Shown here: in pieces, positions 1-36,081 of the stretch
Position numbering within the stretch: the stretch's first letter is position 1
Layout of the letters: the number at the start of each line of letters is the position of its first letter
NCBI GenBank assembly: GCA_903916255.1
Contig: CAIWVW010000031.1
Coordinates: forward strand, 1-36,081
DNA from: an uncultured Bacteroidota bacterium
GTDB lineage: Bacteria > Bacteroidota > Bacteroidia > JABEUT01
Direction of reading: 5' to 3'
Length of the DNA: 36,081 nucleotides
Translations under genes and position numbers: made by a program
Notes under the pieces: model-generated
The model's input: the letters and a program-made list of their open reading frames with translations, nothing else
Told to the model about the DNA's origin: nothing
The model's database searches: none

Positions 1-184
1 GCATATTGTGCATACGCATTAAGCCATGTAATCCGTCGCAGAGCAACACGCAAAAGCCCATGGCTATAATAAACCAAGCCAGGTACTTGTATAGCGCGTT
101 TAAATTTTCTTTTTGGGATTGGGCAAGCAGTTTTGCCCCATATACTATTGCAATCAATGCAAGTGCGAAGGATACTAAAATCAT
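1..184 (-). CDS. Small membrane protein, 3' part cut by window edge
   Basis: The reading frame is open from an ATG at 184-182 to the left edge of the window, so at least 61 residues are present and the C-terminus is missing. It begins MILVSFALALIAIVYGAKLL, a hydrophobic helix. A short polar stretch (AQSQKENLNALYKY) follows, and then a second hydrophobic helix (LAWFIIAMGFCVLLCDGL). This is the pattern of a two-helix inner-membrane protein. I do not recognise a family. The gene is divergent from ilvE, and a weak TAnnTTTG-like element (TACCTTTA) lies upstream on the minus strand. The frame opposite it on the plus strand is a shadow. Confidence 0.6.
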   Translation of the reverse strand, partial: MILVSFALALIAIVYGAKLLAQSQKENLNALYKYLAWFIIAMGFCVLLCDGLHGLMRMHNM

Positions 185-303
185 TTTGTAAAAAGATTGG
201 TTTGTAATGATGTAAAGGTAAGAAAAAAATAATTAATAGGGAAGAACACAGGATTTTATCCATATAAATGAGCAATAAAATACCATTTACTGGAATTTAT
301 GCC

Positions 304-311
304 TATGTTTG
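304..311 (+). promoter_or_regulatory. Candidate promoter -7 element for ilvE
   Basis: TATGTTTG fits the Bacteroidota -7 consensus TAnnTTTG and lies 37 bp before the ilvE ATG. No clear -33 TTTG partner was found, so this rests on one box. Confidence 0.4.
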
Positions 312-348
312 AAAAATTAAATTTTTTCGCACCAACCTATAACAGTTT

Positions 349-1419
349 ATGATAACAGCAGACGCTATAAAGATTAAGAAGACAACCAAAAGCCGCATTC
401 CGGAAGTGGATTTTAATGACCTTGGATTCGGGAAGGTTATTTCTGACCATATGTTTGTTTCCGATTATAAAGACGGGGAATGGAACAACGCGCACATAGA
501 ACCTTTTGGCGATATTGCCTTTTCGCCAAGCATGCTTGCGCTTCATTACGGGCAAATTGTATTTGAAGGCATGAAAGCTTTCCGCACGAAAGATGGTAAT
601 GTTTCTATTTTCCGTATTGAAAAGCATTACGAGCGTTTTATCAAATCCATGGAACGCATGTGCATGCCCGTTATGTCGTACCGCCTTTTTGAAGAAGGCC
701 TTACAAACCTTATGAAAGTGGACCAGGCTTGGGTTCCGGGCAGTGAAGGCTCTGCGCTATATATACGCCCTTTTGCTTTTGCTTCAGAAGAGCGTTTCGG
801 CGTAAAAATTTCATCGGAATATAAATACATTATTTTCTCCGGACCGGTTGGCCCATACTACGACAAGCCTTTGCGTGTAAAAATCGAGGACCATTACAGG
901 CGCGCTGCCCGAGGCGGAACAGGCTCTGCCAAATGTGCAGGAAACTATGGGGCATCTTTTTACCCTACACATCTTGCCAAAATGCAAGGGTTCGACCAGG
1001 TGCTATGGACCGATGGTTCACCGGAATTGAATATTGAAGAATCGGGTACTATGAATGTAATGTTTGTAATTGATGGTGTATTGGTAACTCCTCCTCTTTC
1101 AGATTCTATATTGGATGGCGTAACCCGCGATTCCTTCCTTACCCTTGCACATGAATTAGGAATCCATACACAACAAAGGACAGTTAGTGCCTTGGAATTG
1201 GAGGCGGCTTTGGAAAAGGGCACTTTAAATGAAGCTTTCGGTACAGGTACTGCTGCTGTGGCTGGCGCTATACAAAGCATAGATATTAAAGGCAAAGACT
1301 ATACTGTTCCCGTTCCTGAAAACGGTGTGATGGTAAAACTTAAAAACCTGCTTACTGATATCCGTACCGGGAAAGCTCCTGACAAATACAGTTGGAACAC
1401 GATAATAAATTGCAAGTGA
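349..1419 (+). CDS. ilvE: Branched-chain amino acid aminotransferase
   Basis: This is a PLP-dependent class IV aminotransferase of 356 aa, the usual length for the bacterial/eukaryotic BCAT type II form. It transfers the amino group between glutamate and the branched 2-oxo acids, giving Leu, Ile and Val. The cofactor lysine is K195, in the segment GTGSAKCAGNYGAS. The pattern ALHYGQIVFEGMKAFR near residues 64-79 is a BCAT hallmark, as is LNIEESGTMNVMFV for the substrate loop. The C-terminal GTAAVAGAI (near residue 300) binds the PLP phosphate. The ATG start places the N-terminus correctly for the family. The stop codon TGA falls inside the first arm of the downstream repeat (GTGAAAAACTAAAAATG), so the tail after NTIIN may not be ancestral. 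The enzyme is cytosolic. Confidence 0.96.
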   Translation: MITADAIKIKKTTKSRIPEVDFNDLGFGKVISDHMFVSDYKDGEWNNAHIEPFGDIAFSPSMLALHYGQIVFEGMKAFRTKDGNVSIFRIEKHYERFIKSMERMCMPVMSYRLFEEGLTNLMKVDQAWVPGSEGSALYIRPFAFASEERFGVKISSEYKYIIFSGPVGPYYDKPLRVKIEDHYRRAARGGTGSAKCAGNYGASFYPTHLAKMQGFDQVLWTDGSPELNIEESGTMNVMFVIDGVLVTPPLSDSILDGVTRDSFLTLAHELGIHTQQRTVSALELEAALEKGTLNEAFGTGTAAVAGAIQSIDIKGKDYTVPVPENGVMVKLKNLLTDIRTGKAPDKYSWNTIINCK

Positions 1420-1494
1420 AAAACTAAAAATGAAAAGTGAAGAACATGAGAGCATCTCTAAATTTTTCACTTCGCATTTTTCGCTTTTAGTTTC
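1417..1494. repeat. Imperfect intergenic inverted repeat between ilvE and MFS gene
   Basis: The left arm, which includes AAACTAAAAATGAAAAGTG, and the right arm at 1464-1494 (TTCACTTCGCATTTTTCGC then TTTTAGTTTC) are imperfect reverse complements: AAACTAAAA pairs with TTTTAGTTT and AGTGAA with TTCACT. The left arm supplies the ilvE stop codon, and the right arm ends one base before the MFS ATG. Confidence 0.55.
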
Positions 1495-2682
1495 ATGAAA
1501 GCCATTACCCGTGTAATATGGATTCTTTCATTAGTAAGCCTGTTTAACGACGTGGCCAGCGAAATGCTCATTCCTATTATGCCGCTTTACCTTAAATCAA
1601 TTGGGTTTTCCGTTTTAATCATTGGCATATTGGAAGGTGTTGCCGAATTCATTGCCGGATTGGGCAAGGGCTATTTCGGGAAAATATCAGACAACATAGG
1701 TAAGCGCGCACCCTTTGTACAAAGCGGATATGCATTAAGCGCCATTGCCAAACCTATGATTGTTTTTATTGTGAACCCGTTTTGGGTTTTGCTTGGCCGC
1801 AGTTTCGACAAGATTGGAAAAGGCCTGCGCACCGGCGCGCGCGACGCCATATTATCTGATGAATCTGCGCATACAGACAGGGGCAAGGTATTCGGCTTCC
1901 ACCGCTCTATGGATACTGTTGGCGCGGCAATTGGCCCTGCTATTGCATTATTTTTTCTTATCTATCATCCCGGGAATTACAAAAACCTTTTCCTGTTCTC
2001 TATTTTCCCCGGGATAGTGGCTGTGGCGCTTACCTTTTTAATTAAAGATAAAAAAACAGAACAGGAACATAGACCTAAAACACCCGTTCGATTATTCCCA
2101 AAGTTTGATTATTGGAAACGCAGCACCACAGCCTATAAATCATTAGTTATCGGACTTGTATTTTTCACGCTTTTCAACAGTTCTGATGTGTTCCTCATTT
2201 TAAAAATGAAAGAGTCGGGCACTTCCGATATAGTGCTGATTGGCATTTACATTTTCTACAACCTCGTGTATGCGCTTACCTCGTTTCCTGTCGGCATTAT
2301 TGCCGATAAAATCGGATTGAAAAAAATATTCATCATCGGATTACTGATTTTTGCCTTTGTTTATTTTGGCATGGGCATTAATAACAATGTATATGTCTAT
2401 GCCTTTTTGCTGTTCTGCTATGGCTTGTTTTATTCCTGCAACGAAGGCATCTCAAAAGCTTGGATTAGCAAGGTTTGCGGCAAAAAGGACACTGCTACCG
2501 CCATCGGCATGTTTTCGGGGTTGCAAAGCATAGCTACCCTTATTGCCAGTTCGCTGGCGGGTTTTATCTGGTATAAATTCGGGTCACTATATACGTTTAT
2601 AATTACTGCATCAGTTGCAGTTTTGGTGGTAGTGTATATCCTGCTGAATAAGGCAATAGTGGACTCTGCTGAAAAATCCTGA
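1495..2682 (+). CDS. MFS transporter
   Basis: This 395-aa major facilitator superfamily protein has about twelve predicted membrane helices and sits in the inner membrane. The first helix starts right after the N-terminus (WILSLVSLFNDVASEMLIPI). The D-V-A-S-E-M segment resembles MFS subfamilies that include drug and metabolite exporters of the bacterial MFS_1 type. The loop between helices 2 and 3 (GYFGKISDNIGKRAPFV) matches the MFS motif A pattern (G-x-L-a-D-r-x-G-r-k). A related motif between helices 8 and 9 is GIIADKIGLKKIF. The central cytoplasmic loop near residues 180-205 is lysine-rich. The substrate cannot be read from sequence. It is codirectional with ilvE, 75 bp apart and separated by the inverted repeat, so co-transcription is possible. 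Confidence 0.85.
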   Translation: MKAITRVIWILSLVSLFNDVASEMLIPIMPLYLKSIGFSVLIIGILEGVAEFIAGLGKGYFGKISDNIGKRAPFVQSGYALSAIAKPMIVFIVNPFWVLLGRSFDKIGKGLRTGARDAILSDESAHTDRGKVFGFHRSMDTVGAAIGPAIALFFLIYHPGNYKNLFLFSIFPGIVAVALTFLIKDKKTEQEHRPKTPVRLFPKFDYWKRSTTAYKSLVIGLVFFTLFNSSDVFLILKMKESGTSDIVLIGIYIFYNLVYALTSFPVGIIADKIGLKKIFIIGLLIFAFVYFGMGINNNVYVYAFLLFCYGLFYSCNEGISKAWISKVCGKKDTATAIGMFSGLQSIATLIASSLAGFIWYKFGSLYTFIITASVAVLVVVYILLNKAIVDSAEKS

Positions 2683-3010
2683 ATTATTTGCAATTTTTCC
2701 TTTTCCGAAATGTCCGGGTTTTACGCGTATTTGCAAATCGTAAAAAAGCGTATACCCTATGCCGTGTAAGGCTTTTAGGCCATGTCCGGCTTTTTAGCAT
2801 TTTTGGACATTTTTAGTGGCAGGCAAATGGCTAGTAAATACCGGTCAATGGCTTTTGGGGAAGATGACATTTTAATACAGCCCTGCCACAGATTGCACAA
2901 ATTTGATTGTACCCCTTATACGCCAAAGCCACTAAGTAGTGGTACCGAATTAGTGTCTTGCGAGTTATTGACTTTGGGGAAGATGAAACCTGGATTACAA
3001 TTGCTAGATT
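2683..3010. other. Gene-free stretch at the left flank of the R-M island
   Basis: No convincing gene is present. The stretch contains a perfect 14-bp direct repeat, TTTGGGGAAGATGA, at 2854-2867 and 2973-2986, with weaker similarity around it. It also contains a short perfect hairpin, CCACTA-AG-TAGTGG, at 2929-2942. Both suggest decayed duplicated DNA at the edge of the island. Confidence 0.5.
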
Positions 3011-3385
3011 TTATTTTGATTTATAAGGACCTAAAAACTTGTTGCCATTAAAGTGAACTAAATGGTCAGGGTTATCAGCTGTCCAAACTTCCGTTTCCCA
3101 GGCAATATCAATAATCCATTTTCTGAATTCAGTTCTTGTAAGAAATGCTGTTACAAAAATTAACTCGGCAGTACAATCTTTCAACATTTTTTTCAATTCA
3201 TAAACTCTGATTTCACTCATGGGTCCCGAACTGTGGACTGCCTCAATCAAATAAAGCCAATTATTCTTTTTGCTGTATGCAATAATATCTGGCAACTCAT
3301 CATGAGATAATTCGAAGAAGTTAAGTTTCTTTAATTCGACTTCTTCACATTTTGAATAAAAAAGGGAAATAATGCAGAATGTTAC
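3011..3385 (-). pseudogene. BsuBI/PstI-type restriction endonuclease, C-terminal remnant
   Basis: The open frame runs from just after an in-frame stop at 3388-3386 to a stop at 3011. It encodes about 124 residues with no credible start codon. The segment ELPDIIAYSKKN followed by WLYLIEAVHSSGP matches the catalytic region of the BsuBI/PstI endonuclease family, with a PD and then an E-A-V at the end of a beta strand. The C-terminus (FNGNKFLGPY) also fits the family end. Full BsuBI/PstI enzymes are roughly 310-330 aa with an N-terminal helical domain; that entire half is missing. The break coincides with the C-box region of the divergent controller gene at 3383-3407. I infer that the C-R-M cassette replaced or interrupted the 5' half. 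Family assignment is from memory of the motif. Confidence 0.7.
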
Positions 3386-3407
3386 TTATAGTCTTTGATT
3401 TATAGTC
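3383..3407 (+). promoter_or_regulatory. Tandem C-box operator of the C-R operon
   Basis: Two 11-bp sites repeat with a 14-bp period: TACTTATAGTC at 3383-3393 and GATTTATAGTC at 3397-3407, separated by TTT. Each matches the controller-protein consensus GACTnnnAGTC at 7 of 8 positions. The layout is like the paired OL/OR sites in front of known C genes such as those of PvuII and Esp1396I. The second site ends 22 bp before the GTG start of the C gene. By family knowledge, dimers filling the distal site activate transcription and filling both sites represses it. Confidence 0.75.
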
Positions 3408-3429
3408 AACAAGTAACCACTTTTGCTCC

Positions 3430-3669
3430 GTGGATGTAAAGCTAAAAATCGGATATAGAATAAAAGAGCTTCGCGAAAAAGCTGGGATGTCTCAAAAGGA
3501 TTTGGCTTATGCTGCTGATTTAGATAGAAGTTACATCGCAAGTATTGAAAACGGACAACGAAATGTATCAATTATTAATATAGAAAAAATTGCTACTGCC
3601 TTAAATGTAACTCTGAAAGATTTTTTTAATAATGCCGAATTTAATAAAGATACAACAGGCAGTAGATAA
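3430..3669 (+). CDS. Restriction-modification controller (C) protein
   Basis: This is a 79-aa XRE-family helix-turn-helix protein, the usual size for R-M controller proteins (about 75-100 aa). The HTH covers roughly residues 9-63. GMSQKDLAYAADLDRSYIAS is helices 2-3 with the recognition helix, and ENGQRNVSIINIEKIATAL follows; the segment LDRSYIASIENGQRN is characteristic of C proteins. The start is GTG at 3430, because the frame has a stop at 3403 and no ATG. The ATG two bases downstream is out of frame. It binds the C-boxes at 3383-3407 and probably the site at 6314-6324. Its 3' end overlaps the downstream endonuclease start by 38 bp, which is typical of C-R operons and implies translational coupling. 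Confidence 0.85.
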   Translation: MDVKLKIGYRIKELREKAGMSQKDLAYAADLDRSYIASIENGQRNVSIINIEKIATALNVTLKDFFNNAEFNKDTTGSR

Positions 3670-4447
3670 ATTTAAAACTCTGATTGAGGACTCCATTCTG
3701 CAAGGCGGAATTGAGGCTAAAGAAGCATTGATAAGGTCTTCTAAATTAATTAACTATATTCATGAAGCAGTTAAATCGGCTTTGATTGAAAATGGTATTG
3801 AGAAACATAGAATTTATCCGCCTTTAGGTCAATCCTCACCCGAAATGAAACTTGCGGGATTTCTTAAACATAAACATCAAGACGTTTGTGTTGCTCCTGT
3901 TGGGTATACTCCAGAGAACGAAACCTTGAAGGAGGGGTTACTCAGGGAAGCAGAAGATTATTATGGAAGAGCTTATACAGAAAGAGTTTTAGCAATTAAT
4001 ATTAGGAGTCAAATGAGTAGTTTGGCAAAGAATTTTGATACACTCTATGAGAGGACAATTGCTGAGGCACAAAACCTGCATGTAAGATGTCAGAAAATGG
4101 TTTTGGGTGAAGTATATATGATTCCAGTAAAAGAATACAACCCTAAAGCAATGAAGAGGAAAGAGGTTGCTTTCATTGATAAAGTTGGTGCAGTTGAAAA
4201 ATATATCAAATCTTTTCAGGCTATAAACGGAAGACTCGATTTTACAAAAGAAGATTACAAATATGAAAAAGTTTGTTTACTGCTTGTTGATTTTAGTCAA
4301 ACTCCTGCAAAAATATATAACACAAACCAAGAACTCATTGATGATGGTCTAATGCCCAAAGATTCGCAGGCAAGTATTATTGAGTTGAATTGGGATTCAT
4401 TTACTCCCAGTATTCTTTCAACTTACAAGGCAAGATTTGGTAGTTGA
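3632..4447 (+). CDS. Putative type II restriction endonuclease
   Basis: This 271-aa protein sits immediately behind, and overlapping, the controller gene and converges with an adenine methyltransferase. That position makes endonuclease the best call. I do not recognise a named family with certainty. The segment KLAGFLKHKHQDVCV (D84) followed by LAINIRSQMSSLAKNF (residues 120-135) and YERT (E140) resembles in order the XhoI/PaeR7I pattern of GF, D, and E-L-K-S-Q. The expected E-x-K is replaced by N123-I-R125. A glutamate at E140, 15 residues after R125, could substitute for it, as in the NgoMIV/Cfr10I arrangement. Both points are inference. The C-terminal half has conserved-looking strands (VLGEVYMIPV, KVCLLLVDFS). 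The last 25 bp overlap the methyltransferase 3' end. Confidence 0.7.
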   Translation: MPNLIKIQQAVDKFKTLIEDSILQGGIEAKEALIRSSKLINYIHEAVKSALIENGIEKHRIYPPLGQSSPEMKLAGFLKHKHQDVCVAPVGYTPENETLKEGLLREAEDYYGRAYTERVLAINIRSQMSSLAKNFDTLYERTIAEAQNLHVRCQKMVLGEVYMIPVKEYNPKAMKRKEVAFIDKVGAVEKYIKSFQAINGRLDFTKEDYKYEKVCLLLVDFSQTPAKIYNTNQELIDDGLMPKDSQASIIELNWDSFTPSILSTYKARFGS

Positions 4448-6300
4448 ATAGCGAGTTGGTATTTATCAATCAAAAAATCATCTATTTCTTGCGGGTCTGA
4501 TAAGTCTTGCAAAATTTGAATTTCTTTTTCTGTAAATTTTGGTATTGTAAATTTTTCAATAAAGTTTTTTTGATAGCAGGGATACCCGCCCTCAATTGAA
4601 ATGCTAGTCTTACTAACGTAGTAATGCATCAGATATGAGTTCAATATTTTTTGGATGACTCCAATGTTTTCAATTTTAGTTAATGGATTAACCGTTTCAG
4701 CAAATAAGGAATTTTCATTCTTAGAGTCTTTGAAATATATTCCGTATCCGTTAGTATAAAAACCATCTTCCTCTTCAATAAGTAAAAATCTTGGAAGTTG
4801 ACTGAAGGTTGGATTGAGAATTTTCTTTCCGGTCCTTGTAAGTCCCTGAGTTCTGCCCCAAACAAAGAAAGGTTCAAATGTAACCTTGCCTTTATCCCTT
4901 GCTAAAAGGTTTTCTTTTTCAGAAATAAAAAAAGCATAGCATTTTGGGAATTTCTTTTTGAACTCATGCTCAGGAATTGCAGTGGCGCTTCCATTTTTGA
5001 TATTGTAAGGACAAATTATTCTTCTAGTATTATATTCAATGCTTTCCTGATTTTTGAAGTCAGATATTTTATATACGGGTTTTGTTATTTCTTTTTCTAC
5101 CTCAAAAATTCCAAAGTCTGTTGTCTTAATATAACACCCATTTTTTTCAACACTACCATCAATAAAAAATATTTCATCTTTAAGCGTAGCAATGCCAACA
5201 CAAATGTCAAACATTTTGCCTATAGGTGTTCCGATACTTTCAATTATACTTATGTTTTTCTGTTCGTCAGTTTTAAGCAATCTCCATTTCTTTATATTTA
5301 GGTTTTTCAAGTAGTTTGGTGAACCATTTGCATTGGATAAATAAACTTTTGGGCTTTGCATATCTGCTATCCGGTCATATGTAATTGCCTCGTTTTGTCC
5401 CTTGTTTAGAAAAGTAATTGCAGTATATGTTTGGGCGTCAAAAACCTTTTTGTGGCTAAAATCAATTATTCGAGTAACACATTTTTGATGTTGGAAATAT
5501 TTTCTTAGTGATTCACCGGACAATGAAGTAAAGTAATTGTTCGGGGTGATATATCCAAGTTTTCCAGTTGATTTTAATAACTTGTAACCAAGTTCAAAAA
5601 ATGCAAAGTAGAGGTTGAAGGTTCCTCCTTCCACTGTTGACCAATGCTTTGTCAAATATGTTCTGCTTTCCTCAGAAAGGTCTTGAAACTTTACATATGG
5701 TGGATTACCTACGATGTTATCGAATTTCAATTCCCAATTTGCTTTCAAACTATCTTGACACCAAAAATTGAAATCACTTTCTTCTAAAATTTCTCCATTT
5801 TGCAAAGCATAAATTGTGAGAATTAGTTTTGCTCTATGTATGTTGTATTCAAGAATATCCGAACCATATATATTTTCTTTTAATATTTTTCGAATAGGCT
5901 TATTGTAGGTTCTTTTGTAATAATCTGTAAGCCCAACTAAAAATGCACCACAACCGCAACTTGGGTCGAGATTAGCATCATTTTCTTTTGGTTGGATTTC
6001 ATTAATGATAAAATCAATAATAAAGTCAGGTGTGAAAAATGCTCCGTTAAACTTTCTATCACTAACAGGAATAATTAGTTCAAGGTAATTTTCAAGTTCT
6101 TTAATGGTTGTAATATTTAGGGAAGATGTATCGAAATAGAGTTGCGTATTTTGTTCAAAATCAACGAAATAATTTGCTAAAATTTGGCTTTCAGAGAAAT
6201 AGATTTTTTTATTTTGCAGGTAGGAATAAATAAAATGCTTCTCAAGGCTTCCTATGTCATGAGTATTTAGCAGTTCGTTTAAAATTCCTTTCTTAACCAT
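4423..6300 (-). CDS. N6-adenine DNA methyltransferase, gamma class (TaqI-like)
   Basis: This is a 625-aa S-adenosylmethionine-dependent DNA methyltransferase. The motif order X-I-IV marks the gamma class: GAFFTP at about 86-91 (motif X), DPSCGCGAF at 112-120 (motif I, SAM binding), and NPPY at 199-202 (motif IV, the catalytic motif of amino-methylating enzymes). The C-terminal half, from about residue 350, looks like a TaqI-type target-recognition domain. It should methylate adenine in the recognition site of the cognate endonuclease. It converges with the endonuclease gene and overlaps its last 25 bp. A C-box-like site lies over its predicted transcription start (6314-6324), which ties it to this controller and endonuclease rather than to the truncated BsuBI-like gene. 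Length exceeds simple M.TaqI but fits larger type II methylases. Confidence 0.9.
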   Translation of the reverse strand: MVKKGILNELLNTHDIGSLEKHFIYSYLQNKKIYFSESQILANYFVDFEQNTQLYFDTSSLNITTIKELENYLELIIPVSDRKFNGAFFTPDFIIDFIINEIQPKENDANLDPSCGCGAFLVGLTDYYKRTYNKPIRKILKENIYGSDILEYNIHRAKLILTIYALQNGEILEESDFNFWCQDSLKANWELKFDNIVGNPPYVKFQDLSEESRTYLTKHWSTVEGGTFNLYFAFFELGYKLLKSTGKLGYITPNNYFTSLSGESLRKYFQHQKCVTRIIDFSHKKVFDAQTYTAITFLNKGQNEAITYDRIADMQSPKVYLSNANGSPNYLKNLNIKKWRLLKTDEQKNISIIESIGTPIGKMFDICVGIATLKDEIFFIDGSVEKNGCYIKTTDFGIFEVEKEITKPVYKISDFKNQESIEYNTRRIICPYNIKNGSATAIPEHEFKKKFPKCYAFFISEKENLLARDKGKVTFEPFFVWGRTQGLTRTGKKILNPTFSQLPRFLLIEEEDGFYTNGYGIYFKDSKNENSLFAETVNPLTKIENIGVIQKILNSYLMHYYVSKTSISIEGGYPCYQKNFIEKFTIPKFTEKEIQILQDLSDPQEIDDFLIDKYQLAIQLPNLAL

Positions 6301-6313
6301 ATATTATAGCGTT

Positions 6314-6333
6314 GACTTTAAGTAACAAAATTA
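6314..6333 (-). promoter_or_regulatory. Promoter and C-box-like operator of the adenine methyltransferase
   Basis: On the minus strand, TAATTTTG (6333-6326) fits the TAnnTTTG -7 element. Directly downstream lies a site reading GACTTTAAGTA on the plus strand (6314-6324), which matches GACTnnnAGTC at 7 of 8 positions. The surrounding minus-strand word GTTACTTAAAGTCAAC shares 12 of 13 bases with the start of the C-gene operator. A protein bound here would cover the transcription start, so repression of the methyltransferase is the natural reading, as described for Esp1396I. Confidence 0.65.
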
Positions 6334-6369
6334 AGAAAAAATGTTTTGGCTGACAATTGTTTTTCATAT

Positions 6370-7407
6370 TTAAAAGAGGGTAAGCACTGTATTTGCCTGT
6401 AAATTATTTTCAAGAATTTCTTCATGAGAGTATAAATCACCCAGCTTATAACATTCTTTCAATGATAATGCCAGTTGATATGCCAAAAGAGGGGGAACTG
6501 CATTGCCTATCTGATTAAATTGTTGAGTTTCATTCCCAGTAAACTCAAACCAATCGGGAAAACTTTGTAAACGCGCGGCTTCCCTGTGAACCAACCTTCT
6601 TCGCCTTCCGTCCGGCAGGCGTACTCTTTGCATGTCCCCTGTTGCCCCGGCTAGGTTTCTGCAAGTCAAAGTCCTTGCAGGTTTGTTTGAATATAGGTCA
6701 CGGGGATTTATACAGAATGAAGCCTTTTCATATTTTGCAACATAGGTATCCATGGAAGCATTTAAAAATTTGCTTCCTTCTAATTCAATATACATTGTTT
6801 CCCCTATTGCCTCACCAACGGTAACTTTATTAGGATTCGGTTTTGGGAAATTAAATTTTGCTCTATGCCCAACAACAAAAAGTCTTTCACGATTCTGAGG
6901 CACGCCAAAGTGAACAGCATTCAAAAGTTTATAGTCAATAATATAGCCAAGTTTTTGCAACTCCTGAATTACTAAATCAAAATACCATTTGTTGGAATAA
7001 AGAAGTCCGCGAACATTTTCAAACATGAAAACTTTCGGTTTCAATTTCTTAACTGCATCAATAAAAATAGGAAAGCCGTCTCTTGAATCTTCAATTCCTT
7101 TTTGATGCCCGCCAACACTAAATGGCTGACAAGGTGGTCCCCCAATAATAATTTCTGCTTTGGGATACTTGAATGTAAGGTCAAGCTTAACAGCATGGCA
7201 CGCACTCCCTAAATTCTTTGTATAGGTTGTTGCGGCCGATTTTTCCATTTCAAATCCGATTGTTTTGTATCCGGCAGACTCAAAACCTAACGCTAAACCA
7301 CCACAACCTGCAAATAAGTCAAGCACGGTTTCTTTTTCGGTTTTCCGAGGTACAAGTGTAGTATTTAGGTGCTTAATGTAGCTCATTACATCAATCTGAA
7401 ATTGCAT
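6370..7407 (-). CDS. C5-cytosine DNA methyltransferase
   Basis: This is a 345-aa protein with the full set of m5C methyltransferase motifs in canonical order: DLFAGCGG at 30-37 (motif I), GGPPCQPFS at 89-97 with catalytic C93 (motif IV), ENVRG at 130-134 (motif VI), QNRERLFVVG at 171-180 (motif VIII), and GNAVPP at 301-306 (motif X). The target-recognition region between VIII and IX is short. The start is uncertain: ATG at 7407 gives the annotated form, but a TAACTTTG promoter box at 7415-7408 is so close that ATG at 7386 may be used. It lies 69 bp upstream of the adenine methyltransferase on the same strand. It could be a second methylase of one asymmetric-site system, or the partner of the broken BsuBI-like gene. 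Confidence 0.93.
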   Translation of the reverse strand: MQFQIDVMSYIKHLNTTLVPRKTEKETVLDLFAGCGGLALGFESAGYKTIGFEMEKSAATTYTKNLGSACHAVKLDLTFKYPKAEIIIGGPPCQPFSVGGHQKGIEDSRDGFPIFIDAVKKLKPKVFMFENVRGLLYSNKWYFDLVIQELQKLGYIIDYKLLNAVHFGVPQNRERLFVVGHRAKFNFPKPNPNKVTVGEAIGETMYIELEGSKFLNASMDTYVAKYEKASFCINPRDLYSNKPARTLTCRNLAGATGDMQRVRLPDGRRRRLVHREAARLQSFPDWFEFTGNETQQFNQIGNAVPPLLAYQLALSLKECYKLGDLYSHEEILENNLQANTVLTLF

Positions 7408-7415
7408 CAAAGTTA
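7408..7415 (-). promoter_or_regulatory. Candidate -7 element of the cytosine methyltransferase
   Basis: Minus-strand TAACTTTG fits TAnnTTTG. It abuts the first ATG at 7407, so if used it favours the internal ATG at 7386. A small inverted repeat, GTTAG/CTAAC (7412-7416 and 7425-7429), overlaps it and could bind a regulator. Confidence 0.35.
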
Positions 7416-7486
7416 GTCAAAAAGCTAACAGATATCTCATTCATTTGTAATTGCCGAGAGTGTTTCCCCTTATCTCCCCATTTTCA

Positions 7487-7512
7487 GGGGTACCCTTTGG
7501 CAAAAGTACCCC
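7487..7512. repeat. GGGGTAC hairpin in the divergent intergenic region
   Basis: Perfect 7-bp arms GGGGTAC (7487-7493) and GTACCCC (7506-7512) are separated by 12 bp. The flanking genes are divergent, so it is not a terminator for either. An operator or a remnant at the right flank of the R-M island are both possible. Nothing else was recognised in 7416-7640. Confidence 0.4.
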
Positions 7513-7644
7513 CTATTATGGTCGGCTTCCGGTTAATTATCTATGGCCGGGCCTTTTGATTGAAACTGAGAACAAAACCCGATGAATTATCCTGCGTTTC
7601 ATAATTTAAAAAATCAACAGTGCAAATTAACTAAATATTTTAGC

Positions 7645-7667
7645 TATTTTTGCCTACAAATTGTAGG
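7645..7667 (+). promoter_or_regulatory. Promoter and palindromic operator of the S24 repressor
   Basis: TATTTTTG at 7645-7652 fits TAnnTTTG. The next base begins a perfect odd palindrome, CCTACAA-A-TTGTAGG (7653-7667), which covers the expected transcription start and ends 3 bp before the ATG at 7671. This is the geometry of an autorepression operator. The transcript would have a very short leader. Confidence 0.6.
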
Positions 7668-7670
7668 TAT

Positions 7671-8438
7671 ATGTCTAAAGTAGCAAAAAACATCCGTCAC
7701 CTGCGCGATTTAAAAAATTTCACGCAGCAGCAGTTAGCCGATAAACTCAATATTACCAAGGCACGCCTAGGTTCATATGAGGAGAGCAGGAGTGAACCGT
7801 CGGTGGAGATGCTGATAAAATTCTCCAACTATTTCCACATCTCTATTGATGCGTTGCTTCGCGGCGACCTTACCAAAACCAATTTGGATGGGCTGATGAA
7901 AGTGGGCAACAACAGGCTGCTTTTTCCGGTAATACGGAATGAAGACGATAATGAAGAGATAGAACTTATCTCTATGAAAGCCTCGGCAGGTTACCTGAAC
8001 GGCTATGCCGACCCGGAATATGTGGAGCGGTTGCAGCGCATAAAGCTCCCTTTTCTGCCGGCTGGCAAGCATAGGGCATTCCCTATTAAAGGAGATTCCA
8101 TGCCGCCTTTGCGTGATGGTAGTTTTGTGGTGTGCAAGTTTGTTGAATCGTTCAGCGAAATAAAAGATGGCATCACTTATGTGTTTCTCACTAAATCGGA
8201 AGGGATAGTATATAAACGGGTATATAAAAACCCGAAAAGGAAAGATACGCTTATGCTTGTCGCCGATAATAAAGCCTACCAGCCCTATGAATTGAAAGCC
8301 CCTGATATTTTAGAAGTATGGGAATATGTATGCTCATTGAATATTGGTGCATATAAAGAGGAAGAGCTGAACTATGCCAGCATTATGAATATGCTGAAAG
8401 GCTTGCAGGTGGAAATGAAATCAATAGGCCATAAGTAG
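7671..8438 (+). CDS. XRE-S24 (LexA/CI-like) transcriptional repressor
   Basis: This 255-aa cytosolic regulator has an N-terminal XRE helix-turn-helix (residues 5-62, with FTQQQLADKLNITKARLGSY) and a C-terminal S24 serine protease-like domain. The likely self-cleavage bond is A106-G107 in MKASAGYLNGY. The nucleophile is S143 in KGDSMPP, and the general base is K182 in VYKRVY. By homology to LexA and lambda CI, RecA filaments would trigger self-cleavage and relieve repression. The frame can be extended to a TTG at 7650, but ATG at 7671 is chosen because the palindrome and promoter box occupy the extension. No phage genes are nearby, so it may be a stand-alone stress regulator of a type common in Bacteroidota. 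It flanks the R-M island. Confidence 0.88.
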   Translation: MSKVAKNIRHLRDLKNFTQQQLADKLNITKARLGSYEESRSEPSVEMLIKFSNYFHISIDALLRGDLTKTNLDGLMKVGNNRLLFPVIRNEDDNEEIELISMKASAGYLNGYADPEYVERLQRIKLPFLPAGKHRAFPIKGDSMPPLRDGSFVVCKFVESFSEIKDGITYVFLTKSEGIVYKRVYKNPKRKDTLMLVADNKAYQPYELKAPDILEVWEYVCSLNIGAYKEEELNYASIMNMLKGLQVEMKSIGHK

Positions 8439-8448
8439 TTCATGCAGT

Positions 8449-8510
8449 TTATAAAGGGAAAGTTCATAAAGTAAATGCATGCAACTTTCTTTACGGACTT
8501 TAGAAACTGA
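8449..8510. repeat. Imperfect inverted repeat downstream of the S24 repressor
   Basis: AGTTTATAAAGGGAAAGTTC at 8449-8468 and the segment ending GGACTTTAGAAACTG near 8510 are imperfect reverse complements built from 'AAAGTT' words, with ATGCAT at the centre. It may terminate transcription of the repressor gene. Confidence 0.4.
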
Positions 8511-8549
8511 CTTGTGAAACTTAACAATTTAGTAATTTCCCTTTTTTAG

Positions 8550-8557
8550 TATATTTG
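8550..8557 (+). promoter_or_regulatory. Candidate -7 element for the phosphate transporter
   Basis: TATATTTG fits TAnnTTTG and lies 62 bp before the PiT ATG. No phosphate-regulon box was recognised. Confidence 0.35.
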
Positions 8558-8619
8558 AATTTAAACTGCTTCTTTTGCTGCGTGTAATTTAATTTATAAT
8601 ACCCCATAAACTTAAACGC

Positions 8620-10038
8620 ATGCATATTTTTTCTATGCTAAACATGATTACGCTTCCTTTAATAGGAGCGGTTGACTTGAGTAGCTCTATCCTGATTATA
8701 TTTTTTCTTTGCCTGCTCGCTGTTGTAGCTTTCGAGTTTGTCAATGGTTTCCATGATACAGCCAATGCTGTTGCAACCGTAATATATACCAAAGCGCTCA
8801 AACCTCAACTTGCGGTTCCCTGGTCAGGCTTCTGGAATTTTATGGGTGTAAATGTGGGTGGTGTTGCGGTAGCTATGGGTATTTTAAAATTACTTCCGTT
8901 AAATGAATTGATGTCTCTGCCGGTTCAAATTGGGGCGTGCCTGGTAATGGGGGTTTTGGTTACTTCTATTATATGGAACTTAAGCACCTGGTATTTGGGT
9001 ATCCCTTGCTCCAGTTCGCACACCTTGATTGGTGCCATGATTGGAGGCAGCATGGCATTCACCCATTTTTATGCCGGAAGCGTAAATTGGGACAAAGCCA
9101 AAGAAATTGGGTTATCATTAATCATGTCTCCGTTATTCGGTTTCGGGGCAGCTGTACTTCTCCTGCTTTTCCTTAAAAGATTTGTGAAATCTGAAAAGTT
9201 GTTCCACATTCCGCAAGGCGATAATGATAAGCCCTCCCTGGTTATCAGGATATTATTGATAATTACCTGCACGCTGGTAAGTTTTTTCCACGGAAGCAAT
9301 GATGGACAAAAGGGTGTTGGTTTGCTTATGTTGATATTAATTGCCTTCCTGCCCGCAACATTTGCAATTGACCACAATATCCCGAAAGATAAGATGACGA
9401 TTTCCTTAAATTCTGCGCAGCAAATAGTGCAAAAAACATTGGTTGCCAATCCGGCCAGTAAAGATGTAGCGCATTTAGATACCCTTATTACAAAAGCCTC
9501 GGCTGATATGGCCTTAACTACGGATGCGAAAGGAACATTTAAATACAGGAAAGATATTCAGGCAGTAAATAAAAGTATCAAAGCTATTTTAGGGGACAAC
9601 AAAATAAAAATGCCCGATGCTGACAGGGCTACTATTTCAGCCGCTTCCGGAGATTTGACCAAAATCACCGACTTTTCACCGGAGTGGGTAATTATCACCA
9701 TATCCCTGTCGCTTGGTTTAGGCACCATGATTGGGTGGAAACGAATTGTGGTAACGCTTGGAGAAAAAATAGGTAAAACACATTTAAGTTATGCACAAGG
9801 CGCCACGGCCGAAATTGTTGCGGCAAGCACCATCGGTTTAAGTTCCTGGTTTGGACTGCCGGTTAGCACCACACATGTGCTTTCAAGTGGTATTGCAGGT
9901 GCTATGGTTGCCACAGGCGGAACCAAAAATTTGCAAGGTGGAACACTAAAAAGCATTGCGATGGCCTGGGTTTTAACCTTGCCAGTTTGCATCGGGATGG
10001 CATATGGGCTCTTTATGCTGTTTCATTTGTTGGTGTAG
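8620..10038 (+). CDS. PiT-family inorganic phosphate transporter
   Basis: This is a 472-aa inner-membrane symporter (PHO4/PiT superfamily) for low-affinity phosphate uptake, probably as metal-phosphate with H+ or Na+. The two inverted PiT signature halves are clear: FVNGFHDTANAVATVIYT near residue 41 and FFHGSNDGQKGVG near 223. The paired segments IPCSSSHTLIGAMIGG (about 128-143) and LPVSTTHVLSSGIAGAMVA (about 413-431) are the repeat-domain helices of the family. A soluble insert of roughly 100 residues, at about 250-355, separates the halves and is rich in Lys, Asp and Thr. The preferred start is ATG at 8620, although ATGs at 8635 and 8644 are possible. No PhoU-like DUF47 partner gene is adjacent, which is unusual for this family. 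Confidence 0.93.
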   Translation: MHIFSMLNMITLPLIGAVDLSSSILIIFFLCLLAVVAFEFVNGFHDTANAVATVIYTKALKPQLAVPWSGFWNFMGVNVGGVAVAMGILKLLPLNELMSLPVQIGACLVMGVLVTSIIWNLSTWYLGIPCSSSHTLIGAMIGGSMAFTHFYAGSVNWDKAKEIGLSLIMSPLFGFGAAVLLLLFLKRFVKSEKLFHIPQGDNDKPSLVIRILLIITCTLVSFFHGSNDGQKGVGLLMLILIAFLPATFAIDHNIPKDKMTISLNSAQQIVQKTLVANPASKDVAHLDTLITKASADMALTTDAKGTFKYRKDIQAVNKSIKAILGDNKIKMPDADRATISAASGDLTKITDFSPEWVIITISLSLGLGTMIGWKRIVVTLGEKIGKTHLSYAQGATAEIVAASTIGLSSWFGLPVSTTHVLSSGIAGAMVATGGTKNLQGGTLKSIAMAWVLTLPVCIGMAYGLFMLFHLLV

Positions 10039-10107
10039 AATAAAAAATAACGCCTTTTAGCCCTGCCATAAAAACAAAAATATAATCTTTGTAAAAAAAA
10101 TCCGGAA

Positions 10108-10932
10108 ATGAATAAAATATTAGTAGCTACCGACTTCTCCAACTGCGCCCGCAACGCTATGGAATACGCTATGGAACTGGCAAAGGTTTTGCAGGTGGAA
10201 GTATGCGTAATACACGCCATTGGCACAACGGAGGGTATTAATAACAATACCTACAGCGCACTTTATATTGAAGATTATTACAACAATAAAAGACAGGCCT
10301 TAAAAGATTGGGCAAATACGTTCACGGCGGTGGAATCATTTAAAGATATTCCTGTTTCTACGGTTTGCGAAGTGGGAAGTGTCAGCACAGTTATTACCAA
10401 ATATATTGATGCCAATCCGGTTGAAATGCTGGTGATGGGGACGATGGGTTCCACAGGCATTACAGGAATATTCGGGAGCAATGCCAATACCATGGTAGAA
10501 AAAACGAAAACTCCCACTCTGATAATTCCGTTGGAAAGTAAGTTTTCTATGAAATCGGTTATTACACTTGCCACCGATTTTGAATCTCCTTTATCACAAG
10601 GTGATATTAATAGTTTGAATGAAATAATTTCGGCCTCCAAAGCTGAAAAACTGAATGTGCTGAATATTATTGAGGGTAGTGCAAGCTGGAAGAAAAACGA
10701 AGCTGGCGAGGAGAATTTAAAGAAAATGATTAACTCTACCGAATTGGAGTTTAGCTATATTAATGAGAGCAATCCTATTAACGGGATTATGAATTTTGTA
10801 ATAAGTAATAAAACGGATATCCTCTGTTTGGTAAAACGCCATCACAATATTGTATATCGGATTTTTAATAAAAGCACCGTGAACCAGGTAATGAACAGGT
10901 CCATTAAGGCTGTTCTTATTTTGCACGAATAA
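10108..10932 (+). CDS. Universal stress protein with two Usp domains
   Basis: This is a 274-aa cytosolic protein made of two tandem UspA folds. The first domain (residues 1-149) starts with the strand MNKILVATDFSNCARNAMEY. It keeps the ATP-binding motif G-x2-G-x9-G-S in VMGTMGSTGITGIFGSNA, close to residue 111. The second domain (about 150-274) begins SVITLATDFESPLS and lacks an intact nucleotide motif, as is common in tandem Usp proteins. It follows the phosphate transporter by 69 bp in the same direction. An AATCTTTG near-match to the -7 box in that gap suggests its own promoter. The specific stress role cannot be told from sequence. Confidence 0.9.
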   Translation: MNKILVATDFSNCARNAMEYAMELAKVLQVEVCVIHAIGTTEGINNNTYSALYIEDYYNNKRQALKDWANTFTAVESFKDIPVSTVCEVGSVSTVITKYIDANPVEMLVMGTMGSTGITGIFGSNANTMVEKTKTPTLIIPLESKFSMKSVITLATDFESPLSQGDINSLNEIISASKAEKLNVLNIIEGSASWKKNEAGEENLKKMINSTELEFSYINESNPINGIMNFVISNKTDILCLVKRHHNIVYRIFNKSTVNQVMNRSIKAVLILHE

Positions 10933-10968
10933 AAAATAGAACGTTGCGTGTTTTGATATTTATTTTTT

Positions 10969-10976
10969 TATCTTTG
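10969..10976 (+). promoter_or_regulatory. Candidate -7 element for the secreted 201-aa protein
   Basis: TATCTTTG is a strict TAnnTTTG match 21 bp before the ATG at 10998, in a T-rich stretch. It gives a short leader typical of Bacteroidota promoters. Confidence 0.5.
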
Positions 10977-10997
10977 TGTTACTAAAAATAAATCGAC

Positions 10998-11603
10998 ATG
11001 AAAGCAAACAGGTTATTTAAAGCAGTTTTATTCATCGGGGCAACATTAGTCCTTTTCTCATTCGGCCTTCCCATGCCGGAAGGATGGTTTGCCGCCGGAA
11101 ACGCTCCTAAAAGCTATGATATGGGTGCCGAGACAGGCGCCGGAGAATATGGCAAAAAAGCCGCTACCATAAAATCTATTGATAAAGAAATTAACGGTTT
11201 CGGAACACTTATGCAGCAATGCCTGCCAGGCAAGTACCTTGGAAAAAGGGTAAGAATGACGGGCTATATGAAAACAAAAGATGTAAAAGAATGGGCAGGG
11301 TTCTGGTTCAGGGTCGACCAAAAGGGTTCACAGGAACCGCTTTCATTTGACAATATGAAAAACGGCAAAAAAGACAGGTCAATTACGGGAACAACAGATT
11401 GGACGAAATATGAAATTGTTTTGGATGTTCCTGCGGAAGCTTCCAATATAGCCTATGGTGCATTGCTTTCAGGCACAGGACAAGTATGGTTTGATAACTT
11501 AAGTTTTGAAATAGTGGATAATTCTGTGCCAGTTACCGGGATGGGAAAAGATATGGGAATGTCAAATCTTACGGAACCTACTAACCTTGATTTCCAAAAA
11601 TAG
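10998..11603 (+). CDS. Secreted beta-sandwich protein, function unknown
   Basis: This 201-aa protein has an N-terminal signal sequence (MKANRLFKAVLFIGATLVLF, positive then hydrophobic) and so is exported. The mature part has the look of a galactose-binding-like beta sandwich. KYLGKRVRMTGYMKTKDV is a first strand pair. AGFWFRVD follows, then TDWTKYEIVLDVPAEASNI and ALLSGTGQVWFDNLSFEIVD. The closing 'G-x-V-W-F-D-N-L' pattern is common in carbohydrate-binding modules. No catalytic residues or type IX C-terminal sorting domain are visible. It is preceded by its own -7 box and converges with the OMP gene ending at 11609, only 5 bp away. Carbohydrate binding is an inference. Confidence 0.72.
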   Translation: MKANRLFKAVLFIGATLVLFSFGLPMPEGWFAAGNAPKSYDMGAETGAGEYGKKAATIKSIDKEINGFGTLMQQCLPGKYLGKRVRMTGYMKTKDVKEWAGFWFRVDQKGSQEPLSFDNMKNGKKDRSITGTTDWTKYEIVLDVPAEASNIAYGALLSGTGQVWFDNLSFEIVDNSVPVTGMGKDMGMSNLTEPTNLDFQK

Positions 11604-11608
11604 TTTTC

Positions 11609-12256
11609 TTATTTCTTCTTCTTCCTCACATCAAAATTAAAGCCCAGTCCAAAGTTGAAACTTAATTCGCTAATGTTTGTTTCATCAGCGGCAGTAAGGT
11701 GTTCACCAATAGTGTAGCGAACGTTCACTTCTATGTGAAACCATTTTACGGCAAAGTAATTAATGCCAAGTACTCCCGAAGCAAGCGGACAGATAGTTGC
11801 CACATCAGGGCCAACACCGGGATATCCTCCATATGGGTCGCCGACTAATACCTGTGTATAGCTTATTCCGGGCTGGAAGCCGATTACAGGGTCAAAATGA
11901 GAATGGGTTGGAATATGATAGAATGCACCGAAATATAGTGCATCGTTTTTATATAATAAAGAGGTAGTTTGATTCAGTGAATTCAGAAATAAATAGACAT
12001 CTCCGCGAAAGGATATTGTTTTCTCTGCGTAATACTCTATATCTCCTGTTAGGTAAGCATTGGTAAGGTTATTTTCGGGCATATCGCCAATCGCAATAGT
12101 TCCGGCAGCGCTTAAAATGCCTTTGTGCACATAACCTGAATCGGATTGAGCAAATGAGTAGAAAGGGAAAAGTAGAAAGTTTATAAAGCAAAGAGTAAGG
12201 CTCCACTTTACAGACTTTCTACTTTCTACGTTTAACTTTTTTACTTCTTTCCCCAT
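11609..12256 (-). CDS. Outer-membrane beta-barrel-like protein
   Basis: This 215-aa protein has a signal peptide ending FYSFAQ-SDSG (about residue 36) and alternating hydrophobic/polar strands. Aromatic-rich strand ends (for example NYFAVKWFHIEVNVRYTIG) and the C-terminal strand ELSFNFGLGFNFDVRKKKK match a small OmpA/OmpW-like barrel. Its closest relatives cannot be named. The start overlaps the 3' end of the upstream OMP gene by 16 bp, so the two are translationally coupled. Much of the leader and signal peptide (residues ~9-32) is encoded by the inverted repeat at 12160-12230, so the native N-terminus may have been replaced. Convergent with the gene ending at 11603. Confidence 0.75.
   Translation of the reverse strand: MGKEVKKLNVESRKSVKWSLTLCFINFLLFPFYSFAQSDSGYVHKGILSAAGTIAIGDMPENNLTNAYLTGDIEYYAEKTISFRGDVYLFLNSLNQTTSLLYKNDALYFGAFYHIPTHSHFDPVIGFQPGISYTQVLVGDPYGGYPGVGPDVATICPLASGVLGINYFAVKWFHIEVNVRYTIGEHLTAADETNISELSFNFGLGFNFDVRKKKK
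12160..12230. repeat. Inverted repeat overlapping a signal-peptide coding region
   Basis: Perfect 12-bp arms AAAGTAGAAAGT (12169-12180) and ACTTTCTACTTT (12214-12225) are extended by further imperfect pairing outside. The 'GTAGAAAGT' words are of the kind seen between genes, but here they lie inside the 215-aa OMP gene and encode its signal sequence. Confidence 0.6.
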
Positions 12257-12939
12257 AAGTTTCCAATTTCGTAGTTAACACTTAGGGTAGTAAGCAAGTG
12301 GCCCTCGCGCGATAAACCCGGGCCTTTAGTAATGCTCAGGTACTGTTCGGTTCCATCATTATCTATCGATGTAATAATATTTGTGCCAAGATGAATCATG
12401 TATTGCGAAAGCAGGGAAATATCGAAGTGTTTTGTGATATTATAGTGTATGCCAAAACCTCCCGGAATGGCAAAACTCCATCTTTGCTGGGGCAGCGCAC
12501 CGGGCCAATAAGAATTTACCTGTGTATAATCGAAACAGTTTCCGGCAATAAGATAGGTGGTAACTTTTCCGACTGTAAGCGGATTCTTGCTTAAATAAAA
12601 AAGCACCGACCAGCCTATATGTGCATCGCGTCTATATCCCAGCCCCTGTATATCAGTCGAGATATAATCGGCAAACCATTCGGTGTTGATGTACTTATCC
12701 AGCCTGATTCTGAATTCACCGCCTGCACCCATGCCAATGCTTTGTGCATCGGTGAAGGCGCTTATGGTATTTCGCATCCCGAAGGAAACCTGCCCTGAAT
12801 AGGCAGAATCCTTTTTAGTTTGGCCTTGAATCGAGAGACTGAAAAATAATAGAATTGCAACAATAATTGCACACGGATGACACGGATGCGACTGATTTTC
12901 GCTGATTTTATCCGTGTTTATCTGTTTAGTCTGTGTCAT
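12241..12939 (-). CDS. Outer-membrane beta-barrel-like protein, paralogue-like neighbour
   Basis: From the ATG at 12939 the product is 232 aa. After an odd polar leader (MTQTKQINTDKISENQSHPC) comes a hydrophobic export segment (AIIVAILLFFSLSIQGQ), then about eight amphipathic strands typical of a small outer-membrane barrel (for example YINTEWFADYISTDI, WSFAIPGGFGIHYNI). The frame is open to 13104, but that extension lies inside ndk and is rejected. The leader up to HPCHPC is encoded by the inverted repeat at 12869-12947, so the repeat provides the start codon. The native start was probably just before IIVAILLFF. It follows ndk by 13 bp and overlaps the next OMP gene by 16 bp, which implies an operon. 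Function unknown. Confidence 0.7.
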   Translation of the reverse strand: MTQTKQINTDKISENQSHPCHPCAIIVAILLFFSLSIQGQTKKDSAYSGQVSFGMRNTISAFTDAQSIGMGAGGEFRIRLDKYINTEWFADYISTDIQGLGYRRDAHIGWSVLFYLSKNPLTVGKVTTYLIAGNCFDYTQVNSYWPGALPQQRWSFAIPGGFGIHYNITKHFDISLLSQYMIHLGTNIITSIDNDGTEQYLSITKGPGLSREGHLLTTLSVNYEIGNLWGKK

Positions 12940-12947
12940 CCGTGTGC
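12869..12947. repeat. CACGGAT-type inverted repeat at the ndk/OMP junction
   Basis: Perfect 15-bp arms GCACACGGATGACAC (12869-12883) and GTGTCATCCGTGTGC (12933-12947) enclose a 49-bp loop with related words (ATCCGTGTTTATCTGTTTAG). It begins 5 bp after the ndk stop and carries the ATG used by the OMP gene. The words resemble those of the repeat around the GxxExxY gene (17326-17821). Confidence 0.8.
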
Positions 12948-12952
12948 TATTC

Positions 12953-13372
12953 TTATATGCGTTCCAAATGCGAAAAGAAGAAATTACCCTCAATTGCCGC
13001 ATTTTCATCGCTGTCGGAACCATGCACTGCATTGGCTCCCATTGATTTAGCATATAATTTACGAATCGTTCCTTCATCGGCTTTAGCCGGGTCGGTAGCG
13101 CCAATTAATTTACGGAAATCGGCTACGGCATTATCTTTTTCTAAAATAGCTGCAATAATAGGCCCCGAAGACATAAATTCTACGAGCTCTCCATAGAATC
13201 CGCGCTCCTTGTGAACCTCATAAAATTTGCCTGCGGTTTCACTGGTTAATCTTGTGATTTTCATCGCTATAAGTTTAAACCCTGCTTTCTCAATCATGCT
13301 TAAAATTGCTCCTGAATTTCCGGCTCCGAAAGCGTCCGGTTTCACCATTGTAAATGTTCTGTTTGTGGCCAT
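12953..13372 (-). CDS. ndk: Nucleoside-diphosphate kinase
   Basis: This 139-aa protein has the normal bacterial NDK length. It transfers phosphate from ATP to nucleoside diphosphates through a phosphohistidine, balancing NTP and dNTP pools in the cytosol. It starts [11 protein letters not shown], the N-terminal signature that includes the nucleotide-contacting lysine. The active-site signature NAVHGSDS carries the catalytic H117. [16 protein letters not shown] is the conserved central helix and Kpn loop region. It is divergent from the DHH phosphoesterase gene and has a strict TATCTTTG -7 box 30 bp upstream. Two OMP genes follow on the same strand. Confidence 0.97.
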
Positions 13373-13401
13373 GTAATCTGTATGTTTTTTTAATTTGACC
13401 G

Positions 13402-13409
13402 CAAAGATA
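13402..13409 (-). promoter_or_regulatory. Promoter -7 element of ndk
   Basis: Minus-strand TATCTTTG is a strict TAnnTTTG match 29 bp upstream of the ndk ATG at 13372. Confidence 0.55.
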
Positions 13410-13434
13410 AATTTCTTTATCTACCTAATCCTGC

Positions 13435-13442
13435 TAAATTTG
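13435..13442 (+). promoter_or_regulatory. Promoter -7 element of the DHH phosphoesterase operon
   Basis: TAAATTTG is a strict TAnnTTTG match 25 bp before the TTG start at 13468. It is divergent from the ndk promoter within the same 95-bp gap. Confidence 0.5.
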
Positions 13443-13467
13443 CATCTCAAACACAATTCTTCACATT

Positions 13468-14487
13468 TTGACCGATAAGGAGTTTTCAGCGATAAACACA
13501 ATTTTGCATGAACCATGCAAGGTGGTTATCATTATGCATAAATCGCCCGATGGCGATGCCGTGGGTTCTTCGCTTGGTATGAAACACTACCTTGAAAAAA
13601 TAGGGCATACGGTTAGCGTACTTTCCCCGAATGGCTATCCCGAATTTTTAAAATGGATGCCGGGAAATAAATCGGTAATCGATTTTGAAAAAACACCTTC
13701 ACCTGCCAATCAGGCCATAGCTAAAGCGGAACTGATTATATTTTTAGATTTTAACTCGCTCACCAGAATTGGCGGCCTTGACAAAGCCGTAAAAAAATCA
13801 AAGGCCAAAAGATTAATAATAGACCACCATCCCCAACCGGAAGACTTTGCCGATTTTGTATTCCATAATACCGGTGCTTCTTCCACCGCTGAATTGGTAT
13901 ATGATTTTATTACACTTTTAGGCGACAACAAAAAAATACATAAAGACATTGCCAACTGCTTGTATGCAGGTATTATGACCGATACAGGCTCATTCCGTTT
14001 TGCAAGCACTACCGCACACACGCATGATGTAGTTGCCGATTTAATGCGCCATGGGGCGGAGGCTACGAAAGTGCATCGTTTTGTAGATGATAACAACCGC
14101 GATATTCGCTTGCGCTTACTTGGCTACGCTGTTATGGAAAAAATGAAAATATTTCCTGATTTTGCAACCGGATTTATTACACTTACACAAAGTGAATTAA
14201 AACGATTCGATTATAAAGAGGGAGATACAGAAGGGCTGGTAAACGAGCCTATCTCAGTAAAAGGAATTGTTTTTTCTGCTCTTTTTACAGAACAATTGGA
14301 TGGGGAAATAAAAATTTCTTTCCGTTCCAAAGATTCATTTGATGTGAACCTGTTTGCGCGGAAACATTTTAACGGAGGCGGACATAAAAATGCAGCCGGC
14401 GGCCGCAGTGATTTATCGATGGATGAAACCATTTTAAAATTCCTGAACCTCCTTTCCGAATATAAGCAGGAACTAAAAGGAAAATAA
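13468..14487 (+). CDS. DHH/DHHA1 phosphoesterase (NrnA/bifunctional oligoribonuclease-like)
   Basis: This 339-aa cytosolic Mn-dependent phosphodiesterase is expected to degrade nano-RNA, 3'-phosphoadenosine 5'-phosphate or linear dinucleotides. Metal-binding motifs are visible: H24-KSPDGD (D28, D30) as the first site, FLDF (D94) as the second, DHH at 119-121 as the third, and MTDTGSFRFAS around residue 172 as the fourth. The C-terminal DHHA1 domain ends with the substrate-binding HFNGGGHKNAAGG. The start is TTG: the family begins just before this point, and the first in-frame ATG (residue 23) would remove the first beta strand. It is followed 8 bp later by the GldI-like lipoprotein gene. I recall the ndk/DHH/gldI neighbourhood as recurrent in gliding Bacteroidota. 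Confidence 0.93.
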   Translation: MTDKEFSAINTILHEPCKVVIIMHKSPDGDAVGSSLGMKHYLEKIGHTVSVLSPNGYPEFLKWMPGNKSVIDFEKTPSPANQAIAKAELIIFLDFNSLTRIGGLDKAVKKSKAKRLIIDHHPQPEDFADFVFHNTGASSTAELVYDFITLLGDNKKIHKDIANCLYAGIMTDTGSFRFASTTAHTHDVVADLMRHGAEATKVHRFVDDNNRDIRLRLLGYAVMEKMKIFPDFATGFITLTQSELKRFDYKEGDTEGLVNEPISVKGIVFSALFTEQLDGEIKISFRSKDSFDVNLFARKHFNGGGHKNAAGGRSDLSMDETILKFLNLLSEYKQELKGK

Positions 14488-14495
14488 CATTGCAA

Positions 14496-15038
14496 ATGCA
14501 GCGTTTGTTAATTGCAACAGTATTTATTTCGCTTTCTTTAACAGGCTGTCATCAGGACCGGCAACAGGATGATGATTCCTTTGTGCCACCCAATACACAG
14601 GAAATAAATAAACAACTGATTCCTTCGCAGCAAAAGTACATAAGGCAGGAAACAGATGAGATAAACCAGTACATAAAAGTGCATGAGTACGCCATGCAGA
14701 TTACCGGCACAGGTATCCGTTACATGATTTATGAACATGGAAAGGGGCCTGTTGCCAAAGCAGGTAATTACGTGCAGATTGTTTATTCCATAAAACTGTT
14801 GGACGGTACTCTTTGCTATGACTCTAAAACGGATGGCCCACGGGAGTTCCGGGTAGATAAAGACGATGTGGAAAGCGGCGTACACCAAGCCGTGCAACTG
14901 ATGCATGTGGGTGATAAGGCATTATTTATTCTTCCTTCTTTTCTGGCTCACGGCATAGCCGGAGACCATGACAAGATACCTCCGGGAGCGGTGGTTATTT
15001 ACGATATTTCATTGTTGAAGGTTCAGGATAATCCCTAA
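14496..15038 (+). CDS. FKBP-type peptidyl-prolyl isomerase lipoprotein, GldI-like
   Basis: From the ATG at 14496 this is a 180-aa lipoprotein with lipobox LTGC (lipidated C18). A charged linker follows (to about residue 75), and then an FKBP domain. GNYVQIVYSIKLLDGTLCYDS is the FKBP strand pair, AVQLMHVGDKALFILPSFLAHG the 'G-x-k-a-x-f-x-P' core, and IPPGAVVIYDISLLKVQ the final strand. It would assist folding of proline-containing proteins in the periplasm. Gliding Bacteroidota carry a lipoprotein of this kind, GldI, and the position after the DHH gene supports that match; sequence alone does not prove it. The frame extends to TTG at 14490, but the ATG gives a normal signal peptide. Confidence 0.85.
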   Translation: MQRLLIATVFISLSLTGCHQDRQQDDDSFVPPNTQEINKQLIPSQQKYIRQETDEINQYIKVHEYAMQITGTGIRYMIYEHGKGPVAKAGNYVQIVYSIKLLDGTLCYDSKTDGPREFRVDKDDVESGVHQAVQLMHVGDKALFILPSFLAHGIAGDHDKIPPGAVVIYDISLLKVQDNP

Positions 15039-15054
15039 CTTCAAATTGTAAATT

Positions 15055-15118
15055 GTGAATGCTGAATTGTAAATAGTAAAACGTGAAATTCATTTAGAAT
15101 TTACAATTTAACATTTAC
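15055..15118. repeat. AATTGTAAAT-type inverted repeat between convergent genes
   Basis: Arms at 15055-15074 and 15099-15118 pair at 17 of 20 positions (core words GAATTGTAAAT and ATTTACAATTT). It lies between the 3' ends of the FKBP and RNase H genes and may terminate both. The RNase H stop codon (TAA, 15117-15115) is inside the right arm. Confidence 0.65.
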
Positions 15119-15573
15119 AATTGTTTTTCGTATCCTTCATCAATATGCAAATGCCTTGATTGCGCTGCCGCAACTGCCAATACATCGCAGCGTTCATTTT
15201 CCACATTGGCGGCATGGCCCTTCACCCAAACGAATTTTATTTTTTGTGTAGGATATAGTAGCAGGAACCGTTTCCAGAGGTCAGGGTTTTTTTTGCCATG
15301 AAAATTTTTCTTGCTCCATCCGAACACCCAACCCTTACTTACAGAGTCAACCACATATTTCGAATCGCTGTAAATAGTAACATCTAACTGCGGTTGTTTT
15401 AAAGCCTCCAGCGCAACAATTACGCTTAGCAATTCCATGCGGTTATTGGTAGTGAGCCGGAACCCCTGCGAAATTTCTTTGCGCTTGGCGCCCGACATCA
15501 TCACCACGCCAAAGCCTCCCGGCCCGGGATTGCCTTGCGATGCGCCATCTGTATATATAATTACCTTGGTCAA
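15115..15573 (-). CDS. rnhA: Ribonuclease HI
   Basis: This is a 152-aa (TTG start) cytosolic enzyme that cuts RNA in RNA-DNA hybrids. Active-site residues match the E. coli enzyme in order: D9 in IYTDGASQGNPGPGG, E47 in NNRMELLS, D70 in IYSDSKYVV, H120 in VWVKGHA, and D130 in NERCD. The basic handle GWVFGWSKKNFHGKKNPDLW is present. No ATG exists. TTG at 15573 gives MTKVIIYTDG, the expected N-terminus. A GTG at 15609 would add NFINFTNFINF, encoded entirely by the inverted repeat at 15584-15677. The stop codon also lies in a repeat (15055-15118), so both ends of the gene abut palindromic DNA. Confidence 0.93.
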   Translation of the reverse strand: MTKVIIYTDGASQGNPGPGGFGVVMMSGAKRKEISQGFRLTTNNRMELLSVIVALEALKQPQLDVTIYSDSKYVVDSVSKGWVFGWSKKNFHGKKNPDLWKRFLLLYPTQKIKFVWVKGHAANVENERCDVLAVAAAQSRHLHIDEGYEKQL

Positions 15574-15583
15574 GAAATTTATA

Positions 15584-15677
15584 AAGTTCGTAAAGTTAAT
15601 AAAGTTCACAAAGGTGTTCGGACAGATTGATGGTGAAAAATTAAAGGCTTTACAAACTTTATTAACTTTACCAACTT
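15584..15677. repeat. AAAGTT-type inverted repeat between rnhA and DUF4337 gene
   Basis: Arms at 15584-15606 and 15655-15677 pair at 22 of 23 positions (shared core GTAAAGTTAATAAAGTT), with a 48-bp loop. The right arm shares 21 of 22 bases with the maeB leader at 19893-19914. In both places it lies shortly before a start codon. Confidence 0.8.
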
Positions 15678-15688
15678 AAAACTGATTT

Positions 15689-16225
15689 ATGGAAGAACCT
15701 GAAGTCCCTACCGAGCACCTGCACGAAACAATTGAAGAGAAGGTAGAAGAATTGGAAAAAGAATCCGGCAAAAAGAAATGGTCGCTTTTGGTGGCTGTTT
15801 CAACAGCTATTATGGCGGTGCTTGCTGCTGTAAGCAGTTTGCAGGCGGGCCATCACTCTAACGAAGCCATGATTTCCCAAATTCAGGCGTCCGACCAATG
15901 GGCCTATTATCAGGCAAAAGGAATTAAAGCGGCAGTTATTGAAAACATGTTGCTCGCCAAACCGGCAGATTCAGCAAAGCTGACAGAGAAACTGGCTAAA
16001 TATAAAAGTGACCAGGAGGATATTACGAAAGAAGCAAAAGAAGATGAAGCGGAATCTGCCAAAAACCTTAGCTTATATAAAATATTAGCGGAAGCGGTTA
16101 CCTTTTTTCAAATTTCCATTGCTATTTCGGCCATATCCATGCTTACCCAAAAAAAATTCCTTTGGTATATTGCACTTGCGCTAACACTATTTGGCGCATT
16201 CCATTTTATAATGGGAAATATGTAA
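15689..16225 (+). CDS. DUF4337 family membrane protein
   Basis: This 178-aa protein opens with an acidic coiled-coil-prone segment (HLHETIEEKVEELEKESGKK) and then a membrane helix (WSLLVAVSTAIMAVLAAVSS). The segment HSNEAMISQIQASDQWAYYQAKGI is the recognisable DUF4337 core. A long charged helix near residues 90-130 follows, and two more membrane helices end the protein (AVTFFQISIAISAISML; FLWYIALALTLFGAFHFIM). The family has no known function. Its inner-membrane location and long soluble helix suggest an oligomeric or scaffolding role, but this is only an inference. It is divergent from rnhA, and its leader is the right arm of the 15584-15677 repeat. Confidence 0.88.
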   Translation: MEEPEVPTEHLHETIEEKVEELEKESGKKKWSLLVAVSTAIMAVLAAVSSLQAGHHSNEAMISQIQASDQWAYYQAKGIKAAVIENMLLAKPADSAKLTEKLAKYKSDQEDITKEAKEDEAESAKNLSLYKILAEAVTFFQISIAISAISMLTQKKFLWYIALALTLFGAFHFIMGNM

Positions 16226-16252
16226 TGCGGAAAGTACGAAAAGCGAAGATAG

Positions 16253-16328
16253 AAGAGATTGCTTCGTTCCTCGCAATGACTTAGTTGACGCTATGTTCGT
16301 CATTGCGAACGCAGTGACGCAATCTCTT
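16253..16328. repeat. GAGATTGC-type inverted repeat overlapping the UV-glycosylase 3' end
   Basis: Outer arms AAGAGATTGC (16253-16262) and GCAATCTCTT (16319-16328) pair perfectly. Inner arms CGCAATGAC (16272-16280) and GTCATTGCG (16299-16307) also pair. The first 25 bases recur exactly at 18646-18670. The right half is translated on the minus strand as the last ten codons, including the stop, of the gene at 16300-16755. Confidence 0.85.
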
Positions 16329-16755
16329 GAGAAAGGCTTTTTATTGCATTCAAAACATTTATCTCCTTTTTGTAATACCTCGGCTTTTGATTGCTTCCGG
16401 TAAGCCTTTCAGATATTCTTGCAACCAATAATTCGATTGCTTCCGGAGTTTCTTTATAATCTTTATTATACTTTGGGTGCTGTTTATAGACCTCCCAATT
16501 TGCGCTGTAGTCGGTAATTTCAAATCCGCGTTTTATGCATTCCGCATAAATTAATTTGTACCGCTTAAGTGTATATTTCCCTTTGTCTAAAAAGAATTTT
16601 ACATGGCCCGTGCCGAGTGTAAACTGCTTTGGAATACCAATAGGGGTAGGGTTTTTAGCGAACGCGGAAGGCAGGCGTTTAATCTCCCGGTGCTCCGCCA
16701 GCAAATGTTGGTCGGTTAATACTTTAGGTGGAATTCCTGCATTGATGCGGGTCAT
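16300..16755 (-). CDS. Pyrimidine-dimer DNA glycosylase (T4 endonuclease V family)
   Basis: This 151-aa protein matches phage T4 DenV in the first part: MTRINAGIPPKVLTDQHLLA then EHREIKR, with the catalytic T2 (exposed amine after Met removal) and E24 (E23 in T4). FTLGTGHVKFFLDKGKYTLK corresponds to the T4 segment F-I-L-G-A-G-H-V-T-F-F. It should remove cyclobutane pyrimidine dimers and nick the abasic site. T4 DenV is 138 aa; the extra tail ends SQEIASLRSQ, which is encoded by the inverted repeat at 16253-16328, stop codon included. Its ATG overlaps the stop of the upstream GNAT gene (ATGA), so the two are translationally coupled. Confidence 0.9.
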   Translation of the reverse strand: MTRINAGIPPKVLTDQHLLAEHREIKRLPSAFAKNPTPIGIPKQFTLGTGHVKFFLDKGKYTLKRYKLIYAECIKRGFEITDYSANWEVYKQHPKYNKDYKETPEAIELLVARISERLTGSNQKPRYYKKEINVLNAIKSLSQEIASLRSQ

Positions 16756-17300
16756 AGGAGATTCATTTGCTTAAACTTTTCCAAACTAAGTTCCCACCTG
16801 CGTACAGGCTGTTCAAAATTAATGGCGCCGGGAATGGTTGTGTATTCTTTTACAAACTCAAAACCCAATTTTGGCAATGTCTTATTAGGTGCAGGATTCA
16901 GGGCATAAGGCTCGCAATATATTTTTTTCAGTTGCATATTGTTGAAGAAATAGGGCAGCGTCATTTTCACTAATTCAGTCCCTATTCCTTTTTTGCGTAT
17001 ATCCGATTTCCAAAGGTGTAAATGGATAAATGCTTCTTCGCCAAAAACAACAGGGTTGATATTGCAATGGCCCATAGGTTTTCCATCTACTTCCCATATA
17101 ATGCAATAAGACAGCTTCTCTTTATAAGGCTGGTTTAATTGTTTGGAGAGCATCAACCGCCATGCTTTTTCATCGGGTATTTTAGCAGGGTCCACGCCCA
17201 TGCCGGCATGGTGCGCCTCATCCGATTCCAGCCAATACCTGACCAGTAATTCAATATCGGATTTTTCTATTTCACGGACGGAAAGGGTGGGTGTGGGCAT
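16752..17300 (-). CDS. GNAT family N-acetyltransferase
   Basis: This 182-aa cytosolic protein of the RimJ/RimL-like GNAT type uses acetyl-CoA. The N-terminal strand-helix is TLSVREIEKSDIELLVRYWL. The acetyl-CoA pyrophosphate-binding loop (motif A, R/Q-x-x-G-x-G/A) is seen as DIRKKGIGTELVKMTLPYFF, about residues 101-120. The terminal segment NPAPNKTLPKLGFEFVKEY is motif B. The middle strand YCIIWEVDGKPMGHCNI is also normal for the fold. The acceptor substrate is unknown. The stop overlaps the start of the UV-glycosylase gene by 4 bp. Confidence 0.87.
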   Translation of the reverse strand: MPTPTLSVREIEKSDIELLVRYWLESDEAHHAGMGVDPAKIPDEKAWRLMLSKQLNQPYKEKLSYCIIWEVDGKPMGHCNINPVVFGEEAFIHLHLWKSDIRKKGIGTELVKMTLPYFFNNMQLKKIYCEPYALNPAPNKTLPKLGFEFVKEYTTIPGAINFEQPVRRWELSLEKFKQMNLL

Positions 17301-17325
17301 AAAATTAATGAGCTAAATTTAATTC

Positions 17326-17821
17326 AATTCTTACCACGGAGGCACGGAGAACACAGATTTTCACAGATTAGTCTTTAGGTAATTTTGAAAATTCTTCAGT
17401 AACAAGCGAAACTAATTGTTCTCTGATATTTTCACAATTAAAATTTATCAGTAATCCTTTTGGTTTTCCAGTAAGTTTCAAATAAGAAAGAAGTTGCGCT
17501 TTATATAATGGTATCATTTGCTCTACAGATTTCTCTTCTACAACAATTATATCGTTAACGAGCAAGTCAAGTTTTAAAGTTCCACCTAAGTCCTTTCCCT
17601 TATACAATACAGGAACAGATATCTGTGACCTTACTGATAATCCTGTACTTTTCATTTCATCAATTAAACAAGATTCATAAACTGATTCGAGTAAACCAGG
17701 GCCAAGTTGTTTATGCACTTCAAAAGCACAACCAATAATCTTGTATGAAATCTCATTAATATATTTTTGAGTTATCATCTCCGTGTTAATCTGTGCTCTC
17801 CGTGCCTCCGTGGTAAGAATT
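17326..17821. mobile_element. 496-bp inverted-repeat-bounded cassette carrying a GxxExxY gene
   Basis: A 25-bp perfect inverted repeat bounds the segment: 17326-17350 (ending ACCACGGAGGCACGGAGA) and 17797-17821. Imperfect similarity continues inward for about 14 bp (CACAGATT words). The only gene inside is the GxxExxY protein. No transposase or target-site duplication was found. From experience, GxxExxY genes recur in environmental Bacteroidota with such CACGGAG words beside them, so a non-autonomous mobile unit is plausible but unproven. Confidence 0.6.
17368..17778 (-). CDS. GxxExxY protein (PDDEXK_3 nuclease fold)
   Basis: From ATG 17778 this is a 136-aa protein of the GxxExxY family. The signature is GPGLLESVYESCL at about residues 27-39 (G-x-x-E-x-x-Y). 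The PD-(D/E)XK-like core is LKLDLLVNDIIVVEEKSVEQ (about 72-91), with D in 'LDLLV' and E-E-K as the acidic-x-Lys triad; LYKAQLLSYLKLTGKPKGLL follows. The family is predicted nuclease-like, with function not established. The frame can be extended to 17841, but that extension (LTTEARRAQINTE) is a translation of the inverted repeat, and the family begins near ITQKYINEISYKIIG. The gene is the sole cargo of the repeat-bounded segment at 17326-17821. Confidence 0.88.
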   Translation of the reverse strand: MITQKYINEISYKIIGCAFEVHKQLGPGLLESVYESCLIDEMKSTGLSVRSQISVPVLYKGKDLGGTLKLDLLVNDIIVVEEKSVEQMIPLYKAQLLSYLKLTGKPKGLLINFNCENIREQLVSLVTEEFSKLPKD

Positions 17822-17824
17822 AGA

Positions 17825-18628
17825 TTATTTAGAATTCCCAATCCCCTCCGCCACTATTTCCGCCACATCCAACACTTTAACATTCGCTTCTTTGTTAAAA
17901 TGTTTTATGCCGTCGGTCATCATGGTCATGCAAAAAGGGCAGGCAGTGGCAATCACTTCGGGTGAGGTGGTAAGCGCTTCTTCGGTGCGCTCAATATTTA
18001 CTTCCTTATTTCCTTTTTCAGCTTCTTTAAACATCTGCGCTCCGCCCGCACCGCAACAAAAACTTTTTTCTTTGCTGCGTTTCATTTCGGCAAGCATGGT
18101 GTCTAATTTCAAAATAACCTCGCGGGGAGCTTCATAAATATCATTGCCACGGCCTAAATAACAAGGGTCATGGAAAACTATTTTTTTACCTTTAAATGAA
18201 CCGCCTTCTATTTTTATCCGTCCGCTATCGAGTAGGCTTTTAATAAATTCGGTATGGTGCATCACCTCGTAAGTTCCGCCAAGGGAAGGGTATTCGTTTT
18301 TAATAGTGTTAAAGCAGTGAGGGCATCCGGTTACAATTTTTTTTACATTGTAGCCGTTCAATATGTTAATATTATTTATCGCTTGCATCTGAAAAAGGAA
18401 CTCGTTTCCGGCTCTTTTAGCAGGGTCTCCGGTACAACTTTCTTCCGTGCCAAGCACCGCAAATTTTATTCCTGCTTTGTGCAATATGCGCACAATGGAA
18501 GTGGTTATTTTTTTCGCACGGTCATCAAAACTACCGGAGCAGCCAACCCAAAACAACACCTCGGGAGTTTCTCCTTTGGCAGTCATTTCAGCCATCGTCT
18601 GCACAACTATTTTTTCTTCTTCAGCCAT
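17825..18628 (-). CDS. CCG-domain iron-sulfur protein (heterodisulfide-reductase-like)
   Basis: This 267-aa cytosolic or membrane-associated protein has two CCG (cysteine-rich) domains, as in HdrB/D and the LutA/GlpC families. The first domain has VGCSG, EESCTGDPAKRAGNE and TGCPHC. The second has HDPCYLGRGNDIYEAPRE, SFCCGAGGAQMF and ATACPFCMTMM. The domains would bind [4Fe-4S] clusters and pass electrons, often from a partner ferredoxin-like subunit. That partner is not in the window. It lies on the same strand as selD, 79 bp downstream of it, but a palindromic repeat half sits in the gap. The 3' end stops at 17825, 4 bp outside the GxxExxY cassette. Confidence 0.9.
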   Translation of the reverse strand: MAEEEKIVVQTMAEMTAKGETPEVLFWVGCSGSFDDRAKKITTSIVRILHKAGIKFAVLGTEESCTGDPAKRAGNEFLFQMQAINNINILNGYNVKKIVTGCPHCFNTIKNEYPSLGGTYEVMHHTEFIKSLLDSGRIKIEGGSFKGKKIVFHDPCYLGRGNDIYEAPREVILKLDTMLAEMKRSKEKSFCCGAGGAQMFKEAEKGNKEVNIERTEEALTTSPEVIATACPFCMTMMTDGIKHFNKEANVKVLDVAEIVAEGIGNSK

Positions 18629-18645
18629 ATAAAACTTCGTTATTC

Positions 18646-18670
18646 AAGAGATTGCTTCGTTCCTCGCAAT
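18646..18670. repeat. Solo half of the GAGATTGC repeat
   Basis: This 25-bp segment is identical to 16253-16277 and lies between selD and the Fe-S protein gene. No matching opposite arm is present here, so it is a solitary half-copy. Confidence 0.8.
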
Positions 18671-18707
18671 TACGTACTACTTTTGGGTAAACTTTTGCAA
18701 AGATAAT

Positions 18708-19751
18708 TTATTCAACATTTATCAAAGTGCCTCCCGTATTTTCCCTTAATTCGCCTATGGGTTCAGCAAATTCAGCCAGTCCTTCTTTCGTAAGTAATTC
18801 CTCCACTTCCTTTCTGGCACTTGGTTTAACTGCAATAAGCAAGCCGCCGCTGGTCTGCGGGTCGCATAAAATGGCTTTTTGCGTTTCATCGGCAAGGTTT
18901 ACAAATAAACCATAACTGTCCCAATTACGCACTGTCCCGCCGGGTATTGAACCTTGTGAAATATATTCCGCCAAATCAGCAATCTGTTTCACTTTATTAA
19001 ACTGAACGGTGGCGCAAACGCCGCTTCCTTCGCACATTTCCCGCAGGTGGCCCATCAACCCGAAACCGGTAACATCGGTCATGGCATCTACCCCTTTAAT
19101 TTGTCCGAGTGCCGCACCAATCCGGTTTAATTTCATCATAAAAGAAGCAGCCAACCCTTCATGTTCTTTCTTCAGGATTCCTTTTTTCTCGGCGGTAGTG
19201 AGTATTCCCACGCCTATGGGTTTGGTTAGATAAAGCAGGTCGCCTTCTTTGGCGGTATCGTTGCGTTTCAAATATTTTAACTCTACCATGCCGTTAACTG
19301 CAAGTCCGAAAATAGGTTCAGGCGCATCAATGCTATGCCCTCCCGCCAGCGGAATATTTATTTCCGCACATGCGGCACGCGCTCCTTCCATCACTTGTTG
19401 CGCCGCTTCAATAGGCACTTTATTGATGGGCCAGCCAAGTATTGCAATCGCCATCAAAGGCGTTCCGCCCATAGCGTATACATCACTAATCGCATTTGCG
19501 GAAGCAATCTTCCCAAAGGTGAAAGGGTCATCTACAATAGGCATGAAAAAATCGGTGGTGCTGATTAACCCTCTGCCATCACCAATGTCATAAACGGCGG
19601 CATCATCTTTGCTTTCATTCCCTACAATCAGGTTTTTATTGATTGCTTTTGGGGTTGCCGAATGCAAAATACTGTCCAATATTTTGGGCGATATTTTGCA
19701 GCCGCAGCCCGCTCCATGGCTGTATTGGGTAAGTTTGATGGGTTCGTTCAT
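18708..19751 (-). CDS. selD: Selenide, water dikinase
   Basis: This 347-aa protein makes selenophosphate from selenide and ATP, which supplies selenocysteine synthesis or 2-selenouridine in tRNA. The catalytic loop is SHGAGCGCK with C16 and K19, the Cys form (E. coli C17/K20). No in-frame TGA selenocysteine is present there. [19 protein letters not shown] contains the nucleotide-metal-binding region (Asp pair). [13 protein letters not shown] (about 84-96) and [18 protein letters not shown] (about 215-232) are AIR-synthase-family metal loops. [13 protein letters not shown] near the C-terminus is the typical ending. No selA, selB or mnmH lies in the window, so which selenium pathway is served is unknown. 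A TATATTTG promoter box lies 55 bp upstream (19813-19806, minus). Confidence 0.96.
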
Positions 19752-19785
19752 GATTAATTAAAGTATGAGTTTCCGCGTTCTTTGC

Positions 19786-19813
19786 TATTTTTGTCTATCC
19801 GATGGCAAATATA
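19786..19813. promoter_or_regulatory. Divergent -7 elements between selD and maeB
   Basis: TATTTTTG at 19786-19793 faces maeB, and the minus-strand TATATTTG at 19813-19806 faces selD. Both are strict TAnnTTTG matches. The maeB one is 130 bp from its ATG, giving a long leader that includes the repeated leader element at 19893-19914. Confidence 0.4.
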
Positions 19814-19892
19814 TACACTGTCGGCATTGATTTTAAATTTAAAAATTGCAGAAGTAAAGGTACCGATTAATACCTGACTTCTACTTTATGAA

Positions 19893-19914
19893 CTTTACAA
19901 ACTTTATGAACTTT
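19893..19914 (+). repeat. Shared leader element before maeB
   Basis: It differs from 15648-15669 (before the DUF4337 gene) at one of 22 positions and has the same orientation towards the start codon. It lies 9 bp before the maeB ATG. Confidence 0.6.
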
Positions 19915-19923
19915 TAACTAACT

Positions 19924-22194
19924 ATGGCAAACATAAGCACAGAAGACGCACTCGAATACCATTCACAGGGAAGGCCCGGAAAAATTGAAGTAATACCAAC
20001 CAAACCGCATAGCTCGCAACGCGACCTTTCATTGGCATACTCCCCCGGCGTGGCGGAACCCTGCCTCCGCATTGCAGAAAATAAGGATGACGTTTACAAA
20101 TACACCATCAAAGGTAATCTGGTGGCTGTAATAAGTAATGGTACCGCGGTTCTGGGATTAGGTAATATCGGCCCGGAAGCCTCTAAACCGGTGATGGAAG
20201 GGAAAGGCATTTTGTTTAAAATTTTCGCAGATATTGATGTGTTCGATATAGAAGTGGATGCTACAGACCCGGAGAAATTTATTGCGGCTGTAAAAGCCAT
20301 TTCACCCACATTTGGGGGAATAAATTTGGAGGATATTAAGTCTCCGGAATGTTTTGAAATTGAAAGAAGGTTACGTGATGAACTGGATATTCCCGTTATG
20401 CACGACGACCAGCATGGCACGGCTATTATTTCCGCTGCTGCGCTTCTTAATGCAGTTGAAATTGCAGGTAAAAAACTGGAAGATGTTAAGATTGTTATTA
20501 ATGGTGCTGGTGCATCGGCAATCTCTTGTGCGCACTTGTATATAGCTGTTGGCGCAAAGCGCGAAAATATTATGATGTTTGACAGCAAAGGCCTGATTGA
20601 CAAGGCCCGTACCGATTTAACAGAAGAAAAAATATATTTTATTTCGGATAAAAAAGCGAAAGACTTAAAAGCCGGAATGAAAGGCGCTGATGTATTTATT
20701 GGCCTCTCGAAAGGTAATGTTGTAACTGCTGATATGCTGAAAGGCATGGCGGATAACCCCATTGTTTTTGCATTGGCAAACCCAACCCCTGAAATTTCTT
20801 ATCCGGATGCTACGGCAACCCGCAAAGATGTAATAATGGCAACGGGCCGTTCCGATTATCCTAATCAGGTAAATAATGTTTTAGGATTTCCGTTTATATT
20901 CCGTGGCGCGCTCGATGTGCGTGCTAAGCGTATTAATGAAGCTATGAAGATGGCTGCCGTGTATGCGATTGCCGGATTAGCGAAAGAACCGGTTCCTGAA
21001 TCGGTGAACCTTGCGTATGGGTCACGCCACCTCACTTTCGGGCCCGATTATATTATTCCGAAACCGATTGACCCAAGATTAATTACCACCGTGCCTCCTG
21101 CCGTTGCCAAAGCGGCAATTGATTCGGGTGTTGCACGGAAAAATATATTGGATTGGGAAGAATACAAACTGGAATTAACCAAGCGTCTCGGATTGGATAA
21201 TGACTTGCTGAAAGGCATTACCTCGAAAGCGAAAGAGAACCCTAAACGGGTTGTATTTGCTGAAGCCGACCATTACAAAATATTGAAAGCGGCCGAACAG
21301 GTGAAAGATGAAGGCATTGCAAAACCTATACTTTTAGGCGATGTAGCTAATATTAATAAATTAATTGCCGAATATAAACTGGACCTTACGGATGTGCCTA
21401 TTATAGACCCGCGTAGCCACGAACAGCAAGATAATCGTCACCATTTCGGTGAGGTTTTTTGGGAGAAAAGGAAAAGAAAGGGATACACCCTTTTTGAAGC
21501 GCGAAAGATAATGCGTGAGCGTAATTACTTCGGGGGCATGATGATTGAAACTAATGCCGCTGATGCTATGATTTCAGGCATTACCCGCAAATACGCCGAC
21601 CCGATTCGTGCAGCATTAGAGACTATCGGCACACGACCCGGAGTAAACAGGGTAGCGGGTATGTATATGCTGCTCACCCGCAAAGGGCCGTTCTTCCTGG
21701 CGGATACTACCATGAACATTGACCCGACTGCAGAAGATTTGGTGGAGATTACTGCGCTTACGGCCAATTGCGTGAAACAATTTAATATTGTGCCGCGCAT
21801 CGCTTTACTTTCATATTCTAACTTTGGTTCGGTGAAGGGAGATATACCGCAAAAAGTTTCAAAAGCTGTTTCCATTTTACACGAGCAATACCCCGGAATG
21901 ATTGTGGATGGCGATATTCAAGCTAACTTTGCTTTGAATAATGATTTGCTGAGAGAACAATTTCCTTTCTCCGAATTGGTAAATAAGAATGTAAATACCC
22001 TTATTTTCCCTAATTTAGTTTCTGGCAATATTGCTTATAAAATGATGCAGGAATTAGCCGATGTGGAAGCGATTGGCCCCATACTTTTAGGCATGAAAAA
22101 ACCCGCACATATTTTGCAATTGGGCTGTTCTGTAAGGGAAATAGTAAACATGGTAACCATTGCCGTGGTGGATGCGCAGTCGAGAACCAAGTGA
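19924..22194 (+). CDS. maeB: NADP-dependent malic enzyme with phosphotransacetylase-like domain
   Basis: This is a 756-aa cytosolic hybrid enzyme. The N-terminal part (about 1-420) is the malic enzyme: LAYSPGVAEPC (near residue 38), MHDDQHGTAIISAAAL (about residue 159) for metal and malate, VINGAGASAISCA (Rossmann loop), and a conserved LANPTPEI. It decarboxylates malate to pyruvate with NADP+. The C-terminal part (about 430-756) resembles phosphate acetyltransferase, starting PKRVVFAEADHYKILKAAEQ and with LLSYSNFGSVKG. In the MaeB class this domain usually binds regulators (such as acetyl-CoA) without acetyltransfer activity. Length matches MaeB (about 760 aa). maeB, ruvA and sprA also lie near each other in gliding flavobacteria, as I recall. 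The tail TKTGA region meets the next repeat: the stop TGA is the first word of GTGATGAGG. Confidence 0.96.
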   Translation: MANISTEDALEYHSQGRPGKIEVIPTKPHSSQRDLSLAYSPGVAEPCLRIAENKDDVYKYTIKGNLVAVISNGTAVLGLGNIGPEASKPVMEGKGILFKIFADIDVFDIEVDATDPEKFIAAVKAISPTFGGINLEDIKSPECFEIERRLRDELDIPVMHDDQHGTAIISAAALLNAVEIAGKKLEDVKIVINGAGASAISCAHLYIAVGAKRENIMMFDSKGLIDKARTDLTEEKIYFISDKKAKDLKAGMKGADVFIGLSKGNVVTADMLKGMADNPIVFALANPTPEISYPDATATRKDVIMATGRSDYPNQVNNVLGFPFIFRGALDVRAKRINEAMKMAAVYAIAGLAKEPVPESVNLAYGSRHLTFGPDYIIPKPIDPRLITTVPPAVAKAAIDSGVARKNILDWEEYKLELTKRLGLDNDLLKGITSKAKENPKRVVFAEADHYKILKAAEQVKDEGIAKPILLGDVANINKLIAEYKLDLTDVPIIDPRSHEQQDNRHHFGEVFWEKRKRKGYTLFEARKIMRERNYFGGMMIETNAADAMISGITRKYADPIRAALETIGTRPGVNRVAGMYMLLTRKGPFFLADTTMNIDPTAEDLVEITALTANCVKQFNIVPRIALLSYSNFGSVKGDIPQKVSKAVSILHEQYPGMIVDGDIQANFALNNDLLREQFPFSELVNKNVNTLIFPNLVSGNIAYKMMQELADVEAIGPILLGMKKPAHILQLGCSVREIVNMVTIAVVDAQSRTK

Positions 22195-22200
22195 TGAGGG

Positions 22201-22246
22201 ATAAGTGATAAGAGATGAGCCGAAAAGCAACATACTTATCGCTTAT
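22201..22246. repeat. ATAAGYGATAAG inverted repeat after maeB
   Basis: Arms ATAAGTGATAAG (22201-22212) and CTTATCGCTTAT (22235-22246) pair at 11 of 12 positions. The repeat holds the start codon of the 55-aa lipoprotein (ATG 22215) and codes for its signal-peptide hydrophobic start. Confidence 0.6.
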
Positions 22247-22382
22247 GGTTTATCTTTTAATTCTTTTGTTTACCTCCTGCACAAGCCATAAAATTCATAA
22301 AAGCAAAAGAAGGGTCAAGTATGCACCCAAAGGATACGTTAATATCAATTCCCCTGCAAATACCAGGAAAAATGAAAGTTAA
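22215..22382 (+). CDS. Small lipoprotein
   Basis: This is a 55-aa reading frame starting ATG 22215. It has a compact signal peptide (MSRKATYLSLMVYLLILLF) with a lipobox ending FTSC, so the lipidated Cys is C22. The mature part is 34 residues, basic at first (SHKIHKSKRRVKYAPKG) and then polar (YVNINSPANTRKNES). Its 3' end overlaps the next gene by 11 bp (ATGAAAGTTAA), which suggests translational coupling. No named family was recognised. Part of the signal peptide is encoded by the repeat at 22201-22246. A second in-frame ATG at 22245 would leave too short a signal. Confidence rests on the lipobox and the overlap. Confidence 0.55.
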   Translation: MSRKATYLSLMVYLLILLFTSCTSHKIHKSKRRVKYAPKGYVNINSPANTRKNES

Positions 22383-23049
22383 ATCACTTGCACTTGTATT
22401 GCTATTTTTAATTTTTGCGGCAGGCGGCCTTTATGCCCAAGCGGATACGCTGACTTATAAAGTGGAGGATAATACTATTCGTCCGAATTTGAAATTTAAT
22501 AAAGAAGCCCTTGTTTTAGTGGACCATTACAAGCACATAGAGGGTATTAAAATTGCGAAATATTATATAGTCCGCGATTCCCTATTTATTAATGACAATA
22601 AAGGGAAACCGGCATACTGCCTGCTTGTGTTATCGAATATGGGGCAGGAGGGAGATATAGACAATGCCTATACCAGTCTCCCGGAAGGCAAGCGTCTGTT
22701 AGTTGTGTTAAAGAATGAAAAAGGCAAATATGTAATCGACTATGTGAATGAGAATGTAATTTTGAATGTGGACTATTCCCAATCGGAGCCGTTTATGGGC
22801 ATTAAGCGCGACAGCTCAGGTTTTACCTTGAAATATTTTACCGGCAGCGTGAATAAATGCACCTTTGTTTTTTACTTTAATTTGGAAGGTGATAATTTTT
22901 ATTTAAATAAATATACTTCCGATTGCTATACCATCGACCTGTCTAAAGAAAAGAAAAGGAACCATCCTTTTAAAGATAAAACAGAAGGGAGGAATTTGCG
23001 CAATATCAGGGTTGAAGGATATTTGCAGGTTCCGGATATGGGGAGGTGA
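22372..23049 (+). CDS. Secreted protein of unknown function
   Basis: From ATG 22372 this is a 225-aa protein with a signal peptide (MKVKSLALVLLFLIFAAGGL, cleavage near YAQ-ADTL). The mature part contains alternating strands (YYIVRDSLFINDNKG, AYCLLVLSNMGQEGDI, YVIDYVNENVILN, CTFVFYFNLEGDNFYL) and a lysine-rich linker near residue 195 (KEKKRNHPFKDKTEG). There is no catalytic motif I recognise and no type IX sorting domain. The frame extends upstream to 22321, but that region is already coding in another frame for the small lipoprotein and lacks a signal peptide. The 11-bp overlap with that gene suggests the two are made together. Confidence 0.75.
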   Translation: MKVKSLALVLLFLIFAAGGLYAQADTLTYKVEDNTIRPNLKFNKEALVLVDHYKHIEGIKIAKYYIVRDSLFINDNKGKPAYCLLVLSNMGQEGDIDNAYTSLPEGKRLLVVLKNEKGKYVIDYVNENVILNVDYSQSEPFMGIKRDSSGFTLKYFTGSVNKCTFVFYFNLEGDNFYLNKYTSDCYTIDLSKEKKRNHPFKDKTEGRNLRNIRVEGYLQVPDMGR

Positions 23050-23054
23050 ATGTT

Positions 23055-24746
23055 CTAATACTGTCTTATCAGTTCAAGGGCTTTATCCAGCACTTCGTCT
23101 CGGTTCTCCAGTATTCCATTTATGGTGGGCTGAACAACAATATCAGGGATGATTCCAACCCTTTGCGTTTCTTTTCCATCGGGATAATAAACGCCAATTC
23201 CGCTTATTAAAGTTCTTATTTTTCCAGGCAACAAAATGGGGGATACATTTCCGTCGGCACCAGCAGTGGTGCTTCCCAAAACAGTTACGTTTGGCGCAAC
23301 CCGGAATGCCATAGCAGTAAATTCTGCCTGGCTTTGAGTTAATTCATTTACAAGTATTACAATCTTTCCTCTATAATAATCGGTATTGTTGTCCTCTCCA
23401 ACGGATGCCGGCTTCGTATAAGTAAATAACCCGGGAGTTGTTATATTACCATTGGAAAACTTAACAAAATTTGAGGAAAAGGGTAGCAAATATTTACTGA
23501 AGCTATAAACAATAAATGTGGAAGGATAACATCGTAAATCTATAATAAGCCCCTTGGTCTTCATCATATTTTTTGCGATGGTTGGCAAATATTCGCTTTT
23601 AATGCTGCCCGGATAAAGGTAAGCTATGTCAGGTGACAAGTATTTAAAACAGGTATCTTTTCTTTGAAAATTGTTCATAGTCCACATGGGATTGTATGGT
23701 AAACATTTTATAGTTGCAGTATATGTTTTACCACCTCTCTCATAAGTAAGTTTTAAAATGGTATCATTTGTCCGGAACAAATTTCCCGCAACAATCCGCA
23801 ATTGTGTAGGATAGTTGGATGCAGGAGTTAAATGCAATCTCTCTTTCACAATATCCTCAACCGATATGTTGTTTACAGTTATTATAACGTCCCCTTTATC
23901 AAGTCCGGCGCACCCTTCCTTTTCTCTCATCAATCCATAAACCACTGCTTTATTTTCAATAAATTTTACCTTTAGCGGTGCAGCATTTTTGCCCCAATAC
24001 TTTTCAATTGTTGAATCACCGTATATATTGGCGTGTGTGTCGTGTATGTTGGCAATCAATTCCAACGCAGTTAACCGGTAACTTAAATTATTGGAATCAT
24101 TTTCAAATTTTGGAATAAATTCAGCCAGAACACTATCCCAATTTCTTCCTATAAGATGTTTATTCGGATAAAAATAATTTATGATATTCCAGTACCTGTA
24201 CAATGCTAATAGCCGAAAGCTGATGTCCGGGTTCGCTATGCTATCATAGGTTTTTTCATTCGTAAACTCTGGGTTACCAATCATAGTTATATTCACATAA
24301 TAATTATGATCACTTCGTTTAGCATTCCTGACATCTATCAGCGTTTTTGATAATTCCAAACCCAATTCAAGTGTGTCATTGAGCCAATTTAAATCAGGAT
24401 AAAGTTTAACTCCAGCACTATCCATCTTTTTTGTTTTTTTAATATCGACTGGTCCAAGCGTTTTTATCCATTCCAATAGTAGCTTATTCCGTTCCTTAGT
24501 GTTGCTGCAATTCTTAATTTTCGGAATAATTTTAAATAATTCATCGTCCCAGTTATAAGCTCCATTTGCAACAGCAGGGTGATAATATTTTAAGAAGCCC
24601 CATACTTTGCCAAGAATAAAAAGATTTTGAATAGTAGAATAAGGAATCGGATTTGATTTGCCTTGGGTGCAACTATTCAGGCAAGTCACTAGCAAAGAAA
24701 CAAACAGGCTTATACGAGCAATTATTTTCCGGCTGAATAATGTCAT
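23055..24746 (-). CDS. S41 family (tail-specific) peptidase lipoprotein with PDZ-like domain
   Basis: This 563-aa lipoprotein starts from ATG 24746: signal peptide MTLFSRKIIARISLFVSLLV with lipobox LNSC. Residues about 30-240 form a helical N-terminal region. A PDZ-like part follows (KVKFIENKAVVYGLM, CAGLDKGDVIITVNNISVED, about 260-310). The S41 protease domain ends the protein: GLIIDLRCYPS, GKIVILVNELTQSQAEFTAM with the likely nucleophile S in TQSQAE, and VLGSTTAGADGNVSPILLPG. Expected to cleave C-terminal tails or short peptides in the periplasm or at the cell surface. A classical Lys base is not evident, as in several S41 subfamilies. The start is chosen for the lipoprotein signal; ten extra residues are possible. 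A TATATTTG box lies 19 bp upstream. Confidence 0.88.
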   Translation of the reverse strand: MTLFSRKIIARISLFVSLLVTCLNSCTQGKSNPIPYSTIQNLFILGKVWGFLKYYHPAVANGAYNWDDELFKIIPKIKNCSNTKERNKLLLEWIKTLGPVDIKKTKKMDSAGVKLYPDLNWLNDTLELGLELSKTLIDVRNAKRSDHNYYVNITMIGNPEFTNEKTYDSIANPDISFRLLALYRYWNIINYFYPNKHLIGRNWDSVLAEFIPKFENDSNNLSYRLTALELIANIHDTHANIYGDSTIEKYWGKNAAPLKVKFIENKAVVYGLMREKEGCAGLDKGDVIITVNNISVEDIVKERLHLTPASNYPTQLRIVAGNLFRTNDTILKLTYERGGKTYTATIKCLPYNPMWTMNNFQRKDTCFKYLSPDIAYLYPGSIKSEYLPTIAKNMMKTKGLIIDLRCYPSTFIVYSFSKYLLPFSSNFVKFSNGNITTPGLFTYTKPASVGEDNNTDYYRGKIVILVNELTQSQAEFTAMAFRVAPNVTVLGSTTAGADGNVSPILLPGKIRTLISGIGVYYPDGKETQRVGIIPDIVVQPTINGILENRDEVLDKALELIRQY

Positions 24747-24764
24747 GAAAAGGTAATTATAGAA

Positions 24765-24772
24765 CAAATATA
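24765..24772 (-). promoter_or_regulatory. Promoter -7 element of the S41 peptidase gene
   Basis: Minus-strand TATATTTG is a strict TAnnTTTG match 18 bp before the ATG at 24746. It supports that start over the upstream ATG at 24776. Confidence 0.5.
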
Positions 24773-24884
24773 GCAATGTTATAAAATGAACTGAAATTAA
24801 GTCTGGTGGTTATAATTCCCTTAATATTTCCTTCACACCCAAAATCCATAAAAAATCTTACTTTCGCCCACTCAAAGAAAGCCT

Positions 24885-25472
24885 ATGTACGATTATTTTC
24901 AGGGAAAGATAGTGGAAAAGAACCCGGCTTATGTGGTGCTCGATTGTCATGGTATTGGATATATGCTGAATATCTCTATTAATACCTTCGATAAAATACC
25001 GAATGGTGGTGAATGCAAACTGTTTGCCCACCAGGCTATTCGGGAGGATGCACATGTACTATATGGCTTTGCCGAACCGGAAGAACGCGTTATGTTCAGG
25101 GATTTAATCAGCGTATCGGGAGTGGGGGCTGCAACGGCAAGGGTAATGTTATCTTCCATGTCACCCAACGATATTCAGAATGCAATCGTTAATGGAGATG
25201 TGAGCAGGCTGAAAGCTATAAAAGGAATAGGAGAAAAAACGGCCCAGCGGATTATTGTGGACCTGAAGAGCAAGGTAGGCAAGGAAAATTTTGGTTCGAT
25301 GCCTATAATTGGGGGGGCGCACAATAATTTACGGAGCGAGGCGTTAAATGCACTTGAAACACTTGGATTTGCCAGAAATGCAGCAGAAAAAGCAATTGAT
25401 AAAGTCATTCGCGAGGGGGGAAATTCCATCTCTTTGGAAGAATTGGTTAAAAGTGTATTGAAAAACTTTTAA
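24885..25472 (+). CDS. ruvA: Holliday junction helicase DNA-binding subunit RuvA
   Basis: This 195-aa protein has the usual RuvA length. It forms a tetramer that holds the four-way junction while RuvB drives branch migration and RuvC cleaves. Domain I is an OB-fold with DYFQGKIVEKNPAYVVLDCHGIGYML. Domain II has two helix-hairpin-helix motifs: LISVSGVGAATARVMLSS (about 74-91) and LKAIKGIGEKTAQRIIVDLK (about 109-128). Domain III (about 146-195), with EALNALETLGF and AIDKVIREGGNSISLEELVK, contacts RuvB. It lies 87 bp upstream of sprA, a neighbourhood I recall as conserved in Bacteroidota. ruvB and ruvC are not in the window. Confidence 0.97.
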   Translation: MYDYFQGKIVEKNPAYVVLDCHGIGYMLNISINTFDKIPNGGECKLFAHQAIREDAHVLYGFAEPEERVMFRDLISVSGVGAATARVMLSSMSPNDIQNAIVNGDVSRLKAIKGIGEKTAQRIIVDLKSKVGKENFGSMPIIGGAHNNLRSEALNALETLGFARNAAEKAIDKVIREGGNSISLEELVKSVLKNF

Positions 25473-25559
25473 TTTCGTCCCCTCTAATTTAACAATTATT
25501 AACCATTTAAACCACCTGCTGTTGCAACATTTTACTCTTTATTGTTAAGTATAAATTAG

Positions 25560-28500
25560 TTGATTCCTCTCAAAAAATACGCACTCTTTATCCTTGGGGT
25601 AATGTCCTTCTTCTGCATGGCAGAAGTCAAGGCAGGTAGCACGTACAAGCTATCCGACAATCTCTACAAGGATACTTTCTGGCACAATTTTATTTGCCCT
25701 GCCGATACCGGCGATACCACTAAATATGATGATGGGCTTCCATACCCTTTTGTCGACCAATCGGGCGAAATGAATCCGCTTTATAACCCTGATGGCGGAT
25801 TAAGGCTCACCAACCCTTCGAACATAAAAACCAATGTAATTTATAATACCACTACGGGCCAGTATGATATTTACCAAACCATTGGTAATGATATAGAATA
25901 CCGTCCGCCAATGGATATGGATTCCGACCAATATGAGGAATATATGTGGCGACAGGAGGAGAAAAAATATTTCCAGCAGAAAGTAACGGCTCAAACACAG
26001 ACAGCAGCCCAGAAAAAAGCGCTGATACCGCCTATTAAAATAGGAGGTAAGTTTTTTGAAGATGTTTTCGGGGGGAACACGGTGAATATCACCCCGCAGG
26101 GGTCTGCTGAGCTGACATTTGGTTTCAATAACTCTAAAATGTTAAACCCTGCTTTGCCTGTGGCACAAAGGAGTTTAACCACATTTAACTTCGATGAGAA
26201 TATACAGCTTAGTGTAACGGGGCAGATTGGTACCAAGTTAAAACTTACCACCAATTACAACACCAAGGCAACTTTCGATTTCCAAAACCAAATGAAGCTG
26301 CAATATGCAGGTAAAGAGGATGATATAATAAAAGAAATAGATGCGGGTAACGTAACTTTCCCCTTGCCGGGAACACTTATAACGGGCAGCCAGAGTTTGT
26401 TTGGTATTAAAGCTAAATTGCAATTCGGCAGGCTGACTTCTACCACCGTATATGCTCAGGAAAAAGGCGACCGCAAAACAATTACAGTTCAAAATGGTTC
26501 GCAAACTACTAATTTCAATATTAAGGCCGACCAATATATGGCCAACCAGCACTATTTTCTCGCGCAGTATTTCCGCGACAATTATGATACTGCCTTGGCT
26601 CATCCGCCATTGGTTACCGAAGGTATTACCATCACCCGTGTGGAAGTGTGGGTTACAAACACCAGTTCGGCTACCCAAAACACACGTTATATTTTGGCAT
26701 TCAGTGACCTTGGTGAAAGCCAGCCCCACTTTACCGAAAGAACAGGAGGTCCCGTTCACTTAAATACCCAGTATGGATATTTCTCGCCAACCACGTTATA
26801 TATGCCATCTGATTCGGTTAACTCACTCGACCCATACGTGCTGGAGAAAACTCCGGGCGTTTCAAACCCTACCAGCGCTATTTCGGCGTTGCAAAGCAAA
26901 AACCTGCAACAGGTTACCGACTTTGAAAAGGTGGATTTGGCGCGTATGTTGGGCCCGTCAGATTACACACTTAACCCGCGTTTAGGATATATTTCCTTAA
27001 AACAGCCGCTCAATTATGACCAGGTACTTGCAGTTGCGTTCCAGTATACTAAAAATGGCAAGCTTTACCAGGTTGGTCAATTCTCGACCGATGGAGTACC
27101 TACAGCAAATGAGTTGGTGGTAAAAATGTTGAAAAGCACCAATGTGAGCACCAGCCAGCCTATTTGGAACCTGATGATGAAAAATATTTATGCGCTGGGT
27201 TCTTATCAAATCAATGCTACAAATTTCCTTTTGAATATCTGGTATTCCAATGCTGCCACAGGGTATGATATTCCTTATCTTCCGCAAGGAAACCTGAAAG
27301 GCAAACAATTGCTGGAAGTAATGGGGCTCGACCAACTGGACCAATCAGGCGACCGTTCACCCGACGGGTTATTTGATTTCTTGCCCGGCCTAACGGTCGA
27401 CCCTACCAACGGTTACGTAATCTTCCCGATGGTAGAGCCTTTTGGATATGGCTTGCGTATGAAAATGGCTGCAGCCGGAGATTTGGCGCTTGCTCCCAAT
27501 TATGTTTTTCAACCCTTGTATGATTCACTTTTAATTTCTGCACAGCAACAACCTAACTTAGACAGGTATTGGATTCGCGGCAGCTTCCAGTCTTCTGCCA
27601 GTTCCGATATTAATTTAGGAGCAGCCAATATTCCGCAGGGTTCCGTACTTGTAACAGCAGGCGGAAATAAACTTACAGAAAACGTAGATTATACAGTAGA
27701 TTATACGCTTGGAAGGTTGAAAATATTGAATCAGGGCTTATTAAGTTCAGGCACTCCTATACAAATTTCATTGGAAAATAATGCTTTGTTCAGTATACAA
27801 TCTAAAACATTCTTTGGGGAACATTTCGACTACATGGTTTCGAAAGATTTTAACCTCGGTGCAACGGTTGTGAACTTTACCGAGCACCCGCTTACGCAGA
27901 TTGTAAGTATTGGGCAGGAGCCTGTTTCAAATACTATGATTGGCTTGAACGGCGACTTCAAAAAGCCCGCACCATGGCTGACGGATTTGATAGATAAGTT
28001 GCCGATGATTCATACCAAGGCGCCTTCTGAAATTACAGCCAGTTCGGAATTTGCAGCTATGATACCGGGCCACCCGAAATATATCGGCAGCACAGGTACC
28101 GCTTATATCGATGACTTTGAAGGCGGCGAAAGTTTTATAGATATTTCCCAACCTTTAACTTGGTCCCTTGCCAGCACACCTGCCGGGCAGCCTTCCGAGT
28201 TTCCGGAAGCGGCGTATAATAACGATTTGCGTTTTGGCATGAATCGTGCAAAAGTGGCATGGTATGTGGTCGACCCTTTATTCCAGCAGGTGGAAAGCGG
28301 TGTTACGCCTGCCAATGAAACAGCTGCCCAAATGTCGGATGACCGTATCCGTATGGTGCTGCAAACGGAAATTTTCCCGAATGAACAATCGGCTACCGGA
28401 ACACCGATTAATTTGCCGGTATTGAACGTTGCCTTTTACCCCACGCTGAAAGGACCATATAACTATGACGCGAAAGTAACAAATGTATCGGACGGTGTTT

Positions 28501-31500
28501 CTTCCAGCGGATTACTAAACAGGCCTACAAGCCGCTGGGGAGGTATTCAACGCCCGTTGCAGGAAACAGATTTCGAGACAGACAATATCCAGTTTATTGA
28601 GTTTTGGATGATGGACCCGTATGGTTCTAAATATGATAGTACAAACCTTAAAAATTCTGTCGGTACATTATATTTTGATTTGGGTGATGTTTCAGAAGAT
28701 GTATTGAAAGACGGAGTAAAAAGTTTTGAAAACGGCTTGCCTACCAATGCATCCGACGCTGCCGATTCGGCCAATACCAATAACCCATGGATGTCGACAA
28801 ATTGGGGTCATGTACCTGTGAACCCCGCACTGGTAAATGCATTTGATAATGACAACACTACCCGTCCTTTTCAGGATATTGGATTAGATGGTTTATCAGA
28901 TGCACAGGAAAGAACTTTTTTCGGTTCGTATGTAAACGCTATGAATGCTATTGGAGGCGTAGCAGCTCAAGACGCGAATAATGACCCGTCTTCGGATGAT
29001 TATCATTATTACCGGGGAGATGATTACGATACTAAGAATGTAGGAGTATTGCAACGTTATATGATGTATAATGGCTTGGAAGGCAACTCAGAAACAAGTT
29101 TACAATATGGAGGGCAAAACCCGAATGGCGGTAATTATCCGACTACTGAAACAACCTTGCCAAACACAGAGGATATAAATCAGGATAACACACTTAGCCA
29201 GGATGAGGCGTATTATGAATATGCCGTGAATGTAACCCCTACCGCAATTACCCCGGGTAATGTTGGCAATAACTTTATTATTACGGCATTTAAGGCAACT
29301 TCCGCTACATTGCCCGATGGTACGCAACATCAAAACTATTGGTATCAATTCAAAATTCCGATTAACGAATATGCCCGCAAGGTGGGTAATATCTCCGATT
29401 TTCACTCCATCCGTTTTATCCGGATGTATTTTAAAGGCTTCGACAATCAGGTGGTATTACGTTTTGGCAAATTGGAACTGGTGCGCGATGAATGGAGAAA
29501 ATTTGCAGGCTCATTGCTTGGCCCCGGCGATTATGTACCGAATGAAAATTCGACCACCTTTGATGAGTTTGGCGTTAACCTGGAAGAAAACTCCAATACT
29601 ACTCCTGTAAACTATGTAATTCCACCGGGCATACAACGGCAGTTGAATTTACAATCGGCTAACCTCGTTCAGTTAAATGAAGGTTCGCTGGCATTGGATG
29701 TATGCGACCTGCAGGATGGTGATGCAAGGGCTGTTTCAAGAAATGTGCAGCTTGACCTTCGTGCGTATAAAACCATGAACATGTTTGTACACTGTCAGTC
29801 GGCAGACCCAAGCAGCCCATTGAAATATGGCGATGTTACTGCCTTTATACGTGTAGGCAGCGATTTTACTGAAAACTATTACGAGTATGAAGTGCCATTG
29901 GCTGTAACTCAACCCGGTAATTATAATACCAGCAACAATAATGACCAGACTACCGTTTGGCCTACCGATAATACCATGACCATACAATTGGCTACCCTTG
30001 AAAATGCAAAACTTGCCAGGGATGCAGCCATGGAATCTAATACGGCTATCACCTTCCAAACACCATATACCGTAAAGGATGGCGTAAATAATGTAACCGT
30101 AGTTGGTAACCCAACCATCAGCAACACCCAAGTGATAATGCTGGGTGTAAGAAATCCGAAACGCACGGTTCTAACAATGTCGACCGACGATGGAAAACCC
30201 AAGTGCGCGCAGGTGTGGTTCGATGAGTTGCGTATGACAAACTTCAGTGAAAAGGGCGGTGTTGCAACCGTTAACCGCGTAACCGCCAAGCTCGCCGATT
30301 TGGGAACCTTGTCATTATCGGGCCATGCATCTACGCCGGGTTTTGGAACATTGGAAGCCAATGTAGGCAGCCTTAGCCGCGAAACCGATTTAGGATATTC
30401 CGTAGCTACAAACCTTGAAATGGGTAAATTCCTGCCTCCTTCTTGGAGCGTGAGCGTACCAATGTACATGTCCTACTCCGACCAATGGATTTTGCCGGAA
30501 TACAACCCGCTCGACCCCGATATTCTTTTAAGCAATACACTGAATGCGCTTAATAAGCAAGGCCAGGATTCCATAAAAAGCATCGTTATAAGCCGCACCA
30601 TTGCGCGCAGTCTGAACTTTACCAATATTCATAAAAACAAAGGGAAAAATCAGAAGCACACCCACTTTTGGGATATAGAAAACTTCTCGGGCAGTTATGC
30701 ATTTACCGAGCAAAATACACATGATGTAAGTTACCAGTCTGATTTAACCGAAAGTTATAAGGGAGGATTGACCTATGCGTATTCCTTCCATCCTAAACCA
30801 TTGGAGCCGTTTAAAAAGATTGATTTCTTCAGGAAGCGGAAGTTTCTTGCGCTGATAACCGATTTCAATTTCTACCCGATGATAGATAAGTTATCTGTAA
30901 GTAATATGTTCGACAGGGAATACTCCTCATTCCAATTAAGAAACACCATTCCGGATGCCGGCGATATTTTTATGCCTATTGCGGTGAACAGGGCTTTCAA
31001 TGTTGTGCGCACCTACAACATGAGCTATTCGATTACCAAATCGCTGCGGTTTGACTTTATGGCCACCAACGATTCGCGTGTGGAAGAACCGGAAGGCATA
31101 CCCGTAAATACAGCGCAGCAGCGGGATACGGTGGCGCGAAATTTCTTTACCCGCCAAATAAACACTGATTACAAACAAACAGCGGGTGTAAACTATGATG
31201 TGCCGCTTAAAAAAATACCGTTCCTCGACTTTATTACCCTTACGGCGCACTATGCCGCCGGCTATGAATGGGTGCATGCACCGTTCGGCTATGACTCTTT
31301 GGGCGCCACTATTTCCAACTCCAATACCAAATCCATTAACAGCACGCTTAATATGGCTACGCTGTACGATAAAGTTCCTTTCCTGAAAAAGATGCTGAGA
31401 GATGAGAATAAGAACAAGCCTTCGCCGGTAAATAAGCAGCCGTTGAACAAACAAAACCTCGCTGCTAACAAGCCGCCTGCGGCTCAACCGGAAGATACCG

Positions 31501-32912
31501 ACAAAACAAAAGACGGGATATACTACGGCGAAAAATATTTAGCGTACCTGGCAACTTCTCTGAAAAATATAAATTTCTCCTTTACGCAAAATAAAGGAAC
31601 CGTATTGCCCGGATTTAACCAATCGTCGGCCATATTGGGAATGGCTCCCGGCGATAACTGGGCCCCCGGGCCTGCCTTTGTTTTTGGCAGCCAGACAAGG
31701 ATAATACAACATATTGAACAGGACAGCCTGCTTGAACGATTGGTAAACGATTATACACCTGTTAACACCGTTAATACGCAGACTATTAATTTCCGTGCCA
31801 ACTTTGAGCCTTTGCCCGATTTGAAGATTGATATTACAGCTATGCGAACCCAATCGCAAAACCAAAGTTTCTACCTGCGCGATACACTCGGACCGGATGA
31901 CAGATACCACTTCAGCACAAATAGCCTGAATGAAAGCGGTACCTTCAGCATGAGTTATATTTTTGTCGGTTCCATATTCTCAGGAAGCAGTGGGTCTACC
32001 AGTACATCACGCGTATTCCAGCGTTTTATTAACGATACCTATACGGTTTCACAAATCCTTGGCAGCAGGAATCCGTATTCTGTGTATAACCCGGTAACAG
32101 GATATGCCAGCGGATATAGTATTTATTCTCAAAACGTAGCCATACCTGCATTTTTGGATGCATATTCGGTGCAGAACCCGCACAATAACCTGACGACATT
32201 CTTCCCATCTGTTCCCTTGCCAAACTGGTCGCTTACTTACAACATTTACAAACCTATTGCCAGCGTTTGGCCATGGGCTAAAAAGAATATCACTTCCATT
32301 ACCCTTAGCAATGCCTATACCGGAACCTATAGCGTAGGAGGATATACCTACAACCAGTTGTTTACAACCGATATTTTTGGAAACCCAACAGCCAGGGACT
32401 TGAATGGCGATTTCCTGCCCAGGGATATGATTCCTTCCGTATCCATTTCCGATGCATTTTCACCGTTGATAAAAGTAGCCGTAACCTTCAAGAGCAATAT
32501 TACCTCCAACTTTGAAATCCGCAACGACCGCCAGGCTGCACTGGATATGTCTGATATTGAAGTGGCCGAAGTTCATGGAACGGAATATATTTTAGGCTTG
32601 GGATATAAGATTAAAAATGTTCGTTTGCCCATAACAATAGGAGGAAAGGCCATTAAAAATGACGTAACCCTTCGTGCTGACCTTTCCCTGAGGAGTAATG
32701 AAACCCTTATTGAAAATGCCATTAACCGCTCCAACCAGATTACCGGCGGCCAACAGATTATTACCATTAAAACCCAGGCGGAATACAACATTAATACCCG
32801 TGTAACCTTCCGTATATTCTTCGATAAGATTATCAATAATCCGTTCATTTCCTCCACCTTCCCAACATCCACTATGGACGGAGGAATTGCCATACGGTTC
32901 TCGCTGACATAA
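25560..32912 (+). CDS. sprA: Type IX secretion translocon SprA (Sov)
   Basis: This 2450-aa outer-membrane protein fits the size of SprA/Sov (about 2400-2500 aa), which forms the very large 36-stranded barrel exporting type IX substrates and gliding adhesins. The start is TTG at 25560: the codon before it is an in-frame stop (TAG 25557-25559), and the first ATG (codon 15) would remove the signal peptide (IPLKKYALFILGVMSFFCM). Features include repeated TonB-like/SprA_N-type regions with long polar loops, the characteristic AYIDDFEGGESFIDI near residue 850, and a large set of C-terminal amphipathic strands ending FPTSTMDGGIAIRFSLT. Other T9SS genes (porV, gldK-N, porU) are not in the window. It follows ruvA by 87 bp and may be co-transcribed with it. 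Confidence 0.95.
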   Translation: MIPLKKYALFILGVMSFFCMAEVKAGSTYKLSDNLYKDTFWHNFICPADTGDTTKYDDGLPYPFVDQSGEMNPLYNPDGGLRLTNPSNIKTNVIYNTTTGQYDIYQTIGNDIEYRPPMDMDSDQYEEYMWRQEEKKYFQQKVTAQTQTAAQKKALIPPIKIGGKFFEDVFGGNTVNITPQGSAELTFGFNNSKMLNPALPVAQRSLTTFNFDENIQLSVTGQIGTKLKLTTNYNTKATFDFQNQMKLQYAGKEDDIIKEIDAGNVTFPLPGTLITGSQSLFGIKAKLQFGRLTSTTVYAQEKGDRKTITVQNGSQTTNFNIKADQYMANQHYFLAQYFRDNYDTALAHPPLVTEGITITRVEVWVTNTSSATQNTRYILAFSDLGESQPHFTERTGGPVHLNTQYGYFSPTTLYMPSDSVNSLDPYVLEKTPGVSNPTSAISALQSKNLQQVTDFEKVDLARMLGPSDYTLNPRLGYISLKQPLNYDQVLAVAFQYTKNGKLYQVGQFSTDGVPTANELVVKMLKSTNVSTSQPIWNLMMKNIYALGSYQINATNFLLNIWYSNAATGYDIPYLPQGNLKGKQLLEVMGLDQLDQSGDRSPDGLFDFLPGLTVDPTNGYVIFPMVEPFGYGLRMKMAAAGDLALAPNYVFQPLYDSLLISAQQQPNLDRYWIRGSFQSSASSDINLGAANIPQGSVLVTAGGNKLTENVDYTVDYTLGRLKILNQGLLSSGTPIQISLENNALFSIQSKTFFGEHFDYMVSKDFNLGATVVNFTEHPLTQIVSIGQEPVSNTMIGLNGDFKKPAPWLTDLIDKLPMIHTKAPSEITASSEFAAMIPGHPKYIGSTGTAYIDDFEGGESFIDISQPLTWSLASTPAGQPSEFPEAAYNNDLRFGMNRAKVAWYVVDPLFQQVESGVTPANETAAQMSDDRIRMVLQTEIFPNEQSATGTPINLPVLNVAFYPTLKGPYNYDAKVTNVSDGVSSSGLLNRPTSRWGGIQRPLQETDFETDNIQFIEFWMMDPYGSKYDSTNLKNSVGTLYFDLGDVSEDVLKDGVKSFENGLPTNASDAADSANTNNPWMSTNWGHVPVNPALVNAFDNDNTTRPFQDIGLDGLSDAQERTFFGSYVNAMNAIGGVAAQDANNDPSSDDYHYYRGDDYDTKNVGVLQRYMMYNGLEGNSETSLQYGGQNPNGGNYPTTETTLPNTEDINQDNTLSQDEAYYEYAVNVTPTAITPGNVGNNFIITAFKATSATLPDGTQHQNYWYQFKIPINEYARKVGNISDFHSIRFIRMYFKGFDNQVVLRFGKLELVRDEWRKFAGSLLGPGDYVPNENSTTFDEFGVNLEENSNTTPVNYVIPPGIQRQLNLQSANLVQLNEGSLALDVCDLQDGDARAVSRNVQLDLRAYKTMNMFVHCQSADPSSPLKYGDVTAFIRVGSDFTENYYEYEVPLAVTQPGNYNTSNNNDQTTVWPTDNTMTIQLATLENAKLARDAAMESNTAITFQTPYTVKDGVNNVTVVGNPTISNTQVIMLGVRNPKRTVLTMSTDDGKPKCAQVWFDELRMTNFSEKGGVATVNRVTAKLADLGTLSLSGHASTPGFGTLEANVGSLSRETDLGYSVATNLEMGKFLPPSWSVSVPMYMSYSDQWILPEYNPLDPDILLSNTLNALNKQGQDSIKSIVISRTIARSLNFTNIHKNKGKNQKHTHFWDIENFSGSYAFTEQNTHDVSYQSDLTESYKGGLTYAYSFHPKPLEPFKKIDFFRKRKFLALITDFNFYPMIDKLSVSNMFDREYSSFQLRNTIPDAGDIFMPIAVNRAFNVVRTYNMSYSITKSLRFDFMATNDSRVEEPEGIPVNTAQQRDTVARNFFTRQINTDYKQTAGVNYDVPLKKIPFLDFITLTAHYAAGYEWVHAPFGYDSLGATISNSNTKSINSTLNMATLYDKVPFLKKMLRDENKNKPSPVNKQPLNKQNLAANKPPAAQPEDTDKTKDGIYYGEKYLAYLATSLKNINFSFTQNKGTVLPGFNQSSAILGMAPGDNWAPGPAFVFGSQTRIIQHIEQDSLLERLVNDYTPVNTVNTQTINFRANFEPLPDLKIDITAMRTQSQNQSFYLRDTLGPDDRYHFSTNSLNESGTFSMSYIFVGSIFSGSSGSTSTSRVFQRFINDTYTVSQILGSRNPYSVYNPVTGYASGYSIYSQNVAIPAFLDAYSVQNPHNNLTTFFPSVPLPNWSLTYNIYKPIASVWPWAKKNITSITLSNAYTGTYSVGGYTYNQLFTTDIFGNPTARDLNGDFLPRDMIPSVSISDAFSPLIKVAVTFKSNITSNFEIRNDRQAALDMSDIEVAEVHGTEYILGLGYKIKNVRLPITIGGKAIKNDVTLRADLSLRSNETLIENAINRSNQITGGQQIITIKTQAEYNINTRVTFRIFFDKIINNPFISSTFPTSTMDGGIAIRFSLT

Positions 32913-32989
32913 GCCGGAGCCCTGCAGGCAATTATTCTAAGTCGCTTTAGAAAGGTGAGGTAAATCATTCCCTGCATTTAAATTATATG

Positions 32990-32997
32990 TAGTTTTG
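32990..32997 (+). promoter_or_regulatory. Promoter -7 element of sdhB
   Basis: TAGTTTTG is a TAnnTTTG match 23 bp before the sdhB ATG, in the 108-bp gap after sprA. It indicates that sdhB is transcribed on its own. Confidence 0.5.
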
Positions 32998-33020
32998 CGT
33001 GTATAAATATATAGCACATT

Positions 33021-33764
33021 ATGAACCTGACATTAAAGGTATGGAGGCAGAAAAATGCCCAGGATAAAGGCGGATTTGTAACCTATAAGGTAAATGATAT
33101 TTCCACCGATATGTCGTTCCTCGAAATGTTTGATGTGCTGAATGAAGAACTTATAAGCAAAGGCGAAGAACCTATTGCCTTCGACCACGACTGCCGCGAA
33201 GGCATTTGCGGAATGTGCAGCATGTATATTAACGGAAGGCCGCATGGCCCGCTGAAAGGCACTACAACCTGCCAGTTGCACATGCGCCATTTTCACGACG
33301 GGGAAACTATTACTGTTGAGCCCTGGAGAGCTAACCCGTTTCCTGTAATAAAAGATTTGGTTGTAGACCGTACTTCGTTTGACCGTATTATGCACGCAGG
33401 AGGATATGTATCTGTAAACACAGGCAATGCGCCCGATGCCAATGCCACACCAATACCAAAACACGATGCCGATGAAGCATTCGATGCTGCCGCCTGCATA
33501 GGCTGCGGAGCTTGCGTAGCAGCCTGCAAAAATGCTTCTGCCATGTTGTTTGTTTCGGCGAAGGTTTCGCAACTTAGTTTGTTGCCTCAAGGCAAACCCG
33601 AACGCGAAGCAAGGGCCATTGGCATGCTGGCAGCTATGGATGAAGAAGGCTTCGGACATTGCACCAATACCAATGCCTGCGAAGCGGAATGCCCCAAAAA
33701 TATTTCGGTTACAAACATTGCACGTTTAAACCGCGAATATTTAATGGGTGCGCTTAAGAAATAG
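33021..33764 (+). CDS. sdhB: Succinate dehydrogenase / fumarate reductase iron-sulfur subunit
   Basis: This 247-aa protein is the electron-transfer subunit that links the flavoprotein (SdhA) to the quinone site. The N-terminal plant-ferredoxin-type [2Fe-2S] ligands are C58, C63, C66 and C84 ([27 protein letters not shown]). The [4Fe-4S] ligands are in [11 protein letters not shown] (C159, C162, C165, C169). The third cluster uses C214, C220 and C224 ([16 protein letters not shown]). It matches the Bacteroidota type that pairs with a single cytochrome b SdhC. Strikingly, sdhC and sdhA are not next to it; sprA is upstream and a convergent membrane-protein gene downstream. The promoter box at 32990 fits a separate transcript. 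Confidence 0.93.
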
Positions 33765-33779
33765 ACGCACTTTTCTTGC

Positions 33780-35123
33780 TTAATTTGTTTCTGCATTCTC
33801 CTTTACTCGCTTAGAATAGAGGGTGTAGAGGATTAATATCAGCATAAGCGGAATCAACCACATTATTTTGCAGCCAAATCGGTCGGCAACACACGAAAAA
33901 GTTGCGGTATCCCAGGCATTAATTGCAATTCCTGCCGGAATTATAAAAAGAAAAGCCACCCGATGGCGTATTCTTTTTCGGTTGATTAGTGCTATTGTAA
34001 AAAGGCAAATTGCGCTTGCGGCTATTATCAAATCGTATAAAATATTCCAAAAATTAATGGCCGGAAACCCTGATTGGTTCTGCCGAGAAGAATTGTAGCG
34101 ATGCAAATCGCGGGGAACATAATGGCCCATTCTTTGATAAAGAATAGTTCCATTTAAAAATTTGCCATTTCCGTCGCCGATGTTAAATCTTACTATTTGC
34201 TCAACAGTTGCTTTTAAAGAAGCAATGATGTGAAGTTTGATGTATTTCGGTTCGGTGAAAGTGGCGGTAATAATCTCATTATACTCCTTCCTGTTTTCTG
34301 CCGACCAACCGCCTGTTTTGTAAAATACTGAATTAGTATCCCATACAAAAGCATTAAGTGTTTTGGGCAAAGAATCCTTATAAGCGCACATTTTATACTG
34401 TTTTGTTCCACAATATTCATCGAGGTATTGTTTCGTAATGCCCTGCTCCACCATTGCGCCCATCATAAACACATCTTTCGATTTTGAAATAGCAGAACCC
34501 ATGGTAAGCATAACTGAAAGAGTAAGTAGAAGCAGCATTCCTATTCGCAGGCGCAACAGTTTTATAGCCTCCTTTTGTACTAACCATTTTTTAAAAAGAT
34601 AACAGATAACCAATAACAAAGTAAAAACCATTACATGGGATATATGCATAGATACCGCAAGCAGGTAAAGTAAGCAAAGAACTACTCTCGTTCTTTTTCC
34701 AATATCGCCGAATAAAATTATACTTAGGGAAAGCAAAGCTATAGGGGTGAATATATCGGCAATAAGCTGGCTCGCTGTCCATGAAATACCGGTAAATAAT
34801 GACAAGAGTAATATAATCGTTAATCCTTTTATCAGGAATGGTTTCTCGCCGGAAAACTGTTTTAGCAACAAAAAAATAAGGTCGGAGAGAAGTAGTGATT
34901 GAACAAAAATTACCGTCCATAGGGTAAGCCCGTTTAAACTGAAGAGCCTTATAAAAAGCCCATACGTAATGGGCCTGTCAACCGGAGTTTGCAATTCAAA
35001 ACCGGAAGCTAAATAAGTGGAGCTATCAGAATAAACTAATGGATAGCCATTGTAGAAAGCAGTTAGCATAAGGCAGAGGGCACCTAGTACAACAAACAAA
35101 AGAAATTTATAATGCTTCAGCAT
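33780..35123 (-). CDS. Polytopic membrane protein, GT-C-like, function unknown
   Basis: This 447-aa inner-membrane protein has about ten or eleven predicted helices. The first (FLLFVVLGALCLMLTAFYNG) is followed by a periplasmic loop with PLVYSDSSTYLASG. That acidic Asp in the first loop is where GT-C glycosyltransferases place a catalytic Asp. A second hydrophilic region (about residues 215-345) includes GTKQYKMCAYKDSLPKTLNAF, WDTNSVFYKTGGWS and a helical stretch, and the protein closes with two or three C-terminal helices. Other D/E motifs typical of PMT-type enzymes are not obvious, so a glycosyltransferase role is a weak inference. It converges with sdhB, 15 bp apart, and its upstream neighbour is the palindromic array at 35152. 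Confidence 0.72.
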   Translation of the reverse strand: MLKHYKFLLFVVLGALCLMLTAFYNGYPLVYSDSSTYLASGFELQTPVDRPITYGLFIRLFSLNGLTLWTVIFVQSLLLSDLIFLLLKQFSGEKPFLIKGLTIILLLSLFTGISWTASQLIADIFTPIALLSLSIILFGDIGKRTRVVLCLLYLLAVSMHISHVMVFTLLLVICYLFKKWLVQKEAIKLLRLRIGMLLLLTLSVMLTMGSAISKSKDVFMMGAMVEQGITKQYLDEYCGTKQYKMCAYKDSLPKTLNAFVWDTNSVFYKTGGWSAENRKEYNEIITATFTEPKYIKLHIIASLKATVEQIVRFNIGDGNGKFLNGTILYQRMGHYVPRDLHRYNSSRQNQSGFPAINFWNILYDLIIAASAICLFTIALINRKRIRHRVAFLFIIPAGIAINAWDTATFSCVADRFGCKIMWLIPLMLILILYTLYSKRVKENAETN

Positions 35124-35151
35124 AAAACAAAACTACCTAAATTCATTGTAT

Positions 35152-35256
35152 CCGCGAAGTTGCACTTCGTGGGTTTATAACTTGTAAGTTTAACTTACAT
35201 GACAAAAATTTAAGCACAGCTTAAAGGATTATTACCCACGAAGTACAACTTCGCGG
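35152..35256. repeat. Cloverleaf-like array of four hairpins
   Basis: The outer arms at 35152-35174 and 35234-35256 pair at 22 of 23 positions. Each arm is itself a hairpin (CGAAGT-TGC-ACTTCG and CGAAGT-ACA-ACTTCG). Between them are TGTAAGTT-T-AACTTACA (35183-35199) and TTTAAGC-ACA-GCTTAAA (35209-35225), both perfect. It sits between the DUF4265 gene and the membrane protein gene, both on the minus strand. It may be a REP/BIME-type element, but no transposase was found. Confidence 0.85.
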
Positions 35257-35273
35257 GTACGGCACGCAATTCC

Positions 35274-35738
35274 TCAATATTTATGCCCTTCTGCTAAACA
35301 AGGTTCAGCATATTCAATTGTTCCCTTAGCTTCTAATTCGTCCAGTTTTTCCTTGATTTTTTTATAGTCAATTGCAGCTGGGATTTCCATGGAAAAATAA
35401 ACTTCGCTTACTTTCTCTGAAACACAACCAAGTTCTTTGAATAAGTCGCGAATTTTATTTATTTTTTTGGATTTATCCATTAGAATAACTTGAACAGTCG
35501 AGTTGCCTGAATATTCGACCGTATTGCGATAGGTCAGCATTTGTTCTTGTTCGTCAAACTCTGCAAAGACGATGTCGTCTGAAGCAACTAATGGTGTGTA
35601 AAATGGAATGTTGTCAAGTTTATAAAGCCCCCTGTCCTTGTCAACAATTGTTGCCCACATTGTCTCAACGGTTTCTTCTTCTAATGCGTCACTGTAGAAG
35701 CGAAATAATATTTTAGCGTAGTCATTTTGTTTTGTCAT
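35274..35738 (-). CDS. DUF4265 domain protein
   Basis: This 154-aa soluble protein is of the DUF4265 kind: AKILFRFYSDALEEETVETMWATIVDKDRGLYKLDNIPF, followed by ASDDIVFAEFDEQEQMLTYRN, is the recognisable core. A short VQVILMDKSKKINKIRDLFKEL and a C-terminal helix-turn region follow (YKKIKEKLDELEAKG). The fold looks like a small alpha/beta protein. The family has no known activity; some members are found next to polymorphic toxins as putative immunity proteins, but no toxin gene is visible here. Its ATG overlaps the ispF stop (ATGA, 35735-35738), so it is translated as the second gene of that operon. Confidence 0.8.
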   Translation of the reverse strand: MTKQNDYAKILFRFYSDALEEETVETMWATIVDKDRGLYKLDNIPFYTPLVASDDIVFAEFDEQEQMLTYRNTVEYSGNSTVQVILMDKSKKINKIRDLFKELGCVSEKVSEVYFSMEIPAAIDYKKIKEKLDELEAKGTIEYAEPCLAEGHKY

Positions 35739-36081
35739 TTCCCTCTATTCTCTATCATCGCCACCGCATGTGCACTCACGCCTTCCTGTCTTCCAATAAA
35801 GCCCATTTTTTCGTTGGTGGTAGCTTTAATGGAAATATCTTCAACGGGTATGCCCATTGCGCCGGAAAGGGCTTTCCGCATGGCTTCTATATGCGGGGCA
35901 ATTTTTGGTTTTTCGAGTATAACGGTGGCATCGATATTGCCTATGGAGTAGTTTTTTTCTTTTAAAAGGGTAACTACTCTTTGCAATAATATTTTACTGT
36001 CTATATTTTTAAATTCAGTGGAAGTATCGGGGAAATGTTTGCCTATATCGCCCAATGCGGCTGCACCAAGCAGGGCATCGC
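35735..36081 (-). CDS. ispF: 2-C-methyl-D-erythritol 2,4-cyclodiphosphate synthase, 5' part missing
   Basis: The right edge of the window cuts off the N-terminus; about 115 residues are present, against about 160 for a complete IspF. It converts CDP-ME-2-phosphate to ME-cyclodiphosphate in the MEP isoprenoid pathway. The visible part begins DALLGAAALGDIGKHFPDTS, whose DIGKHFPDT is the family substrate/metal region. The C-terminal DISIKATTNEKMGFIGRQEG with GVSAHAVAMI is the family signature. The catalytic D-x-H at the N-terminus lies outside the window. It overlaps the DUF4265 start by 4 bp. Confidence 0.95.
   Translation of the reverse strand, partial: DALLGAAALGDIGKHFPDTSTEFKNIDSKILLQRVVTLLKEKNYSIGNIDATVILEKPKIAPHIEAMRKALSGAMGIPVEDISIKATTNEKMGFIGRQEGVSAHAVAMIENRGK

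What the first reader, a model, noticed from the sequence alone, without database searches (positions are those of the whole stretch)
3383..6333. One controller may time both the C-R operon and the adenine methyltransferase: three C-boxes in a novel R-M pair
Seen: two GACTnnnAGTC-like sites with a 14-bp period lie in front of the C gene, and a third (GACTTTAAGTA, 6314-6324) lies directly over the predicted start of the convergent methyltransferase transcript. All match 7 of 8 consensus positions. Known: C proteins activate and limit C-R, and in Esp1396I also repress the methyltransferase. Inference: this system uses the same three-site logic, which identifies the adenine methyltransferase as the true partner of the 271-aa endonuclease. 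The C protein also carries the typical LDRSYIASIENGQRN.
Basis: partly seen in the sequence, partly recalled or inferred. Interest (0 to 1): 0.62.

Follow-up and report, generated by a model that had tools for sequence, protein, structure and literature searches.

The report
Three-operator timer for a restriction-modification system
A small DNA-binding protein appears to switch its own restriction enzyme on while turning down the protective methyltransferase, through three conserved DNA sites; the same wiring is found in dozens of related bacterial gene clusters, so a scheme documented for one enterobacterial plasmid is widespread in the Bacteroidota.

Summary
Three C-box-like sites lie at 3383-3393, 3397-3407 and 6314-6324. 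A 7/8 match alone means nothing (5 in the window, 5.0 expected), but comparative evidence settles it. Among 80 loci fetched with the endonuclease plus the window, 73 have the adenine methyltransferase convergent with the endonuclease, and 59 have the C gene directly upstream. The operator pair before C is nearly invariant (59 of 65 upstream regions). The methyltransferase site is present in 47 of 52 clusters with a close C gene and 0 of 14 without; three to five independent losses of C go with loss of the site. In the 3.74-Mb genome GTTACTTAWAGTC occurs exactly only at these two places. The sites sit on Bacteroidota promoters. The -33 TTTG lies between the two C operators, and the C promoter lacks the T of the -7 box in 58 of 59 loci. 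The methyltransferase promoter has full TAnnTTTG, with the operator just downstream, over the predicted start. This is the logic of Esp1396I, whose R and M are not detectably related. It is inferred: no binding or expression was measured. The cytosine methyltransferase next door is not part of it. Ordinary in kind, new in breadth and wiring.

The parts
3381..3393 (+).
   Evidence: near-invariant in 59 of 65 upstream regions
3394..3397 (+). TTTG, predicted -33 promoter element, between OL and OR
   Evidence: conserved in the spacer (98-100% per base); 28 bases before the -7 G, the spacing of sigma-ABfr promoters (PMC7366714)
3397..3411 (+).
3418..3425 (+). degenerate -7 box CACTTTTG of the C-R promoter (consensus TAnnTTTG, first T missing)
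   Evidence: first T absent in 58 of 59 loci
3430..3669 (+). C gene, 79-aa controller protein, GTG start; transcript predicted leaderless
   Evidence: distance from TTTG to start codon constant in most loci
3632..4447 (+). R gene, 271-aa type II restriction endonuclease, overlaps C by 38 bp
   Evidence: PADLOC PDLC03558 E 7.7e-85; AlphaFold pLDDT 92.6, only weak fold matches, to BbvCI/PspGI
4423..6300 (-). M gene, 625-aa gamma-class N6-adenine DNA methyltransferase (NPPY motif), convergent with R, 3' ends overlap by 25 bp
6310..6326 (-).
6326..6333 (-). full -7 box TAATTTTG of the M promoter
   Evidence: TA present in 47 of 47 loci

Best explanation
This is a complete type II restriction-modification system whose controller protein C works through three operators. 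A weak promoter drives C and R on a leaderless message. When little C is present, a C dimer on OL helps RNA polymerase at the defective -7 box (positive feedback, delayed R). When C accumulates, dimers on OL and OR cover the -33 element and shut the promoter. The methyltransferase starts from a consensus -7 box, so M is made at once in a new host; C then binds OM over the transcription start and turns M down. Shown here: the genes, the three sites, their conservation, their position on promoter elements, and loss of OM when C is lost. Inferred: binding, direction of each effect, order of occupancy, and the target sequence of the enzymes.
For: Operator pair conserved in 59 of 65 C upstream regions while flanks diverge. 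OM in 47 of 52 clusters with C of at least 50% identity, 0 of 14 without (Fisher p 1.5e-10, not corrected for kinship). On the M tree, loss of C and of OM coincide in on average 2.8 of 3 supported independent pairs, never the opposite. Mean pairwise identity 0.82 across -7 box and OM against 0.38-0.41 in flanks. Only two exact extended sites in the genome. M promoter TA of TAnnTTTG in 47 of 47; C promoter lacks the T in 58 of 59. Operators almost identical to Esp1396I, where C binding to three sites and repression of M are experimental. Residues that read the bases in C.Esp1396I (R35, T36, R46) are R, S or T, and R in all 61 C proteins compared. A non-homologous MjaI-type R-M locus (L143) has the same C, operator pair and an OM-like site before its methyltransferase.
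Against: No binding, transcript start or expression was measured. Five clusters with C lack a recognisable OM (L013, L057, L059, L090, L092). The independent-pair test has too few pairs for significance (p 0.25). A -33 TTTG is found upstream of the M -7 box in only 36 of 47 loci and not in the window. OM prefers AAA where OL has ATA, so relative affinities may differ from Esp1396I.
Confidence: 0.85

Rival explanations
1. C controls only the C-R promoter; the conserved sequence before M is part of the M core promoter or initial transcribed region and is kept for RNA polymerase, not for C.
For: The site abuts the -7 box in every locus.
Against: Absent from all 14 C-less relatives, including L025, L047 and L070, whose sisters have C and OM. 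The sequence is the C-box itself, including GTC and ACA half-sites. In L143 an OM-like site lies in reversed orientation and further from the -7-like element.
Confidence: 0.08
2. C binds OM but does not repress initiation: it only fine-tunes M, for example as a roadblock to elongation (a mode reported for C of Kpn2I at its own gene, PMC6237814), or has no net effect at physiological C levels.
For: The site is at about -4 to +13, which also allows a roadblock to elongation.
Against: Esp1396I OM has the same position and represses. A position downstream of the -7 box is not an activator position.
Confidence: 0.1
3. The true partner of R is the cytosine-5 methyltransferase at 6370-7410 and the adenine methyltransferase belongs to another system.
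For: It lies 70 bp from the M gene on the same strand.
Against: M is convergent with R in 73 of 81 loci and no ortholog of the cytosine methyltransferase is in those clusters. No C-box lies before 7410.
Confidence: 0.02
4. The third site is a chance 7/8 match.
For: 7/8 matches occur at the chance rate in the window.
Against: Conservation and co-loss with C.
Confidence: 0.01

Closest known systems
Esp1396I (plasmid pEsp1396, Enterobacter sp. RFL1396)
   Same: C-R operon convergent with M; C with the same base-reading residues (44% identity over 61 aa); operators ATGTGACTTATAGTC...GATTATAGTCAACAT and TGTAGACTATAGTCGACA nearly the same; OM shortly before the M gene
   Different: R is of the BstXI family and M is a 332-aa enzyme, neither homologous to the window's by BLASTP. 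Period of the operator pair 15 bp against 14 here. Enterobacterial promoters against Bacteroidota (-33 TTTG, -7 TAnnTTTG) promoters.
AhdI and PvuII C-controlled systems
   Same: C.AhdI is the nearest solved C protein (E 2e-16); activation-repression by OL and OR; leaderless C message
   Different: In AhdI, M is repressed by its own product, not by C (PMC5333194); no third operator is described
Clusters in L010-L090 (same R and M families in Bacteroidota, Ignavibacteriota and a few MAGs of other phyla)
   Same: Same genes, order, operators and promoter elements
   Different: Some carry a second R gene in tandem (L010, L012, L013, L017, L021, L045) or a Dam-type methyltransferase insert (L026, L033); some lack C and OM
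MjaI-type R-M in L143
   Same: C 64% identical, same operator pair, OM-like site before a convergent methyltransferase
   Different: R is RE_MjaI family and M an N4/N6 beta-type enzyme; OM reversed and further downstream

Membership tests
C-protein-controlled type II R-M system | small HTH controller gene directly upstream of, and overlapping or abutting, R | tested here: met
   C 3430-3669, R 3632-4447; PADLOC Control_protein E 7e-26; nearest PDB C.AhdI, C.BclI, C.Esp1396I
C-protein-controlled type II R-M system | paired C-box operators overlapping the C-R promoter | tested here: met
   3381-3411, conserved in 59 of 65 upstream regions
C-protein-controlled type II R-M system | C activates then represses C-R transcription | not testable with these tools
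   only the promoter layout supports it
Esp1396I-type three-operator control | third C operator at the M promoter | tested here: met
   6310-6326; 47 of 52 clusters with C
Esp1396I-type three-operator control | convergent C-R and M genes | tested here: met
   73 of 81 loci
Esp1396I-type three-operator control | C represses M in vivo | not testable with these tools
   known for Esp1396I (PMC11736437)
Esp1396I enzymes themselves (R and M) | R and M homologous to R.Esp1396I and M.Esp1396I | tested here: not met
   no BLASTP match better than E 2
PD-(D/E)XK restriction endonuclease | PD-(D/E)XK fold of R | tested here: inconclusive
   good model (pLDDT 92.6) but best PDB matches weak: BbvCI E 7e-3, PspGI probability 0.91 with TM 0.4
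gamma-class N6-adenine methyltransferase | Eco57I/N6_Mtase domain with NPPY | tested here: met
   Pfam Eco57I E 8e-31; PDB matches include BseCI and TaqI methylases

The most novel reading that the evidence does not exclude
The controller gene with its three operators is a portable timing cassette that has been combined with at least three unrelated endonuclease-methyltransferase pairs (this family, Esp1396I, and an MjaI-type pair in L143), so C repression of the methyltransferase is a general solution and not a peculiarity of Esp1396I.
Probability: 0.5. Interest if true: 0.5.

Novelty: new variant of a known kind. Interest (0 to 1): 0.4.

Why it matters
Repression of the methyltransferase by C is documented in the papers read here for Esp1396I; the other C systems for which those papers describe methyltransferase control use other means. 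A family with over 40 natural variants of all three operators, independent losses of C with matching loss of OM, and two promoters that differ at one diagnostic base makes the timing logic testable in the Bacteroidota and gives natural data to compare operator sequence with dosage. It also pairs an uncharacterised endonuclease family with its methyltransferase.

Tried and rejected
The GACTnnnAGTC consensus as evidence by itself: at chance. A phylum-wide scan with a degenerate single site (GTTRCTYAWAGTC): too loose, hits in 81 of 395 genomes, most of them evidently chance. A composite-operator scan of the same class found 4 of 395 genomes: one the window itself, one the same system (L142, apparently the contig of L011), one an unrelated MjaI-type system (L143) and one 3-mismatch hit inside a long frame, taken as chance (L144). 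Viral contigs: one distant R relative (L135), no operator pair. PDB search with an R profile: nothing. Specificity of the enzymes: not derivable here. The two 2009 papers on C-box prediction (PMC2632904) and Esp1396I regulation (PMC2691842) are not held, so whether this family's third site was predicted before could not be checked.

Full report
What was claimed.

Sequence check. The three sites are present at the stated coordinates, each 7 of 8 to GACTnnnAGTC. That degree of match is at chance in the window (5 seen, 5.04 expected), so the argument had to be made on other grounds. The genes are sound: C (79 aa, nearest solved relatives C.AhdI, C.BclI and C.Esp1396I), R (271 aa, PADLOC REase_II, no Pfam or NCBIfam family above cut-off), and M (625 aa, Eco57I/N6 adenine methyltransferase). 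The 3' ends of R and M overlap by 25 bp and C overlaps R by 38 bp.

Relatives. A scan of 84,980 species genomes with an alignment of R gave 80 loci. With the window, 73 of 81 have M convergent with R, usually with overlapping 3' ends, 59 have C (at least 50% identity) directly upstream, and 58 have both. Thus the adenine methyltransferase is the partner of R. The cytosine-5 methyltransferase at 6370-7410 has no ortholog in these clusters.

C-R operators. Upstream of C, TGTTACTTATAGTC-TTTG-ATTTATAGTCAACA is nearly invariant in 59 of 65 upstream regions, while the sequence 5' of it diverges. The exceptions are four loci with only a weak C-like hit and two (L057, L092) with a 15-bp period like Esp1396I. 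After the pair comes a TTTG (or a one-base variant of it) 14 bases beyond AGTC in nearly all loci, and the start codon follows about four bases later. In Bacteroidota the primary sigma factor reads TTTG at -33 and TAnnTTTG at -7 (PMC7366714). Placing +1 at the start codon puts the spacer TTTG at -36 to -33 and the second TTTG at the -7 box, so the message is predicted to be leaderless, as reported for AhdI and PvuII. The first T of the -7 box is missing in 58 of 59 loci, which fits a promoter that needs its activator.

M operator. Upstream of M the sequence TAnnTTTG-TTACTTAAAGTCAACA is found in 47 of 52 clusters with C and in none of 14 without C. In 13,200 shuffled upstream regions the motif appeared 30 times. 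TA of the -7 box is present in 47 of 47. Pairwise identity is 0.82 over the -7 box and operator and 0.38-0.41 in the flanks. The distance to the start codon is mostly 21-27 bases, and the predicted leader in the window is about 22 nt. On a tree of M proteins C changes at least five times; the loss of OM accompanies the loss of C in sister pairs such as L042/L047, L063/L070 and L089/L025. The formal paired test has only three supported pairs and cannot reach significance, so the Fisher value is not corrected for kinship. In the window's genome the exact extended site occurs only at OL and OM; that pattern was chosen after seeing them.

Comparison with Esp1396I. On pEsp1396 the layout is the same and the operators are nearly the same. 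C.Esp1396I binds OL, OR and OM, and C represses the M promoter. Its base-reading residues R35, T36 and R46 correspond to R33, S34 (T in two) and R44 in the 61 compared C proteins. R and M of Esp1396I are not homologous to those here. The system therefore works like Esp1396I in its control but its enzymes are not of the Esp1396I families. Differences in wiring are the 14-bp period and the -33 element built into the spacer.

A third enzyme pair. In a genome of the same class, an MjaI-family endonuclease cluster with a beta-type methyltransferase (L143) has a 64%-identical C, the same composite operator and an OM-like site before M, in the other orientation. This suggests that the controller and its operators can be exchanged between enzyme pairs; one locus is thin evidence.

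Enzymes. R gives a confident model (pLDDT 92.6) whose best, weak fold matches are restriction endonucleases BbvCI and PspGI, which are PD-(D/E)XK enzymes (from general knowledge). The recognition sequence is unknown.

Limits. No binding, transcript or methylation data. The order in which C fills OL, OR and OM cannot be told from sequence: OM has outer TG and ACA on its two sides, but AAA in place of the ATA of OL. Two key earlier papers were not available, so an earlier prediction of this site cannot be excluded.

Verdict. Observation confirmed, interpretation supported; a widespread, differently wired variant of a known regulatory scheme.

Noticed in passing
window 3011-3349, minus strand: Truncated BsuBI/PstI-type endonuclease (positions 52-153 of the 154-position Pfam domain), the only copy in the genome, ending just upstream of the C operators. 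L011, L062 and L069 also have such a fragment near C, as if the cassette had landed beside or inside PstI-type systems more than once.
   Followed up: partly
window 6370-7410, minus strand: Cytosine-5 methyltransferase with TTG start, no evident endonuclease partner, 70 bp upstream of M; not conserved in related clusters.
   Followed up: partly
L010, L012, L013, L017, L021, L045: Two tandem R homologs (the second copy 42-49% identical to the window R) under one C gene with a single M; possibly a heteromeric enzyme or a second specificity.
   Followed up: no
L018 and L022 (CP058707.1): Two copies of the cluster about 14 kb apart in one chromosome with the same operators; M is broken into several frames in one copy (L018).
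   Followed up: no
L026 and L033 (same genome as L002/L091): A Dam-type methyltransferase and a small companion gene lie between R and M; OM is kept.
   Followed up: no
L143:4268-7290: MjaI-family R-M with a second, diverged MjaI-like gene and the same C/operator set.
   Followed up: partly
L140:2942-8016: A C gene behind GTTACTTATAGTCCGTG, directly upstream of a cytosine-5 methyltransferase, a GHKL ATPase and a further gene, next to a Vsr-like gene: a C-like operator on an operon that starts with a methyltransferase.
   Followed up: no
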